From an uncultured Gemmatimonadota bacterium (GTDB lineage: Bacteria; Gemmatimonadota; Gemmatimonadetes; Gemmatimonadales; Gemmatimonadaceae), in NCBI GenBank assembly GCA_902825965.1, contig CADEDA010000018.1, positions 1-61,940 of the forward strand: a stretch of 61,940 bases of DNA, in the 5' to 3' direction. Position 1 is the first letter of the stretch; the number at the start of each line of letters is the position of its first letter. Shown here in pieces: positions 1 through 61,940 of this stretch. Position numbers and translations under genes: made by a program. The notes under the pieces were generated by a model that was not told where the DNA came from, did no database searches, and saw only the letters and a program-made list of their open reading frames with translations.

Positions 1-55
1 CAGTCGCGCGCCTGCTCACGTTTCTGTGAACAACGTCCTTGTCATGTACAGCTAG
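1..55 (+). mobile_element. Right end of an IS481-family element (partial)
   Basis: Bases 1-55 are identical to 20664-20718, the 3' end of the IS481-family element there (end of the transposase gene, terminal repeat and following GCTAG). The identity stops at 56. The rest of this copy lies outside the window to the left. Both copies are followed by CTAG, which fits the NCTAGN target known for IS481. From 56 to 306 I see no gene. Confidence 0.85.
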
Positions 56-306
56 TCACCCTTCGCTCATCTGAAGACATGCCGAACTTTATGATGTTGC
101 TGCACGATCCCGCTGATGCCCAACCGAGTGGACTTCAGCAAGTCTGGTGGACACACACGTTAGCCTGCCCTGCGTAGCTGGGTGGAATTCCACGCATTCA
201 GTTGACACCGCGCCGACCGGCTTGATTGACGCTCGCCCGCACCTAGCGTGCAGGGCTCTGCCCGGAGCCGGTGTCCACTGAATCGGGTGAACATCACTCA
301 AGTCCG

Positions 307-1842
307 CTACCGCACTGTGGCCACCCGCGAGAACTCAACGCCGTAGAGCCTGACGCTCGTTGCACGACCCGATGCATCGAATGTGAACCGGGGGTGCCAG
401 TCGTTACCTAATGCGCTCATCCGCAGCCAATCCTGTGCGGCTTCGTGAATCTCTACCGGTCCGGACACGGCCCCCCAACGAAACCTTAGACTGGGTCCGG
501 ACCGCGAGAAGCTCACCGTACCGTAACCAGGGTGCGCGAAAACGCCGGTGTACGCGTCCCATCCGCGAGAAAGCGGCTGAGTCTGTCTCGCGGCGCGCTC
601 CGAGTCGCTAGTCGCGAGGCTCGTGCGTTCGGATTCGCGAGTCACCAAGTACGCTTCCAGCCGCGCTCGGGTGCGCTCGCGCGCATCGTCGCGGCCCGAA
701 TGGAGGTCGTACGCAAACGCGGCAATGATATCCGTCAGGGCGTTGCCGTCCTCGCCGTTCGCCTGGACCGCCACGCCGATGCGTCGCTGTGGAAGGAACG
801 AGAGATGTGAGCGGAAACTGTGATATGCACCGAAGCGACTGACCATGGGTTCGTCATCGTAGCGACCGAGATCCCATCCCCAGCCCCAGCCGAGCCGTTC
901 GAAGAACCTGAACCGGACGGCATCGCCACGTGGGTGCGGCCGAAGCTGAGTCTGCGCCAGCGCGACCGCGCTGGCTGGCAATACTTGTCGGCCATCAATG
1001 CGACCGGAGTCCATGTTCACAATGAGCCATCGAGCGAGGTCGGACATCGTCGCTAGGTGCCCGCCAGCGCCGTTCATTGTACCGTCCACCTTAGCGAAGG
1101 TGGCGGTTTCGAGGGAACCGTCGCGCTGTCGCAGGTGGGGCATCGCAAAGCGACGGGTGTCGAGCCCGGACACTCGTGCGAACGTCTCGTGCATCCCGGC
1201 GGGTCGGAAGAGTCGACGTTCGGAGAACGAACGCCACCCCTCAGGTTGCACGCGATCAATCACCATCGCGCCAACGAGGTAACCGAGATTTGAATATGCC
1301 AGATCTCGATTCGGCAGCGGGCCTGACCACTCAAGGAGTGTGGGCCAGTCGCGCTCTTGGATCTGTCCGAACGAAGACGATTGCGCGACCACCGCGCCTC
1401 CGCGGAGCCCAGAGGTGTGTCCAAGGAAGTCCGCAAGAGAGATTGACGTTGGATCACTCTCGGCGTGCCAGCGTGCGTTCGGTAGGAGGGTCGCAATCGG
1501 CGCGTTCAATGAGACTCTACCCTCGTCCGCCAGCAACGCGAGAGCGACGCCAGTGATAGACTTGCTGGTGGACGCGATATACCAAAGCGTACGGTCATCG
1601 GCAGAAACGCCGGCCGACGCGTCAGCGAGTCCGTAGCTCCGCGAGAGGATGGTGCGCCCATCCATCACGATGGCGACGCCGAGCGCCGGTCCGGCGCCGA
1701 GCGCGATAGCGTGCCGTGCGAGGGAATCGACCGCGCTCGCGATTGCCGCAGCGTCGGGCCTCGGCGGCTGCGCGTGCGAGCGGACCGGCATCACGGACAG
1801 AAGCAAGAGCGCGAATCGAGCCGCGTGGGCAAGAGAATACAT
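307..1842 (-). CDS. Secreted serine hydrolase, beta-lactamase/PBP4* family
   Basis: A protein of about 511 residues with an N-terminal signal peptide ending near AHAQ... (SHAQPP). The class C beta-lactamase-like fold is shown by the S-x-x-K motif (STSK) about 90 residues in and the YSN motif (LAYSNLGY) about 100 residues later. Such proteins are exported esterases, D-aminopeptidases or peptidases; the substrate cannot be told from sequence. The start at 1842 is chosen over one six codons upstream because it gives a clean signal peptide. It lies 48 nt downstream of the AraC-type regulator on the same strand, so the two may be co-transcribed. The C-terminal 100 residues resemble the beta-barrel extension common in this family. 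Confidence 0.85.
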   Translation of the reverse strand: MYSLAHAARFALLLLSVMPVRSHAQPPRPDAAAIASAVDSLARHAIALGAGPALGVAIVMDGRTILSRSYGLADASAGVSADDRTLWYIASTSKSITGVALALLADEGRVSLNAPIATLLPNARWHAESDPTSISLADFLGHTSGLRGGAVVAQSSSFGQIQERDWPTLLEWSGPLPNRDLAYSNLGYLVGAMVIDRVQPEGWRSFSERRLFRPAGMHETFARVSGLDTRRFAMPHLRQRDGSLETATFAKVDGTMNGAGGHLATMSDLARWLIVNMDSGRIDGRQVLPASAVALAQTQLRPHPRGDAVRFRFFERLGWGWGWDLGRYDDEPMVSRFGAYHSFRSHLSFLPQRRIGVAVQANGEDGNALTDIIAAFAYDLHSGRDDARERTRARLEAYLVTRESERTSLATSDSERAARQTQPLSRGWDAYTGVFAHPGYGTVSFSRSGPSLRFRWGAVSGPVEIHEAAQDWLRMSALGNDWHPRFTFDASGRATSVRLYGVEFSRVATVR

Positions 1843-1890
1843 GTGAGGGGTTCCGATCAATGGTGACTGCGCGTTACGATGACCACCATT

Positions 1891-2688
1891 CTACTGTGCG
1901 TGCCGACCGCTGCCCTGTATCGGCGCAACCTGTCGAATGGCGCTGCGCAGACCGCCCGGCGCCAACGCGAGCAGCGTTCGCGTCTCTCGGCAAAGGTGCG
2001 ACTCATCTGCGTATCCCGTCGCGGTCGCGACTTCTGAGACGGTCATCCCCTTGCGCGACAGGAGGTCTGTTGCAGCGGCGAGCCGCCGTTGGCGGAGCAG
2101 TATCTGAACTCCGTGCCCGTACCACCGCCGTACGCATCGGGCAAGGTACACGGGATGCACGCCAGCTGTACGTGCGACATCGGAGACTCGGTCGCTCGGC
2201 CGCCACTCGGCCTGCAGTCGGTCGAGTGTATCGACGAGCCATTTGGGTGGCAGTCCTGCCGGGCGGCTTGTCGTACGCGCTGACAGGCATGCGAGCAGGT
2301 CGAGGAGCGCGGGATCGTCGTCTCGCACCTGCGCAGGAGTTCCTTCCTCGGATCTGAGGACTCGTAGAAAGGCACGCGCGACCGCCGAGTCATGCAACCA
2401 GCGCCAGGCGAAGGCGCGAGAGGGCGCGTCCAGGAGCGCGCCGATGCCTAGGTTGCGGAGCGATAGCTGTGCGACGGCCACGGAAGTCCCGTCGAAACGA
2501 TTCGCGTGCAGGACTCCTGGATCCTTAGCGACGACACTCAGCGCTGTTGCATGCACGGTGTGCTTGCCGACAGTCTCGGAGAGCTGTCCGCGAAGGACGA
2601 GACTCAGGTGCAGTGCGTCGTGGCTGTGGGGTGGCTGCGATGCGCCTTCCGCGTACTCGTTAATCCTCAGGCTCAAGAGGGCGGGCAT
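1891..2688 (-). CDS. AraC-family transcriptional regulator
   Basis: A 265-residue protein. The first ~100 residues form a cupin-like sensor (PPHSHD near the N-terminus). The last ~100 carry the two helix-turn-helix units of AraC proteins (VSDVARTAGVHPVYLAR and MTVSEVATATGYADESHL). It sits just upstream of the serine hydrolase in the same direction and probably controls it. The ligand is unknown. From 2689 to 2858 I see no gene. Confidence 0.85.
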   Translation of the reverse strand: MPALLSLRINEYAEGASQPPHSHDALHLSLVLRGQLSETVGKHTVHATALSVVAKDPGVLHANRFDGTSVAVAQLSLRNLGIGALLDAPSRAFAWRWLHDSAVARAFLRVLRSEEGTPAQVRDDDPALLDLLACLSARTTSRPAGLPPKWLVDTLDRLQAEWRPSDRVSDVARTAGVHPVYLARCVRRWYGHGVQILLRQRRLAAATDLLSRKGMTVSEVATATGYADESHLCRETRTLLALAPGGLRSAIRQVAPIQGSGRHAQ

Positions 2689-2858
2689 GATGCGACTACG
2701 GGTCAGGTTGGACGGAGGTTCCGACGGTCGGCAGTTCGGTCACTCAAGCACGATTGAGAGCGAGGTTGCTATTGAATTGCTCAAGAAGCTCGACTCCGTT
2801 CCAGCGTGTTTGACACTGCGTGCATGCTCTCGGCGGATGGCGACCTTACGCCCGCCGC

Positions 2859-3794
2859 CTAAGCACCAACCAGCCGCAGCGCCCGCAGCGTAACCAACGC
2901 CTCGTCAACGCGCTCTGGGGCAAAGTGTGCTCTCCCCAGCTTGCCCCGCCATTCTGCTGTTTCCCCAATCGCAGCGCGCACAGCCTCCACCGAGACCTCC
3001 CTCCCCGCCTGGTGAATCTCACGCGCTATAGGAAGCACCGTAGCAAGCACTTCAAGCTTGGGGTCGTCGACGTCTGCCAGCACGGTCATAAGCCGCGCCG
3101 CCGCGTCTGCACTCCGGAGATATCGCTTGCAGTACGTATCAATTGCGCTCGCCTTCTCGGTGACCGATAGCGTGGCACCCTCCACGCGTAGCCATCCCTT
3201 CTTCTTCGCGATCGGCTCGGCATCGCGGTACTTCGCAGCCGAGTCGTACGGACCTAACTGATTGCGGCGGTGGCCATCGAACAAGCCAAGCTCAAGCGAG
3301 CACTCGAGCAGATACGACACCTTCTGCGACGCGAGCCGCGACACTCTCGGTCGCTTCTCCGCCAGCGACCTGACAATCCAGGTGTACACAACGGCTCTCG
3401 AGAAGTCCTTGAACTTTGGCGTTGGTGCCGGCCTTCCTCGCCGCGCGTACTCAAGGTCGGCGCCAAGCCGCTCAAGCTCCGGCGGGCCCTCACGCAGAAT
3501 CATCTCTCGGCCGAAGCTGACCGCTAGGCAGGCATCGCGGACCGCGTCCGTATAGCTGGCGAGATCTTCTGGCGAGAGCGCAACGCTTGCTTCTGCTGTC
3601 TCAGGAGCTGCAGTGCCATCGTCCGTGCCGACAAGCCACGACCAGAACTCAAGCAGCTCCTCGCGAAACTGTGGGTATCTACCCACCCAATCGATAATGT
3701 CGACGTTGCCGGCCGTTCGCTGCGCGGCAACCATCTCCAGTTTGACGACCTCGATTGAACTGTTCATCTGAAATGGTGTGGAGGATTCGAACAT
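2859..3794 (-). CDS. Uncharacterised partner protein of the sigma factor
   Basis: A 311-residue soluble protein with no family I can name. It starts 5 nt after the stop of the sigma-like gene, so the two are translationally coupled; an internal ATG at 3767 is an alternative start. The N-terminus (WVGRYPQFREELLEFWSWL) resembles the receptor-like regions that accompany sigma factors and kinases in these bacteria. The middle contains a basic segment with FDGHRRNQLGPYDSAAKY followed by KKKGWL, a pattern also seen in winged-helix-like tails. No membrane segment or signal peptide. The pair is divergent from the ubiquitin-like operon and may regulate it or belong to it; this is inference. Confidence 0.6.
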   Translation of the reverse strand: MFESSTPFQMNSSIEVVKLEMVAAQRTAGNVDIIDWVGRYPQFREELLEFWSWLVGTDDGTAAPETAEASVALSPEDLASYTDAVRDACLAVSFGREMILREGPPELERLGADLEYARRGRPAPTPKFKDFSRAVVYTWIVRSLAEKRPRVSRLASQKVSYLLECSLELGLFDGHRRNQLGPYDSAAKYRDAEPIAKKKGWLRVEGATLSVTEKASAIDTYCKRYLRSADAAARLMTVLADVDDPKLEVLATVLPIAREIHQAGREVSVEAVRAAIGETAEWRGKLGRAHFAPERVDEALVTLRALRLVGA

Positions 3795-3799
3795 AGCAT

Positions 3800-4588
3800 C
3801 TAGGCGCCGTCTCGCCAGAGGGAATTGAGCTCGGGGTTTTTGCGCAGGCGAGCGAGCGCCTTATTCAGAAGTTTGTGACCATTCGCCTCCGAAATGCGCA
3901 TCACCGAGCAGATCGTGCGAGGTCCGGCACCGGCGATGGGCAGCTGCTCACGGTAGCGCAAGAGGAGTGCCTCGCGCTGCCGCGGCGGGAGTGCGTTCAC
4001 AGCCTGCCAAAGTGCCGCGTCTCGCTCAGTTCGCAACAGGTGGTGAAGCGCCAGCACCACAGAGTCATCCGAGCGCGGGTCGACCACGGACTCCGCCCAC
4101 GCATCTTCATCATCATCACGAAGCTCGCTGCCCAACACTTCGCGACGCTCTTCGTTGTGGAGCTTCCGGCGCACGTCGATGCACTTTGTGCGAAACGCGG
4201 CGCCGAACCGCTCTTCCCAGTAGTGCTTGGTCTCCGCGCCCGCGCGAATCTCGAGAAGTGCGGCTGCGAGGCAACGTTGCCTGAACTCAGTCTGCCGATC
4301 GCGCGCATTCTGTGGGAACGAGGTCCGAGCGATTGATCCGATGATGGGCTCGCAATGCCCGCCCTTCAGGTTGCCCGCGCCATCTGGGTGCCCGAGCAGC
4401 TCCTTCGCCGCCATCTCGAGGAGCACCGTGTCGCGTTCGGCGTACCCCAAGCGCATGAGGTACACGAGGGTCTCCGCAGCTAGCGACGAGCCTCGCTCCC
4501 GCACGAAGGCGAGACGCTGGGTGGAATCCAGCGCCTCTAGGGCCGCAACCTCGGCGGCGGATCTCGGCGGGCGGTTGAGCGCGCTCAT
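3800..4588 (-). CDS. Sigma-70-type regulator (region 2/4-like), divergent from the Ubl operon
   Basis: A 262-residue protein. The C-terminal third looks like sigma region 4: LPPRQREALLLRYREQLP followed by a helix-turn-helix with SVMRISEANGHKLLNKALARLRK. The central part (RTSFPQNARDRQTEFRQRCLAAALLEIR) could be region 2. A 120-residue N-terminal extension is not part of normal ECF factors, and the acidic linker DDDEDAWAE separates the two halves. It is the first gene of a two-gene unit and is transcribed away from the ubiquitin-like operon across a 168-nt gap that holds a large inverted repeat. Its likely role is as a dedicated transcription factor for this island; the target promoter is unknown. 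Confidence 0.7.
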   Translation of the reverse strand: MSALNRPPRSAAEVAALEALDSTQRLAFVRERGSSLAAETLVYLMRLGYAERDTVLLEMAAKELLGHPDGAGNLKGGHCEPIIGSIARTSFPQNARDRQTEFRQRCLAAALLEIRAGAETKHYWEERFGAAFRTKCIDVRRKLHNEERREVLGSELRDDDEDAWAESVVDPRSDDSVVLALHHLLRTERDAALWQAVNALPPRQREALLLRYREQLPIAGAGPRTICSVMRISEANGHKLLNKALARLRKNPELNSLWRDGA

Positions 4589-4596
4589 CTATGAGA

Positions 4597-4711
4597 GTCT
4601 AACCGCGCGCAAGCGGGCAAGGCTCACCCCCCAGGTGTGCAATCTGTTGGACGCTACTGAGCGCGTTCCGACCACAAGGGGGTGAGCCCTCGCCAGCCAC
4701 GCGCGGTTAAC
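4597..4711. repeat. Bipartite inverted repeat between the sigma gene and the Ubl operon
   Basis: The left arm at 4597-4632 and right arm at 4678-4711 pair in two blocks: TAACCGCGCG with CGCGCGGTTA (10 bp, perfect) and GGCTCACCCCC with GGGGGTGAGCC (11 bp, perfect). The blocks are separated by unpaired spacers, and the loop is about 45 nt. It fills most of the divergent intergenic region, so it is a candidate for a shared control site or cruciform. It resembles an attC only superficially. Confidence 0.75.
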
Positions 4712-4756
4712 CCGCCGAGAAGCAAACCTCGATTCCCATTCACAGGCGGGTGACCT

Positions 4757-5005
4757 ATGGCAGACGCAGTCGCAGGTGGGCAGAAGGTCGTGATCTTCAT
4801 TGACCAAGCACAGTTCAAGCTCGAGAATCGGCCCTACACGCCGCGGGAGCTGCTGACGCTCGCAGGCGAGGACCCCGCCGAGACAACGCTCGCCCTGAAG
4901 AAGGGCGGCGAGATCCAGAAGTATCCCGACCTCGACGTTCCCATCGAGCTGAAGAACGGGATGCACTTCGTGGTGTTCCACAACGGCCCCACCCCGGTGT
5001 CGTGA
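4757..5005 (+). CDS. Ubiquitin-like modifier, single multiubiquitin-type domain
   Basis: An 82-residue protein matching one beta-grasp domain of the bacterial multiubiquitin family: VVIFIDQAQFKLENRPYTP (first hairpin), a helix ELLTLAGED, then ALKKGGEIQKYPD and the last strand IELKNGMHFVVFHNG. It ends in Gly77 plus a five-residue tail (PTPVS), so there is no terminal diglycine. In the family the tail is expected to be removed by the JAB peptidase, exposing the glycine for adenylation by the E1. It is the first gene of a three-gene operon; its stop overlaps the E2-like start by one base. Many homologues carry several such domains in tandem; this one has only one. Confidence 0.85.
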   Translation: MADAVAGGQKVVIFIDQAQFKLENRPYTPRELLTLAGEDPAETTLALKKGGEIQKYPDLDVPIELKNGMHFVVFHNGPTPVS

Positions 5006-5379
5006 TGTACGGACCGAATCGATTGCTCGCTGACCTGCAGGCCCTCGGACACGCCGCCTCGCTGATTGAGGCGCCGGATGGCACGCCGTTCGTGCTCATC
5101 TCTCCGTTTCTGGTTCCCTGCGGAAAGTTTGCGGAGAGAGAGATCGAACTCGCCCTGCAGGCCACGGCGGACTTTCCGCGAACCGTAGCGTCGGCGATCC
5201 ACGTTCGTGCGAAACCGCAGTTGTTCGACTACTCCGACACCCTCACCAACGTCCGCAACATCACGACCAGCATACTCGGCGTGGACTGGCGCTACTGGAG
5301 TCACAACTTTGGGTGGAGCGAAGAGCGGACCGCGCGCCGACTCACATCACAGATCAACAGGATCTTCGAGAATGCCTAG
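5005..5379 (+). CDS. E2-like ubiquitin-conjugation protein
   Basis: A 124-residue protein in the E2 position of the operon. The C-terminal pattern DWRYWSHNFGWSEERTARRL resembles the W-x-x-W-S-[RH]-x-x-x-W segment that I associate with prokaryotic E2 family E. The only cysteine is Cys39 in a strand (FLVPCGKF), which is not the usual position after the central strand, so a catalytic thioester is uncertain. It starts at the ATG that shares a base with the Ubl stop (TGATG), and its last 8 nt overlap the E1 gene, so all three genes are translationally coupled. The E2 call rests more on context than on a motif. Confidence 0.7.
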   Translation: MYGPNRLLADLQALGHAASLIEAPDGTPFVLISPFLVPCGKFAEREIELALQATADFPRTVASAIHVRAKPQLFDYSDTLTNVRNITTSILGVDWRYWSHNFGWSEERTARRLTSQINRIFENA

Positions 5380-6772
5380 CGAATGGACGGTGGCGATGCC
5401 GGACGTGGTGGCCTTGGAGCTGGCAGACCACCTCCTGCGCCCCGACGGGCAGGAAGACCTCGCCTTTGCTCTCTGGAATCCCTCCGCCGGGACCATTCGA
5501 CGGTCGGCGCTCATCGTCCGTGCCTTGCTTCCATTCGATGGTGAGCGAGAGGTTCACGGCAACGTCAGCTTCTTCCCCGACTACTTCGAGCGCGCCTGCC
5601 GTGAGGCGATGGCCGCTGGTTGCGGCGTTGCATTCCTTCACAGTCACCCGTTTCCAGGCTGGCAGGGAATGAGTCGCGACGACGTTGTCGCCGAGACGCG
5701 AATGGCCGGGGCTGCGCTCGCGCTCACGGGCCTTCCCTTGGTTGGCCTGACTATCGGCAAGGACCACACGTGGAGTGCGCGCGTGTGGGAGCACTCGGGC
5801 GCCGCGGAGGCTCGCCCATCGAAGCGGTGGTGCACGGCTGTACGCGTGGTCGGGCAGAAGCTGCGCGTAAGCTTTGCCGATCATCTCAGGCCACTGCCGA
5901 GCCTTCGCGAGGAGTTTCGGCGGACTGTGGCAATGTGGGGAGATCACAATCACGCACAGCTCGCGCGGCAACGCGTGGGCATCGTGGGACTCGGCAGCGT
6001 CGGGAGCCTCGTGGGTGAGTCGCTTGCGCGGATGGGAGTCGGGGAGATCGTGCTCATAGACTTCGACCGAGTGGAGACGCACAACTTGGATCGTCTGCTC
6101 TTCGCGTCAGCGCGCGATGTGGGTCGGCTCAAGGTGGAGGTTGCTCGCGAGCGGTTGCTCGAGGTGGGCACCGCGGAGTCACTTCGAGTGACGGCCGTTC
6201 CGTATTCGCTCGCCGAGCCCGAGGGCTACCACGCGGCGCTCGACTGTGATGTGCTGTTCAGCTGTGTGGACCGACCGCGCGCGCGACACATCCTCAATCA
6301 CTTCGCCTATGCGCACCTCATCCCGGTCGTCGACGGGGGCATCGCGGCGCGCTACCGAGATGGCGTGTTTCGGGGTGTCGACTGGCAGGTGCAAGTCGCG
6401 GGGCCTGGACGCCCCTGCCTCGAATGTCTCGGCACGTACCGCGTGGACGACGTGTCGACGGAAGAGGCTGGGAAGCTGGATGATCCTACCTATCTGGACG
6501 GATTGCCGCAGGACCAAACGCTCAAGCGCAACGAGAACGTCCTTCCGTATTCGATGAATTTGGCGTCGTTGGAAGTGCTGCAGTGGGTTGGGCTCGTAAC
6601 CGATGCGGCGGGTGGGGCCGGATTCGGCGTGCAGCGGTATCGCTGGGTTCCGGGGATTGTTGAGCAACTCAGCGATACGCGCTGCCGAACGGACTGCGAT
6701 GTCAGCGCTCGGTTGGCGGTTGGCGATTCGCTCTTCAGTCTCAGAAGCGAGCGGGGCAGCGGCATGGTGTGA
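5372..6772 (+). CDS. JAB/JAMM peptidase-E1 (ThiF-type) fusion
   Basis: A 466-residue protein with two enzymes of a ubiquitin-like pathway in one chain. Residues 1-180 are a JAB metallopeptidase with the zinc motif H90-S-H92-P and S101-x-x-D104 (HSHPFPGWQGMSRDD), expected to trim the Ubl tail or remove conjugates. Residues 190-466 are a ThiF/E1 adenylation domain: nucleotide loop GLGSVGS at 207-213, acidic D230 and D232, NLDR at 238-241, and two cysteine pairs (C349/C352 in PCLEC and C438/C442) that look like the structural zinc site. It would adenylate the modifier at 4757-5005 and pass it to the E2-like protein. The start overlaps the previous gene by 8 nt. A decayed paralogue of its E1 half lies at 24115-24868. 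Confidence 0.9.
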   Translation: MPSEWTVAMPDVVALELADHLLRPDGQEDLAFALWNPSAGTIRRSALIVRALLPFDGEREVHGNVSFFPDYFERACREAMAAGCGVAFLHSHPFPGWQGMSRDDVVAETRMAGAALALTGLPLVGLTIGKDHTWSARVWEHSGAAEARPSKRWCTAVRVVGQKLRVSFADHLRPLPSLREEFRRTVAMWGDHNHAQLARQRVGIVGLGSVGSLVGESLARMGVGEIVLIDFDRVETHNLDRLLFASARDVGRLKVEVARERLLEVGTAESLRVTAVPYSLAEPEGYHAALDCDVLFSCVDRPRARHILNHFAYAHLIPVVDGGIAARYRDGVFRGVDWQVQVAGPGRPCLECLGTYRVDDVSTEEAGKLDDPTYLDGLPQDQTLKRNENVLPYSMNLASLEVLQWVGLVTDAAGGAGFGVQRYRWVPGIVEQLSDTRCRTDCDVSARLAVGDSLFSLRSERGSGMV

Positions 6773-6850
6773 GTCGTGTTTGTGCTACGCACGCGCGAAA
6801 CGAGCGCCTCGTTCTCACGTACGGCGCGCAGTACCGTCATCTGAAGGCAC

Positions 6851-7039
6851 GTGGACGGCTTGAAGAAGGAGCGCATCAAGAAGCACATCTATCCGAGCCG
6901 AGAGCTCGCCCTTGCGGACGTCGCGACGTACATCAGCGACTTCTGCAACACCACTCGGCGCCACAGCCATCTGAGGGGCGTGAGCCCGGAGCAGTTCGAG
7001 GCCGCAGATCAGCGACGGCGGCGCGCTGTCCACTACTAG
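6851..7039 (+). pseudogene. IS3-family transposase, C-terminal remnant
   Basis: About 62 codons match the end of an IS3-family OrfB: RIKKHIYPSRELALADV, ISDFCNTTRRHSHLRGVSPEQFE. The catalytic core is absent. It lies directly downstream of the E1 fusion gene, so insertion sequence activity has reached the edge of the ubiquitin-like operon. From 6773 to 6850 and 7040 to 7110 I see nothing else. Confidence 0.7.
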
Positions 7040-7110
7040 CTGGGAACTCAAGTCCGAAGATGTGAAGCCACTCCGGGTTGCCAGTATGGCTCGCTGCACC
7101 GGCGCCTCGC

Positions 7111-7146
7111 TTGACAGGGCGAACCCTCCGCTACATGTTGTAGCGG
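7111..7146 (+). promoter_or_regulatory. Promoter and BlaI/MecI-type operator of the blaI-M56 pair
   Basis: A -35 hexamer TTGACA lies at 7111-7116. The perfect palindrome CCGCTACATGTTGTAGCGG occupies 7128-7146 (8-bp arms, 3-nt spacer) and contains the TACA...TGTA core of BlaI/MecI operators. It covers the expected -10 region (about 7132-7139), so binding would block transcription. The regulator gene begins 33 nt downstream, which indicates autorepression. Confidence 0.8.
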
Positions 7147-7178
7147 TGAGTCGGCTTTTCCTTTGCTCCAGGTTTACG

Positions 7179-7586
7179 ATGCGCACCAACCCGCTCCATG
7201 AGCTACGCGGACGCGAACTCGAGACGATGCAGCTCCTCCAAGAGCGGGGAGAGGTCTCGGTCGAGGAAGTGCGCACGGAACTCCGTGGCCCCCGTCTCTC
7301 GCCGTCCGCCGTTCGCACGGTGCTCGCTCGATTGGTCGAGAAGGGGCACGCCAGCGTCAACTCACGCGATGGTCGCAATCTGTATCGACCCCGCCGGGCG
7401 TCTGCCGCAGCGCGCCAGACGGCAGTTGAGCGGGTCGTCACAACCTTTTTCGACGGTTCCTCGATCTCGGCTGCGCTTACCCTTCTCGATCGCGCATCGA
7501 GCGACGAGATCCAGGATTTGGCGGTACGCGAGCGTCTCGAGCGGCTGATCCAGGCTCTGCGCGACCAGGACTCGGCGGGTTCATGA
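7179..7586 (+). CDS. BlaI/MecI-family repressor
   Basis: A 135-residue winged-helix protein: LHELRGRELETMQLLQ, then a recognition helix in SPSAVRTVLARLVEKGHASV, the wing RDGRNLYRP and a C-terminal dimerisation part with SAALTLLDR. This is the normal BlaI/MecI layout. BlaI repressors are cleaved when the membrane metallopeptidase encoded next to them is activated. The gene overlaps the M56 gene by 4 nt (ATGA), and a perfect BlaI-type operator lies upstream. The start at 7179 is chosen because upstream codons run into the promoter. Confidence 0.9.
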   Translation: MRTNPLHELRGRELETMQLLQERGEVSVEEVRTELRGPRLSPSAVRTVLARLVEKGHASVNSRDGRNLYRPRRASAAARQTAVERVVTTFFDGSSISAALTLLDRASSDEIQDLAVRERLERLIQALRDQDSAGS

Positions 7587-9301
7587 GCGACACCGTGCTT
7601 CGGGCGAGCCTAGCGGTCCTTACAACAACGGGGCTGCTCGGGGCGGCGATCCTGCTTGCTCCTCGTCTGAGCGCGGGCCGCGGCGCAGAGACTCGGCATG
7701 CCATCTGGAGCGCAACTCTGCTGCTGCTCCTGCTGGTCCCGCTAGTGGCGTTCACCACGCCCGTGTGGAGAGCGTCCCTCTTTGGAATCGTCGCGCCAGA
7801 CCCTTCGTCAGTTGCCTCGACCATTGTGACCCAGATGATGCCGCCCCCCGGAGCGCTCCCGGCGCTTGGCGACCGCGGCCCCGGTCAGGTCACGATGCCG
7901 GCGACCAAGCTTCCCGCGCGCGCGCCGCTGCAGCTTGGCTCGTTGTTGCTGATGGTCTGGGGCGTCGGGGCACTGGCTGTGTTGGGGCGAGTGACTACGG
8001 ATGTGCTGCGGCTCGTCCGGCTCTCGCGCAGCAGCGCGGGCATTCCTTCCCCGCTCCGACAAGAGGTGCGAGCGGAGGCTTTGCGGCTCGGGCTAGCGCG
8101 GGTACCGCGCGTCCGGCGAGCAAACGTTCGCTCGCCGCTCACCTGGGGCATCCGCGGAGAAGTGCTGTTGCCGATTGGCGCCGAGCGGTGGACGCCGGCC
8201 GAGAGGCGGATCGTCCTGTTGCATGAGCTGGGACACCTACAGCGGCGCGATGCGATCTGGGTGCTCGTGGCGCAGCTGGCATGTGTCATTCACTGGTTCA
8301 ACCCACTGGCTTGGCTAGTATCGGTGCGGCTCCGCCACGATGCGGAGCTCTTGACTGATGCACTGGTGGTCGCGTGCGGCGTGGCCAGATCCGAATATGC
8401 CGAAGGCCTCGTGAGACTCGCCGCTTCCATCGGAGACCCTGCACCGGCGCTCTCGCTCACAGTCGTCGACGGGCCAGCCGGACTCGAGGGGCGACTTCGC
8501 GCCCTCCTTCTCCCAATGCCACCCGGGAAGCGGTCCTGGTGGCATCCCGTGGGCTGGGCGCTTGCGGCTATCGCCGCCATAACCCCGCTGCTCGCCGTTC
8601 GGCCAGCCGCCCCCGCAGCGGAGCGGGCCATCGAAGTGACGCGCGAGGCGGTACAGCTCGATCATGAACCGTTAGCAAGCGCGCTGACGAGTGCGCCGGC
8701 CAGCGAGCCTCTGTGGACCGGCGAGGTCGGCAGCGCACTGCGGGTCTGGACGCGACTCGGCACCGTCGTCGCGCGCACCTCGCCAGACGGGGTTGCTCGT
8801 GTCCGGGGCCGCTGGGCAGACGGCGGCGAGGCGCCGCTTCACCTGGTTCCGAGCTGGGATGAGGGGCGGCGCGTCATTGGAGTCACCGACGCCGCCGGCA
8901 AGGAAGTGACCGGGGCGGTGGTCCTGGTGGTGGATCTGCCGAGCGGGGTTCCGATCCTTGCCTGGGCGGGCAGAGGAACGGTCGATGTAGACGTCGCCTC
9001 GCCGGTCGCCGCCGGGACAGTCACCGGCGACGTCACGGTTCGTACCAGCGAGACCGCCAGCATCTGGACCACGAGAGGCGACATCACCGCCCGGGTCGGC
9101 CGAACGTCTGGGGAAGACCTTCGGATCGTGACGCAGCGTGGCTCCATCGACCTGTGGTATCCCGGCGTCGCGACCGTAACCAAGCTTAGTGACGATGCGC
9201 CTCTAGCGCCTCTCTACGGGAGAACAGGGGAGGCCAAGCGCGTAGGAGATGTGGCGTTGCAGGCATGGATCGGGACGATCACGCTCCACCCGGAACGGTA
9301 A
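7583..9301 (+). CDS. M56-family (BlaR1/MecR1-like) membrane metallopeptidase
   Basis: A 572-residue protein with about four membrane segments in the first 350 residues (e.g. ATLLLLLLVPLVAF and LLLMVWGVGALAVL). The zinc motif H214-E-L-G-H218 sits in VLLHELGHLQRRD, followed by IHWFNPLAWLV, typical of M56. In BlaR1 a C-terminal penicillin-binding sensor follows. Here the tail instead looks like a repeated beta-strand domain of the adhesin/DUF4097 type (GDVTVRTSETASIWTTRGDI, RIVTQRGSIDLWYPG), so the stimulus is probably not a beta-lactam. It overlaps blaI by 4 nt and would cleave that repressor. Confidence 0.88.
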   Translation: MSDTVLRASLAVLTTTGLLGAAILLAPRLSAGRGAETRHAIWSATLLLLLLVPLVAFTTPVWRASLFGIVAPDPSSVASTIVTQMMPPPGALPALGDRGPGQVTMPATKLPARAPLQLGSLLLMVWGVGALAVLGRVTTDVLRLVRLSRSSAGIPSPLRQEVRAEALRLGLARVPRVRRANVRSPLTWGIRGEVLLPIGAERWTPAERRIVLLHELGHLQRRDAIWVLVAQLACVIHWFNPLAWLVSVRLRHDAELLTDALVVACGVARSEYAEGLVRLAASIGDPAPALSLTVVDGPAGLEGRLRALLLPMPPGKRSWWHPVGWALAAIAAITPLLAVRPAAPAAERAIEVTREAVQLDHEPLASALTSAPASEPLWTGEVGSALRVWTRLGTVVARTSPDGVARVRGRWADGGEAPLHLVPSWDEGRRVIGVTDAAGKEVTGAVVLVVDLPSGVPILAWAGRGTVDVDVASPVAAGTVTGDVTVRTSETASIWTTRGDITARVGRTSGEDLRIVTQRGSIDLWYPGVATVTKLSDDAPLAPLYGRTGEAKRVGDVALQAWIGTITLHPER

Positions 9302-9315
9302 GGCTGGCCGACGAA

Positions 9316-9337
9316 GGCGCCCGTCGGGCGTTTTCTT
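9316..9337 (+). terminator. Rho-independent terminator after the M56 gene
   Basis: The stem CGCCCG-T-CGGGCG at 9318-9330 is followed by TTTTCTT. It lies 15 nt after the M56 stop and before the next gene's control region. Confidence 0.6.
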
Positions 9338-9350
9338 GACTCAAGAATGG

Positions 9351-9363
9351 CTACAATTTGTGG
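9351..9363 (+). promoter_or_regulatory. Second BlaI-type operator before the serine hydrolase
   Basis: CTACAATTTGTGG has the same CTACA-N3-TGTRG layout as the blaI operator, with one mismatch, and contains a -10-like TACAAT at 9352-9357. It lies 24 nt upstream of the serine hydrolase start, suggesting that this gene belongs to the blaI regulon. Inference. Confidence 0.5.
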
Positions 9364-9387
9364 CGCATACGTGCGTCGGAGAACTCG

Positions 9388-10539
9388 ATGATGCGACTCT
9401 TGGCGGGCATGTTCATGGCGGTGGTGATCGCTTTCCCAGGAATCGCCGAGGGGCAGATCGCCGCCCGAGGCGCCGCTCCCGTCTGCCGCGCGAGCAGCGG
9501 AGAACTGCTCGTAGCGATGGACGCGGTCCACCGCAAGCAGCGCAACGTGGGCTTGAGCGCTGCGATCATGCTCGATAAGAAGGTGGTCTTTACGGGCAAC
9601 CTCGGCTTCGCCGACCTCGAGCACCGAGTGCCGGTGACCGACTCCACCCGCTTCGGGGTCGCCAGCGTGACGAAGGCCTTCACTGGGGTGGCCCTATTGA
9701 AGGCGGTTGCCGCAGGCACGATTGATCTCGACGCGCCAATCCAACGGTACGTGCCTGAGTTCCCGCGTAAGGACGGCGGGGAGATCACAGCCAGACTGTT
9801 GATGGCCCACCTCGCGGGCCTCCGGCACCGGGCCGGCGAGCGGACGCCGGATCTCTATGCCACCCACATGACTGACGTGTTGGAGATCCTGCCGCTGTTC
9901 GCGGATGACACGCTGGTGGGGCCGCCGGGTCACCAATACTTCTATTCGAGTCATGGCTACAACCTGCTGGCGATGGCCATCCAGCGCGCTACCGGTCGCA
10001 GCTTTCAGGAGTACGTCCGCGACGAGGTGCTCACCCCGCTGCGGCTCACGAGCACCGACTTTGACAACGTCCAGTCCGTACAGCCGCACCGGGCGAGGCG
10101 GTACTCCTTCTATCATCCGGTCACGCGCGCCATCGACGGGGAGACCCTCTATCGCGTCCCGGAGTGGGACTACTCGCACAACATGGGTGGCGGCAACATC
10201 GCCACGACGGCGGTCGACTTGCTTCGATTCGGCGATGCGCTCAACAGCCCAGGGTTCCTGACAGCGTCGGCGCACGCGCCGCTTTTCACCCCGAATGCCA
10301 CGGCCCATGCCTCCTCTCCCTGGAGCGTGGGGTTTCTCTACCGTCCAGCCGGACCGATGCCCCGGCGCATCAGTATTAGTGGAGGGAATCCGGGAGTTCA
10401 GGCGGTGCTGCAGGTCGAGCCGGAAGCCCGGCTCGTGGTAACGGTGCTCTCCAATACGTGGGGCATCGATTCGGGGTCGATCGAAATGCTCACCGCCCTC
10501 CCAAACCGCCTTGGCGCGCTCTGCCGCGGGAATTCGTGA
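9388..10539 (+). CDS. Secreted serine hydrolase, beta-lactamase/LACTB-like
   Basis: A 383-residue protein with a signal peptide (AFPGIAEGQ). The S-x-x-K motif is in VASVTKAFTG and the second motif is YSSHGYNLL, the form seen in LACTB-like hydrolases rather than Y-x-N. It is probably a periplasmic peptidase or esterase. GGAG at 9378-9381 precedes the start, supporting the ATG at 9388. Placed behind blaI/M56 with its own BlaI-like operator, it takes the place a beta-lactamase has in bla operons; the real substrate is unknown. Confidence 0.87.
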   Translation: MMRLLAGMFMAVVIAFPGIAEGQIAARGAAPVCRASSGELLVAMDAVHRKQRNVGLSAAIMLDKKVVFTGNLGFADLEHRVPVTDSTRFGVASVTKAFTGVALLKAVAAGTIDLDAPIQRYVPEFPRKDGGEITARLLMAHLAGLRHRAGERTPDLYATHMTDVLEILPLFADDTLVGPPGHQYFYSSHGYNLLAMAIQRATGRSFQEYVRDEVLTPLRLTSTDFDNVQSVQPHRARRYSFYHPVTRAIDGETLYRVPEWDYSHNMGGGNIATTAVDLLRFGDALNSPGFLTASAHAPLFTPNATAHASSPWSVGFLYRPAGPMPRRISISGGNPGVQAVLQVEPEARLVVTVLSNTWGIDSGSIEMLTALPNRLGALCRGNS

Positions 10540-10647
10540 GGGTGATTCGGGAGGGGCCGCGGCGCATGGATCCTCTGCAACCTCGCGGCCCTCGATCCTC
10601 CCCCTGCGAATGGGGCGCTTCGGCGCGCGGGGTTCTTTGTACGCCGT

Positions 10648-10664
10648 CGCGACAACTTGTCGCG
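10648..10664. promoter_or_regulatory. Perfect palindrome upstream of the PD40-amidohydrolase
   Basis: CGCGACAACTTGTCGCG has 8-bp arms around one central base. It lies 48 nt before the next start and is a candidate operator, possibly for the nearby BlaI (ACAA/TTGT core). The factor is not known. Confidence 0.5.
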
Positions 10665-10711
10665 CAAGCGCCAACACCAATCAGCCTGTCACAGAAGGAG
10701 CAACACTCTTA

Positions 10712-12805
10712 ATGCGAATTTCCAGACTAGCCTGTGCCCTGCTATTTGCAAGCGTGCAGAACCCCGACGCTGCCACTGCCCAGGTCGCCAAGCTCATGGC
10801 GCCCGGCGTCGTGTCGACGGACGAAATCGAGTACGGAGCCAGCTTTGGGCTGACCCACGACACCGTGTTCTTCACGAGGCGCCGATCATTCTCACATCCT
10901 CCGCGAATCGTTGCAGCAGTCCGCGACATCGGTGGCAAGTGGAGGGAGTTGGGACCCCTCCCATTCGGCTCGACGGATGGAGATGAGTACCCATCTCTGT
11001 CCCGCGACGGCAGACGCTTGTACTTCGCGTCGCGAAGACCGATTCCCGGTACCCGTGAGGCATCCAGATTCAATACGCTTTGGGTGTCGGAGCGAAATGG
11101 TGACGGCTGGTCGGACGCGAAGCCCTTGAGATTGGCTGCCGAAGACCAGGGCATGGCCTCGCATCCGTTTGAGGCGACGGATGGTGCGCTGTACTTCCAC
11201 CGCAGGACCACAGGCAGCAGCGGCGTGGACATCTATGCCGCGGACAGACTTGGACCCGCGTTCGGCGTCGCGCGCGCGGTTCCTGTGAACTCGAACGCGA
11301 CCGACGGTGAGGCCGTGCTCTGGCCCGGAAGGGACCGCATGGTGTTCTATTCCGATCGCCCAGGCGGCTTTGGCAGCGGTGATCTCTGGGTGGCGGAGCG
11401 CACGACCGATGGCTGGGCCGCGCCACGCAACGTCGGTGCCGACGTCAATACGGCGGATGTCGAGTGGACCCCGTCACTGTCGCGAGATGGCCGAGTACTG
11501 CTCTTTGCCCGTGCATCCGTAGAAATGAATCGGTCGGACATCTACGTCGCCGACGTCAGTTCGATTCCGCGACTCGGGCCGGCGTCGCTCGAGGTCCGAG
11601 GCGGGCGCTGGTGGAACGGCACGGGGTTCGTAGCACAGACCCGTTACATCGAGGCCGGACTTCTGTCATCACAGCGCCCCGCACGCGTGGACTCTGTGCT
11701 CGAGCTCGCCGGCAAGTTCGTGATTCCTCCGCTGACCGAGGCTCATACCCACACACTCGCGTATGTCCCGACGCGCGCTCCACACTTCGTCCAGTCCGGC
11801 ATCCTGTACGCTGTGATCATGAACGTCGACCGGACGTTCATTCAACGCCATCTCGGCCGGTTCAACCATCCGTCCAGCGTGGATGTCAACTATGCGTCGG
11901 CTGCCGTGACGGAGCGCGGCGCGCATCCTGTACAGATCGGCATGCAAAACGGCCGTACGATCGAAGCTCTGGATGGCGATTGGGTGACGCTTGCAGAATC
12001 GGAGGTCGATATCGCACAGAAGGCGGATGAAATGCTCGCGGCCAATCCCGACTTCATCAAGCTCTTTCTCGTCGGCTCAAGCGACTATGCCAGCCGCCGA
12101 AGAGATACGGCCGTCCCCGCCCGATATCGCGGTATGAATCCCCAACTCGTCGCCGATGTGACACGCCGTGCGCACGCCGCTGGCCGCCGCGTCGCAGCGC
12201 ATGTCGAGAGCGCAGACGACTTCAGCGTGGCCGTTCGTGCGGGTGTCGACATTATCGCGCATCTCCCAGGATTCGCGATGGGCCCGTACACGGTGAGTGA
12301 CTTGGCCAGCCCCGCGAGACTTGCGGAGTCGGCAAACCCGGATCGATTTCGCATCCGCGCCGAGGACGCTCGTATCGCGGCGGCAGCGGGAGTCACGGTG
12401 ATCACGACGCTCGGCGGCGCTGGGCAGGTTCCGGATGGAGTGGACGCCGTGCAAGCGTCTCAGTTGCGCAGTGCGCTCGCGGTCCGGCGTGAGTTGGTCG
12501 CATGGAACTTGCGCGTGCTGCGCGAGGCTGGGGTAGCGCTCGCGATCGGTTCGGACGCTGGCGAGCGCGATGTTGTAAGTGAGGCGCTAGGTGTTGCGGA
12601 ATTCGGGGTCCTAGGAAACGCAGAGATTCTCGACGCGCTGACTCGGGTTGGCGCGCGCGTAGCGTTTCCTCGCCGACGGGTCGGCAGGCTCGATGACGGC
12701 TTCGATGCGTCGTTCGTGGTGCTCGGTGCAGATCCTGTCGGCGACCTCGCGAACTTGCGCCAAGTGAACCTCGTCGTGAAGAACGGACACGTCGTGTGGC
12801 GGTAG
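10712..12805 (+). CDS. Secreted PD40 propeller-amidohydrolase fusion
   Basis: A 697-residue protein with a signal peptide (ALLFASVQNPDAATAQ). Residues ~30-290 carry PD40/TolB-like propeller repeats (YPSLSRDGRRLYFASRR; WTPSLSRDGRVLLFARAS). Residues ~310-697 are a metal-dependent amidohydrolase: LTEAHTHT (first metal histidines), AAHVESAD, IIAHLPGF and IGSDAGE (final aspartate). The start has AGAAGGAG at 10693-10700 and gives the signal peptide. It probably hydrolyses a cyclic amide or dipeptide outside the cytoplasm. It may be co-regulated with the preceding hydrolase. Confidence 0.87.
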   Translation: MRISRLACALLFASVQNPDAATAQVAKLMAPGVVSTDEIEYGASFGLTHDTVFFTRRRSFSHPPRIVAAVRDIGGKWRELGPLPFGSTDGDEYPSLSRDGRRLYFASRRPIPGTREASRFNTLWVSERNGDGWSDAKPLRLAAEDQGMASHPFEATDGALYFHRRTTGSSGVDIYAADRLGPAFGVARAVPVNSNATDGEAVLWPGRDRMVFYSDRPGGFGSGDLWVAERTTDGWAAPRNVGADVNTADVEWTPSLSRDGRVLLFARASVEMNRSDIYVADVSSIPRLGPASLEVRGGRWWNGTGFVAQTRYIEAGLLSSQRPARVDSVLELAGKFVIPPLTEAHTHTLAYVPTRAPHFVQSGILYAVIMNVDRTFIQRHLGRFNHPSSVDVNYASAAVTERGAHPVQIGMQNGRTIEALDGDWVTLAESEVDIAQKADEMLAANPDFIKLFLVGSSDYASRRRDTAVPARYRGMNPQLVADVTRRAHAAGRRVAAHVESADDFSVAVRAGVDIIAHLPGFAMGPYTVSDLASPARLAESANPDRFRIRAEDARIAAAAGVTVITTLGGAGQVPDGVDAVQASQLRSALAVRRELVAWNLRVLREAGVALAIGSDAGERDVVSEALGVAEFGVLGNAEILDALTRVGARVAFPRRRVGRLDDGFDASFVVLGADPVGDLANLRQVNLVVKNGHVVWR

Positions 12806-12923
12806 TCGCCGGGATCGTGCGCGCGCGTCCGCGCGTCGCCGGCGAGTCGGCGCAACACTCACCAATCGCACACATATGGCGCGCAGCGCAGCTCGCCGCA
12901 GACAGGTCGCGCTACCCGACCCG

Positions 12924-12986
12924 TGTGGCCGTTCGTCCACACAACCCATATGTTGACGTACGCCCACATACCAGCTATGTTGACGT
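12924..12986 (+). promoter_or_regulatory. Detached copy of the hipBA operator region, cut by an IS
   Basis: This stretch matches 24886-24948, the operator/promoter upstream of hipB, with few changes. It holds O1-like TGTGGCCGTTCGTCCACA (12924-12941), O2-like TGTTGACGTACGCCCACA (12951-12968) and the first nine bases of the third operator (12978-12986). There the IS3-family element begins. No hip genes follow, so this is a relic of a second toxin-antitoxin locus. Confidence 0.75.
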
Positions 12987-13024
12987 TGTCCTCTTCCCCG
13001 TGAGGGGGACCACCGATTCCTGGA

Positions 13025-13855
13025 CTATGCCGCGACCGCTGGCCTCGGCAGGTAGGTGAGCGGTGGGACCCCGCCGAGGCTCTCATGGGGTCGCCGCCGG
13101 TTGTAGATCGGCAGCCAGCGTTCGGTCTCGAAGCGGACGTCGGCCAGCGAGCCGAAGATATAGGCGTCGAGTACTTCCTTGCGGTAGGTCCCGTTGAAGC
13201 GTTCGATGTAGGCGTTCTGCGTCGGCTTGCCGGGCTGGATGAAGAGCAAGCGGACGCGATGCTGCTCGGCCCACGCCCGCAGGACCTCACTCACCATTTC
13301 GGGCCCGTTGTCGAGCCGAATCGCGTCCGGGGCCCCATGGACGGCGATGAGCTGGTCGAGGATGGCGACGACCCGGACCGCCGGGAAGCTCCAGGCGACT
13401 TCAACGGCGAGCGCTTCACGATTCCCCTCGTCGAGCACATTCATGGTGCGGAAGCGTGGGCCAGTGTAGAGCTGGTTCGACATGAAGTCGATGGCCCACA
13501 CCCGATTCAGCACGGCCGGCGCGTCCAGCGGCTGCTGCACCCGGGTGGGCACGCGCCTCTTCGCCCGCCGCGGGAGATGGAGCCGGAGCTGGCGATACAC
13601 GCGCAGCACGCGCTTCCGATTCCACCGATGGCCGGCGTTCCGGAGATGAAGGAAGCAGAGCCCGAAGCCCCACTGCGGAAGCTCGGCGACGAGCGCCGAC
13701 AGCGCCGCGATGATCTCCGCGTCGCGATCGAGTCGATCCTGCAGCGGCCGATAGTAGGCCGCCCGCGCTAGGGACGCCACCTGGCAGGCGCGACGGACCG
13801 AGAGGCCCTGGTCGACCAGGATGGCGATCACCTGCCGCGCCGCGGGCGGCGTCAC
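13025..13855 (-). CDS. IS3-family transposase OrfB (DDE integrase)
   Basis: A protein of about 276 residues with the rve integrase core: VWAIDFMSNQL (first Asp), AIRLDNGPEMVS (second Asp), and the Glu in NAYIERFNGTYRKEVLDAY, then WLPIYNRRRPHESLGG. It starts at a GTG overlapping the OrfA stop (GTGA), and an upstream frame allows the usual frameshifted OrfAB product. It looks intact. Confidence 0.9.
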   Translation of the reverse strand: MTPPAARQVIAILVDQGLSVRRACQVASLARAAYYRPLQDRLDRDAEIIAALSALVAELPQWGFGLCFLHLRNAGHRWNRKRVLRVYRQLRLHLPRRAKRRVPTRVQQPLDAPAVLNRVWAIDFMSNQLYTGPRFRTMNVLDEGNREALAVEVAWSFPAVRVVAILDQLIAVHGAPDAIRLDNGPEMVSEVLRAWAEQHRVRLLFIQPGKPTQNAYIERFNGTYRKEVLDAYIFGSLADVRFETERWLPIYNRRRPHESLGGVPPLTYLPRPAVAA

Positions 13856-14118
13856 AGCTTGCGACTGAGAACCTCCTTGATCGCCGCGTTCTCCATCGCG
13901 AGATCGGCGTACATCCGCTTCAGGCGGCTGTTCTCCTGCTCGAATTCCTTCAGCCGCTTCAGCTCCGCGACGGTCGCGCCGCCGTACTTGGCGCGCCACG
14001 CGAAGAAGGTCGCCTTGCTGATCCCGTGCTTCCGAACGACCTCGGGGATCGCGAGGCCCGACTCCGCCTCCTTCAGGATCGCGACGCTCTGGGACTCACT
14101 GAACTTCGAACGGCGCAT
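13852..14118 (-). CDS. IS3-family transposase OrfA
   Basis: An 88-residue helix-turn-helix protein (IPEVVRKHGISKATFFAWRA) with the C-terminal leucine zipper FEQENSRLKRMYADL. This matches the IS407-type OrfA in length and start (MRRSKFSESQ). Its stop overlaps the OrfB start by 4 nt. Confidence 0.9.
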   Translation of the reverse strand: MRRSKFSESQSVAILKEAESGLAIPEVVRKHGISKATFFAWRAKYGGATVAELKRLKEFEQENSRLKRMYADLAMENAAIKEVLSRKL

Positions 14119-14181
14119 GACGTCTCCTTGGTCATCGCCATAGTCTAACTCTCAGCGGTCCCCCTCAGGGGGAAGAGGACA

Positions 14182-14717
14182 CACCCACTCCGAGGAGAAT
14201 GCGGCGTATGGAGACCGCGTTGTCCGGCTCAGGGACGGTTGGCTGGAACCGTAGCTCGCTCAGCACGAGTGTCGGGGAATTACGCGCACGACTTCGATGC
14301 TCAGTGCGGGTCACAAGTCCCTCCTCATGAGAGCAGTCGCGTTCTCTCTTGCTCGCGCACCGCAGCGCTTGGTCCAAGAGCATCGTCGATGAGTGCCGGA
14401 GCGCACCGTGAACGAACGTGGCATGTGTTTGCGAATTGTGTGACTCCGCTGATCGAGAGCGAAGAGCGCGCCTCCGGGTTCGCTCCGACACCGCGGCGGC
14501 CGTGCTGTCGCGACCTCCAGCAGGTGGGTTCTGCGACGACTGGATTAGACGCCCCCGTGGTTGTGTTCGCTCGCATGGGTTCCTCGTTTCGCGGCAGTGG
14601 GAGCCAGTTGCGATTACCACCAATGTCTAGGAACTCCACGCAGTAGAACGACCCACGATCCAAGGCCCCTCACTGCGGCACCGAATACGCCTCCAGCGTC
14701 TGCAACCCGTCCTCATC
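14182..14717. other. Intergenic stretch between two IS elements
   Basis: 536 nt between two IS3-family elements. No reading frame here has a recognisable domain or a convincing start. It may be the remains of genes deleted by IS activity. Confidence 0.5.
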
Positions 14718-14747
14718 TGAATCGCCCCGGGTTTTCCGGAGGCTCGG

Positions 14748-15656
14748 TTAGTTGAGTGCCACGGCCGCTTGGTCGGCCTGGACCCGGTGATGCTGCTCCT
14801 CGTACTCCGCCGGCGGGACGTAGCCGAGCGGTTCCATCAGGCGCTGTGAATTGTACCACGCGACCCGTTTGAGCGTCGCGTATTCGACGTCGTCCCGCCC
14901 TTTCCAGGCCCCGAGATGGTGAATCACCTCGGCTTTATACAGCGCATTGATGCTCTCAGCCAACGCGTTATCATAGGCGTCGCCGCGACTGCCGACGCTC
15001 GATTCGATGCCGGCTTCCAGCAAGCGATCCGTGTAGCGAATCGCCCGGTACTGCACGCCGCGATCGCTGTGATGCACCAGCGGGCCGTCCAGGTCGCGAT
15101 CGTAGAGGGCCTGCTCCAGCGCATCGAGCGCGAGATCCGTGCGGAGCGTCGTCGTGGCCCGCCAGCCGACGATGCGCCGCGAGAAGGCGTCGATGACGAA
15201 GGCGACGTACACGAAGCCACGCCACGTGGCGACATACGTGAAATCCGAGACCCACAGCTGATTCGGTCGGGTCGCGGTGAAGTTCCGCTGGACGAGATCC
15301 TGTGGGCGATGCGCCTGGGCCTCCGCGACGACCGCCCAGCGTCGGCGCCGACCGCGCAGCACGCCGCGCAGCCCCTTCGCCTTGAAGAGCCGCGCGATCG
15401 TGCAGCGGGCGACGCGCCGACCCTCGCGCACGAGTTCCTTCCACACCTGCGTTGCGCCGTAGCAGCAGCGCGTCGCTTCCCACACGCGGCGGATCGCGGG
15501 CATCAGCGTCGCATCCCGCTGCGCGCGCGCCGATCGGCGCGTGGCGTCGCGTTCCCGCGCCTTCGTCTCGTAGAAGGTCGACGGAGCGATCGGCAGCACC
15601 GCGCAGATCGGCTCGACTCCGTAGGCGTCGCGATGCGCGTCGATGAAGCGCACCAT
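14748..15656 (-). CDS. IS3-family transposase OrfB
   Basis: A 302-residue DDE transposase: NQLWVSDFTYVATWRGFVYV (first Asp), LVHHSDRGVQY (second Asp), DNALAESINALYKAEVIHH (Glu), ending in YNSQRLMEPLGYVPPAEYE. The start ATG shares one base with the OrfA stop. It looks intact. Confidence 0.92.
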   Translation of the reverse strand: MVRFIDAHRDAYGVEPICAVLPIAPSTFYETKARERDATRRSARAQRDATLMPAIRRVWEATRCCYGATQVWKELVREGRRVARCTIARLFKAKGLRGVLRGRRRRWAVVAEAQAHRPQDLVQRNFTATRPNQLWVSDFTYVATWRGFVYVAFVIDAFSRRIVGWRATTTLRTDLALDALEQALYDRDLDGPLVHHSDRGVQYRAIRYTDRLLEAGIESSVGSRGDAYDNALAESINALYKAEVIHHLGAWKGRDDVEYATLKRVAWYNSQRLMEPLGYVPPAEYEEQHHRVQADQAAVALN

Positions 15657-15976
15657 CAGGTCGGTCGGCGGTCGAGCTCCGCCAGTGCGACATCGGCCGA
15701 CGCCTTCTTGAGGATCTCATTGGCGCGCCGTGGTTCGCGGTTCTCTCGCTCGAGGTCCTTCATCCGCGCTACGTCATCCGTCGTCGGCCCGGGCCGCTGG
15801 CCGGTGTTGCGCTCGTGCTCACGCACCCAGTGGCGGAGGGTCTCCCGATGGCACCCCACCTTCTCAGCGATCGAGGAGACCGCGGCCCACTGCGAGTTGT
15901 GCTGCGGCGTCTGCTCCACGACCATTCGGATGGCGCGCTCGCGAAACTCAGGCGAAACTTGTGAACGTCTTGGCAT
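15656..15976 (-). CDS. IS3-family transposase OrfA
   Basis: A 106-residue protein with an HTH (SQWAAVSSIAEKVGCHRETL) and the zipper tail MKDLERENREPRRANEILKK. Typical of the IS51 group. The stop touches the OrfB start. Confidence 0.9.
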   Translation of the reverse strand: MPRRSQVSPEFRERAIRMVVEQTPQHNSQWAAVSSIAEKVGCHRETLRHWVREHERNTGQRPGPTTDDVARMKDLERENREPRRANEILKKASADVALAELDRRPT

Positions 15977-16026
15977 GACTCCAACCTCTCACGACTTGGA
16001 GTCTCCGGCAAACCCGGGGCGATTCA

Positions 16027-16205
16027 CCCCGTCGACCACGAGAACGGACTGCGCCTTCACATGGTCGCGTCCGGACGTCGAACGCAACTTCACGTTGCGC
16101 AACAGGACGACATCGCCGCCGACACTGGCGCGCCGGGGGCCAGCGCACGAGACAGCGCCCGCAGACGCGGTTGCAGCTGCAGTTGCAGCAAGTGACGCCA
16201 GCACG
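16027..16205 (-). pseudogene. N-terminal stub of a secreted amidohydrolase-like protein
   Basis: On the minus strand this frame reads a signal-like segment (LVVLASLAATAAATASAGA) followed by DVVLLRNVKLRSTSG and QSVLVVDGV, the usual N-terminal strands of amidohydrolases. It is cut at 16026 by the IS3-family element. The start is unclear (a GTG near 16200 is possible). The rest of the gene is not found on the other side of the IS. Confidence 0.4.
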
Positions 16206-16275
16206 ACGAGTCGGCGCAGCGCCTGTCTCAGATGTGGATTTCCCGCGGAAGTTCCCTGAGGGAGTCGAGGCGCCG

Positions 16276-17112
16276 TCAGCCGCCACGTGGTGGCTCGTCC
16301 TGCACGGAGTAGTAGGGTTCCACGATCACCCGGGCGCCACCGACCGCGAACAAGCTATCGATCCGGCCGACACCGCTCGGCCACCACAACCGATACACGA
16401 GCGTGCTCGGCTGCGCGGCGCGACGCAAGGCGCGGGTCTGCTCCTCCCCGCGGAGGTGCCCGAGAATCGACCGATTCGTGAGGCCGTGCGCGACGACGAG
16501 AATGCGGCGCCCGGGATGCCGGGCCGCTGCGGCGTCGAGACTCGCGATCGCGCGACCGCACAGCTCGGCGATGGATTCGCCGCCGCGGCGCCGCATGGCC
16601 GGGTGCGCCAACAACGAGTCGAACTGCTCCCGGTACGGCGACACGCCCCAATTCCTCCCGAGTAAGTCTCCGGGGTCGTACTCGGAGAGTCTGACGTCGA
16701 CCTCCACCTGGACTTGCGCGACTCGCGCGATGATTTCCGCAGTCTCGCGCGCTCGTCGCAACGGACTGGTGACGATCACGTCCACCTTCATTCGGCTTGC
16801 CAGTTCGGCCAGCGACTCTGCTTGGGCGCGACCGCGCGCACTCAGCATCGGATCCGGACGCGAACCCTCCGGAAGGGCCACCGAGGGATCGTAGGCGAAT
16901 TCACCATGTCGCGCCAATAACACCTCAGCCGACTGCTCCACGCAACCCAGCAGCAGCGCGACACAGCACCCGATCGCCGCAGCGAGCCGGGGGCCGACGC
17001 GGAGGGATCTCTGCGCGCAGGCGCAGCGTGAGGACCGACGGGCTCGAGTCACCTGCACTCCACGCTTGCCTCCGAGACCGCGCATCTCAAGACGCTCGAC
17101 CGGCAAGGACAT
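16276..17112 (-). CDS. Histidine phosphatase (phosphoglycerate mutase-like), exported
   Basis: A 278-residue protein. The RHG motif (LLARHGEFAY) with the phosphorylated histidine comes after a hydrophobic segment (AAAIGCCVALLLGCVEQ, a possible lipobox). It is followed by VTSPLRRARETAEII and VVAHGLTNRSIL with the second histidine. This is the histidine phosphatase superfamily; the substrate is not predictable. The first 40 residues are basic and may not be translated; an internal start is possible. Confidence 0.82.
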   Translation of the reverse strand: MSLPVERLEMRGLGGKRGVQVTRARRSSRCACAQRSLRVGPRLAAAIGCCVALLLGCVEQSAEVLLARHGEFAYDPSVALPEGSRPDPMLSARGRAQAESLAELASRMKVDVIVTSPLRRARETAEIIARVAQVQVEVDVRLSEYDPGDLLGRNWGVSPYREQFDSLLAHPAMRRRGGESIAELCGRAIASLDAAAARHPGRRILVVAHGLTNRSILGHLRGEEQTRALRRAAQPSTLVYRLWWPSGVGRIDSLFAVGGARVIVEPYYSVQDEPPRGG

Positions 17113-17195
17113 GAGTCATACGATTCTCACACTCGCTTGGACCTCCTCGCTCCACCGGGAGTGACGAGGGCATCGCACGAGCGGGTACTCTGTTC

Positions 17196-17681
17196 ATGCC
17201 AACCGAGATGATGTCCATGCGATGGTGCCGATCGGGTCGCCTCGGTCTGACGCGGCTCGCCCTCACTGCGGCGGCGTGCGCGCCCGTCGCCGCCGCGGGC
17301 GCGGACGCCCAGTGGATCAGCGCTCAGGCGCAGGTCGAACTCGCTCCGAGGGTGTGGCAGCGTGTGTCGGTTGTTCAAGACTCCGACCGCGACTCGACGG
17401 CGTTCGTCGTTCGCTCGATCATCTCCAATCAGAGCAGTCGGCCATACCAGGCGATCATGGCGGGCTGTCAGCTCGAGTTCGCCGGTCGAATGCAGTCCAC
17501 CCCGCATCCGGATGACACGCGCTGCCGAGGACTGCCTCGGCTTGCCTCGCTAGCTCCGGGCGACTCGCTCGTCGTGTCACGTCGGCGGGTCGGCCGGCCC
17601 GCACGCGGCGCATATTCGCTCCGCGTGCTCCACGTGTACGAGCCCGCGCGCTGGGTGACGGTGACCGTTCGCGTGCGCTGA
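17196..17681 (+). CDS. Hypothetical secreted protein
   Basis: A 161-residue protein with a signal peptide (LALTAAACAPVAAAGADAQ) and two cysteines (CQLEF, DTRCRG) that could form a disulfide. The rest is beta-rich, ending in WVTVTVRVR. No known family recognised. Several ATGs at 17196-17217 are possible starts. It is divergent from the histidine phosphatase. Confidence 0.6.
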   Translation: MPTEMMSMRWCRSGRLGLTRLALTAAACAPVAAAGADAQWISAQAQVELAPRVWQRVSVVQDSDRDSTAFVVRSIISNQSSRPYQAIMAGCQLEFAGRMQSTPHPDDTRCRGLPRLASLAPGDSLVVSRRRVGRPARGAYSLRVLHVYEPARWVTVTVRVR

Positions 17682-17693
17682 CCGGCTGCCGGC

Positions 17694-18866
17694 CTATGGA
17701 AGGGCCCGGCGCGTCTCGACGAAAGCGTTCGCCTCGCGCACGAGGGCTGGGACGATGTTGAAGTGTGAGCTGCGATGGAGGGCGCCGGCAGAGTTGGTGC
17801 TCATCGAGACGATGACGCCCGTTCCGGGATCATAGAGATACATGGCGGAGGAGTTCGCGGTCGCACCGCTGTTGCCATAGAGGACGCGCCCGAGATACGA
17901 GAACCGCCGCACCCCCACCCCTCCGCCGTTCTGGCCGCCGATGCGACCATCGTCGGGAACGAAGGTCAGCAGGTGACGCCGCGACTCGGCCGAGAGGAGA
18001 TCCCCCTCGAACAACCGCCGGGCGAACCGCGCGAGCTCGCGGGTCGAGAGGTAGGTCTCTAGGCGTGAGGTGAAGAGCGATGGCCCGAACGTTGAAGCGC
18101 TGAAGTCGACCGCCTCCCCGGAGGCGCCGCGCGACCAGTGCGTGGCCAGACGGGGGACCCTCTGGTGCTGCTCTCCCGGCGTCCACACCTCGGCTTCTGG
18201 CACCGCGAAGAGCTCCCGGCGGAGGTACTCGCCGTACGGGAGGCCCCGCTCGCGGGCGCCGATGATCGACAGCAGCAGTCGATCCGTGTTGCTGGCGTGC
18301 CACCCACTACCGCGCGCGAAGTCGGCCGGACCGATGAAGCCGAGCAGCTCCTCCGGCTGCCAGTTGCGTCCTCGATCCGCGAGCACAGCCGGACCGAATG
18401 TCGCCGCGGACCCGTAGTCGGGGAGGCCACTCTGGTTCCAGAGGAGGAACCGGATCGTGAGATCTCCCGGAACGTTTCGGACACCCGGGAACCAGCGCCC
18501 GAGGGTGTCATCGAGCGTGAACCGCCCCTGCTCCATGACGCGGAGTGCGGCGACAGCTGCGAGCATCTTGGAGATGCTCCCCGTGCCGAGCAGTGCGTCG
18601 TCGGTCATCGGACGCCCGGGCGCGTCCACGCCGTAGCGCGACGTCCAGAGTGGCTGCCCGGGGATCGAGACCGCGAGCTGGGCGCCGATGACACCGTTCG
18701 CGCGCACGCTGTCCACGAACGCCCGCTCCAACTGCCCCAACGTCCACGAGAGGTCCCTCGTCGACGGCTCCGCAACGGGGCGGACGGCGCTCGACGTGCA
18801 CGCGCACAACGCGATGAGCGCCGCCCGTCCGACCGATCGTGCGACGCCCAACGGGGCCGTATTCAC
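17694..18866 (-). CDS. Secreted serine hydrolase, beta-lactamase family
   Basis: A 390-residue protein with a lipoprotein-like N-terminus (ALIALCACTSSA). S-x-x-K motif in GTGSISKMLAAV, and SNTDRLLL at the Y-x-N position. The C-terminal part has YLGRVLYGNSGATANSSAM. It is probably an exported peptidase or esterase. Its start overlaps the cytochrome c gene stop by 4 nt, so the two form an operon. Confidence 0.85.
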   Translation of the reverse strand: MNTAPLGVARSVGRAALIALCACTSSAVRPVAEPSTRDLSWTLGQLERAFVDSVRANGVIGAQLAVSIPGQPLWTSRYGVDAPGRPMTDDALLGTGSISKMLAAVAALRVMEQGRFTLDDTLGRWFPGVRNVPGDLTIRFLLWNQSGLPDYGSAATFGPAVLADRGRNWQPEELLGFIGPADFARGSGWHASNTDRLLLSIIGARERGLPYGEYLRRELFAVPEAEVWTPGEQHQRVPRLATHWSRGASGEAVDFSASTFGPSLFTSRLETYLSTRELARFARRLFEGDLLSAESRRHLLTFVPDDGRIGGQNGGGVGVRRFSYLGRVLYGNSGATANSSAMYLYDPGTGVIVSMSTNSAGALHRSSHFNIVPALVREANAFVETRRALP

Positions 18867-19324
18867 TTCTTGTTCCGCGAGATCGTCCAGACGTACGCCG
18901 CGACGGCACGGACTTGCGGATCGGTGAGGTTCATCGGTCCGCCTCGCGGGTTCATCGGAAAGCGACGGCTGGCGTCCTTCTTCATGGCGGCTGAGACACC
19001 GTCGGTGATGACGCGGACCAGTTCATCAAGACTTCCGCGCTGATGCAGCCACGGACCGTCCGTCAGGCTTGGCCCGTTCTGCCCCCCGGTGGCCGACGCA
19101 CCGTGACATCGCGCGCAGGATCCTGAACTGAACAGTCGTTTCCCTTCCGCGACCATCTCCGGACTCACGCCAGCGGGAAGCACAGGCCCCGCAGGCCGCA
19201 TCGCCGCTTCTGCGGCAGGGGCGGTCGCAACGGTCGACGCCGCTCGAGGCCCACAGGCGACGAGCACCAGACTCGAGCCCAACATCATCAGGGCCAACCG
19301 CGAACTCCGTGTACGGCGCTTCAT
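18863..19324 (-). CDS. Cytochrome c-type lipoprotein
   Basis: A 153-residue protein with a lipobox (LVLVACGP). The haem site CARCH is followed by a distal methionine, probably in RRFPMNPRGGPMNLTD, and the C-terminal helix VRAVAAYVWTISRNKK: a small mono-haem class I cytochrome domain anchored outside the membrane. First gene of a two-gene unit with the serine hydrolase. Confidence 0.85.
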   Translation of the reverse strand: MKRRTRSSRLALMMLGSSLVLVACGPRAASTVATAPAAEAAMRPAGPVLPAGVSPEMVAEGKRLFSSGSCARCHGASATGGQNGPSLTDGPWLHQRGSLDELVRVITDGVSAAMKKDASRRFPMNPRGGPMNLTDPQVRAVAAYVWTISRNKK

Positions 19325-19463
19325 GGATTCCTCGTCGGGGTGGTGGCGCAGCGTCTTGACCCATACACGCTTGCGCTGCGCGTCTCGACTATAGCTCCTC
19401 GATCCGACTCACTTCCGCAAGGGCATCTTCGTGTGAGTGCTGTAATGAGTACGCGCGCCCGGC

Positions 19464-19675
19464 TCAGCCGGTCGTGTGCCGCTCACCCTCTGGCACGTCC
19501 GCCGGCTCGTCCGCTGACGCAGGGGCCGGCGACCGCTCCGCAGCAGGCGTATCCACCGCAAGCGCTGCCGTGAGCAGCAGCGCCTGCAGATAGATGCCTC
19601 CGACTCCAGTCGCGTCGGCAAGCCCGTGCGACGGGCCCGCGCGTAGCAGGATGGCAATGGGAACAGTGGCGGCGA
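19464..19675 (-). pseudogene. C-terminal fragment of a membrane protein cut by IS481
   Basis: The minus frame ending at the TGA 19464-19466 reads LAATVPIAILLRAG and IYLQALLLTAALAVDTP, two membrane-like segments, then an acidic tail. The 5' part is missing at the IS481 edge. It is in a different frame from the truncated gene on the other side of the IS, so the two pieces are not one interrupted gene. Confidence 0.35.
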
Positions 19676-20719
19676 GCTAGATGTAATTGACAAGGAGGTT
19701 GTTCACAGAGCGTAGCCGTGCGAAGCTGGGGTTGTCGAGACACTCAACTCACAACAACCAGAGGCTCTGTGAACATCCACAAGAATGCACGCTTGACGCC
19801 CGCGGGGCGACTTTAGGCGGTGGCCCGGGTCCGGGCGGGCGAGCCGGCGAGCACCGTCGCGCGGGCGATCAGCGTCTCCCGGCAGACCGTTTACAAGTGG
19901 GTGCGCCGGGAGGATCCGGCCGACGCCGCGTCGTGTGAGGACCGATCGTCCAAGCCGGCGCGCATGCCCACGCGGCTCAAGCGCGCGCGGCGCCGGCAGA
20001 TCGAGCGCCTGCGTCGCAAGCGCTGGAGCAGTCCGCGGATTGCGCGGGAGGTTGGCGTTCCCGTCTCGACCGTCGTGCGGGAGGTCCGCCGTCTCGGCTT
20101 CGCGCGGCTCGAGCGGCTGGCGCCGCCCCGGCCCGTCGTCCGCTACGAGCGCGACTACCCCGGGGAGCTGGTGCACCTGGACATCAAGAAGCTCGGACGC
20201 ATCGGGCAGCTCGGGCACCGCATCCATGGCGATCGCCGCCGGCGCGCGCGCGGCGTCGGCTACGAATACACGCACGTCGCCATCGACGCTCACTCGCGGC
20301 TGAGCTACGCCGAGACCTTGCGAGACGAGCGCGGCGAGACGGCTGCCGGCTTCCTCACCCGCGCGGTCGCCTGGTTCGCCGCGCAGGGCATTCGGGTCGA
20401 ACGCATCCTGACGGACAATGGGAGTTGCTATCGCGCGCTGGTCTTTGCCGAGCGCGCCCTGGACCTCGGCATCAGCCAGCGATTCACCAAGCCGTATCGT
20501 CCGCAGACGAACGGCAAGGCGGAGCGCTTCATCCGAATCCTGCTCACCGAATGGGCCTACGCCCGGCCGTACCACCACTCGCGCTGGCGCACCGCGGCCC
20601 TGTCGCGGTATCTCTCCTTCTACAACACGGTCCGTCCACACGGCGGCATCAACGGTCAGACTCCAGTCGCGCGCCTGCTCACGTTTCTGTGAACAACGTC
20701 CTTGTCATGTACAGCTAGG
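19676..20719 (+). mobile_element. IS481-family element with CTAG-type target site
   Basis: The element runs from TGTAATTGACAAGG (19682) to TGTACA (20713). Its inverted repeats of about 30 bp extend to GTTGTTCACAGA. It is flanked by GCTAGA on the left and GCTAGG on the right, close to the 6-bp NCTAGN duplication known for IS481. The flanks differ at the last base. A second copy ends at position 55 of the window. Confidence 0.88.
19769..20692 (+). pseudogene. IS481-family transposase with an internal amber codon
   Basis: A GTG at 19769 opens the typical IS481 N-terminus (MNIHKNARLTPAGRL). The frame then meets TAG at 19814-19816 and reopens at GTG 19820 for 290 codons. The rest is complete: HTH (VARAISVSRQTVYKWV), DDE motifs in LVHLDIKKLGRI, ILTDNGSCYRA and TNGKAERFIRILLTEWAYA, and YLSFYNTVRPHGGING. 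Translation could restart at 19820 without the first 15 residues, so activity is doubtful but not excluded. Confidence 0.8.
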
Positions 20720-20940
20720 AATGCGGTGAGCGACTCCTTCGAGGCGTAGGTGCGCGATCCGGCGGAGACGACGTGAGGATACAGGCTGTCGGCCTGGGCT
20801 GCGAAGAACCAGCGCGCGTAGGAGCGCGCGCGCTGCGTGGAGTCGGGGGGAAGAGGAGCGGTCGCCTGAGCCGACGCTTGTGAGGCGGCGATGACGCAGA
20901 GCGCGATGACTCCGATCGTCCGAGAGAGTCGGCGAAGCAT
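20720..20940 (-). pseudogene. 5' part of a secreted protein gene truncated by IS481
   Basis: The start at 20940 gives a signal peptide (TIGVIALCVIAASQASAQ) followed by SYARWFFAAQADSLYPHVV, similar to the start of DUF3887/SnoaL-like secreted proteins. The frame runs into the IS481 end at 20719. The remaining part is not next to the other IS edge. Confidence 0.6.
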
Positions 20941-21025
20941 GATCACATCCTTGTGCAAGGGTTTGCTGGCGGCGTAGAGGGCCGCTCTGGTCAGGCTTAT
21001 GAGACGATGCGGCGACCGTTTCGGT

Positions 21026-21967
21026 TCATTCCCGGTTCTTACCAGACGCACACAACTTGGGTGCCTGTCCCGTGGCCGCTCCCACGGGCACGGTGTAGAA
21101 CGCGGTATAGTCCCGCGTGAAGATCAGCGCACAGCCGTCGGGCGAGAAGCTGAAGAAGTTTTCGTCGCGCTCCGTGTTCACGCCCGCCGCCAGCGGCACC
21201 AGCCCGGTCCACGCGCCGTTCACCCAGCGGCTGAAGAACGCATCCGGCGGCAGCACTCGGCGTTGCGCCCGGTCGATCCGGCTGGCGCCGATCACGGCGA
21301 GGGAGCCGTCGGGCGATAGCACGGCCCCGTGATACACGAACTCCTGCTGCGTGCTCCGCCAAAAGGCTGGGTCCGCCACCGGTGTTGCGGCCGCGAACGA
21401 TCGTCCTTCAGGCGCCGCCGTCATCACGCGCGACGTCCGCTGTCCCTGGTCGACCAGCACGAAGCGTAGCGAACCGTCGGGCCGGAAGAGCACGCCGGGA
21501 TGATACAGGCCCGGACGATTCACCTTCACCAGCGGTTCGGGTGCGCTCCATCCGGTCGCCGTGCGCTCGGCGACCCAGAGGTGTGCGTTGTGCGCCGCCG
21601 AGTCGGGTCCCGGCAAGGGGCGATAGCTCGAGAATACGAGCCGTGTGCCGTCGGTGGACAGCGTGGGATAGAGGTCCGACTGCGTGGAGTCGCCGAGCGC
21701 GACCTGAACGGGCTCGGACCAACTCGACCCGATGCGTCGAGAGTGAAAGATGCGGTAGTTCTCACCCGAGGATCCCACCCGCTTGAAGAACCAGAGTTCG
21801 CGCCCGCCGTCGGCGAGCACGCCCCGGAAGACGCGCCCCGAGTCCGCGAGGTTCGGCGCGAGCGCCTGCGGCGTCGACACCGCGTCGCTGCCGCTCTGCG
21901 CGGGGAGCGGTACGGTGAACAGGTACGTGGCGCAGGCGGCCAGTGGGGCGAGACGGAGAACGCGCAT
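21026..21967 (-). CDS. Secreted PD40/TolB-like propeller protein
   Basis: A 313-residue protein with a signal peptide (LAACATYLFTVPLPAQSG). At least four PD40-type blades, e.g. YPTLSTDGTRLVFSSYRP, VLFRPDGSLRFVLVD, AVLSPDGSLAVIGAS and FFSFSPDGCALIFTRD. This is the same blade type as the N-terminal half of the protein at 10712-12805, but without an amidohydrolase. Probably a periplasmic binding or scaffold protein. The start is chosen for the signal peptide. Confidence 0.82.
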   Translation of the reverse strand: MRVLRLAPLAACATYLFTVPLPAQSGSDAVSTPQALAPNLADSGRVFRGVLADGGRELWFFKRVGSSGENYRIFHSRRIGSSWSEPVQVALGDSTQSDLYPTLSTDGTRLVFSSYRPLPGPDSAAHNAHLWVAERTATGWSAPEPLVKVNRPGLYHPGVLFRPDGSLRFVLVDQGQRTSRVMTAAPEGRSFAAATPVADPAFWRSTQQEFVYHGAVLSPDGSLAVIGASRIDRAQRRVLPPDAFFSRWVNGAWTGLVPLAAGVNTERDENFFSFSPDGCALIFTRDYTAFYTVPVGAATGQAPKLCASGKNRE

Positions 21968-22379
21968 GGTGACGGATGCTGTAGGTGGCTTGGAATGCAC
22001 GTAGATCGGACGTCGGTAGCCGCGGGCCTGCCGCGGCGACGGCTCTCCGCGGCGATGAGTCTGACCGCGGCACAATATGTCTCGTAGTCCGGAGCTATTG
22101 TGGTACGCAAACAGAATGCACACACTCGGTCTCGCGCCTACTCGACGACGTCCTCGAATTGCAGGAGCGCTGCCGCCCCGTCAGGCGACCACTGGTCGTG
22201 CCAGGTCTCTTGCGCTGACAGGTCTCACACTCTCGACGGGCAACTGAGACGACGTGCGCTGGGTCGCAACAGGAACAGTCTCGTCGCCGGCTCGCCGCCG
22301 CCCCGCACTCACCGAGGCCAGCAAAGCCCTTTCTCGAGCTTGCCCTCTCGCCTCCAGACTTTCCTTTTGACTCGGCACC
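21968..22379. other. Intergenic stretch without a recognisable gene
   Basis: About 410 nt upstream of the PD40 gene. No domain or convincing start codon was found on either strand. It should hold the promoter of the PD40 gene, but no clear sigma-70 boxes stand out. Confidence 0.4.
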
Positions 22380-22622
22380 ATGCGCACCAGTTTCCGACCG
22401 ATTCTTTGCTTGACGCTCCTGGCTGCCGCTTCCTCCTTCGCGACGAGAACTGCGGCGCCGTCACCCTGGCAATGGGACGGCGCCCTTAACTGGACTTCAC
22501 CCGGTCCTGTGGGCAGCCACGCTAGCCTGCTCTGGGCACCTGCGCTTCGCACTGCAGCGGCAGTCGTGGCTGGGTCGCCGGTGCACCACGCCGCGCACGT
22601 GCTCAAAGCAGGCCAATCCTGA
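22380..22622 (+). CDS. Possible small secreted protein
   Basis: An 80-codon frame beginning with a signal-like segment (ILCLTLLAAASSFATRTAAP). No family is recognised, no clear ribosome binding site precedes it, and the second half is of low complexity. It may be the truncated start of a lost gene. The interval 22623-22759 is empty. Confidence 0.25.
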   Translation: MRTSFRPILCLTLLAAASSFATRTAAPSPWQWDGALNWTSPGPVGSHASLLWAPALRTAAAVVAGSPVHHAAHVLKAGQS

Positions 22623-22759
22623 TGTGGAACAGAGCGGGTGAAGTCAAACAGACGTCGTGCTATTCGTCGGCGATGTCTAGTATAGCGTGCGGATGCGCGC
22701 TCCATCCCTCTTCGGCGTGCTATCAGGCGTGCCGCTCACACCTCTGACGAGCTACTCCC

Positions 22760-23683
22760 ATGCTCACGACTCCTCTCGTCCTGTCCGCGTGCGCCGTCGC
22801 AACCATGTTGTCGTCGGGGCCAGAGATGCACGCCGTCCGTTATGCCAGCGCGTCACGGATCGGCTGTTCCCTTCTCAACGTCAGCAGGACAGTGGATCGT
22901 GTCCCATTTCGCGTGGTGCGAAATCGCATTGTCGTGCCGGTGTACGTGAACGACCGGGGGCCGTACCACTTCATGGTCGATATTGGCGCGACGGGTCTAG
23001 CTCGCGTCGATACCTCGCTAGCAGAGCATCTGGAGCTTCCCGCTTCCGCTGCGGTGCCAAACTTCGATGGGGTCTCTGAGCGACTCTCGCGGACGGTGCG
23101 CATTGAGACCTTGCGGCTCGGAAGTCTGACTCGGAGAGCGACATCGCCCGTCATCGCCCGCGGATTCAACCAGGGTCGCGTCCTGGCGGATGCGACGGGG
23201 TTTGACGGCGTTCTCGGACTCGGGTTCTTCAGCGACGTGTTGCTCACGATCGACTACGGGTCGCGCGAGCTCATGTTCGAGGAGGGAGCGCTTGACGCTC
23301 GGCAGTCGGACGTCGTGCGATACCGTGGTTCGGGCTTCGGCTTAGTGCTGGCTCCGGTAGTCATCGGCGGGCATCCGTCCGAGGCCTTGATCGACACGGG
23401 CAGCTCCGGGCAAGTGCTACTCCCCACCGCGTGGAGTTCGCGACTCGGAATGGCCGATTTTGCTCCGGGCGGAACCGCGCGTCGCTCGAACTCAGAACAT
23501 CCCGTTCAGGAGTCGAGGACGCCTATCAGCGTTCGGATTGGGGGCTCGACGCTGGTCACGTCTCGATCGCACTTTGCAGACGTGGTCTCAGAAGTGAACA
23601 TCGGAAACGAACTACTCTTGCTGTCGCGTGCCCGACTCACGCTCGATCAACGGCAACGCCTGTTGAGGGTCGTTGTGCCGTGA
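22760..23683 (+). CDS. Retropepsin-like aspartyl protease, secreted
   Basis: A 307-residue protein with a hydrophobic N-terminus. It has two pepsin/retropepsin half-sites: FMVDIGATG (D-I-G-A, a variant of DTGA) and ALIDTGSSGQV (D-T-G-S). GFDGVLGLGFF fits the conserved flap/strand between them. Two lobes in one chain give an active aspartyl protease without dimerising. Neighbouring genes give no clue to its substrate. Confidence 0.82.
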   Translation: MLTTPLVLSACAVATMLSSGPEMHAVRYASASRIGCSLLNVSRTVDRVPFRVVRNRIVVPVYVNDRGPYHFMVDIGATGLARVDTSLAEHLELPASAAVPNFDGVSERLSRTVRIETLRLGSLTRRATSPVIARGFNQGRVLADATGFDGVLGLGFFSDVLLTIDYGSRELMFEEGALDARQSDVVRYRGSGFGLVLAPVVIGGHPSEALIDTGSSGQVLLPTAWSSRLGMADFAPGGTARRSNSEHPVQESRTPISVRIGGSTLVTSRSHFADVVSEVNIGNELLLLSRARLTLDQRQRLLRVVVP

Positions 23684-23916
23684 GCCCATCGCGGCTGTAC
23701 CCTGCACTGGTCGAGTGTGTTGCTTCGCTCCTCGTCATATGCCAAGAGGGGAGCGCTCCCCCGCCGGCACTCGAGTCGCTTGCACTCGCTTCGCTCAGTC
23801 GTGCTCGGTGTGTTTCTCAATGGCGTCGTTGGCCGCCGTGGAGCTCCCCCGATCTAATGGACACTGCCACATTGCGTCGAGACGATCCGCCACTGGCGGT
23901 GCGACGCGCGGGTCGG

Positions 23917-24012
23917 CACTCGGTGACTGACCGCGAGCTAGCCGCGGTACTCCGCGACTTCGTCCGGTAGTACAACACCACCCGCCTCCACACAACCCTC
24001 GCTCACACTCGC
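23917..24012 (+). pseudogene. Insertion-sequence transposase 3' remnant
   Basis: The frame reads VTDRELAAVLRDFVR, a stop (TAG), then YNTTRLHTTLAHTRR, which is the end of an IS3-type OrfB. Only about 30 codons remain. The rest of 23684-24114 holds nothing I recognise. Confidence 0.5.
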
Positions 24013-24114
24013 CGAACCAGATCATTCATGCCTCGAGTCATGTAGCGTCCGGCGTCGCGAGTGCGCGCCGCGCTCTCGATGCTCGCAGTGGTGATTCCCT
24101 GCTCGGTGACGCTG

Positions 24115-24868
24115 CGTACGCGGGCGCGGATGGGTGTCGAAGAGATCGTACGGATTGACTTCGACCGAGTGGAGACGCACACCTTGAATCGTCTGCTCTT
24201 CGCGTCAGCGCGCGCCGTGGGGCGGCTCGAGGTCGATGTTGCCCGTGAGCGAGTGCTCACGGTGAGCACAGCGGAGTCACTTCGAGCGACGGCCGTTCCG
24301 TACTCGCTCGCCGAGCGCAAGGGCTACCTCGCAGCGCTCGACTGTGACGTGCTGTTCAGCTGTGTGGACCGACCGCGCGCGCGGCACATTCTCGATCACT
24401 TTGCCCATACGCACCTTATCCCGGTCATCGATGGGGGCCGCGCCGCGCGTTACCGAGACGGCGTATTTCAGGGTGTCGACTGGTAGGTGCAAGTCGTGGG
24501 GCCTGGACGCCCCTGCCTCCAATGTCTTGGCACGTACCGCGTGGACCGAGTGTCGACGTAAGAGGCTGAAACATTGGATGATCCCACGTATCTGGACGGA
24601 CTTCCGCAGAATCATTCGCTTAAGCGCAACGAGAACGTCATTCCGTACTCGATGAACGTGGCGTCGCTGGAGGTGCTGCAGTGGGTGGGGCTGGTCACGA
24701 ACGCCGCCGGAGGCGCGGAGTTTGGCGTGCAGCGGCATCGATGGGTGCCGGGGATTGTCGAGCAACTCGGCAATGCGCGCTGCCGCACGGACTGCGATGT
24801 CTGCGCCCGGTTGGCAGTTGGGGATACGCTGTTCACGCTTTGGGGCTCCGACCTCGCCGCGGAGAGGT
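24115..24868 (+). pseudogene. Decayed paralogue of the E1 domain
   Basis: About 250 codons match residues 219-460 of the JAB-E1 fusion at 5372-6772 at high identity (e.g. IDFDRVETHTLNRLLFASAR, FSCVDRPRARHIL, CRTDCDVCARLAVGD). The JAB half and the nucleotide loop are missing. Two in-frame stops break it: TAG at 24484-24486 and a TAA near 24559 (ACG TAA GAG). It lies between an IS remnant and the hipBA operators. No Ubl or E2 gene accompanies it. Confidence 0.88.
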
Positions 24869-24885
24869 CGAGGTCGCTGAGCGCT

Positions 24886-24957
24886 TGTGGACGTTCGTCC
24901 ACACGGCACATATGTTGACGTACGCCCACATGCAGGTTATGTTGACGTACGTCCACA
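24886..24957 (+). promoter_or_regulatory. hipBA promoter with three operators at a 27-bp period
   Basis: Operators: O1 TGTGGACGTTCGTCCACA (24886-24903), O2 with TTGACGTACGCCCACA (24915-24930), O3 with TTGACGTACGTCCACA (24942-24957). Their right halves are exactly 27 bp apart. A sigma-70 promoter TTGACG (24915-24920), 17 nt, TATGTT (24938-24943) overlaps O2 and O3. hipB starts 25 nt after O3, so HipB autorepression is likely. Confidence 0.8.
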
Positions 24958-24982
24958 ATGCAGCAACCCACCGCGACGACCT

Positions 24983-25357
24983 ATGCGCTCTCTCAGCCCG
25001 AAAGACATCGGCGCCCTCGCCCGTCAGGCGCGCACGGACGCCAACCTCACCCAGGAGGCGCTTGCCGCACTGATCGGTGCGAGTAGGTACTGGGTCGCCG
25101 AGTTCGAACGCGGTAAGTCAGGCGCCGAGCTCGGGCTCACGCTGAAGGCGCTACGGGCGCTCGGACTGACGCTGAGTATCGAATCGAAGTCAAAGCGGAT
25201 TGCAGGGGAACGCGCTGTACCCGAACTCTCAAGCGCGACGGTGCCGCGCTTGAGCCTTTCCCGACTGCTGGAGCAGGCGACGAACCAAGCCAAGCCGCTC
25301 ATCGCCGACGCAGGCATCAAGGGTGGTAGGTACTCGCACCCCAACAGGAAGAAGTGA
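24983..25357 (+). CDS. hipB: HipB-like XRE antitoxin
   Basis: A 124-residue protein. Residues ~5-65 are an XRE helix-turn-helix (IGALARQARTDANLTQEAL, LIGASRYWVAEFERGKSGAE). The tail (GGRYSHPNRKK) is longer than in E. coli HipB. It binds the operators just upstream and neutralises the HipA kinase. Its stop overlaps the hipA start by one base. An upstream frame extension through the operators is not translated sense. Confidence 0.87.
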   Translation: MRSLSPKDIGALARQARTDANLTQEALAALIGASRYWVAEFERGKSGAELGLTLKALRALGLTLSIESKSKRIAGERAVPELSSATVPRLSLSRLLEQATNQAKPLIADAGIKGGRYSHPNRKK

Positions 25358-26679
25358 TGCCTAAGCGCACGCGTCTGACGCGCTCGGCGAAGCCTCGACT
25401 CGTCGCCTTGCTTGATGGTGCTGTCGTGGGCCAAGTCTACCAGTCCGGTAACGGGAGACTCGCCTTTCGCTACGACGCGGAGTGGCAGAGCAGCGCCGAC
25501 GCGTACCCGCTCTCGCTCTCGATGCCACTCGCGGCCACGGAACACAACGATCGCGCCATCCGCGCGTTCCTCTGGGGACTGCTGCCCGACAACCCCGACG
25601 TGCTCGAGTGGTGGGCGCGCCGCTACGGAGTGTCTCGGTATCGCATTGTAGATCTGCTGACGCATGTGGGCGAGGACTGCGCGGGAGCCGTTCAATTCGC
25701 GCAACCCTCGCGAGTCGAGGCGCTATTGGGCAGACCAACCAAGCGCGAGGAGGCGAGGAGCATCCAGTGGATTACTCCCGGCGAGCTCGAGCAGCGGTTG
25801 CGGGAGCTACGGCTCAATCCCGCTGCCGGACGGGCGGCTCAGGACACGGGGCAGTTCAGCTTGGCCGGCGCGCAACCAAAGACGGCTTTGTATGAGGATG
25901 AGGCCGGCCGCTGGGGCATCCCTCAGGGTCGCGTGCCAACGAATCGAATCCTCAAGCCGCCCACGATGGGTCTCGATGACCTCGCGTACAACGAGCACTT
26001 CTGCCTGATGTTGGCGCGTGAGCTTGGACTGCCGGCCGCGCAATCGCGTGTGCAGAAGTTTGGTGAAGAGACCGTCATCGTCGTCGAGCGCTACGACAGA
26101 GCCCGCGTCGACGGTCGGCTTTTGCGCGTGCATCAGGAGGATATGTGCCAGGCACGGGGAGTCCTGCCCACGCGCAAGTACGAGGTGGATGGGGGGCCAG
26201 GCGTCGCTGACATCTGTGAACTCCTGATGGCGTCATCAGCGGAGCCAGAGAGCGATCGGGTACGGTTCATCGAAGCGATGGCGCTGAACTGGCTGCTCGC
26301 GGCATCCGATGGCCACGCGAAGAACTACTCGTTGCTCCACGCGTGGGGTCCGCAGGCTCGGTTCGCTCCACTATATGACGTGATCACCGTGCTTCCGTAT
26401 CCGCAGCTCACCAGCGGACGCAACACGTTGGCGATGAGCATCGGAGGCGAGCGCCTCGTCGAGAAGATCAACGGAGAGCACTGGCGTCGACTTGCGCGCG
26501 AAGTTGGAGCCGCGCCCACAGAGGTGCTGGAGCTGGTATCGTCCCTCGCAAGTAGGCTTCCGCGCGCGGTGGAGGCGCTGGTTGATCGGGAGGATGGCGC
26601 GGCACACGCGAGACCCGCGCTGGCGCGTCTCGCTGCGGCCGTAATCGAGCACTGCACACACAGCGCGAGACGTTTGTAG
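25357..26679 (+). CDS. hipA: HipA-like serine/threonine kinase toxin
   Basis: A 440-residue HipA. N-terminal couple-hipA domain (VYQSGNGRLAFRYDAEW, LSMPLAATEH, FLWGLLPDNPDVLEWWARRYGV), then the kinase domain with FSLAGAQPKTAL (nucleotide loop/lysine), VERYDRARVDG, catalytic ASDGHAKNYSLLH and the metal site PLYDVITVLPY. All key residues are present, so it looks functional. HipA kinases phosphorylate aminoacyl-tRNA synthetases in known cases. It forms an operon with hipB. Confidence 0.93.
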   Translation: MPKRTRLTRSAKPRLVALLDGAVVGQVYQSGNGRLAFRYDAEWQSSADAYPLSLSMPLAATEHNDRAIRAFLWGLLPDNPDVLEWWARRYGVSRYRIVDLLTHVGEDCAGAVQFAQPSRVEALLGRPTKREEARSIQWITPGELEQRLRELRLNPAAGRAAQDTGQFSLAGAQPKTALYEDEAGRWGIPQGRVPTNRILKPPTMGLDDLAYNEHFCLMLARELGLPAAQSRVQKFGEETVIVVERYDRARVDGRLLRVHQEDMCQARGVLPTRKYEVDGGPGVADICELLMASSAEPESDRVRFIEAMALNWLLAASDGHAKNYSLLHAWGPQARFAPLYDVITVLPYPQLTSGRNTLAMSIGGERLVEKINGEHWRRLAREVGAAPTEVLELVSSLASRLPRAVEALVDREDGAAHARPALARLAAAVIEHCTHSARRL

Positions 26680-26854
26680 GCGCTGCCGGGTCACATGGCC
26701 GCATGACTCGGACGCAAAGGTAACGGTCCGAACGAGTATCGCGGAGCTTTCGGCACCACACGCCTGCCGGTGAGACGCTGGCGCTCTACGCGGGCGCGAC
26801 CGGTCGCCGAGACCCGCGTCAGACCAAGCGCAAAGCACACGAGGAACGAAGCTT

Positions 26855-27271
26855 TCACCGCCGCCGCTTCGGATCGATCGGCGCGTCCGTCCACACCGTC
26901 CCGCACTCTGCAGCCGGCTTGTAGCTGTCAGTGACCGTGAGGATTCGCCACTCGCCTCCGCGCCTCAGGAGCGTGAACGCGTCGTATCCGCAGTGCGACA
27001 CGCCAGTGGCATTGCGCACCTGATATTCGGCCCACACCATCGCTGTCGGGCCGTCGGTAAAGACGCGCAGGCCGCGCAGTGGCTCATCCGCAGGCGGTTG
27101 GTTCGGATTCGATACTGCTCCGATGAACTGTTCAGGACTGAGCACGAGCAGCCGCATGCCGCCGTTCGCTGTAGGACGCGGCAGCGTGATGCGCGCGGAG
27201 CTGTCGCAGGTGGCCCGCAGGGCTGCCGTGTCGCGGTCGTACATCGCGTTGATCATGCGAGAGAGTGAGTT
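26855..27271 (-). pseudogene. SnoaL/NTF2-like protein, 5' end lost to an IS
   Basis: The frame encodes an NTF2-fold protein: LSRMINAMYDRDTAALRATC, TDGPTAMVWAEYQVRNATG, GYDAFTLLRRGGEWRILTVT. Its first codons are missing; the frame runs into the left edge of the IS3-family element at 27272. The stop at 26855 is intact. From 26680 to 26854 I see no gene. Confidence 0.6.
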
Positions 27272-28556
27272 TGCCCCGATATTGTGGACGCGTAAGTGAT
27301 AGAGACTACGCGGCTTTCTCCAACTGCCCTTCGTACTCCGCCGGGCTGACGTACCCAAGCGTGGAGTGACGCCGCTTCCGGTTGTACCATGCCTCGATGT
27401 ACTGGAAGATCGCACACCGAGCCTCGTCTCGCGTCTGCCAGTCGTGCTGCATCAGCAGCTCGAACTCCAGCGTCGCGAAGAAGCTCTCGGCCACCGCGTT
27501 GTCGTAGCAGTCGCCCTTGCCGCTCATGCTGGCGATCATGCCGTGGGCGGCCAGCTCCTGGCGGTAGTCCTCCGACGCGTACTGGCTCCCGCGATCGGAA
27601 TGGAAGATCAGGCCCGGCGCGGGTCGGCGCGCCCCACGCGCCATGCGGAGGGCAGCGAGCACCAGCTCCGCCTCCATCGTGTCCCGCATCGCCCAGCCCA
27701 CGCAGCGCCGTGAGCCAAGATCCAAGACCGTCGCCAGGTAGAGCACCCCTTCCCGCGTCGGGATGTACGTGATGTCGCCGACCCACACCCGATTGAGCGC
27801 CACGCCGTTCACATCGAACGCGCGCCCCAGCCGGTTCGGTGCGATGGGGTCCGCGTGGTTCGAGTCCGTCGTCACGACGCGGCGCCGCGCCGGCGACCGC
27901 GCCACCAAGCCATCGTCCCGCGTCAGCCGCGCCACGCGCCTGATGCTGGTCGGCAAGCCGGTCGCGCGCAGCTCCTGGAGCACCCGGGGCGCGCCATACG
28001 TCTCGCCGCTCTCGGCGAAGGCGATCCGGATGTGCGCCATCAGCAACTCGTCGATCACCGCGCGCCAGCTCAGCGGCCGCTTGAGGTAGGCGTAGAAGCC
28101 GGAGACCGAGACGTCGAGCACGCGGCACATGAGTCGCACGGGAAACTCGTCGCGATGGCGGGCGATCACGGCGCACCTCATCGCGACTCCTTCGCGAAGT
28201 ACACCGCCACTTTTTTTTGCGAACGCCTGCTCCTGCCGCAGCACCGCGTTCTCGCGGCGCAGCCGCCGGAGCTCCTGCTCCGCCGTCTCGGCGGGCGCCG
28301 GCGCACCCGACGCGCCCCGCCTCTCCTTCGCCCATGTCCGGAGCTGGTCCGGTCGGACGTCGAGTTCACGCCCCACCTGGGCGAGGGGTACGCCGACGGC
28401 CTGCCGATCCGCCAGCAGCTGCACCGCCGCCGCTTTGAACTCCGCACTGATGACGCGGCGCTCACGCCGGCCCGATGCGCCTGCCTTTCCCTTCGGTGTC
28501 ATGAACTACCTCCACCCCGAATCTAGGGTGCGTGAGGCGTCCACGAAATCGGGTCA
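27272..28556 (-). mobile_element. IS3-family element with fused transposase
   Basis: An element of 1285 bp. Ends: TGCCCCGATATTGTGGACGC (left) and TGACCCGATTTCGTGGACGC (right, reverse complement). The transposase is on the minus strand. No direct repeat at the borders (GTT left, ACT right). The right end supplies the stop codon of the Ntn hydrolase gene. Confidence 0.9.
27306..28502 (-). CDS. IS3-family transposase, OrfA and OrfB in one frame
   Basis: A 398-residue protein. Residues 1-100 are OrfA (HTH in VPLAQVGRELDVRPDQLRTW; zipper EQELRRLRRENAVLRQEQ). Residues ~110-398 are OrfB with DDE motifs RVWVGDITYIPTREGVLYL, IFHSDRGSQYASEDY and DNAVAESFFATLEFELL. OrfA and OrfB are normally in different frames joined by -1 slippage. 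Here the junction holds a run of eight As (T8 at 28211-28218 on the plus strand), which puts them in frame. The usual OrfA end (KKVAVYFAKESR) lies in another frame. Confidence 0.9.
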   Translation of the reverse strand: MTPKGKAGASGRRERRVISAEFKAAAVQLLADRQAVGVPLAQVGRELDVRPDQLRTWAKERRGASGAPAPAETAEQELRRLRRENAVLRQEQAFAKKSGGVLREGVAMRCAVIARHRDEFPVRLMCRVLDVSVSGFYAYLKRPLSWRAVIDELLMAHIRIAFAESGETYGAPRVLQELRATGLPTSIRRVARLTRDDGLVARSPARRRVVTTDSNHADPIAPNRLGRAFDVNGVALNRVWVGDITYIPTREGVLYLATVLDLGSRRCVGWAMRDTMEAELVLAALRMARGARRPAPGLIFHSDRGSQYASEDYRQELAAHGMIASMSGKGDCYDNAVAESFFATLEFELLMQHDWQTRDEARCAIFQYIEAWYNRKRRHSTLGYVSPAEYEGQLEKAA

Positions 28557-29153
28557 ACTCCACAGGTTCGCGGTCTGCATCTCGCCGATTCGGCCCCGGC
28601 GGAAGTTCCGTATTGCGCGCCTGAGTTGTGACGTCCACTCGCGTGAACGTGACATCGCAGCACTGCCGGAGCCGACGGCAACGAGCTGCGGTGCCTCCGG
28701 TTCGTCTCGAGCGAGGCTTCGCCGATCGACGACCCGGACGCACTTGACCTCGAAGCGCTGCGCCTGAGGATTGTGCCGGGCGCCGAGGGCGTACAGACGC
28801 GGCCGCGCAGCATGCCAACACGGAATGAGAATCTTGTGGGGGCCGCGGAGCGGCGGAGGGAGCGCTCTCAGGTGTGGCACGAGCTCGGAAGCCATGTCGG
28901 TTCCAAGCTTGTAAAGAAGGCTCTCCAACGGACCCTTCAACCCGTTGAGGCACCGCGACATCCACGCGCTGGGCTCGGTGCCCATGGCCGTCCTGCCGAG
29001 TCCACAGTATCCGAGAAGCGCCTTTCCATCGGTCGTCTCTAACCGCATCAACTTCGTTGCGTCGTCGATCGGAGCACGCGAGTCGAACGTGATTCGGCGG
29101 TCCACCGCGAGAAGCACGAGAGCTCGCGTGACCGATGCAAGAACAAGTGTCAT
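28554..29153 (-). CDS. Proteasome-like Ntn hydrolase, 3' end truncated by an IS
   Basis: A 199-residue protein. After removal of Met, the first residue is threonine, followed by Asp17 (LLAVDRR) and Lys33 (DDATKL), with Gly47 in GYCGLG: the exact spacing of T1, D17, K33 and G47 in proteasome beta/HslV-type hydrolases. A threonine-nucleophile peptidase or relative is therefore likely. The stop codon is the first TGA of the adjacent IS end, so the true C-terminus is lost. The start at 29153 is chosen because it places Thr at position 2. Possible link to the ubiquitin-like genes is speculative. Confidence 0.65.
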   Translation of the reverse strand: MTLVLASVTRALVLLAVDRRITFDSRAPIDDATKLMRLETTDGKALLGYCGLGRTAMGTEPSAWMSRCLNGLKGPLESLLYKLGTDMASELVPHLRALPPPLRGPHKILIPCWHAARPRLYALGARHNPQAQRFEVKCVRVVDRRSLARDEPEAPQLVAVGSGSAAMSRSREWTSQLRRAIRNFRRGRIGEMQTANLWS

Positions 29154-29390
29154 GGAACCTCGCCGATGGGTGCAGAACCGTTCAGCTGCAGTTGCACCCG
29201 CACATGGATGATCGATCTCGCCCGCGCAGCTCCCCGTGGCGTGTAGTGAACCGCGCCTCAACATTAGAGCATGAAATGCAGCTGGACGCAATGCAGTGCG
29301 CGATCATCCAGGCAGGATTCCGCTGATGCCGCGGTGCAGTATCAGTCGGCGCGCCTGAAGTCACAGTCCTGACAGCGAGAGGAGTCTGCA

Positions 29391-29683
29391 ATGTTGTTTC
29401 GTCGCGTAGGGCTCGGCTGTTGGGCATGCCTCGGTCTCTTCGGTGTGGCGTCTTCGCTGCACGCGCAACTGTTCCGCGTTGCGCCGCGCGAGTTCGGTCA
29501 GATCATCGAGGCCGCGCTTGCTGGAGTGTCATGCAGGACATCGAGGGGCCGGTGCCGCAGGTCATGGAATCACACGGAGGCGCGGAGAGGACGGCGACAC
29601 CGGCACGACCGCGGACGACGCTCGATGTCGTCTCCGGTTCAACGATCCTCGTGCGACGCCACGTCGTGAATCCCGGATCCTAG
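29391..29683 (+). pseudogene. Frameshifted small secreted protein
   Basis: A strong ribosome binding site (AGAGGAG) precedes the ATG at 29391. The frame reads a signal peptide (ACLGLFGVASSLHAQLFRV) then IIEAALAGV. At about 29527 the sense continues in another frame as MQDIEGPVPQVMESHGG to the stop at 29683. No family recognised. From 29154 to 29390 and 29684 to 29911 no gene is seen. Confidence 0.45.
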
Positions 29684-29911
29684 ACCGAGCCGGCTCCCGA
29701 CGACTCCGACTTCTTACCCCGCGGCTTCGCATAGACTGACGACCTCGACAACGCCCACCCTCCACCGCTACGACGAACAGCGTCGACAGCCGCGCCCTTG
29801 CCGGACGTATAGCGATATGGACTTCAACTCGTGCAGCGACCGCATTCATGGAATCCGGAGGTCGACCGTGCCACACCGAATGGCACGTCAGGGCGCGGAG
29901 GCCCACCCGCT

Positions 29912-30595
29912 TCATTGACGCGGGCGCCTGCGCGCATTGCCGTTTGATCGCGACTTGAGGAGCTGAGTCTCGTAGCGAATCTCGCCGTGATGCTCATACA
30001 CGAACCGGTCCGCCTCGTCGAGTCGCGTGGGATCGAACTCCACAATGAGGCCGTTCTGAAGAACCTTGAAGTCCGCCGATCGAATCTCGGTCTCAGGAGA
30101 GGTGAACGCTCGCATGTACCGACCGTGAGCCGCACCGCGAAACTCGGCTCGGTGTTGGAGAAAGTACGCGAGGTCAAGGTGACCAACCATGAACACAATG
30201 TCCCAGCCGCGATGCGCCGCCATGTCCCACTTCCACATCGGCCAGAACTTCCTGCGAATCGCCTGATCTGAGTGCCAGAGGGCCTCCTTCAGGGCGTCGA
30301 ACTCTTTCTGGCCGGCGACTGAGAACTCGCAAATCGTGAGATAGTTCACAAACTTCTCACCAAACACGCAGCTTGACCCCAGAGTGAATATCTCGTGATT
30401 CGGATAGCGCTGGCGGAAGAAGGCAAGCTCGTCGAGGAACCACGACTCCAGCGGCCTGCGCTTCGACTTTCCGTAGACGTAGCGAAGAACGTCCGGTTTG
30501 TACCGGAAGCCTGGGGTCGAGCAAACGAGACGATGGCGCTCATCCTCGGCAACGATCAGAGAGAACCCGGCCGTCTTTGCGCGAGCGCGTGCCAT
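29912..30595 (-). CDS. Uncharacterised protein
   Basis: A 227-residue soluble protein with no family I can name. GGAGG just before the ATG at 30595 fixes the start. It is rich in aromatic residues (WFLDELAFFRQRYPNHEIF, RKFWPMWKWDMAAHRGWDI), contains a single cysteine in SSCVFGEK and ends in a basic tail (KSRSNGNARRRPRQ). Codon use is less GC-rich than its neighbours, which hints at transfer. Confidence 0.6.
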   Translation of the reverse strand: MARARAKTAGFSLIVAEDERHRLVCSTPGFRYKPDVLRYVYGKSKRRPLESWFLDELAFFRQRYPNHEIFTLGSSCVFGEKFVNYLTICEFSVAGQKEFDALKEALWHSDQAIRRKFWPMWKWDMAAHRGWDIVFMVGHLDLAYFLQHRAEFRGAAHGRYMRAFTSPETEIRSADFKVLQNGLIVEFDPTRLDEADRFVYEHHGEIRYETQLLKSRSNGNARRRPRQ

Positions 30596-30827
30596 CGTAA
30601 CCTCCGGAAAAGGCCTCGCCAATGAGAAGTCGATCTACCCCGAGGTATTCCTGCAGGCGGTTCGCCGCCCCGCATGTCCAAACACTGTCACTGCGCGCAG
30701 CATTCGGCAACCGCCCCGCCAGCGTTCCGTGCAAGTCGTTCCCGCAGTCGTGCCGCCAGACCCGCCCACGACAACGGGGCCAGCAGCGCGTCCGCTGCTG
30801 GCCCCGTCTCCTGCGCTCGCCGCCCGC

Positions 30828-31094
30828 CTACCCGCGCCGGCCCACCCGCGGCGGCTCACTCAACGCCGCCAGCAGCGCCCCACACGCCGTGACCACCGGC
30901 GGCAGCGCCACCGCCAACTGCGGCACCGCCTCACTCAGCGCCACCAACACCGCGTTCGTGGGCTGCACCGTCGCCAGCGCCCCCAGCATCGCGATCGCCG
31001 CCCCCAGGAGCGCCCGCGCCCCGCGCGGCTCGCCTTGCCGCGCACCCTGCGGCCCACCCTGCGGCCCCTCGCCCTTCTTCCTCACTTCCGGCAT
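30828..31094 (-). CDS. Small hydrophobic protein
   Basis: An 88-residue protein with GGAGG eight nt before the ATG. A Gly/Gln/Arg-rich first third precedes two hydrophobic segments (LLGAAIAMLGALATV and LPPVVTACGALLAAL). Possibly a small inner-membrane protein. It is the last of three small genes with good ribosome binding sites in the same direction. Overlap with the DUF2188 gene on a longer upstream frame is not needed. Confidence 0.5.
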   Translation of the reverse strand: MPEVRKKGEGPQGGPQGARQGEPRGARALLGAAIAMLGALATVQPTNAVLVALSEAVPQLAVALPPVVTACGALLAALSEPPRVGRRG

Positions 31095-31152
31095 TCCGCC
31101 TCCTGTCGTTGAGGTGTCCTCTCGCTTACTGATCGCTCCTCGAGCCTCGCCG

Positions 31153-31395
31153 CTACCGCCCATCCCGCGGCGGGTGCGGATCGTTCCCATACGAGTTCTT
31201 GGCCGCGATCAGCCCGTCCAGCCGATGGATCGTGTGCTCCACCTGCAGCCGACGCGCCAGATCACGCCCCTCCGCCACCGCATCCAGCTTGCGGCGGTGC
31301 CTCGACCGCACGCGACCGTCGAGCTTGTTCCACCAGCCGCGACCCGTCGCCGCCGGCACCGTGTGCACACCTCCGCCACGCTTCATGGTCTTCAT
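31153..31395 (-). CDS. DUF2188-like protein
   Basis: An 80-residue protein with GGAGG before the ATG. The pattern VHTVPAATGRGWWNKLDG, then AVAEGRDLARRLQVEHTIHRLDGLI and KNSYGNDPHPPRD, matches DUF2188, a small family often found in accessory regions. Function unknown. Second gene of the group. Confidence 0.7.
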   Translation of the reverse strand: MKTMKRGGGVHTVPAATGRGWWNKLDGRVRSRHRRKLDAVAEGRDLARRLQVEHTIHRLDGLIAAKNSYGNDPHPPRDGR

Positions 31396-31428
31396 GGTGA
31401 TGTCCTCCCGGTGATTGGTTGGTGTGGC

Positions 31429-32169
31429 TTACGCGGCCTGCGGCAGCACGCGGCCTTCACCCGCGATCCTCGACGTCGCCGCCGCCGCGTTCGCTCCCTC
31501 GCCCGCTCCCTCGCCCGCGCGCCCCGTCCCCGGCAGCAGCTGCACCCGCTTGGCCTGCGCCCAGGTCGCCAGCACCGTCTCATCACGCCGGTACGACGCC
31601 CGCACGATCGCATCGAGACGGTCCACCGCCCGACGCCCGCGCGTCAGCTGCACCCTGAGCCCCGTGCGCGCCGCCACCTGCGTGCTCACCTGCGTCGCGC
31701 GCCCACCCATGAGCTGCACCAGCGCGTTGCGTGCGGCCACGAACTGCGCCAGGAACTCCGCCGGCATCCCGCTCTCCTCGAACACCGCCTGGTGCGGCCG
31801 CGCCGCGTCGATCATGCTGTCGCACACGGCCAGCATCTTCGTCGGCCCGAGCGGCAGGCGCGGCATCTTGAGCCCCTCCGGCAGGCCCACGTCCGACGTC
31901 GGCTCGATCTGCGCCCGCGCGATCGTCACGATCGGCCGGATGTGCTGGGCCACCAGCAGCGCGATCTGGTCCCGCTGCCGACGCAGCTCCGCGCGGCTCT
32001 GGCTGCGTCCCGTGAGCTGCGCCCCGGCGTAGCTGCGCAGGCGGTCCACCACGCCGTCCAGCATCTCCCGCGCGTGCGTGTAGGTGAGCGTGCCCGTCGC
32101 CGGGTGGGCGTCGAGGAACGCCTGCACACGCACCAGCGAGTCCATCACCTGCTTCTGACGCTTGTCCAT
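31429..32169 (-). CDS. Uncharacterised helical protein
   Basis: A 246-residue, mostly alpha-helical protein starting MDKRQKQVMDSLVRVQAFL with AGGAGGAGG upstream. A conserved-looking core (ARPHQAVFEESGMPAEFLAQ) and an alanine-rich tail (GEGANAAAATSRIAGEG). No cysteine pair or catalytic motif. First gene of the group that includes the DUF2188 gene, with gaps of about 33 and 58 nt. Role unknown. Confidence 0.6.
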   Translation of the reverse strand: MDKRQKQVMDSLVRVQAFLDAHPATGTLTYTHAREMLDGVVDRLRSYAGAQLTGRSQSRAELRRQRDQIALLVAQHIRPIVTIARAQIEPTSDVGLPEGLKMPRLPLGPTKMLAVCDSMIDAARPHQAVFEESGMPAEFLAQFVAARNALVQLMGGRATQVSTQVAARTGLRVQLTRGRRAVDRLDAIVRASYRRDETVLATWAQAKRVQLLPGTGRAGEGAGEGANAAAATSRIAGEGRVLPQAA

Positions 32170-32277
32170 CGGACCCTCCTCCTTCATATGGATGTGAGTG
32201 GACGCAAGGCCTGCCGGACTGCCCCGCCCGTGTGCGTCCGTCACGGACGGCCGATCTGCTGCATGTCCCGGCGCGCG

Positions 32278-33192
32278 TCACGCGCGAGGCTGTTGCGATG
32301 GCGAGGGAGCCTGCTGCGCCCGCGAGGGAGTCCGCTTCGCTTGCGCGGGAATCTGCGGCGCGTACGCGGGAGTCTGCTGCGCCCGCGAGGGAGTCCGCTT
32401 CGCTTGCGCGGGAGCCTGCTGCGCGTGCGAGGGAGCCTGCGGCGCTGGCGACGGAGTCTGCGGCGCTCGCGAGGGAGCCCGCTCTGGCCGCGATCGCAGC
32501 TGCGCGGATGCCGCGCCGGCGTGCGGCACGTGCGATCGCCCATGCGGAACGCCCGATCGGCGCTGCGAGACGCCCGATCGGCGCTGCGGACTCGGTGATC
32601 GCCGATGCGGAGCGACCGTGCTGCGCTGCACAGGCGCCGAGCGACACTGCGGAACTTGCGCACGGCGCTGCGCGACGTCCGCGCAACCCTGCGCGACCGC
32701 CGAGCGCCGCTGCGTGAGTCGCGCGGTGGTCCGCGCGACGTCCGCGCGATCGCGCTGCACCCGGGACGCGGGCGTCGCCATCCGCGCGGCGTCGTGATCG
32801 CTTCGGCGCGGAGCAGGCACGTCTCGCGACGCGGCGTGTGCAGTCCGGTCGGGAGCACGAACGACTCGGTCGGTGGCTCCGTCAATCCAGTCGGCACGGC
32901 GAACAACTCGGTCGGCGGCGCGATCGATCCGCTCGGCAGTGCGAACGACTCGGTCGGCGGCTCCGTCGATCCAGTCGGCACTGCGAACAACTCGGTCGGC
33001 GGCCTCGACAACTCGGTCGGTAGTGCGATCAATCCGGTCGGCGGCCAGGACAACTCGGTCGGTAGCGTGATCAATCCGGTCGGCGGCCTGGACAACTCGG
33101 TCGGTAGCGCGATCAATCCAGTCGGCGGCGCGCACAACCCGGTCCGCGGCGCGATCACTCCTCTCGGTCGCCCGATCGTCTCGAGTGGTCAT
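32278..33192 (-). CDS. Possible repetitive coiled-coil protein (low support)
   Basis: A 304-codon minus-strand frame. The N-terminal part repeats a helical unit such as DRVVRAADRIDRATDRVV about ten times, with Val/Ile spaced as in an amphipathic helix. The second half is Pro/Ser/Gln-rich (APSRAPQTPSPAPQ). It ends 108 nt before the three-gene group on the same strand. No strong ribosome binding site. Because this tract is open in most frames, the coding frame cannot be decided by length; this one is preferred for its helix periodicity and strand. Confidence 0.3.
   Translation of the reverse strand: MTTRDDRATERSDRAADRVVRAADWIDRATDRVVQAADRIDHATDRVVLAADRIDRTTDRVVEAADRVVRSADWIDGAADRVVRTAERIDRAADRVVRRADWIDGATDRVVRAPDRTAHAASRDVPAPRRSDHDAARMATPASRVQRDRADVARTTARLTQRRSAVAQGCADVAQRRAQVPQCRSAPVQRSTVAPHRRSPSPQRRSGVSQRRSGVPHGRSHVPHAGAASAQLRSRPERAPSRAPQTPSPAPQAPSHAQQAPAQAKRTPSRAQQTPAYAPQIPAQAKRTPSRAQQAPSPSQQPRA
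32290..33160. repeat. Two tandem-repeat tracts
   Basis: 32290-32480 holds degenerate ~24-30 bp units built on GCGAGGGAGYCYGC. 32850-33160 holds degenerate ~33-bp units built on AACTCGGTCGGYGGC and GATCAATCCGGTCGGC. Both tracts keep reading frames open on several frames of both strands. Confidence 0.8.
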
Positions 33193-33442
33193 GGGATCGT
33201 TCCCGTTGGAGGCCTGGGCATGCCGGTCGGCACCGTGGCCGTTCCGGTCGGTCGGCTGCGAGTCGTGGTCGTGCACACGCGACTCGCCCTGCGCCGCTCT
33301 CCCATCGAGCGGGTCCGCCCCAGCAAGGCGATCGACGGCCCTTCCTCGCGACTGGCGGCGTGTGGCTCCAGATTCGCCGCTTGCGGCAGTTGCACGACCG
33401 GTGGAGCCTCACACGCGGTCGGCGGGTCGATCCCTTCTATTC

Positions 33443-33541
33443 ATACAACTTCCCAGACCCCCGATTCCTATGAATGCCCCGATGGCCGATTTCGGCGTGC
33501 CATTCTGGCATTCATAGGAATCGCCCCCTTCGCAAGTTGTA
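33443..33541. repeat. Long hairpin (about 99 nt)
   Basis: CGATTCCTATGAATGCC at 33462-33478 pairs perfectly with GGCATTCATAGGAATCG at 33507-33523. The pairing resumes further out with ACAACTT/AAGTTGT, and the loop itself contains ATGGC/GCCAT. It lies just upstream of a truncated sigma-factor gene. It is not a simple terminator, as no T-run follows. Confidence 0.75.
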
Positions 33542-33582
33542 CTGGTAGAGAGGCGTGATCCCACCCCTTCACCCGCACCACC

Positions 33583-33807
33583 ATGCGACTGGTTCGCGAT
33601 CGGTCCCAATCCCCACCCGCCGCCGCCGTGGTCCGTCGTCCGACGGAGCCTGCCGCGATCGTCGTCGAGTCCGAGCTCGAGCTGCTCTTCCGCGAGATCT
33701 ACCGGCGGCTCTACGCCACGTTGCGCCGGTACGCCGAACGCTTCTTGAGTCGCGACGATGCGGCCGACGCGGTCTGCGACACGTTCGTCGAGTTCTCGCT
33801 TCGCTGA
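33583..33807 (+). pseudogene. Truncated ECF sigma factor (region 2 only)
   Basis: The frame encodes ELLFREIYRRLYATLRRYAE and SRDDAADAVCDTFVEFSLR, the start of sigma region 2, and stops after 74 codons. Regions 2.4 to 4 are absent. Either a remnant or a very short variant; remnant is more likely. Confidence 0.6.
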
Positions 33808-34298
33808 ACGGAGATCCTCGCGCGGGCAGTGGCGGCGTGATCGGTGAACTCTAGGGAACGACGCGCAGCGGATTCGCACGACGCCGATCGTGTCGTCGGG
33901 TCGTACTCAGAGAGGAGACATGCACCGTTCGAAGTCCGCCGAAGTGCCACTTGCCACGATGGACTGTCTCTTGGATGGTCCGCCTGCAGATGCGAGCGGT
34001 CGCCCGAAGCGCACGCACCGCTGACCTGCGCGAGGATGGGCCGCGCGCCCAATCGGATCACAAGCATGGACCGGGGCGTTGCGCACTTGTCGTCGCCGCG
34101 ATTCGTTCCGATCCTATTTTCTTCCTGCAGTCAACCGACAGTCGTCCTGCCGTCCCGCGCGAACTCCCGCGCTGCTCCGCGCCCGGATCGGATGCCCCGC
34201 GGTGACCCTCCCACCCGCGAGAACGCGTCGTGCCACCCGCGTGCATCTCGCAGCCCCAACGCGCGCGACTGATGCTCTGCAGTCTCGTTCGCCTGCAC
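33808..34298. other. Intergenic stretch without a recognisable gene
   Basis: About 490 nt between the sigma remnant and the PLP-lyase relic. Frames present have no domain similarity that I recognise. Confidence 0.4.
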
Positions 34299-34800
34299 GT
34301 GCCGGCCCCGCCTCTGGACCCGACGCCATTGGTGCGGTTGCCCGCGCTGGCGGGCGCGCTGCGCCTGGGGTCGGTGGCGGTGAAGGACGAAACCGCGCGC
34401 GGCGGTCTCACGAGCTTCAAGGCGCTCGAGCCCTCCTACGCGCTGACAGCCCTGCGGAACGAGGGTCGCCTCGCGCCGCGATCGACTGCTCTCGCTCGGC
34501 GCCGAGGTGCGCCGAGGTGCGCCGAGGTGCGCCGAGGTGCGCCGAGGTGCGCCGGGTCGACGGCGACGATGACGCGGCGTCCCCTCCGGCCCGGCGCTGC
34601 GGATCGTCGAACGTGAGGTCGACGCCTTCCTCGCCATCGATGACGCGTGGGCCTGCGACGCGCACACCCTGCTGACGTCTCCTGCGGCAGCGGACCCCGG
34701 GATCCCGACCTCGCCGACCGGTGCGGCCGGGCTGGGTGCCCTGCTCGCACTCTGCACGGACCCGGCGCGGCGGGCGACACGTAGCGTCCTGCGCTCGCGC
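34299..34800 (+). pseudogene. PLP-dependent lyase relic (diaminopropionate ammonia-lyase/threonine synthase-like)
   Basis: The first part reads PTPLVRLPALAGALRLGS, KDETARGGLTSFKALEPSYA (the SFKAL lysine binds PLP in the family). The last part, in another frame, reads VEREVDAFLAIDDAWACD and SPTGAAGLGALLALCTD, typical of the C-terminal end. The ~200 middle codons are gone and a tandem decamer sits at the junction. Clearly non-functional. Confidence 0.6.
34501..34550. repeat. Five exact copies of a decamer
   Basis: GCCGAGGTGC is repeated five times without a mismatch at the deletion junction of the PLP-lyase relic. Confidence 0.95.
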
Positions 34801-34869
34801 GCCAACGCACACCGTTCTCACAACCCGGACGGGTGGCGACCGGCTCGCGCACCCACGCACCATATTGCC

Positions 34870-36054
34870 ATGCGACTCCTCCGCTCGCGCGCGCGACGCT
34901 GTCTGATCGCCGCCTCGCTGACTGCACTCGGCTGCCGCGCTGCAACGCGGCCCCCGGAACCACCGACCGCCTTGCCGCGCTCGCCCAGCGTGGCCTTCAT
35001 CTCCCGGCTCGGCGTCGACACCGTCTCGGTCGAGTACGCCAGCGTCTCGGCCGACACCATGCGCGGCGCCGTGATCCGGCGCGACCCCCAACTGGCTCGC
35101 GTGGACTACCGCCTCGTCCGCGCGACCCGGGGCGGATTCGGCGAGGTCGAAGTGACGCGGCGCGTCTGGCGGGACGGCACCTGGGCACCTGCACTACCCG
35201 TTCAACTGCGCGCCATCGGCGACTCGGTGGAGATCCGGAGCGAGGCCGGACGTCGTATGGTGCCCGCGCCGTCTCCCACACTCTCGGTGCTCGGGTCCGG
35301 TGCGCTCCTCTCGTTCGCGGTCTCGGAGTTCCTCCGCCTCGGCGTCGACAGCGCCGCGCTGCCGTTCATCGCACCGGTCGGCGGCATAGGTGGTCGCTTC
35401 ATCGCCCGGCGGCGCGACGAGCGCGTGGAGTATCGCCTGTCCGGCGGGTTCGCCGTCGCGCGTCTGCGTCGGGATGGCTGGTTGGAGTACGCAGACGCGT
35501 CCGCGAGCACACTCAAGGAGCGGATCACCGCGGCCAAGCTCGACCTGAAGCGATTCCGCGCGATCGAGCTTGACTGGACCGCGCGTGACGTGGGCGGCCC
35601 GCTCTCTCCGCGCGACACGCTGCGCGCGCGGATCGGGGACCTCACACTCGAAGTCGACTACGGTCGCCCGTCAGTCCGCGGGCGGCCGGTATTCGCCAGC
35701 GGCGTCCTTGGCGACACCATCTGGAGGGCCGGAGCCAACGGCGCCACGCACCTCACGCTCTCGGCGGCGGCACGCATCGGGCACGCCGAGATCCCGGCGG
35801 GACGTTACACGTTGTTCGTGTATGCGGTCGGCGATCAGGCGGCACTCATCATCAATCGCCGAGTCGGGATCTGGGGTACCCAGTACGATGCCCGCGAGGA
35901 CCTGCAGCGCATTCCCCTGACCGTCGCGCTCCGCCAACCGCACACGGAGCGGTTCACCATCGCAGTCGTCGACGGTCCGCGCGGCACGGTCCTCAGCCTC
36001 GCATGGGCCGACCGCAAGTGGACCATCGCTATCGCACCGGTCCGGATCCCATGA
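34870..36054 (+). CDS. DUF2911-containing lipoprotein
   Basis: A 394-residue protein. Lipobox-like start (LIAASLTALGCRA), a ~220-residue beta-rich N-terminal half, then a DUF2911 domain: LEVDYGRPSVRGRPVF, DTIWRAGANGATHLTLS, IPAGRYTLFVYAVG. DUF2911 proteins are exported and common in this kind of bacterium; function unknown. The stop overlaps the degenerate attC of the next cassette, which runs in the opposite direction. Confidence 0.8.
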   Translation: MRLLRSRARRCLIAASLTALGCRAATRPPEPPTALPRSPSVAFISRLGVDTVSVEYASVSADTMRGAVIRRDPQLARVDYRLVRATRGGFGEVEVTRRVWRDGTWAPALPVQLRAIGDSVEIRSEAGRRMVPAPSPTLSVLGSGALLSFAVSEFLRLGVDSAALPFIAPVGGIGGRFIARRRDERVEYRLSGGFAVARLRRDGWLEYADASASTLKERITAAKLDLKRFRAIELDWTARDVGGPLSPRDTLRARIGDLTLEVDYGRPSVRGRPVFASGVLGDTIWRAGANGATHLTLSAAARIGHAEIPAGRYTLFVYAVGDQAALIINRRVGIWGTQYDAREDLQRIPLTVALRQPHTERFTIAVVDGPRGTVLSLAWADRKWTIAIAPVRIP

Positions 36055-36154
36055 CCGTGGTGCGCTTCGGCCGCGGGCTGTCCCGCGTGCAATACTCCGG
36101 CCGCCCAACAACGGCATCACTGGCCGCGGCTGTCGGCAGTAAGCGTCGCTATCC
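36049..36154 (-). repeat. attC-like site after the DUF4760 cassette gene
   Basis: Right arm CGGCAGTAAGCGTCGCTATCC is closely like the attC arms near 58-61 kb. Left arm CCATGACCGTGG...GGCCGCGG is degenerate. Read on the minus strand, R'' (GGATAGC) contains the TAG stop of the DUF4760 gene. About 106 bp. Confidence 0.6.
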
Positions 36155-36793
36155 GCCGGCGATCAAGAGTCCGCGCGACGCAGGAAAGACCTTCGAGGTC
36201 AAGACTGACTTTCGATCCTTCCACGAATCGGCGACCTTCTCCAGCTCGATATCGAGCTCAGGGTTGTTATCGATGCGCCGTGTTTCCTCGATATAGTGTC
36301 GCAGTCCATTGTATGCCCATGGAGCGATGAAGGAGAGCGAGTAGAAGAGCGTCTCCTCGTCTGCGTACTGCTGCTGCACGGCGATGGCGACAAGTTCCAG
36401 CTGTCCAAGCAATGAACTCACGCCTGCCAACAACTCGTGGTCCGCGAGAATCTTCTTGTGCAGATCCTGCGGCGCGATGGCCTTGTTTGCGATCTCCTTG
36501 TCGATGAGAAGCCGTACCTTGGCCCTGTCCATCTGCGCAAAGGTTTGGACCAACGCGAACGCGTTGTCGCGACGCTTCTGAGTCAACGCATCTCGCACTG
36601 ACCAACCCGCGAAGAATGCGCTGTAGACTGCGGCCGCGCCTCCCACAACAGCCGCGGCAAAGACGACGAGCTCGTGCGCGGTCGGCAGCAAGTGAAATGC
36701 GGCGATGAAGCCGACTCCGAGCAACGTGAGTACGAGTGCGATGCCGATCTTCAACTTTACTGTCGTGAACTCGCCCGGCTCCTTGCGCGTCAT
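36149..36793 (-). CDS. DUF4760-like membrane protein, integron cassette gene
   Basis: A 214-residue protein with two N-terminal membrane segments (IGIALVLTLLGVGFIAAFHLL; ELVVFAAAVVGGAAAVYSAFF) and a cytoplasmic helical part containing LVQTFAQMDRAKVRLLID, LYSLSFIAPWAYNGLRHYI. This matches DUF4760. The stop lies inside an attC-like R'' box and the start is 45 nt after another attC-like site: the arrangement of an integron cassette. Longer upstream readings pass through the attC and are rejected. Confidence 0.78.
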   Translation of the reverse strand: MTRKEPGEFTTVKLKIGIALVLTLLGVGFIAAFHLLPTAHELVVFAAAVVGGAAAVYSAFFAGWSVRDALTQKRRDNAFALVQTFAQMDRAKVRLLIDKEIANKAIAPQDLHKKILADHELLAGVSSLLGQLELVAIAVQQQYADEETLFYSLSFIAPWAYNGLRHYIEETRRIDNNPELDIELEKVADSWKDRKSVLTSKVFPASRGLLIAGG

Positions 36794-36837
36794 TGCGAAG
36801 TGTCTCTGTGTGGGTGGAAGCTGATGGGGGCTGCTGC

Positions 36838-36918
36838 GGATGACGTGGGCTTCTGCTGCGAGCGCTCCAACATGATGCGCGCTTCCGCAAACGCCCGTCT
36901 GAAGCAAGCGTCTTGATG
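36838..36918 (-). repeat. Degenerate attC-like site upstream of the DUF4760 gene
   Basis: GGATGACGTGGGCTTCTGC at the left and GAAGCAAGCGTCTTGATGCC at the right align with the arms of the attC at 60621-60757. About 81 bp, with mutated core boxes (GGATGAC, CTTGATG). Confidence 0.5.
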
Positions 36919-37633
36919 CCGGCACCTCGCGAACGTCGCGTCCACGGGGCCCGCCGCGCAACGGAACGGTGAGGGGCGGCGCCCGCAGGTGTCGCCGCTC
37001 ATTCGGCTGATTTCGGATCGCCTGCAGCGCCTGCGGACGGTCTACGACGAGCGCTTCCCGCGCGCGTATCGCCCGTGGGCGCCCCGTGGGCGCCCCGTGG
37101 GCGCCCCGTCGTCGCGCAGGTCGCGGACACGGTCCTCGCCTGGGACATCCGAGGCCGCCCCAGCAGCCCGCGAACCCCGCAAGCCGTCTTGCGGCCGGCG
37201 CGACGCAACGCGCGAGGCTATGCGCGAGGCTTTCCGCGACGACCCAGACGCCGACACCGGGCGTGCGCGTAAGCGGCCGAGCGCGCAGCTCGGCGATCCA
37301 TCCGATCCCATTGGAGTGAACGCCTCCGCTCCGTCCATATAGCGCCCCGCTCGAGGCGCTCCCCGGCCCGCGCTCGACTCCCATCCCCAGCCGCGTGGAT
37401 GAGCGACCCCTGCACGGCCCACCGGCGAGGGATTCGGTGATGCGGAGGGAGCCGCGCAGCCCCCGACGTCCATCGCGGTGGACGCGCGCGCCAAGGACGA
37501 ACACGAGAGAGCCGTAGCAAAGTCCCTTCGTGCCCCGCGTCTTCGGTGGGTGGGAGACGTGCGGTCTAGAACTAGCCATCGCATCTCGGCGGAAGAGTGA
37601 TTACGCTCAGACTACGGCTGCGGGCATCCCTCC
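36919..37633. other. Gene-poor stretch with a short tandem repeat
   Basis: About 715 nt. At 37072-37104 an 11-bp unit (CCCGTGGGCGC) is repeated three times. Several long frames cross this region, but none has domain similarity or a ribosome binding site. It may be cassette debris. Confidence 0.4.
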
Positions 37634-39037
37634 TCACCTCGCTCGTGCCGACGGGCGCTGGTGCCGAGGCAGCACTGCGCCACGCAGAACCACCGCGCGG
37701 ATCCGCCGAGTTGCCGCAACGTCGACAAGCGGATTCGCATCCAACAGCACCAGGTCCGCAGCCTGGCCCATGACGACCTCGTCCACCTGTCCCGCGAGTC
37801 CCGCGACCGCCGCCGCGTCCATCGTCGCGGCACGAAGTGCCTCCGTGGGTGAGAGGCCGCCCCGTCGCACGAGCATCTCCAGTTCCTCGTGTAGACTCCA
37901 CCCCGGAACGATCCCCAACACGCCGACGTCTGTGCCCGCAAGGATCACGACGCCGGCATCACGCATCGCGCGCGCCTGTCGCGCCGACGCAGACTCGATG
38001 GTAGCCCAGTCCGTCGACGTGTCCGGGTCCGTCGCGCGCATACGCAGGCCGTCTCGCCAGTTGTCGCGAAGAGTTGCGGCGACGTCGCGCATTCGCGAGT
38101 CCTTGGCACCGAGGGAGTCCGCGAGCATCCGCCGCCACGTGCTATCCGGGACGCTGCGGGCGAGACCGGTCACGATGGTCGGCGTCCACGCGGTGCCGTT
38201 TCGTGCCAGCCGTTGCATCAACGCCCGTCGCGCCGAGTCGCTGAGCGTCGAGAAGGCCTCGCGAAGACCGCCGGCTTCCGCCGCCAGGACAGAGTGCTCG
38301 AACGACCCCATCCCGGAGTCGGACACGATCCCGACGGCACTCAGCGGAGGCGCGTGGCCCGCAAGCCGCACTCCGCGCGCGCGCAACGTCCGAGCAAGCG
38401 CAAAGTAGGCCGGTCCCGGCGGGTAGTTTCGAATCTTGGCGAAATCTGCGCCCGTGCGCTGGATAGCGTCGACGGCCACCACGGCGTCCTCCGGGGTCGC
38501 GAGGGCGAGCCGCGACCGGATCTCCCGCACGAACGCCGAGTCCGCATCATCACGCTCCGTGACGAACTGTATCCACCTGGCGCTCTCAAGCACTGGCCCC
38601 GCCGCGACGATGCGCGGCCCTCGCAACGCGCCGCCGGCAACGGAATCCCGCCACGCGATGATGGGGCCGGTGCCACCCATGTCCCGCACGCCCGTGATAC
38701 CGTGACGCAAGAAGGCCTCGAGGCTCTCGCGACCCGCGTACGAGAGATGCACGTGCATGTCCCAGAGACCGGGCATCACGAAACGCCCTTGTCCGTCAAT
38801 TCGGTCGGCGTCCGTCGGCACCGCAACGGACCCCCGCGGGCCGATTGCGACGATCCGCTCGCCGCGCACCAGAACAGTCTGGTCGGACACGGTTCGACCC
38901 TCACGCACGTCGACCACCGACACGCCGATGATGGCAAGCGCGCGAGGCCGTCCTGCCTCACCTTCCGGCGCGCGTCGCGTCGGCGGCGCGCACGCGCTGG
39001 CGGCAAGGAGAAGCAACAGGATTCGAACGCGCAGCAT
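37634..39037 (-). CDS. Secreted amidohydrolase (imidazolonepropionase-like)
   Basis: A 467-residue lipoprotein (LLLLLAASACAPPT). Metal-dependent amidohydrolase motifs in order: MPGLWDMHVHLSY, KIRNYP (a lysine position), RLAGHAPP, SFEHSV, ILAGTDVGV; final strands with GQAADLVLLDANPL. All metal ligands are present. It lies 15 nt after the DUF4440-like gene and is probably co-transcribed with it. Substrate unknown; family members act on cyclic amides and dipeptides. Confidence 0.88.
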   Translation of the reverse strand: MLRVRILLLLLAASACAPPTRRAPEGEAGRPRALAIIGVSVVDVREGRTVSDQTVLVRGERIVAIGPRGSVAVPTDADRIDGQGRFVMPGLWDMHVHLSYAGRESLEAFLRHGITGVRDMGGTGPIIAWRDSVAGGALRGPRIVAAGPVLESARWIQFVTERDDADSAFVREIRSRLALATPEDAVVAVDAIQRTGADFAKIRNYPPGPAYFALARTLRARGVRLAGHAPPLSAVGIVSDSGMGSFEHSVLAAEAGGLREAFSTLSDSARRALMQRLARNGTAWTPTIVTGLARSVPDSTWRRMLADSLGAKDSRMRDVAATLRDNWRDGLRMRATDPDTSTDWATIESASARQARAMRDAGVVILAGTDVGVLGIVPGWSLHEELEMLVRRGGLSPTEALRAATMDAAAVAGLAGQVDEVVMGQAADLVLLDANPLVDVAATRRIRAVVLRGAVLPRHQRPSARAR

Positions 39038-39052
39038 GGGTGCCTCGTCCCG

Positions 39053-39943
39053 CTACCGAGGTGGACTCTGCCAAAGTACCTGAACAACACGCCAGCGCCC
39101 GTCCTGACGCGCCATCGTGAGATAGTCCACACCCCACCACGCGGTCACTTTCGCCACGGCGATCTGATCAAGAACGTCCAGCACCTCGACCCGCTTGGGC
39201 GCTCCCGGCGGAGGCCCGCCGCGGCCCGATGTGCGGACCGTTCGGGTGAACGCGTGGAACTCCTCCCACGACATCCGTGACATCGCGAAGCCACCCTCGC
39301 GCCGACGCGAGTACCCCATCTTGTGCACGGCAGGATCGATGCTGCGGATATGCTTGGTGCTGTCGCCCTCGTAGAATGCTTCGAGGTAATCGAGCGCGGC
39401 GCGCTCGACGCTCGCGCGTGCGTCCGCCATCGACGACGCGCCGCCGACCCATCCGCCGACCCGCCGCATCCGGTACACCGTGGGCGCGGATCCTCCGCCG
39501 AGCGTCGCCACCCACTCGTTGCCGTCGACGCGGTGCCAGCGGTACCCTGATCCCGAGCGCCCGGTCTCGAACCAGACCGTGTCCGTCGCGATCCGGGCTA
39601 CGCTCGCCGACTGCGCTCCTCGACGCAGGCTCAGAATCCTGCCCTGCGAGAGGACGATGCGCGCGGCATTGGGCGCAGAGGTGAACGTGGAGTCCATACC
39701 GAACTCGCGCTGCTCGATCGTCGTGTCGTTGACGAACACGTACTCCTCGAAGAAGCGCGGATAGTTGCCACCCGAGCCGAGCCAGCGCCCTTCAAGCCAC
39801 CGCAGTGCGGCGAACTGCGCCCGCGTGATCGTCGTCGCGGACGTGACTTGCGCCTCGGGGCGTCCGGGAAGCAGCAAGACAAGGAGCAACGGAGCGACCA
39901 GGATCTGTCTGGCCGGGGAGAACGACAATGCGAACATGATCAA
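39053..39943 (-). CDS. Two-domain secreted protein with NTF2-like C-terminus
   Basis: A 296-residue protein with a signal peptide (LLLVLLLPGRPEAQ). The N-terminal half (FAALRWLEGRWLGSGGN, FVNDTTIEQREFG, YRWHRVDGNEWVATLG) resembles the lipocalin-like DUF6265 group. The C-terminal half (YLEAFYEGDSTKHIRSIDP, AVAKVTAWWGVDYL, GRWRVVQVLW) is a lumazine-binding/NTF2-like domain. It precedes the amidohydrolase in an operon. An ATG two codons downstream is an equal start. Confidence 0.75.
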   Translation of the reverse strand: MIMFALSFSPARQILVAPLLLVLLLPGRPEAQVTSATTITRAQFAALRWLEGRWLGSGGNYPRFFEEYVFVNDTTIEQREFGMDSTFTSAPNAARIVLSQGRILSLRRGAQSASVARIATDTVWFETGRSGSGYRWHRVDGNEWVATLGGGSAPTVYRMRRVGGWVGGASSMADARASVERAALDYLEAFYEGDSTKHIRSIDPAVHKMGYSRRREGGFAMSRMSWEEFHAFTRTVRTSGRGGPPPGAPKRVEVLDVLDQIAVAKVTAWWGVDYLTMARQDGRWRVVQVLWQSPPR

Positions 39944-40098
39944 TGGCTCTGGTGTGAAGGGTGGCAGCTCCGGCGCCGCGCGCGGTCCCCAATGAAACCT
40001 AAGAAGATGCCCGCGGCCGGCACGGTGCCTATGTGTGCGTCTCGTTTGTCCTGCGGACGTACCCGTGCGAAAGGGCCGCGATCGCGTACATCTGCAAC

Positions 40099-40587
40099 AT
40101 GCGCCTCGCTCTCGCCCTGATGCTGTGGGTCGTGCCTATGCGGCCGGTCCTCGCACCGCCGTACTCCGATGCGGTTGAGCTGACGATCACCGGGCGCTCT
40201 CAGCCCAGCACCGCTTCCGACTCCGCCGCCCTGCGCGCCGCCGTCGACTCGCTGCGCCGCATGCGCGCCCCCGCCGACGGCTGGACCGCGCTCGCCGTTC
40301 CGACGAGCGAGACGGGGCGCATCCGAATGGTGCTTCGCATCGACGACGGACGCTGGATTCCTCCACACACCCACAACCTCAGCAAGCGGCTCACGGTGCT
40401 GGAGGGGACGCTGCTGGTCGGCCACGGCGAGCATATCACGCCGGGCGGCGCCGCGAGGGAAAGACTCACAGCGGGGGCCACGACCGAGATGCCAGCCCGG
40501 GTGGTCCATTTCGAGGGCGCCGAGGGACGCGCCCTCGTCTTGCTGGACGCGGCGGCGGGACTCACGACGACCTGGGTGGGGCGGTAG
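40099..40587 (+). CDS. Secreted cupin-domain protein
   Basis: A 162-residue protein with a signal peptide (LALMLWVVPMRPVLA). The cupin core PPHTHNLSKRLTVLEGTLLV and GHGEHITPGG, with metal histidines in H-x-H, is followed by PARVVHFEGAEG. A role as an oxygenase, isomerase or sensor cannot be chosen. Divergent from the preceding operon. Confidence 0.78.
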   Translation: MRLALALMLWVVPMRPVLAPPYSDAVELTITGRSQPSTASDSAALRAAVDSLRRMRAPADGWTALAVPTSETGRIRMVLRIDDGRWIPPHTHNLSKRLTVLEGTLLVGHGEHITPGGAARERLTAGATTEMPARVVHFEGAEGRALVLLDAAAGLTTTWVGR

Positions 40588-40921
40588 CTGCGTCCCGACC
40601 ATTCTGGGAAGCCTGGCCCCGAGGACGCAACACACTGTGTGGCCCGCGTCCACCCGCTCGCGAGTCGCCCACGTGGTCCTATTCCTCTCGCTCGAAGCGG
40701 CATGCCGCACAGGCCGGTGAGCGCCTGCGGCCCCCACTAACCCGCTAGACGCACGTGCATACCCGACCTGTGACGGCTGCCCCTCGAGCAGGGCCCAGCA
40801 ACGAATGGGAACGCTAGCGTTCCGGCCCCGGTCGAGTAAACGGGAGTCCTGTGTGTGTCGCGTAAGATCGACCGGCGCTCCTCGCGTCCGACAACTCAGA
40901 CGCCGATGCCGCCCTAAGCCT
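40588..40921. other. Intergenic stretch
   Basis: 334 nt between the cupin gene and the anti-sigma gene; the two genes converge. No gene or clear terminator seen. Confidence 0.4.
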
Positions 40922-41170
40922 TCAGCCTTCAGCCCTCAGCGCCGTCGCCACCCGCACCCGCAGTGACGCGAACTCGTCCGGCGCATGCGACGTGCGCACC
41001 GCCTCCAGGAACGCCGCCGCAAAGTCATAGTGCGAACGGCACCCCGCACAAGCCTCAAGGTGCGCGACGATCCCCGCGCGCGCACTCTCCGGCAGCGCAC
41101 CGTCGAGGTGCGGCCACAGCTGCCGCACGACCTCGGCGCAGCTGAGCGGGACGGGCGAAACAAGGGTCAT
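40922..41170 (-). CDS. Anti-sigma factor with zf-HC2 zinc finger
   Basis: An 82-residue protein. The zinc-binding anti-sigma motif is present: SCAEVVRQLWPHLDGALP and VAHLEACAGC (H-x3-C-x2-C). No membrane segment, so it is a soluble, ZAS-type anti-sigma factor that would bind the ECF sigma encoded just upstream. Its start overlaps the sigma stop by 4 nt (ATGA). Confidence 0.87.
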   Translation of the reverse strand: MTLVSPVPLSCAEVVRQLWPHLDGALPESARAGIVAHLEACAGCRSHYDFAAAFLEAVRTSHAPDEFASLRVRVATALRAEG

Positions 41171-41739
41171 GGGCGAGGTCCTGTGGGAGTCGCGGCCGCG
41201 AAGCCGCGGTCGATGGCGTGTGCGAGCAACATTTCCTGCAACAGCCGCCGCGCGCGGTAGAGCCGCGAGCGCACCGTGCCGAGCGGGATCATCAGGAGCT
41301 CGGCGATCTCCTCGTACGTGAAACCCTCCACGTCGTACAGCGTCACCACGTCGCGGAAGATGGGCTCCAGCCGCTCGAGGCTCGCGCGGATGGCCGGCCC
41401 GAGGTCGAGGCGGTCGAACAGGTCGTCGAGCCCCATCGCTCGCGCATCGCGGTGCACCTGCACGGCACCGAGGATCTCGAGCGTCTCGTCCTCCGACGCG
41501 ATGACCACCTCGGAGCGGGCCTTGTTGGCGAGGAATGCGTTGCGACAGATCGTGGCGAGCCAACGCTTGCAGTCCGACCCGGGCACGAAGGTGTTCCAGT
41601 GCCGGAGCGCGCGCAGGAAGGTCTCCTGCACGAGGTCGTCGGCGTCCGCCGCGTCCCGCGTGAGCGCACGCGCCACGCGAGCCACCGCGTCGAGGTGCGG
41701 CAGCGCGACGGCGCTGAAGTCCTGGACGGCGTCGGGCAT
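41167..41739 (-). CDS. ECF sigma factor
   Basis: A 190-residue sigma factor with region 2 (ADADDLVQETFLRALRHWNTF, KRWLATICRNAFLANKAR) and region 4 (LEPIFRDVVTLYDVEGFTYE, IPLGTVRSRLYRARRLLQEM). It is paired with the zf-HC2 anti-sigma factor; loss of zinc by thiol oxidation is a common trigger. The divergent thioredoxin-like gene fits an oxidative stress role. A start 11 codons upstream is also possible. Confidence 0.88.
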   Translation of the reverse strand: MPDAVQDFSAVALPHLDAVARVARALTRDAADADDLVQETFLRALRHWNTFVPGSDCKRWLATICRNAFLANKARSEVVIASEDETLEILGAVQVHRDARAMGLDDLFDRLDLGPAIRASLERLEPIFRDVVTLYDVEGFTYEEIAELLMIPLGTVRSRLYRARRLLQEMLLAHAIDRGFAAATPTGPRP

Positions 41740-41767
41740 GGAGGAAGTTGGCGGTCCGGTCACTGCA

Positions 41768-41779
41768 GGCACTAGTGCC
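41768..41779. promoter_or_regulatory. Palindrome between the sigma gene and the thioredoxin gene
   Basis: GGCACTAGTGCC is a perfect 12-bp palindrome about 30 nt upstream of the sigma factor start and in the divergent intergenic region. Candidate operator; nothing else supports it. Confidence 0.3.
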
Positions 41780-41881
41780 GGCGGCCCGGGTGAGTTCCCG
41801 GGAACTCGTCGCGGGGCTCGTCGCTACCGCTCGGAGTTGCGCCACCCACTCCGGGTGGCCACCCCTTCGACCCCTGCGAAC

Positions 41882-42409
41882 ATGAACATCCCCTCACGTC
41901 GGCACCTCGCCGCCCTCGCGTCCCTGACCCTCCTCGCCATCGTCGCGCCCGTCGCAGCGGTCCGCGCCCAGGAGGCCGGCATAGCCGTCGGTGCCATGGC
42001 TCCCGCCGCCATGGTGGAGTCGCTCGACGGCAAGCCGATGAACCTGAGCGACATCTACGGAAAGGGCACTCCCGTGGTGCTGGAGTTCTGGGCCACCTGG
42101 TGCCCGCTCTGCCGCAAGTTGGAGCCCGCGATGGCCGCCGCCCGCACCAAGTACGACGGCAAGGTGAAGTTCGTGGGTGTTGGCGTCTCGGCCAACCAGT
42201 CACCCGAGCGCCAGAAGGCGCACATCGAGGCGAACAGGATGGGCGGCGTGTACGTCTTCGATCGCCACGACGCCGCGACGAAGGCCTTCCAGGTGCCGCA
42301 CACGAGTTATGTCGTGGTGCTCGACGGTGCGGGCAAGGTGGTGTACACCGGCGTCGGCGAGTCGCAGGATATCGATGCGGCGGTGAAGAAGGTGCTCGGC
42401 GGTATGTGA
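41882..42409 (+). CDS. TlpA/ResA-like periplasmic thioredoxin
   Basis: A 175-residue protein with a signal peptide (SLTLLAIVAPVAAVRAQ). The thioredoxin active site WCPLC is in VVLEFWATWCPLCRKLEPAM and the cis-proline in QVPHTSYVVVLD. Typical of disulfide reductases that act on cytochrome c maturation or cell-envelope thiols. Divergent from the ECF/anti-sigma pair. In the active site PL replaces the usual EP/GP pair. Confidence 0.87.
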   Translation: MNIPSRRHLAALASLTLLAIVAPVAAVRAQEAGIAVGAMAPAAMVESLDGKPMNLSDIYGKGTPVVLEFWATWCPLCRKLEPAMAAARTKYDGKVKFVGVGVSANQSPERQKAHIEANRMGGVYVFDRHDAATKAFQVPHTSYVVVLDGAGKVVYTGVGESQDIDAAVKKVLGGM

Positions 42410-42428
42410 GGCCGCGCAGGACCGGCGC

Positions 42429-42455
42429 TGTCACATCACGACGCCGGTGTCCGTC
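42429..42455 (+). promoter_or_regulatory. ECF41-type promoter of the CMD-sigma operon
   Basis: TGTCACA at 42429-42435, then 16 nt, then CGTC at 42452-42455. This is the motif I know for ECF41 target promoters (TGTCACA-N16-CGTC). It lies 42 nt before the start of the CMD gene, which is followed by an ECF41-like sigma gene, so the operon is expected to activate itself. Confidence 0.75.
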
Positions 42456-42497
42456 TAGAGGGTTACATCCTGGCTCAACCCTAGCCCGACACCGGCG

Positions 42498-43466
42498 ATG
42501 GCCGACTCCATTCGTCTCCGGGCAGCCCTGGCGCTGACCCTGCCTCTCCTGCTCACCGTGAACGCGGTGGCCATGCTGGTCGCCGGCCGCTGGTGGTACA
42601 GCGCTGTCCCTGGCGTCATGGCCACCGGCCCGTTCAACCTGCATTTTGTCGCCGACGTCGGCGTCGCCTTCCTGGCCTCCGCGCTCGCCATAGGACTGGG
42701 CACTCGCCTGCGCTCGCCGTTGCTCGCCTTGCCCGGGGTGTCGTTCCTCGCTGGTCACGCCGCCGTCCACCTCGTGCTGGGAATGGCGCACGGATTCCCC
42801 CGCGGCGCGCCACTCGCCGTGGAACTCGGTGCCGTGTATCTCCCGGCGGTCACCGCGGTCTGGATGCTCCGCTCGATCCTGCGTCTCGAAGCACTCCGCG
42901 CATTGGGTCGCCTCGCCCCGTCCGAGGTCGTGATCCGCGTGGCGGAACAGAGGCTGGGCGTCACCCTCGAATACTTGCGCGTGCTCGCCTCGACATCGCC
43001 GGCGACATTCGCAAAGGTGCTGCAACTGAGCGCTGTCCTGGATGCGGCTGCGTCGGGTCGAGCCGCCGCTGGCAGGAGCCACTGCGCCTCGATCAATCTC
43101 GCGTCGATTCATCTCGCGGCTCTTGCGGCGACCATCCACGACGACTGCGGCGAGTGCGTCCAGATCGCCGTCAACCGGGCGCTCGCCGACGGGGTGGATC
43201 CGCGGTACGTTCGAGCCGTGCTCGATGATCGCGTGCATGAACTGCCACCGCCGCTCGCGGATGCCGTCCGGTTCGGACGAGGCGTCGTCGCGTCCGACCC
43301 GGCGGCAGACGACGTACGGCAGCGGCTCGCAGCGCAGCATGGCACGCGGATGATCGCGGAGCTGGCGTTCGCCGTCGCGGCGGCGCGGCTCCATCCGGCA
43401 TTGAAGCGGGGCCTGGGCCTCGCGCAGAGTTGCCGCGCCACTCGGATCGTCATGTCCGATGCGTGA
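42498..43466 (+). CDS. Membrane-anchored carboxymuconolactone decarboxylase-like protein
   Basis: A 322-residue fusion. Residues 1-130 have about four membrane segments (ALALTLPLLLTVNAVAMLV, VGVAFLASALAIGLG, VHLVLGMAHGF). Residues ~150-322 are a CMD/AhpD-like domain with HDDCGECVQIAVNRAL, where the C-x2-C pair is the usual redox centre. The C-terminal histidine motif seen in AhpD is not obvious. It precedes the ECF41-like sigma gene with an 8-nt overlap. CMD-type genes are the known partners of ECF41 factors; a membrane-fused form is unusual. Confidence 0.75.
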   Translation: MADSIRLRAALALTLPLLLTVNAVAMLVAGRWWYSAVPGVMATGPFNLHFVADVGVAFLASALAIGLGTRLRSPLLALPGVSFLAGHAAVHLVLGMAHGFPRGAPLAVELGAVYLPAVTAVWMLRSILRLEALRALGRLAPSEVVIRVAEQRLGVTLEYLRVLASTSPATFAKVLQLSAVLDAAASGRAAAGRSHCASINLASIHLAALAATIHDDCGECVQIAVNRALADGVDPRYVRAVLDDRVHELPPPLADAVRFGRGVVASDPAADDVRQRLAAQHGTRMIAELAFAVAAARLHPALKRGLGLAQSCRATRIVMSDA

Positions 43467-44334
43467 GGACGAAGTCCTGTCCGCATTCGAGGCGGCGCGC
43501 CCCCGGCTCTTCGCGCTTGCGTATCGCATGGTGGGGCTCGTCGAGGACGCCGAGGATATCGTGCAGGAGACCTTCCTGCGATGGCAATCGACCGAACACG
43601 CGCCGGTCCGTTCGGCCGACGCGTGGCTGCTCACCGCCTGCACGCGTATCGCGATCGATCACCTGCGACGCGTGCAGGCGGAGCGCAACGCGTACGTCGG
43701 CATGTGGCTCCCGGAGCCCGTCGAGTCGGAATCGATGGACGCCACCGTCCTCTCGGAGTCGCTCTCGGTCGCGTTCTTGGTCCTGATGGAGCGACTCACG
43801 CCCGAGGAACGCGCCGCCTGGCTGCTGCGCGAGGCGTTCGCGATCGAACACGACGAGGTCGCGCGGATCCTCGGCAAGAGCAGCGTGGCCGTCCGCAAGC
43901 TCGTCTCACGCGGGAGGCGGCATCTGCAGGGCTCAACGCCGCGATTCCGCCCCGACACGCGGCAAGCCGAGGCCTTGGCGGCCCGCTTCCTCAACGCCGT
44001 CACCGTCGGCGACCTCGAGGGGTTGATCACCATGCTGGCGCCGGACGCCACACTGCGTTCCGACGGCGGCGGCAGGGTGCCCTCGGCGCTCAACGTCGTT
44101 TCCGGCGCGGAGCGTGTCGCACGCTTCCTCGTCGGGGTTGCGGCGAAACTGCCGCCCGACGTGACCGCCACCCGCGCCACGCTCAACGGCGGTCCGGGTG
44201 TCATCCTCTCCGTCCGGGGGGGCGTCGCCGGGACGCTGGCCCTCGAGATGTCCGCGGAGACCGTGCGTCGCGTCTTCATCGTCAGGAACCCCGACAAGCT
44301 CTCGCGGCTGCAGGTTCGCTCGGCCAGCGCCTGA
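43459..44334 (+). CDS. ECF41/SigJ-like sigma factor with SnoaL C-terminal domain
   Basis: A 291-residue protein. Region 2 (VEDAEDIVQETFLRWQSTEH, WLLTACTRIAIDHLRR) and region 4 (LTPEERAAWLLREAFAIEHD, ILGKSSVAVRKLVSRGRRHL) are followed at residue ~175 by a SnoaL-like domain (AARFLNAVTVGDLEGLITML, DATLRSDGGGRVPSAL). This domain order defines ECF41-type factors, in which the tail replaces an anti-sigma factor. The stop is at 44332-44334. A matching promoter lies upstream of the operon. Confidence 0.9.
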   Translation: MREDEVLSAFEAARPRLFALAYRMVGLVEDAEDIVQETFLRWQSTEHAPVRSADAWLLTACTRIAIDHLRRVQAERNAYVGMWLPEPVESESMDATVLSESLSVAFLVLMERLTPEERAAWLLREAFAIEHDEVARILGKSSVAVRKLVSRGRRHLQGSTPRFRPDTRQAEALAARFLNAVTVGDLEGLITMLAPDATLRSDGGGRVPSALNVVSGAERVARFLVGVAAKLPPDVTATRATLNGGPGVILSVRGGVAGTLALEMSAETVRRVFIVRNPDKLSRLQVRSASA

Positions 44335-44374
44335 GCCGCTCCGGCTCCGACCGACACGAAGCACGCGGATCGGC

Positions 44375-45304
44375 TTACGCCTCCGGCGGCCGCGCCTCTA
44401 GCCAGTATCGCTGAACGCCGCCGTCGATCATCACTTCCAACACCGCCTCGGGGTAGTCCATCTGCTGCACCCTGAGCAGGATCGTTGCCGTCGCTCCCGG
44501 CGCCACGGTCACCGGTCCGTTCGCCGTCGGGTCGTGCGTGATGCTCCAGAACTGACTCACCGGCAGTGGAACCGCAGGATTCGCCAGCAGCGACACACTC
44601 TCAAGTGTGATGCCGGTCATCCCGTAGTTGGCGATGACGATCTCCGCCGGCCCCGGGATCCCCCACCGCACATGGACGTCGCTCCCCACGGGGTGGGGAG
44701 GGAATCCGGCCCACGGTGACGGCGCAGATTCAATCCACGGGTTCGTCCACGTAGCGACCTCACCGAAAGCCGTCACACTCGTGATCGCCGATCGCTCGAA
44801 TACGCGAGGGGGTCGCCTGAGCTTGGATTCGGACCGCGCGGCGCGCGAGGCACGAAGGCTGAGCAACTGCTTCTGGAACGGCGACTCTGCGGCCGGAAGT
44901 CCCGCCGCGGGTTCCCGAAGCGTCCCCGCGCGGACGACCTTCACGTACGGCGCCTTGGGAGAAAGTCGGACTACCTCGTAATCGACCTCGAAGTGGTACC
45001 GGTACTTTGCCACCAGGCGCTCCGCAGGACGCGAGACAACCACCGACCAAAGGCTGCGACCGTCGGCAAGCGACGCTGTGGCACCGAGTGGGTACCACTT
45101 CTCGTTCGCGCGAAGCCTCGCCCGCTTCACCTGCATCATCTCGCCGCTCACATCGAGTCCCGGGCCCGAGATTTCGAGCAAGAATCGGTGTTCGGTCGAG
45201 CGCGCATGCTGCCGCATCGCGGCGTCCACAGCCGCGTCGCCGGAATGCGCGATGGCAGGGAACGTCTCAGGGGTACGGTCGATCAATACGAGGGAGCCAG
45301 CCAT
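44375..45304 (-). CDS. Uncharacterised protein, partner of the PLD-like gene
   Basis: A 309-residue soluble protein with no signal peptide. The C-terminal half has beta-strand patterns (VHVRWGIPGPAEIVIANYGM, VTVAPGATATILLRVQ) like an immunoglobulin/CARDB-type fold. The N-terminal half contains FLLEISGPGLDVSGEMMQVK. No family recognised. It follows the PLD-like gene by 59 nt in the same direction, so the two are probably one unit. Confidence 0.6.
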   Translation of the reverse strand: MAGSLVLIDRTPETFPAIAHSGDAAVDAAMRQHARSTEHRFLLEISGPGLDVSGEMMQVKRARLRANEKWYPLGATASLADGRSLWSVVVSRPAERLVAKYRYHFEVDYEVVRLSPKAPYVKVVRAGTLREPAAGLPAAESPFQKQLLSLRASRAARSESKLRRPPRVFERSAITSVTAFGEVATWTNPWIESAPSPWAGFPPHPVGSDVHVRWGIPGPAEIVIANYGMTGITLESVSLLANPAVPLPVSQFWSITHDPTANGPVTVAPGATATILLRVQQMDYPEAVLEVMIDGGVQRYWLEARPPEA

Positions 45305-45363
45305 GGTGATGTCTCCGATTCATGGAGTGCCGTGCATTGCATCGATTCGCCGCTCGACGTCGT

Positions 45364-47178
45364 TCAGACCTCGTCCGACGTCTCGAACCTCTTCCGCTTG
45401 CCCGCCGCCGCCGTCCACTTTCTCTTCGCCTTCACGAAGAACATCTCCCGCCGCCGCGTCTGGAACGCCCCCGGCCGGAAGTAGGACTTCGTCCACACCG
45501 CCGGCCCACTGTCCGTCTCGTCCAGGAACGCATCCGTGGCGTCGCCACCCTTGGCCTCGATCTCATTGGCCACGTTCCGGAAGTAGAAATGCCGGAACAG
45601 TCGATCGAACTCGGTCAGGTAGATGTCCGCCACCCGGGTCTCGCCACGGATCAGCAGCATGTTCTCATCGTTGGCCACCAACGAGTTCTTCGAGTAGTTG
45701 GCTGAGCCCGTGCACACCAGCGGGTCATCCGACAGCGGATCGATCAGCAGGATCTTGGTGTGGACGAAGAAGATGTTGCCTTGCTTCCGGAACAGCTCCT
45801 CTCGCCGGAACCACCTGTCAAGGCTGAAGTTCTCGATGGGCAGCCGCTTGAACTCCCCGTCCCGGAACAGGGAGCTGCGCCCGAGCTCCGCGCCATACGC
45901 CACCACCAGGTCCCGGTCGCCGCGCAGCTGCTTGGACTCAGCAGCCGTCGGGCGCTTCTCGAGCATCACGAACCGGAGGAAGTCACGGCCCTTCGTGAGT
46001 CTCGGCAGCAACTGCGCGTTGATGCCGAACGCTCCGGTGAACATGACCCCCTCGGCCGCGTCGGTGATCCGGTTGCCGTACCACTCCAGCATGTTGGCGG
46101 AGCCACGCGGAGAGAACAGGACCGTGGTGGAAGACGCCGGAACGAGTTCGGGCGGATGCGGTGAGAGGGCGACTGCCTGCTCCTGTGCCTTGGCGAGCGT
46201 AGGGTCGCTGGAGAGCGCCCGGAAGTAATCGTAGTACGCCTGCGCGACCGTCGCGTCCTCGATGACATGCCCCACGTTGCTCTGGCCGAGGAAGCCGGAG
46301 GGCGTGAGGTTCGTCGACCCCGTCCATACCGCCCGAGGCGACGTCTTGCGCACATGCACCAAGAACTTGTTGTGCGGGATCTTCGGCTTGCTGCGCGGGA
46401 AGAGCACCTGCGCGCCCTTGGAGGTCCGAGGCAGTTTCGCGGTGGCAATCGCCGTGTCATTTGCGGCCTTCGCGTGGTAGCTGATGCGCACGCGCACGCC
46501 GCGCTTCACGGCGGCCCTGAGAGCCAGCAGAACCGGCTGGTACGTGAACTCGTACACACAGCCCACGAGCTCGTCGCCCTTCGGCACCCCGTCGATGAAT
46601 GCCAAGCAGGCCTCGGCCAGCCCGCGCGACAGCCACCGCGTCACGGGCGCCTCGAGGTCGTCCACATGATCGGCCGGCGAGACGTCGCCGAACTCCCTCG
46701 AGAAGGCCTGACTCGCGATCGCACCGCGATTGAACCAGACCCCGTGCCCACCCACCACCGCCTCGGCCTCGGTGGTCACCTCGACCTTGAGATGGTCCGC
46801 CGGGTCGTCCCGGAGCGCTCCGGCGGTCCCGTACCGAGGGACGATGCGGAACACATAGGTGGTGCCCGGCGACGCAGTGTAGTCGCTCCAGAGGAAGCTT
46901 TGGATGGGGTGGTCCTCGGTGGAATAGCGCGGCGCATTCTGCCCGTTCGCAGGCAGGGGGTCGGGCACGACGCTCTTGAAGACCTTGAGTGAGCGCAGCC
47001 AACGCCCTGAAGTCGGCGCCCCCTTCTTCTCGCGCCAGATGGAGAATCCCCGGAATCCCTTGAGCCGGGCGGAGGAGCAGTCGAGCGCGAGGATCACCGC
47101 GCGGGTCCCCGCGATCGCTCGGGCCTGAAAGTCCCCGGACTTGCTGTGCATGATCGGAGAGCGCACGCGTACCTCCAT
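45364..47178 (-). CDS. Phospholipase D-like protein with two HKD motifs
   Basis: A 604-residue protein. HKD motif 1: HNKFLVHVR...VWTGSTNLTPSG (H-N-K). HKD motif 2: HTKILLIDPLSDDPLVCTGSANYSKNSL (H-T-K). These give the pair of catalytic histidines of the PLD superfamily. A ~170-residue N-terminal extension (fibronectin-like strands, TYVFRIVPRYG) and a basic tail (KAKRKWTAAAGKRKRF) flank the core. No signal peptide, so it may act on cytoplasmic nucleic acid or lipid. Nuclease or defence roles are possible; undecided. Confidence 0.8.
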   Translation of the reverse strand: MEVRVRSPIMHSKSGDFQARAIAGTRAVILALDCSSARLKGFRGFSIWREKKGAPTSGRWLRSLKVFKSVVPDPLPANGQNAPRYSTEDHPIQSFLWSDYTASPGTTYVFRIVPRYGTAGALRDDPADHLKVEVTTEAEAVVGGHGVWFNRGAIASQAFSREFGDVSPADHVDDLEAPVTRWLSRGLAEACLAFIDGVPKGDELVGCVYEFTYQPVLLALRAAVKRGVRVRISYHAKAANDTAIATAKLPRTSKGAQVLFPRSKPKIPHNKFLVHVRKTSPRAVWTGSTNLTPSGFLGQSNVGHVIEDATVAQAYYDYFRALSSDPTLAKAQEQAVALSPHPPELVPASSTTVLFSPRGSANMLEWYGNRITDAAEGVMFTGAFGINAQLLPRLTKGRDFLRFVMLEKRPTAAESKQLRGDRDLVVAYGAELGRSSLFRDGEFKRLPIENFSLDRWFRREELFRKQGNIFFVHTKILLIDPLSDDPLVCTGSANYSKNSLVANDENMLLIRGETRVADIYLTEFDRLFRHFYFRNVANEIEAKGGDATDAFLDETDSGPAVWTKSYFRPGAFQTRRREMFFVKAKRKWTAAAGKRKRFETSDEV

Positions 47179-47277
47179 TGGACGGCCTGACGGCGCGGCG
47201 GCGAGAGCCGTCGCTTCGGCTCAGGGTCGCCGGGGCGACGACCGTCGAATTACAGTGAGGGCTGGAGCGCGAGAGCG

Positions 47278-47691
47278 CTAGTCCCCCTCCTCCTCCGCCC
47301 GTGCGAGGGCCTCCTTCACCGAAGCATAGGCCTCGCGGACGAGCTCCTGAAGCGCCCCTTCATCCCCGTCGCGCAGGTCACTGACCCTGACATGCCGCAT
47401 GAACCGCCCGCTTCCCTGGAGCAAGCGACGGGGATCGGGGAGCGCAGCGCCGTCGAAGAATCCGATGTTCACGTGGGACTGGAAGCGCGCGACGTACGCG
47501 AAGGCAGCCCCATCGACACACGCCGTGGCCTGTCCGTCATGCATCACCTCGTTCACGTCGTCGCCGCACGCGCGGAGCGCCGCGAACCAGTACGCCGCGA
47601 TCGGTGCCAGGGGACCGGACTGCTCGCGCAGCCACTGTCGCACGTCCGGGTGCTGCGGACGGCTGTCGTTCAGCGTGAAGAGGCGGGACAT
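47278..47691 (-). CDS. DUF1801-like protein
   Basis: A 137-residue protein. PDVRQWLREQSGPLAPIA, CGDDVNEVMHDGQATACVDG, and the core AYVARFQSHVNIGFFDGAALPDP match the DUF1801 fold, where a strand pair with GFFDG is conserved. Ends in an acidic coil (ALARAEEEGD). Function unknown. 99 nt downstream of the PLD-like gene. Confidence 0.8.
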   Translation of the reverse strand: MSRLFTLNDSRPQHPDVRQWLREQSGPLAPIAAYWFAALRACGDDVNEVMHDGQATACVDGAAFAYVARFQSHVNIGFFDGAALPDPRRLLQGSGRFMRHVRVSDLRDGDEGALQELVREAYASVKEALARAEEEGD

Positions 47692-47719
47692 GGAGTGTGC
47701 GCGGCTCGCTACGGCGAGG

Positions 47720-48205
47720 CTACCAGGTGCTGACGTCTTCGTGCGTCACCGGTACGTCCAGGTGTTCGACGATGAGTTCGAACCGGCGCTGTTCCTCGCG
47801 CCGGAACGTCTCCTGGTCCGGATACAGCTCCCGCGTGATCGCGTCCTCGTCCGGGAGCACGCCGAAGGCGTGGATTGCGTCCTTCCACGTGATGTCGAAG
47901 CGCAGGTCCCAGCGATTGCCCTCTCCGACATGCGTGATGGGGGTCGTCGCCGACATGGACAGGATGTAGCCGCGCGCCTGGTAGCGCCGCAGCAGCGGCA
48001 GGTGGTTCTTGATGTACAGCCGTCTGAACTCGGCGTACGCACCCCACCGGATCTTGTAGTAGTACTCCACCGTGAAGCCGGCCTCCGGCGCGGTCGCACG
48101 CGGCGCGCCCGCGGACTGTCCTGCCAACATCTGCGGGCGCCCGAGTGTCCCCAGCGCGACCATCGCGGTGTAGCCCAGCGCCGCTCGCCGATCCATGCGT
48201 GGCAT
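47720..48205 (-). CDS. Exported protein with a Tat-like signal
   Basis: A 161-residue protein. The start MPRMDRRAALGYTAMVALG has the twin arginines of a Tat signal, with GGAG upstream of the ATG at 48205. The body (FTVEYYYKIRWGAYAEFRRL, WDLRFDITWKDAIHAFG, EEQRRFELIVEHLDVPV) resembles small ferredoxin-fold dimeric proteins. No metal or catalytic motif seen. From 48206 to 48468 I see no gene. Confidence 0.6.
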   Translation of the reverse strand: MPRMDRRAALGYTAMVALGTLGRPQMLAGQSAGAPRATAPEAGFTVEYYYKIRWGAYAEFRRLYIKNHLPLLRRYQARGYILSMSATTPITHVGEGNRWDLRFDITWKDAIHAFGVLPDEDAITRELYPDQETFRREEQRRFELIVEHLDVPVTHEDVSTW

Positions 48206-48468
48206 CTCCACTCCGGTTCAGATGTTGTGCCGCCCGGTGACCTGGAAGCCGGACGTGTTCCCGGGATTCCACCCGCCGAATATAGGGGGGTTGGGCGCAT
48301 CACGCGCTGCCGGTGCCGCGCACGTTCCTGCCCGCCTCCACGCGCATCCGTTCCTCGTCACGCGACGACTGCCCCTCGGATTCGAAGACGACCTGGCCCC
48401 TTCGCCGAGTGTTGCCCGTGACCCCGGTCTCGGAGCCAGCGAGCCACCCTGGCTGTCCGGCTCCCGAG

Positions 48469-49473
48469 CTAGCGGGTCACCGGGCAGGTCACTCGCGACG
48501 CGAGCCAATGCAGCGCACCGGCCGTGACTCGATCGGTCGGCGAAGGCCAACCGGTAGGCAGGGCGATCAGTGAGTCAGGCGTGAGCTGGTCGCCGTACGA
48601 GACTCCTCGGCGGTCCGCATTGTAGCCGGTCGTCACGACCATGTTCGCGCCGTCGCCAAGGCGGACGCCGCGGTTCACGGTCGCGAATCCCGCAGACGGA
48701 CTGCCGAACGTGCGCACGTTCGGCCTGCCGAGAAATGCGATGACGACGGCCTCTCCCGAGCTACCCGTGCCGGCATCGAAGAGCACCGCGACAGGCGCGG
48801 TGGTGGGAACCGGTTCCACCGGAGCCGTGGTGATGCGGCTCGCCGTGTCCAGCCGCCCGGAGGCTGCGAGAATGCCGGAGACGCCCTGGTGGTAGTGCCA
48901 GCGAGGTGAATCCGACCGCCCGCCGAAGCTTCCGACCAGCGAGTCACCCAGCAACGGTCCGACGCCCGCTAGCATGGGCCACATGTTTCCGCCCCCGTTG
49001 GCTCGGACGTCGACGATCCACGCGCACGCGCCGTCGCGAACCAGAGTGCGCACCGCATCGTGCAGCGAATCGGCCAGCGCAATCGCGACGCCGCCGCGCT
49101 GGGGAACGTGCAGATATCCCACCCGGCCAGGAAGCATGGTCGAGACTGCCCCGGGAACGGATACCTGCAGGAACGAGTGCTTGTTCGCGCGACGAAGCGC
49201 CCACTCGATGGCCGGATACGTGTCGTAAGGCCGTTGTGCACCGGCCGCCACGATCATCGCGCTGTCGCGCAGCGTGGTCCAGCTGAGCGCATCGGGACGG
49301 AGCATCGTACGCTCCATCGAATCGAGCGCGGCACTCAGGTAGGCCTGCGCCGCTGCGGCCATGGACGAGGTGCTGGACGGCGGGGCCGTCTGTAACGTGG
49401 GTTGTGGGACACAGGCGGCGAGGAGCACCGGCGCGGCGAGAGTCGAGAGCGAGAGGACGACGGTGCGAAACAT
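48469..49473 (-). CDS. S41-family peptidase, lipoprotein
   Basis: A 334-residue protein with a lipobox (LAAPVLLAACVPQP). The S41 catalytic region is present: VGYLHVPQ, WIVDVRANGGGNMWPML, VLFDAGTGSSGEAVVIAF (Ser in SSGE) and RTFGSPSAGFATVN. No PDZ domain, so it is a short tail-specific-protease type. The start at 49473 gives the signal peptide; upstream codons are not coding. Confidence 0.85.
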   Translation of the reverse strand: MFRTVVLSLSTLAAPVLLAACVPQPTLQTAPPSSTSSMAAAAQAYLSAALDSMERTMLRPDALSWTTLRDSAMIVAAGAQRPYDTYPAIEWALRRANKHSFLQVSVPGAVSTMLPGRVGYLHVPQRGGVAIALADSLHDAVRTLVRDGACAWIVDVRANGGGNMWPMLAGVGPLLGDSLVGSFGGRSDSPRWHYHQGVSGILAASGRLDTASRITTAPVEPVPTTAPVAVLFDAGTGSSGEAVVIAFLGRPNVRTFGSPSAGFATVNRGVRLGDGANMVVTTGYNADRRGVSYGDQLTPDSLIALPTGWPSPTDRVTAGALHWLASRVTCPVTR

Positions 49474-49567
49474 TCGATTCCGATGCGGGAGTGTGGTGGG
49501 CGGCGACTGGCGGCCGCGGCCAGCGCACCCCCCGTTGACAGCTCCAGTCGGATGACGGTTGCTCGGA

Positions 49568-50467
49568 CTAGCGTTCGCTGCCCGTCGGCAGCAGCTCGGC
49601 GTCGTGCACCTGGTCGAGTGCAAGGCCTTTGGGTGGACGCTCAAGCGGCGGCTGCCCGGCGATCAGTCGCTGGAGCGCGACTGCATTCGAGGGCGCGCGG
49701 AGGTCGTAGTACGGCAGGGGACGTCCGCTCTCCACCGGACTCGGGAGGAACGGTGCGAGCTCTGCCCAAGTGACTTCGCTGAGGTCGGGTGCCTTTGACC
49801 TTCCGAACCACCTCTTCGGGCGCAGTTCGTCCCGGTACAGCAGGACACGATCCACGCGGGGAAGTACGACGGGGATGGCATCGGTCCACACCACCGCAGT
49901 CTCGACGTCAGTGCCACCGTCGAGGAAGCAGATGCACGGCACGAACACCTGGTCGCCCAGCGCATCGTTCCACGCTTGGCGCGCGCAGTTCCACTCCCAG
50001 ACCGCACGCAAGGTGCTCGCCGGCAGCGAGCGCGGCCACGGCACTGGATCCTGCCCCTCTCGCTCCGAAAGCAGCGCCACGTGACCCCTTCGGTTGGCAT
50101 GATTCCACCGACCCAGGAACTCCTCGGTGTCGAAGGATCGGACCGCCGGGTCGTCTGCCTGCGGATCGAACACGTCGGAATCCGTTGCCACCGTCACCGC
50201 GAGCACCTCACGCGCCGCTTCGAGCCCGAACACGCTTGGACGATAGAGATTCAGGTTGAGCGCGAGCCAGGTGCCCCTGGGCTGATCCGCTTCGGGATCA
50301 TCCGCCTCGGATCCCGTCGCATCGAAACTGAAGTAGACATTCGTGTCGGGATTCTCATAGACCGCCTGCGCGTCCGTGACGGTGTAGTGCGGACGCGACC
50401 GAAAGTAGTCGAGTGATCGCGCAACGGCGGAGTCCGCGCGTCCTACCAGCAGCAGATCGTAGCTCAA
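49568..50467 (-). CDS. Uncharacterised protein, TTG start
   Basis: A 299-residue soluble protein. Start TTG at 50467 shares TTGA with the stop of the lipoprotein gene; GATGAGG lies about 8 nt upstream. The N-terminus SYDLLLVGRADSAVARSL, the middle YFSFDATGSEADD, and LALNLNLYRPSVFGLEAA have the look of a conserved family, but I cannot name it. No catalytic motif is clear. It ends DQVHDAELLPTGSER. Confidence 0.6.
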   Translation of the reverse strand: MSYDLLLVGRADSAVARSLDYFRSRPHYTVTDAQAVYENPDTNVYFSFDATGSEADDPEADQPRGTWLALNLNLYRPSVFGLEAAREVLAVTVATDSDVFDPQADDPAVRSFDTEEFLGRWNHANRRGHVALLSEREGQDPVPWPRSLPASTLRAVWEWNCARQAWNDALGDQVFVPCICFLDGGTDVETAVVWTDAIPVVLPRVDRVLLYRDELRPKRWFGRSKAPDLSEVTWAELAPFLPSPVESGRPLPYYDLRAPSNAVALQRLIAGQPPLERPPKGLALDQVHDAELLPTGSER

Positions 50468-50913
50468 GAGGACCTCATCGTGATAGCTGGGCGTCGGCTC
50501 GTGCGCTGGCCGTGTCGGACGAACGCCGGTGAGCGGCCCTGACGCGGTCGGGGGCTCCGACGCGCCGAGACCGGGCTCCTCGTCATCGGAAGCACGAACA
50601 TGTACTCGGGACCCACTGAGAGGGTGCCCACCGACGTGGAGTCGTTCCACAGCAGCACCGAGTACGTGTAGGCGGGCGAGGGCACCTCCATCCGCTCCCA
50701 ACGGCCGTCTCGCAGCAATGTATGCAGGCTGTCGAGGCGCGCCGAATCCGTGACCGTCGGGCATCCGTCGTACGTGCGCCCTTCCCTGTGGCGCAACCCG
50801 GCGCCCGTGAGGTGCACCGCCGGATCCAGCGCCGTGACCTGTTCACCGCCACGGCAGCCGAGCACGGCAGCGCCGACGACGGCTCCGACCGCAAGGGACC
50901 TGAATCGATGCAT
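50464..50913 (-). CDS. Small lipoprotein of unknown function
   Basis: A 149-residue protein with a lipobox (VVGAAVLGCRGG). The middle (DGCPTVTDSARLDSLHTLL, YTYSVLLWNDSTSVGTLS, VGPEYMFVLP) is beta-rich. The last ~35 residues are Arg/Ser-rich and may reflect a frameshift near 50590. It overlaps the following gene by 4 nt. Confidence 0.5.
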   Translation of the reverse strand: MHRFRSLAVGAVVGAAVLGCRGGEQVTALDPAVHLTGAGLRHREGRTYDGCPTVTDSARLDSLHTLLRDGRWERMEVPSPAYTYSVLLWNDSTSVGTLSVGPEYMFVLPMTRSPVSARRSPRPRQGRSPAFVRHGQRTSRRPAITMRSS

Positions 50914-50950
50914 GCTCCGGACTCCATGAGGGTGAACCGAACGTGCAACC

Positions 50951-51661
50951 TCAGCGGCGGCGCGAAGCGGCGGCCGGCCACCACGCGCACACCGCCGCCA
51001 ACCCGAAGACCGTCGCCGCCACCAAGAGGAAGGCACCGCTCCGTACACTGCGCACGAGAGTGACACTGAGCGGGACGGCGACGAGCAGCGCACACGCCGA
51101 CGTGACCCAGAAGCGGGGCGTCAACTCCAGATCCGCCACTGCAACAGGGAGCGTGACGCGCCGGAGGCCAAGGACGAGGAGCAGCCCGATCATCGGGAGG
51201 ATGATCGCGGACCCCACGAGGATGCCGAAGAGCGGGATGCCGGCAGAATCAGCCCAGGGCGGATGGTCCCCGCGATGGATCGTATGGCCGAGCCACCAGA
51301 CTTGTGCTGCCGCCAGTGACACCCAAGCGCCGATCGCCGCTGCCGCGATGACCGAGGCGCGCGAAGGACTCCGCCAGCCACGCTCACGCTCTTGGCTTCG
51401 CCGACCGGCCGTCAGCAAGACGAGCAACACGGAGCCCCCAAGCGCTGCCAGCCCACGGCCGACATCCTGTACGCGAGAGGCGGACGTGCGTGCGGACGAT
51501 TGCGCAGCGAAGAACTCCGCAGAGGCAACCTTCGGGTCCGCGCCGGGCCCCCGTTCGAGAATCGTCGCGTCCCAGCCATCAGGTTCATATCGCGGCGCCC
51601 CAGCGGTGATGGCGACGAGCACAAGTCCGAGCGCGAAGACGATCGTGGCGATGAGCCGCAT
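50951..51661 (-). CDS. Membrane protein of unknown function
   Basis: A 236-residue protein with about five membrane segments (LIATIVFALGLVLVAITAG, LAALGGSVLLVLLTAG, SVIAAAAIGAWVSLAAAQ, LVGSAIILPMIGLLLVLG, VATVFGLAAVCAWW). No family recognised. Located 37 nt upstream of the lipoprotein gene in the same direction. Confidence 0.6.
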   Translation of the reverse strand: MRLIATIVFALGLVLVAITAGAPRYEPDGWDATILERGPGADPKVASAEFFAAQSSARTSASRVQDVGRGLAALGGSVLLVLLTAGRRSQERERGWRSPSRASVIAAAAIGAWVSLAAAQVWWLGHTIHRGDHPPWADSAGIPLFGILVGSAIILPMIGLLLVLGLRRVTLPVAVADLELTPRFWVTSACALLVAVPLSVTLVRSVRSGAFLLVAATVFGLAAVCAWWPAAASRRR

Positions 51662-52257
51662 CGGGGGGAGTCGGGCCAATGATGGTGTGTGGTGGTCGTT
51701 CTCGTCCAAAGCGGATCGGCATCCGCACCAGCGCGCCATTCATCATAAGGCCGGGACGCCGACCCGCCACCCCGGCCGGGCCATCGCTGACCGACCGCCG
51801 TCAGCCGCCGGGACGCGCGACCATTCCCTGGGGTCGGCGGCGCGACGCCGGTGTGAGCTGAGCCATTCGCTGCAGCGCCCGACTTGGCGACAGGTGAGCC
51901 CCCCGGCGCCCCGTCGACCCGCCATCCGCCGTTCGTGCGCCGCAGGACGAGGCGTTCGACCAGAGGGTCACGCACCGGCTCGATCGTTAGCGAGTCACCG
52001 ATCCAGACCACAACGTGCTGACTGACGGATCGCAGCCAGGCGACGGCGTGATCGCGACCCAACTCCTGCCAGCGCACCTCGTATCCGGTCACGACGTGCG
52101 CGACTTCGCTGGTGAGGCGCTCGCTGCAGGTGAGCGCGCCGTCCAGCCACGACTCGTCCACCCGGTCGGCGGTGTCGCGCGCGCCGTGTTCGGCAAGCAG
52201 CGCCTCTGGTGCCGTATGGATCGGAGCTTCCTCCCACGGCCAACGGTTGCCACCCAC
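51412..52257 (-). CDS. Hypothetical protein, 3' end uncertain
   Basis: A GTG at 52257 lies 2 nt after the stop of the ankyrin gene. The first ~125 residues look coding (EVAHVVTGYEVRWQELGRD, VVVWIGDSLTIEPVRDPLVE, RTNGGWRVDGAPGG; SnoaL-like). After about 51870 the composition becomes Arg/Ser-rich and the frame overlaps the next gene on the same strand, so a frameshift probably ends the real gene near 51700-51870. Confidence 0.4.
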   Translation of the reverse strand: MGGNRWPWEEAPIHTAPEALLAEHGARDTADRVDESWLDGALTCSERLTSEVAHVVTGYEVRWQELGRDHAVAWLRSVSQHVVVWIGDSLTIEPVRDPLVERLVLRRTNGGWRVDGAPGGSPVAKSGAAANGSAHTGVAPPTPGNGRASRRLTAVGQRWPGRGGGSASRPYDEWRAGADADPLWTRTTTTHHHWPDSPRCGSSPRSSSRSDLCSSPSPLGRRDMNLMAGTRRFSNGGPARTRRLPLRSSSLRNRPHARPPLAYRMSAVGWQRLGAPCCSSC

Positions 52258-52259
52258 GG

Positions 52260-52712
52260 TCAGTCGGTTCGCTCTCCGTCGTCCAGCGGCAAGTCGTGGC
52301 AGCGCTGTGGCACATGGTAGTTGGAGATGGTGCGGGCACGGCGCGCCGGTGGGACACCGGAGGTGTTCGTCCGATTCGGATCTGCGCCGTGCTGAAGCAG
52401 CAACGCGATCACTTCGCCACTGCCCCTGAACGCGAACATCGCCCTGAGGAATGGAGCATTCCCGAAGTTGTCTGGCCGATCGACCGCCGCGCCCGCACGC
52501 AGCAACACCTCGCACGTCGCCACCGAGAGCGCCTGCGCGGCAATGTGCGACGGCGTCCACCCGTCGTCGTCTGGCAAGGCCGGATCCACGCCGGACGCGA
52601 GGAGTGAGTTCGCGCGCGCGACATCTCCGTCACTGGCCGCGTGGTGGAGCTCTGACCTGACGTACCGCTCCAGGTCTGGCCGCGCGTGCCGTATGGTCTG
52701 CCACTTGCTCAT
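52260..52712 (-). CDS. Ankyrin-repeat protein
   Basis: A 150-residue protein. Ankyrin repeats are seen in ELHHAASDGDVARANSLLAS, DDDGWTPSHIAAQALSVATC and NFGNAPFLRAMFAFRGSGEV, then LLQHGADPNRTNTSG. About three repeats; probably a protein-binding module. The start at 52712 is chosen because upstream codons lack repeat character. Confidence 0.75.
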   Translation of the reverse strand: MSKWQTIRHARPDLERYVRSELHHAASDGDVARANSLLASGVDPALPDDDGWTPSHIAAQALSVATCEVLLRAGAAVDRPDNFGNAPFLRAMFAFRGSGEVIALLLQHGADPNRTNTSGVPPARRARTISNYHVPQRCHDLPLDDGERTD

Positions 52713-52877
52713 GTGTGCGAAGTCTCGGAGATAGGGATTCGGTCCGCCGTGTGCCTGCGCTGCGGCCGGTCGATCGTCCGCACGCAGCCGTGTGTCGGCT
52801 TCAGTTCCCGGCGAATCGGTCCCGGGAGTGAGACCAAGACCCTCCTCTCGACTGGCCACGACCCGCACCGAATCGGT

Positions 52878-53216
52878 CTAGGAACCGGGACCCCACGACC
52901 ACCCTATGTCCACGGTCATGATGTCGCGACCAGTCGCTCTGCCCCGTGACTCAAGCATCACGCAGGCGACGACTCGTCCACGCCAGTACTGAACGTTGGA
53001 GTGGGGGTCTTTGCCTGTGACCACGGGAATGCGCTCTTCGCACACATGAGAGGCACCACTGGCTCCACCAAGCGTGCACTCGACCACACAGGGCTGTCGA
53101 TCGTCGGCGCGGGCCCCCGCGCGCGCGACCACGCGATGACTGAATCGTACGCCATGCCAGTCGCCATCGAGGGACCCGAGCAGCTTGGATGAGATCCTCC
53201 CGGTCGAAGCTGCCAC
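52878..53216 (-). CDS. Small uncharacterised protein
   Basis: The frame from a GTG at 53216 gives a 112-residue beta-rich protein (CVVECTLGGASGASHVCEER, NVQYWRGRVVACVMLE, IMTVDIGWSWGPGS). No family recognised. The start is uncertain and lies at the edge of an IS remnant, so it may be truncated. Confidence 0.35.
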   Translation of the reverse strand: MAASTGRISSKLLGSLDGDWHGVRFSHRVVARAGARADDRQPCVVECTLGGASGASHVCEERIPVVTGKDPHSNVQYWRGRVVACVMLESRGRATGRDIMTVDIGWSWGPGS

Positions 53217-53244
53217 AAGGTTTCACCGAAAGCGTTCATCGCGT

Positions 53245-53382
53245 GGTCAAGTGCAGAACGGCGCTCGGCAGGTGCGCGACGCAAAGCGGCTCAGGGCGCT
53301 CGAAGACGTGGCCGCGCGGTTGAAGCGTCTCGTCGCCGACCACACGCACACTCTGCAGGTCCTGACTCATGTGCTGGGGTAA
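53245..53382 (+). pseudogene. IS3-family OrfA remnant
   Basis: The frame reads GARQVRDAKRLRALEDVAAR and LKRLVADHTHTLQVLTHVLG then stops: the leucine-zipper end of an IS407-type OrfA. OrfB is not present downstream. Confidence 0.55.
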
Positions 53383-54143
53383 GGATCATGACTTGGAGGA
53401 CTCCTTGACGACCGCCGGGCGGTGGTCACCGCACCGCGGGCGCGACATCCGGTCGGTGAACGCTTGGCGGTCGCGCGATCGGCTTCGCGCGCTCCGTGGT
53501 GCGGTTGGTCCCGCAACGATCACCACCCGAGTCGGTGATCGCCGAACGAGGCTCGCCCGCCCCGACGTCAATCGACTGCGGCAGCACGTTCCGCAGCCGC
53601 GCCTCCGATTCTTGGGCCGCCGCTCGCGGCATCGCCCCCATCGTTGTCCCATCGCGGCCGCCGGTACAGGACGCGCCTGTCGAGCACCTCACTGAACCGT
53701 TCCGCGATGACCGCCTCGGTTCGCGCGGGATTCGCTCGCCGTGGGATGCGCACATTCCCAGCGCGTTTCCGCGCGCCTTCAGCGGCACACGACCGCACGA
53801 CGCCAGCCACCGCTAGACCCCGCTTGCGTTGTCCCAGACCTTCGCCATACCCCCCACGCGTATGTCAGCATTGAGCAGGCGTGCGGACGGAGGGACCGTC
53901 ATTCGTGGACACCGTCGGTCCCGAAGCGCGCGGCGCGAGACGGCCGGGCGACGCCTCCTCGTGCCGGCTGAGTTGCCGGCTGTGACGACCCGTTCCCAGC
54001 GCCCACAGGCCGTTCGTCACTGTGGTCGCACTCCGCGCGCGTGCGAGCCGCCCTTCGCACTCCGACTGGATGTGACCGCACCACTGAGGCGCGGGTAGCC
54101 TTTGGGAAGCGCCCAACCACTCGCACTCCGACAACCGCCTACC
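53383..54143. other. Gene-poor stretch
   Basis: About 760 nt after the IS remnant. Long frames on both strands are Arg-rich shadows without domain similarity. Probably decayed DNA; the promoter of the next lipoprotein gene should be at its right end. Confidence 0.4.
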
Positions 54144-54869
54144 ATGCGCTCACGTGTATCGCTGTTCCTTGCCGGCGTCCTGGCACTCACCACCGCGTGC
54201 CGAGAGGATGCCACGTCGCCATCGCCGTCGGGCGACACCATCACGCTCTCCAGCGCACAACTCTCCTTGCTCCGCGACAGAGCGGAGGCACTCGCTGACG
54301 CCAATCCCGGCATCGGGAGCTTCACCTCTCTCGTCGATTCGACCTTGCTCGCGCTCCAAGCGGGCATTCAGCTGCAACAGCTCCCGGTCACGACCGACCT
54401 GACGACTGCGCCGCTCTACTTCGTCGGCCTGCATCGGGTCATCCACCAATCGAACGGCGGATCCTTCTCAACGTGGACACTGGTCGGTTTCGAGTCGCCA
54501 AGCACCTTTGCCCACATTGTCCAGACGAGCGGCTTCGCGCAGTCGGCAACCAGCACGGCGCCGACTTCCCAGAGTGGCACGATCGGAGACGGGAGCGGGA
54601 TGGTGAACGGTCTGCTGCTGCAGGTGTCCGGTGACAGGGTTGACGCTTTCGACTTCACCAGTGGAACAGCCAGCTTCTCCTCGAGCGCACCATCAGGCTC
54701 CTGCCCCATCGGCACTCCCGCACCGCACACGGAATGCTCGCTTGAGACGATGACCATCAGGTTCAGTGTCAGCGGCCGCCAGTCGCCGTCGGGCCCCACG
54801 AGGCGCTCCGCCTCCGTCGCCACCGAGGTCACGGTCCCTGCGATGCGGTTGACGTACACGCCGCAGTGA
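54144..54869 (+). CDS. Hypothetical lipoprotein
   Basis: A 241-residue protein with a lipobox (LAGVLALTTACRED). The body is Ser/Thr-rich and beta-stranded (LVGFESPSTFAHIVQTSGFA, DRVDAFDFTSGTASF). A cysteine pair (GSCPIGTPAPHTEC) may form a disulfide. No family recognised. The start at 54144 gives the signal peptide. Confidence 0.65.
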   Translation: MRSRVSLFLAGVLALTTACREDATSPSPSGDTITLSSAQLSLLRDRAEALADANPGIGSFTSLVDSTLLALQAGIQLQQLPVTTDLTTAPLYFVGLHRVIHQSNGGSFSTWTLVGFESPSTFAHIVQTSGFAQSATSTAPTSQSGTIGDGSGMVNGLLLQVSGDRVDAFDFTSGTASFSSSAPSGSCPIGTPAPHTECSLETMTIRFSVSGRQSPSGPTRRSASVATEVTVPAMRLTYTPQ

Positions 54870-55374
54870 GGCGGCGGACTCGACCCGCGAAGCCATCCCT
54901 GACAGGATCGGAGTCCACTTCGGGTCCAATGGGTGCTGTTTCCCGTCGTTCTGTCTCCGCTTCTTCCCCGCGCAACTGCCCATGCCCTCTGGCCCACGTC
55001 GCCTCGGCAATCTCCGCTGGCGCCACGACCCCTCCGCGGACATCGACCGCGCGCGCGAGTTCTTCTTCGAGCGCTGCGGCGGGAGGTTCTCAGAGGCTCC
55101 CGCACTGGGCCGTCGGATTCAGCTGGACGGCAGGAGCGCCGCGCGGCTCCTCTCGGCGGACGGGCCGCTCGTGTCCCCAGGCACGCCGCCCGGTCGTAGC
55201 ACCTGCACTTCCGCCGCGACGAACGTGAGATGAGTGAGAGGCCCCCAGTCCCTCACTCGCGGGTGCGCGTCACCGATGCCGCTCGCAGGTCACGCCGAGA
55301 CCAGGCTCTACGGCGCCCAGCAACCGGTATGCGCATGAGAATGCGCGCCTGTCCCCCACGGACGGCTCATGCGC
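54870..55374. other. Gene-poor stretch
   Basis: About 500 nt. Frames of 80-120 codons exist, but they overlap each other and show no recognisable domain. Confidence 0.35.
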
Positions 55375-55713
55375 TCAGTGCCACGTCACGAGCAGCCACG
55401 CGTAGAGCACGACGGTGTACGCCACGGCACCGACGAGGAAGAGCAGGATCGCGCGCGTCAGTCCGTGCCATTCGACCGGCAGAAGGACGCCCAGATACCC
55501 GACGACGAGTACCGAGACCAGCGCGGGCAGGGCCGGGTGACTCCAGTCCCCCGAGCGGACCCAGTCAGCGAGGACGAGGACGGACAGCACGGCTGTTCCG
55601 ATGCCGACCGCCGCCCCCTGTCGGTCCGCACCGAACCGTTTGCTCGCGACGGCCACGACAATCGGCCACGCCAGTCGGATGAAGAGGTCCAAGTAGTCAG
55701 AGAGGCGATTCAA
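55375..55713 (-). CDS. Small integral membrane protein
   Basis: From a TTG at 55713 the frame gives 112 residues with about four membrane segments (LDLFIRLAWPIVVAVAS, VGIGTAVLSVLVLADWV, ALVSVLVVGYLGVLLPV, AILLFLVGAVAYTVVLYAWLL). An open frame continues upstream to 55947 but is Arg-rich and unconvincing. No family recognised. From 55714 to 56046 no other gene is seen. Confidence 0.5.
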   Translation of the reverse strand: MNRLSDYLDLFIRLAWPIVVAVASKRFGADRQGAAVGIGTAVLSVLVLADWVRSGDWSHPALPALVSVLVVGYLGVLLPVEWHGLTRAILLFLVGAVAYTVVLYAWLLVTWH

Positions 55714-56046
55714 TGCAGGTAGGCCTCGGAGAAGGACTCGCGCGCCGGTGACCGTGCGTCCGACACATTGCGACGAAGGGAGACCCTTGGGAAGACGCAC
55801 TGGGCGATGGCCGCGTCGGCCCGGCAGGACGCACGCGGCGCCGAGCCGCGCTTCGGTCGCCATGGTGAATCGTCCGGCACGCCCTCGCGTGACGAACTGG
55901 CCGCAGCGCACGAGGGTATCAATCGCGCCCTTGACCTGCTCGCGCATGCACGCGTGTTGAGCCCGACCAGAGACGCGGCACGATGTGCCTCCGGCCGGGC
56001 ACAGAGATGCTGCCGTAGCGGGTGGCCTCGCTCGAGGCGCACGGCC

Positions 56047-56808
56047 TCAGTCGAGCTTCTCCCATACGAACATGAAGATGTAGATGCTCATGGCCGCGTT
56101 GAAAGCCATGTGCGACACAATGGACGGATAGATGGATTGCGTTGCTGACCGCCAGTGCGCGAAGAGGCGCGCCGCGAGAAACATCAGCAGCATCCACAGG
56201 AGACCCGAGGGCAGCAGTAGCGAGAGCTTGTTGTCCGCCCAATGGAGCCCATGATGGCATAGATGGACGGTCGCAAAAGCGCCACACTCGATGTATGTGC
56301 TGGTATTCCGAGGCAGTGACGATTCGAGCGAGCGCTGAAGTACTCCCCGGAAGAACGTCTCTTCGCCAAGGGGGCTGAAGATGATCGCCGGAACCGTGAA
56401 GACGACGAACAGGAGGAGGGTGGACTTCCCCGTCGTGTCGAATGACCGGTAGAAGGCCTGGGCGATCGAGACGAACCAGTTGTCTTGAGTGGCGCCGTAG
56501 ACTCGTGAGCCAATGACTCCGCAGACCAGCGCCAGCACAGCGCCGGTAGCGGCTGCCGGGACATAAGACTTCTTCGACGTCGCGCGTACTACGCCGATCT
56601 GCCTCCGGCCGTCCTGATTGAAGAAGAGCCATGGCGTGGCAACCATCAGTACGAAACTCAGCGGAAGGAGTGGCCGCAGTTGTGGGGGTCCAAGGACGCC
56701 GAGTGCACGCATGAAAGCAAAGCACAGCCCGACAAGGATGACAGCGGCGACTCCCGCCTTGGGATGTTGGAGGAACGGGCGACGCCACTCGAGGGTGCGG
56801 GAATGCAT
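56047..56808 (-). CDS. CPBP-family intramembrane metalloprotease
   Basis: A 253-residue protein with about seven membrane segments. The CPBP motifs are clear: GEETFFRGVLQRSL (E-E-x3-R), FATVHLCHHGLHW (histidines) and IVSHMAFNAAMSIY (H-x3-N). Known members process CAAX-type or bacteriocin-related substrates or act in immunity. The start at 56808 is chosen because the upstream frame belongs to an IS30 remnant. Confidence 0.85.
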   Translation of the reverse strand: MHSRTLEWRRPFLQHPKAGVAAVILVGLCFAFMRALGVLGPPQLRPLLPLSFVLMVATPWLFFNQDGRRQIGVVRATSKKSYVPAAATGAVLALVCGVIGSRVYGATQDNWFVSIAQAFYRSFDTTGKSTLLLFVVFTVPAIIFSPLGEETFFRGVLQRSLESSLPRNTSTYIECGAFATVHLCHHGLHWADNKLSLLLPSGLLWMLLMFLAARLFAHWRSATQSIYPSIVSHMAFNAAMSIYIFMFVWEKLD

Positions 56809-56829
56809 ATCAACGTGGGCTATGAGGGT

Positions 56830-57125
56830 AGGATCAGGACGCCAGCGCAACACGTGCTGAGTGACCTCGGCGGGCGTCTGGCAGCCGCGCGCCCCGCGGG
56901 GCGGACCATCGAGGCGGTCGGAAACGGTGTCGCGCTGGCGCTCCGTGAAGCTGTCGAGGTCCGCGCTGCGACGGAAGTACGCCGAAGCAGCCCGTTCGTG
57001 TTCTCGGTCGCACCGCGGTGCCGCGGATGCTGCGGATCGCAGAAGTAGACCCGCACGCCCAGCGCGATCGAGTCGACACGATGGTGGGCGCACTCGAGTC
57101 CGCGGTCACCGGCGCGCGAGCGCTT
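56830..57125 (-). pseudogene. IS30-family transposase remnant, frameshifted
   Basis: One frame reads IALGVRVYFCDPQHPRHRG then ENTNGLLR, the hallmark of IS30 transposases. The sense continues in another frame with RRSADLDSFTERQRDTVSDR and GCQTPAEV. At least one frameshift; the N-terminal DDE half is missing. Confidence 0.7.
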
Positions 57126-57421
57126 CCAGTGGGTCGGCAGCAGCTTGATCCAGCGGATGAGGTCGGTGCTGGGAGCGATCGCCACCTGGTTCGGCGACGT
57201 CACGAGGATCACGAAGGAGGGAGCGATGCGGGGACCGCCGCACCGCTACCGTAGCCAGCCGTCGGTCGCCGGCCGTCGTTCGGTGGCGCGGGACCGACAG
57301 CCACCACGACGGTCGTGCGTCCACGCGAGCCACGGAAGGGACCAACCGGGGTCATAGGTCACACTCGAAACCCGGGGAATAGGAAGAACTGCTCATCTGG
57401 CCCGCAACCGGGGAGGTTTCG

Positions 57422-57748
57422 ATGCGTTGGCAGGAGATGCCACCGGCGGACCAGGAGAAGGAGTTCGTCGGGGGGTACCGGCGCGGGCTGTACACGATGA
57501 CCGAACTGGCGGGGCGCTGCGACATCAGCCGGGGGTCGGGCTACGCGATGGTGTGTCACGTCGAGGCGTTCGGCGCGGCAGGCCTGCGGCCGCAAATCCG
57601 ACGCCCGCACACGTCGCCCACCCAGACGCCGGCGCATATCGCCGCGCTTCTGATCGCGGCCAAGCGCGCAGACCCGGCGTGGGGCTACGGGATGTCGCTG
57701 CACTGGCCTATGCCGCGGATCGCAAGGTCCGGTACCGGCCGGCCCTGA
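57422..57748 (+). pseudogene. IS481-like transposase N-terminal remnant
   Basis: The frame MRWQEMPPADQEKEFVGGYR with MTELAGRCDISRGSGYAMVC and RPHTSPTQTPAHIAALLIAA is the helix-turn-helix start of an IS481-type transposase. It lacks the DDE domain and ends after 108 codons at the border of the cassette array. Confidence 0.6.
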
Positions 57749-57820
57749 GCACCGTGGACGCCTCGCCGGGCGAGAGTGGACGATCGGGAGCTCTCGGTCG
57801 CATCGGTGCCATGGTGGCCA

Positions 57821-57925
57821 GGATAACGTTTGCTTCTGCTGCAGCCGCTCCAATAAGAAGGGTCGTGCGGGACCTCCGCAACCGAGCCTAGGCCCCGCGT
57901 TCATCGGCAGCGAGCGGCGTCAGGC
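57821..57925 (-). repeat. attC-like site after the PhnB-like cassette gene
   Basis: Left arm GGATAACGTTTGCTTCTGC is nearly identical to that of the site at 60621. The right core box GTCAGGC differs by one base from GTTAGGC. About 105 bp. It lies 17 nt after the PhnB-like stop. Confidence 0.65.
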
Positions 57926-57941
57926 GGTGACGCGCCTGAGC

Positions 57942-58346
57942 TCAGGCCTGGTCACCGTGATGCAGCAGCATCCAGGACGTGCCGAATCGATCACGGAGCA
58001 TCGCAAAGCGGTTCGCGAACGGCGTCTTCGTGATCTTTGCGAACGCTTCCCCGCCTTCGATGAGCACCGCATAGACCCGTTCCGCCTCGGCCTCGCTCTC
58101 GAGCGTCAGCGTGAGGTAGGCACTCCGCATCGGTTCGGCGTGTGGGATGTCGGCGCCCATGACCGTCATCCCGGCGAGGTCCAGGCGCGCGTGCACCAAC
58201 TTCTCGCCCCAGTCGGCGAGCAGCTGCGGATTCGGCTGCTGCTTGTGCCGGAGGAGGCTCGTCACACGCGCGCCGAGGTGCTGTTCGTAGAAGCGAAACG
58301 CTTCTTCACACGTGCCGCGATAGTTCACGTACACTCCAAGCCGCAT
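57942..58346 (-). CDS. PhnB-like VOC-superfamily protein, cassette gene
   Basis: A 134-residue protein. YVNYRGTCEEAFRFYEQHLG and VHARLDLAGMTVMGADIPHA followed by FGTSWMLLHHGDQ match the PhnB-type branch of the vicinal oxygen chelate superfamily. Starts 83 nt after one attC site and ends 17 nt before the next, on the same strand as the other cassette genes. Confidence 0.85.
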   Translation of the reverse strand: MRLGVYVNYRGTCEEAFRFYEQHLGARVTSLLRHKQQPNPQLLADWGEKLVHARLDLAGMTVMGADIPHAEPMRSAYLTLTLESEAEAERVYAVLIEGGEAFAKITKTPFANRFAMLRDRFGTSWMLLHHGDQA

Positions 58347-58428
58347 GCCGCCTCCGATCGGTGACGCGTACCGGTGGGAAACACGCCGGGTCGATGGACC
58401 CTGTGGCGCGCTCAAGCCTCTCGTTTCT

Positions 58429-58563
58429 GCCTAACGCGTGCAACTGTAGTGGAAGCTCGTGTGAAAAGGGCTTGGCGGGGCCTCCGCTACTAGCCTAGGA
58501 CATCGCGGCCGCCCCGCCAACCCCATCCGCACCCGCGGCCATCGGCAGCAAGCGTCGTTATGC
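58429..58563 (-). repeat. attC site between the MarR and PhnB-like cassettes
   Basis: Core boxes GCCTAAC (58429-58435) and GTTATGC (58557-58563) match RYYYAAC and GTTRRRY exactly. The arms pair (GGCTTGGCGGGGC with GCCCCGCCAACC). About 135 bp. Orientation on the minus strand: R'' at 58563, R' at 58429. Confidence 0.85.
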
Positions 58564-58679
58564 CGCTATGCGGCCTCGCAGTGTGTGACTCTTGGCACCT
58601 ACACCAGCCGGGTTGCGCGGAGGCGGAAGGCCAGTGCGAGCGGAACTCCTCAGGTCTTCGAGTGAACCGAGCAAGGGCA

Positions 58680-59129
58680 TCAGCCGGCCATGGCCGAGCG
58701 CGAGCGGAGTGCCGCGCGCAGTTGGCGCACGCTCGTCGACAACTGCTCCAAGGCACCGGGCGCTAGCGCGGAGGTGAAGTGGAGGTCCAACTCCTTCGCA
58801 AAGGTCTTCGATGCTGCTGCGAGCAGTCGACGTCCCGCCGCGGTCAGCTCAATCAGGGAGGACCGGCTGTCTTTGGGGTTCGATCGCCGCTGACACCACC
58901 CCGCCGCCTCGATTCGATCGACCAACTTGCTCGTGCCGCCGACCGTGATTGACAGCGCCTCGGCGATGTCGTTCACGCGACACGCAGGCGTGCGCTCGAT
59001 GACCTGCATGGGCTCGAACCAGGAAAGGTCCAGCCCATGCACTTGCCGAAGGCGGGCCTCGACCGCATTCCACAGTTCGGTCTCGTAGCGGATAAGCTCG
59101 CTGAAGAGCTCCGCGGAATCGACCGCCAT
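58680..59129 (-). CDS. MarR-family regulator, cassette gene
   Basis: A 149-residue protein with the winged helix of MarR: FEPMQVIERTPACRVNDIAE, SITVGGTSKLVDRIEAAGWC and the wing RRSNPKDSRSSLIELTAAG. Divergent from a SnoaL-like gene with an 88-nt shared control region. The pair lies inside one cassette. A longer upstream frame crosses that control region and is rejected. Confidence 0.88.
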   Translation of the reverse strand: MAVDSAELFSELIRYETELWNAVEARLRQVHGLDLSWFEPMQVIERTPACRVNDIAEALSITVGGTSKLVDRIEAAGWCQRRSNPKDSRSSLIELTAAGRRLLAAASKTFAKELDLHFTSALAPGALEQLSTSVRQLRAALRSRSAMAG

Positions 59130-59137
59130 GCTTCCCC

Positions 59138-59166
59138 TTGACACAATGCATTCCTTGGAATATACC
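59138..59166 (+). promoter_or_regulatory. Promoter of the SnoaL-like gene with a MarR operator
   Basis: TTGACA (59138-59143), exactly 17 nt, TATACC (59161-59166). The spacer contains ATTCC-TT-GGAAT (59150-59161), an inverted repeat, and a half-site ACATTCC follows at 59178-59184. MarR binding here would block both divergent genes. Confidence 0.65.
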
Positions 59167-59217
59167 TTCCACCTGATACATTCCACGTTATGCACTCGCC
59201 ATCCTGAGGGCAACCCC

Positions 59218-59601
59218 ATGTCGAACCACTCCGATCAGATCCGCGCGCTGCTGACGACCTACGAGAGGGCGCTCAACACCAGCGACGCGGCCCTGGCCGC
59301 CTCGTGCTATACAGCGGATGGGGTCTTCATGCCGACCACTCTACCCACCGCCTCGGGCGACCAGATGCTGACCGCGTACAGCCATGTGTTCGCTGCGATC
59401 CGTCTGCGCGTCACCTTCACGGTTGATGAACTCGTCGTCACCAGCGACCAGTCTGCCTACGCGCTGACGCGAAGCACCGGTGTGCAGACCGTGCTCGCGA
59501 CAAACGGCACCAGTGCCGAGGCGAACCGGGAGATCTTCATCTTTCACCGCGGCGCCGAAGGGTGGAAGATCGCTCGATACATGTTCAACAAGGCCGCGTA
59601 G
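59218..59601 (+). CDS. SnoaL/DUF4440-like protein in a cassette
   Basis: A 127-residue NTF2-fold protein: IRALLTTYERALNTSDAALA, CYTADGVFMPTTLPTASG, FTVDELVVTSDQSAYALTRS, FIFHRGAEGWKIARYMFNK. Members are isomerases, small-molecule binders or of unknown use. It is on the plus strand, antisense to the array, and depends on its own promoter under the MarR site. Confidence 0.85.
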   Translation: MSNHSDQIRALLTTYERALNTSDAALAASCYTADGVFMPTTLPTASGDQMLTAYSHVFAAIRLRVTFTVDELVVTSDQSAYALTRSTGVQTVLATNGTSAEANREIFIFHRGAEGWKIARYMFNKAA

Positions 59602-59698
59602 ACACTCACACCTCGGGCGAGTGATGCGGCTGGACGGGAGGATGCACCGTCCCGTGTGAGCGCTGGCCCTCTGAGGCGTTCGGAGGGGAGTCGGCATA

Positions 59699-59829
59699 GC
59701 ATAAGGTTATGTCGTGGCCGTTCCAATAAACTGCGGCGGCGGGGCCGCCGCGTTCCGTTGATTCTATCCGAGTGGCGGCCCCGCCGCCGCTTCCGCGCAC
59801 ACGGCCATCAGAACCAACCATCGTTAGGT
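59699..59829 (-). repeat. attC-like site after the short cassette
   Basis: Boxes GCATAAG (59699-59705, one mismatch) and GTTAGGT (59823-59829). A strong GC stem (GGCGGCGGGGCCGCC with GGCGGCCCCGCCGCC) lies inside. About 131 bp. Confidence 0.75.
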
Positions 59830-59929
59830 GCCGGAGCGCGCGTTACGCTGCGCACTCTCGATCGTGGCGGCGACGAACTCCGACGGCTGCAAGAACGGGC
59901 CGAGAATACGCAGTCGTGAACCGAAGCGT

Positions 59930-59957
59930 GGCCGTCGGCAGCAAGCGTCGTTATGCG
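59930..59957 (-). repeat. Half attC site after the RibD-type gene
   Basis: GCCGTCGGCAGCAAGCGTCG then GTTATGC is the R''-side arm of an attC. The matching second arm is not found before the next complete attC at 59829, so this site seems truncated. Confidence 0.6.
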
Positions 59958-59961
59958 GCGC

Positions 59962-60591
59962 TCAGGCTCTGACGTAGCGCAGATGGGTTGCGGCCGGTCC
60001 GTTCAACACGCGATCGATGCGGAACCGCGGTCCGGGCTCAGCAATGTTCTCAAAGAGCCGACGCCCGCCGTGAAACAGCACGGGGGCGAGAGCGATCTCG
60101 AACTCGTCGACAAGGTCGCGCTGCAAGTACTGCTGGATGACATCCGCGCCGCCAGCGATACGGATGTCGCGGTCCCCAGCGGTGGATCGTGCGAGTTCGA
60201 GCGCGCGTTCAGGGCCGTCGGTGACGAAATGAAAGGTCGTGCCGCCGGGGCGCGGCCACGGCTCCCGCGTGGCGTGGGTGAGCACGTAGACCGGCGTGTG
60301 AAACGGCGCCTCCTCCGGCCACGCGACTTCGCCCTGGTCGAACATCCGCTTGCCCATGATGTTGGCGCCGATGCGCTCGGTCGTGCTGCGCACGAGGTCG
60401 TTGATCGGCCCGGTCTCTCCGCCTCCGCCGATCTTCAGATTCTCGCGGAAGTACTGCGTGTTCAGGATCCAGGCCATGAGTGCTCCCCACTTCGCTCCCC
60501 AGCCCATGTGGCCAGGATCGCTCATCGTCATGCCCTCGGGCGCGAGGTAGCCATCAAGGCTTAGCCCGATGCTCACAAAGACCTTGCTCAT
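59962..60591 (-). CDS. RibD C-terminal/DHFR-like reductase, cassette gene
   Basis: A 209-residue protein. FVSIGLSLDGYLAPEGMTMS, MGKRMFDQGEVAWPEE, PVYVLTHATREPWP and RDIRIAGGADVIQQYLQRDL match the RibD_C/DHFR-like reductase family, often called deaminase-reductase proteins. NADPH-dependent; substrate unknown. The ATG at 60591 is 30 nt after an attC R' box and the stop lies 5 nt before the next R'' box. Confidence 0.88.
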   Translation of the reverse strand: MSKVFVSIGLSLDGYLAPEGMTMSDPGHMGWGAKWGALMAWILNTQYFRENLKIGGGGETGPINDLVRSTTERIGANIMGKRMFDQGEVAWPEEAPFHTPVYVLTHATREPWPRPGGTTFHFVTDGPERALELARSTAGDRDIRIAGGADVIQQYLQRDLVDEFEIALAPVLFHGGRRLFENIAEPGPRFRIDRVLNGPAATHLRYVRA

Positions 60592-60620
60592 TTGTCCCTT
60601 ACGTGGATGTGTCGGAGTCC

Positions 60621-60757
60621 GCATAACGTTTGCTTCTGCTGCAGCCGCTCCAATAAGAAGGGTTGGGTGGGGCGTCCGCAACCGAGCCTAGGTCACAGAC
60701 GGAAGCCCCGCCCAACCCATCCCCAGCCGCGGCTGTCGGCAGCAAGCGTCGCTATGC
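60621..60757 (-). repeat. attC site between the VOC and RibD-type cassettes
   Basis: Boxes GCATAAC (60621-60627) and GCTATGC (60751-60757, one mismatch to GTTATGC). Pairing arms GTTTGCTTCTGCTGCAGCCGC with GCGGCTGTCGGCAGCAAGCG; inner stem GGTTGGGTGGGGC with GCCCCGCCCAACC. About 137 bp. The VOC stop is inside the R'' box. Confidence 0.85.
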
Positions 60758-61129
60758 GGCGGGCGTTACCGCCCCGAAGGTGAGGCGATGCCCGTCCGGT
60801 GTCCGGAGGGCGAATTCGCGCATGCCCCACGGCTTGCTGCTTGGCGGGGCTTGCAGGCTCGCCCCGCGCGCGCGGAATTCGTCGTACAGGGCGTCAACAT
60901 CGTCGACGGTGACGTACGCGACATAGGAATGGTCGCCCAGGGTGCTCGCTGCCGGCTCGTTGGCGCATTCGCCGAGTCCGACGGCGAAGCCGCCGCGGGA
61001 GAGCCAACTCCAGCCATCGGAACCATCGCCGAAGTCACGCGCGAAGCCGAGGGTCGTCATCCAGAACTCGGTGGAGCGCCGGAGATCTTGGACAGCGAGA
61101 ATCAGCCGGTGTTGGAGGAGCTTGGCCAT
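60752..61129 (-). CDS. VOC/glyoxalase-superfamily protein, cassette gene
   Basis: A 125-residue protein. LILAVQDLRRSTEFWMTTLG, WSWLSRGGFAVGLGE, VTVDDVDALYDEFRARGAS, MREFALRTPDGHRLTFG match the vicinal oxygen chelate fold, close to bleomycin-resistance-like members. Starts 21 nt after the attC at 61150 and stops in the next R''. Confidence 0.88.
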   Translation of the reverse strand: MAKLLQHRLILAVQDLRRSTEFWMTTLGFARDFGDGSDGWSWLSRGGFAVGLGECANEPAASTLGDHSYVAYVTVDDVDALYDEFRARGASLQAPPSSKPWGMREFALRTPDGHRLTFGAVTPAA

Positions 61130-61149
61130 GTCACGAAGTCTTCTGGTTC

Positions 61150-61244
61150 GCATAACGTGGGGCTGTGCTGCGGGCACTCCGTAAGATGCGGCGGCGCAGC
61201 CGCCACTTCCATACCGTGACCGTGCGCACCAACCGTCGTTAGGC
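61150..61244 (-). repeat. attC site between the membrane and VOC cassettes
   Basis: Boxes GCATAAC (61150-61156) and GTTAGGC (61238-61244), both exact. The arms pair through GATGCGGCGGCGCAGCCGCC. About 95 bp. The membrane protein's TAA stop lies in the R'' box. Confidence 0.85.
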
Positions 61245-61760
61245 AGCCGTTGTTTCATCTGCGGAGGAACCCGACTCGTCGGCGATATCCGGCGCGAACC
61301 ATGAGTGCCCCACAACGAGGCCGAAGAGCACGCCGACAAACGTGCTGATTGCGAACTCCTCGACGGTGAGCCAGCGCCAGAGTGGCTTCGGAACGTCGTC
61401 AACAATCCCCCTGAGATAGCTCAGCACTAGCGTGTACGGCCACACGGAGACAATGCCAGCGAGATACCGGCCACCGGGGAACGCGTTGCGCACGCGGCGA
61501 CCAACCGCACCATACGCGAGTCCGCCGAGTGCTCCACCAGCGATTGCAAGGAACAGGACAGTCGCTCCAACGCGAAGGTCCGCCCAGGGTGACCTGCTCT
61601 TCAGAAGGAGGTAAGCCACCAGGACCGGTCCGACAATCAGGCCGGCACGCGACAGCGTCAGGACGACCACCAATCCGGCGCCGTACGCAGCGGGACGCAA
61701 CCATTCGGGCAGGCCTTCGATGCGAGCTGCGATTGTCTCGAGAGCCTTTGCGGGAAACAC
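61239..61760 (-). CDS. Membrane protein of unknown function, cassette gene
   Basis: A 173-residue protein with about four membrane segments (AAYGAGLVVVLTLSRAGLIV, LVAYLLLKS, VGATVLFLAIAGGALGG, YLAGIVSVWPYTLVLSYL, FVGVLFGLVVGHSWF). Ends in an acidic tail. No family recognised, which is usual for cassette genes. The start is 31 nt after the attC at 61791; the stop is inside the attC at 61244. Confidence 0.8.
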   Translation of the reverse strand: MFPAKALETIAARIEGLPEWLRPAAYGAGLVVVLTLSRAGLIVGPVLVAYLLLKSRSPWADLRVGATVLFLAIAGGALGGLAYGAVGRRVRNAFPGGRYLAGIVSVWPYTLVLSYLRGIVDDVPKPLWRWLTVEEFAISTFVGVLFGLVVGHSWFAPDIADESGSSADETTAA

Positions 61761-61790
61761 GGTGCGCTCTTCTCCGGGTCCTGAAGGCCT

Positions 61791-61885
61791 GCCTCACGTC
61801 AGCCTGTGCTGTGGACGATCAAATAGAATGCGGCGCCGCAGGCGCCGCTACCTCAGCCGGCCATCAGCACCAAGCATCGTTAGGC
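61791..61885 (-). repeat. attC-like site before the membrane-protein cassette
   Basis: Boxes GCCTCAC (61791-61797, one mismatch) and GTTAGGC (61879-61885). The inner stem GCGGCGCCGCAGGCGCCGC is strong. About 95 bp. Confidence 0.75.
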
Positions 61886-61894
61886 AGCGCGCAT

Positions 61895-61940
61895 TCAGAT
61901 ACTAACTGCACAGGACCTCGCACCACCCAAAGTGGGTGAG
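61895..61940 (-). CDS. 3' end of another cassette gene (partial)
   Basis: The minus frame ends in TGA at 61895-61897, 10 nt before the R'' box of the attC at 61885, as in the other cassettes. Only about 14 codons are in the window, so no product can be named. Confidence 0.3.
   Translation of the reverse strand, partial: SPTLGGARSCAVSI

Follow-up and report, generated by a model that had tools for sequence, protein, structure and literature searches.

A probable Bub-type ubiquitin-like conjugation operon in an uncultured Gemmatimonadota bacterium, with a modifier ending in Val-Ser

Operon type 6e, as it is described in the available text of Iyer, Burroughs and Aravind (2006; PMC1779556), has the same gene order as the locus reported here: one to three repeats of a ubiquitin-like protein (Ubl), a JAB peptidase fused to the N-terminus of an E1, and an inactive E2/RWD-like gene between them. 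Three-gene forms were already noted in that text. Systems resembling type 6e were later named Bub; regulators of the CapH+CapP type have been reported beside Bub operons, and protection against phages has so far not been shown for them (PMC13373217). A search of the literature for BubCD, oxyester or DUF6527 gave no other account, the primary Bub studies (Ye 2026, Gong 2025) lying outside its reach.

The window analysed here, a stretch of 61,940 nucleotides, contains on its forward strand three genes that probably constitute a complete Bub-type (Iyer type 6e) Ubl conjugation operon, belonging to a distinct clade that lacks DUF6527 and whose modifier ends in Val-Ser or Val-Ala, not in glycine. 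This assignment is based on gene content, the homology of all three proteins, the intact JAMM and adenylation residues, the lack of a conserved catalytic cysteine and the conserved tail. The BubA-like modifier gene (4757-5005), with one beta-grasp domain, encodes 82 amino acids ending in HNGPTPVS, and its stop is overlapped by the ATG, at 5005, of a BubB-like E2-fold gene without catalytic cysteine (5005-5379; 124 amino acids). The latter shares 8 nt with the BubCD-like JAB (JAMM) peptidase-ThiF/E1 fusion gene (5372-6772; 466 amino acids), whose frame is open upstream to a GTG at 5207; its start was placed at the ATG at 5372 because relatives support this position.

The initial annotation of this DNA had proposed a Ubl, E2-like and JAB-E1 conjugation operon at 4757-6772, and the three overlapping reading frames bear this out. 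Its description of the first gene as a single-domain multiubiquitin-type modifier, and of a JAB motif (HSHP...S-x-x-D) and a ThiF/E1 domain (GLGSVG, NLDR, two cysteine pairs) on one chain, also proved correct, whereas the 'E2-like' second gene stands as regards its fold but lacks a conserved cysteine. The three-gene form with fused peptidase, which had been considered unusual, is operon type 6e, and since such forms are already noted in the available text of PMC1779556, this layout is not new. The annotation made no mention of three further features: the modifier has a conserved end other than glycine, a DUF6527 gene is absent, and a decayed E1 copy lies at about 24 kb.

The JAB-E1 protein scores 120.9 bits against ThiF (cutoff 28.1), and Citrobacter BubCD is the PDB entry that matches its sequence best, at 1.4e-18 for the protein alone and 1.2e-35 by profile. 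The JAB motif consists of E28, HSHP at 90-93, S101 and D104, with E28, H90, H92, S101 and D104 conserved in relatives, as are the E1 motifs GLGSVG, DFD, NLDR, K254, CLEC and C438/C442 and the adenylation residues G206-x-G-x-x-G, D230, D232, N238, R241, K254 and D300. Cysteines C349/C352 and C438/C442 presumably form a zinc site; the other conserved cysteines of the E1 are C292 and C298, neither of which is invariant across the clade. Judged from the aligned sequences, no catalytic (thioester) cysteine of the E1 is conserved in the clade.

The E2-fold protein alone reaches 19.3 bits against Prok-E2_E, below the Pfam cutoff of 25, and a profile built with its relatives finds Citrobacter BubB at 2.7e-6. 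Its AlphaFold2 model (pLDDT 85) is matched best by BubB in VIA-align (9eae_C; Z 10.8, 114 aligned, rmsd 3.1), ahead of Tsg101 UEV domains (Z 8.5); Foldseek alone also places E2s on top, with E-values that are all non-significant. No cysteine is conserved in the alignments of relatives. Ser99 is the sole invariant column across 14 E2s from this clade and from DUF6527-type operons, and it is kept in 31 of the 33 E2s of a wider set. Its spacing to the following helix suggests the attractive idea that this serine could substitute for the E2 catalytic cysteine; in a weak alignment (probability 2%) of the profile with a human E2 sequence entered by hand, Ser99 does not fall on the catalytic cysteine.

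The modifier on its own scores 14.6 bits against Multi_ubiq, below the Pfam cutoff of 24.5, while this family matches 10 of 11 aligned Ubl sequences (E up to 1, best 6e-18), and a profile built with relatives reaches Citrobacter BubA at 4.9e-6 and the multi-ubiquitin protein 9cd2 at 1e-14. Its AlphaFold2 model (mean pLDDT 80) has the topology bb-a-bbb, and the top Foldseek matches are Ubl/RBD folds and the bacterial multi-ubiquitin proteins 8u38, 9d5b and 9d59, none with an E-value below 0.001. The C-terminus is exactly V-S or V-A in 20 of 25 clade Ubls (24 aligned, plus that of locus L083 read from its printed frame); three more (L008, L076 and L078) carry V-[SA] followed by 4-6 further residues, and the remaining two end in V-V (L081) and F-A (L083). 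A glycine at the conserved end is found in none of the 25, the tail in the window being TPVS, whereas in the eight DUF6527-bearing loci where the Ubl has a gene of its own the conserved end is a glycine (TEG or NPG) followed by a variable extension. The solved BubA construct carries the designation 155-229, and in the C. freundii plasmid relative the NNG glycine is, assuming identical numbering, residue 229. The clade and the DUF6527-bearing operons differ jointly in tail and in DUF6527 content; taking into account that this is essentially one split on the tree, it counts as one observation and not as many. A Fisher test of tail against DUF6527 was disregarded for this reason and because its counts had been assigned by hand.

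Loci with related E1s were gathered from genome contigs (10), from actinobacterial and haloarchaeal plasmids, and from nine further genomes of the window's phylum that belong to the window's class but not to its family. Three-gene operons related to that of the window are found in Bacteroidota, Geobacter, Ignavibacterium and Acidobacteriota, in further members of the window's phylum and on plasmids of actinobacteria. Of the 36 E1s placed in a tree, 16 represent the clade, and a branch with support 100/100 sets these apart from the rest; the haloarchaeal loci adjoin the clade and the DUF6527-bearing operons stand apart. A DUF6527 gene was found neither beside the window operon nor beside any clade member examined. 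Two haloarchaeal plasmid loci (L046 and L053) represent a sister form of the operon, their Ubls ending in KGSGRS and TPGNS. The 179 genomes of the window's own family contain only weaker E1s (best other, 36% identity), so the operon was probably acquired sideways. Among viral contigs, 97 pattern matches included no relative, and phage records gave just two short E1-domain matches and no close phage-borne copies. Several clade members are plasmid-borne and adjoin HTH/IrrE or toxin-antitoxin genes; a stress or immune role would fit this location and these neighbours.

Divergent from the operon, on the reverse strand, lies a sigma-70 family gene (3800-4588), a candidate regulator with a clear region 4 (Sigma70_r4_2, 31.8 bits) and no detected region 2, followed downstream on the same strand by a gene (2859-3794) that would be its candidate partner and matches no family in profile searches. 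Of the 'sigma-like pair' named in the initial annotation, the sigma gene is confirmed but not the partner, and the description of the pair as dedicated to the operon is only conjectural. Between the sigma gene and the operon (4600-4709) there is a mirrored motif, GGGTGAGCC-N11-CGCGCGGTTA, with one copy per strand (z -4.7), the shorter form of which is found nowhere else in the genome beyond these two copies; it is a candidate pair of identical divergent promoters, or it could be an operator. The same palindrome was considered as an integron attC site and rejected by eye, its two outer stems lacking the attC box layout. The sigma pair stands beside no other clade operon examined; counting the window's own genome, the partner gene is present in 3 of 346 genomes of the phylum and a close sigma gene in 1 of 200. 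The sigma factors that neighbour the plasmid operons of M. avium and Nocardioides show no similarity to this pair. The regulators of relatives are usually HTH proteins and IrrE-type peptidases, mostly divergent; one or both adjoin the operon at L044, L078, L081 and L083, and they resemble the CapH+CapP regulators described for Bub (PMC13373217). None of the CapW, CapH+CapP or CapK+CapS regulators, frequent in Bub without defining it, lies beside the window operon, which has the sigma pair instead.

The locus shares with type 6e the Ubl, the inactive E2-like gene and the JAB domain N-terminal to the E1, but the metal-binding gene of that type (C-x3-C-x35-38-H-x2-C) is absent from it, and the V-[SA] tail goes unmentioned in the available text of PMC1779556. 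With Citrobacter BubA, BubB and BubCD it has in common the Ubl, the cysteine-less E2 fold and the JAB-E1 fusion, all of which profiles link to their solved counterparts. However, its JAB-E1 is only 26% identical to the BubCD relative of the C. freundii plasmid. In the plasmid operon, Ubl and E2 are fused in one gene, accompanied by a DUF6527-type gene and by regulators fitting CapK+CapS, whereas in the window the genes are separate, DUF6527 is missing, the four E1 zinc cysteines are kept, the tail reads V-S and a sigma pair adjoins. Bil (BilABCD) and CBASS Cap2/Cap3 follow the same bacterial Ubl or E1-E2-JAB conjugation logic, but in the window a single chain holds both JAB and E1, and the E2 lacks a cysteine; PADLOC matches are limited to the E1 domain, with BilD at only 26 bits. 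As far as could be checked, the V-[SA]-tailed clade without DUF6527 is a variant new to the Bub kind.

Taking into account that the window Ubl has a glycine (G77) five residues before its end and that JAB domains commonly trim Ubl precursors, it could be argued that the JAB domain cleaves at HNG|PTPVS and that conjugation then proceeds through the glycine thereby left at the C-terminus, as in canonical Ubls. This is unlikely, since G77 is not conserved in relatives (RSSTPVA, KSATEVA, RQRADVA, DKKPTPVS), whereas V-[SA] is, and in L008, L076 and L078 the extension comes after V-[SA]. The ThiF-like character of the E1 domain would also be compatible with a sulfur carrier and its activating enzyme, ThiS/ThiF- or MoaD/MoeB-like, serving thiamin, molybdopterin or siderophore synthesis. 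Such a role is highly improbable: the fusion misses the NCBIfam equivalog cutoffs widely (ThiF, 84.3 against 275.25 bits; MoeB, 71.7 against 266), which rules against MoeB/ThiF cofactor synthesis, no rhodanese or biosynthesis genes adjoin the operon, the best PDB match is BubCD, an E2-fold gene lies in between, and the Ubl has no Gly-Gly.

It has also to be considered whether the operon is decaying mobile cargo that has lost its function in this genome. An IS3-family transposase remnant (rve_2; 6851-7039) lies directly downstream of it; a second JAB-E1 copy on the forward strand (24103-24843) is decayed, comprising residues 212-458 only, with an internal TAG and TAA (81% amino acid and 86% nucleotide identity to the intact gene); and on another contig, C8, the partner and the end of the sigma gene recur in decayed form (83% nucleotide identity). 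Nevertheless, the three genes at 4757-6772 all have open frames and overlap in the manner seen in relatives, no catalytic residue is missing, and the two JAB-E1 copies have diverged with a dN/dS of 0.21, which indicates past constraint on the protein; loss of function is thus quite unlikely, although, with IS remnants and a decayed paralogue close by, the locus might be in the course of being lost. The identities of the decayed E1 and sigma-pair copies (86% and 83%) would allow a single duplicated block, as an unproven possibility, and no operon remnants were found in the 19.5 kb of C8 that were read.

Other features were observed in the window. A BlaI/BlaR1-like pair (Penicillinase_R, Peptidase_M56; 7062-9301) is located downstream of the operon, and a HipA-type kinase gene (25354-26679) just after the decayed E1 copy. 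An exact 55-base repeat occurs at 1-55 and 20664-20718. At the right end there is an integron-like cassette array (58429-61244), in which attC-like imperfect palindromes (58429-58563 and 61150-61244) lie between short ORFs of the glyoxalase, MarR, SnoaL and RibD_C families; the 20-mer GGCAGCAAGCGTCGTTATGC is found in the array at 58544, 59937 and 60738.

For the Bub-type operon, the most likely mechanism predicted from these data comprises adenylation at the Ser/Ala end, thioester-free conjugation and removal by JAB. The E1 domain would use ATP to adenylate the C-terminal Ser/Ala carboxylate of the modifier, and the E2-fold protein would dock on the E1 and help to transfer the modifier to its target without a thioester relay, perhaps via the invariant Ser99 or straight from the adenylate. 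The JAB domain would later take the modifier off the target and may also trim the precursor in those relatives whose modifier bears a short extension at its C-terminus. The Bub study of Ye et al. reportedly proposes a non-thioester route, which is taken here as a lead only. Stress probably induces expression of the operon; the divergent sigma factor, acting through the mirrored motif, may mediate this in the present genome, and the HTH and IrrE regulators presumably do so in relatives. It is proposed tentatively, as something possible but short of probable, that across several phyla the modifier is adenylated and conjugated via C-terminal Ser/Ala, not Gly, with neither a thioester step nor DUF6527.

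Ubiquitin-like modifiers are generally considered to require a glycine at their C-terminus. With a clade in which another modifier end is maintained together with a distinct E1, the role of this glycine would become testable, and an E1 and an E2 without catalytic cysteine would do the same for the question of how conjugation proceeds in the absence of that residue, the single-domain, three-gene form being a compact set for reconstitution.
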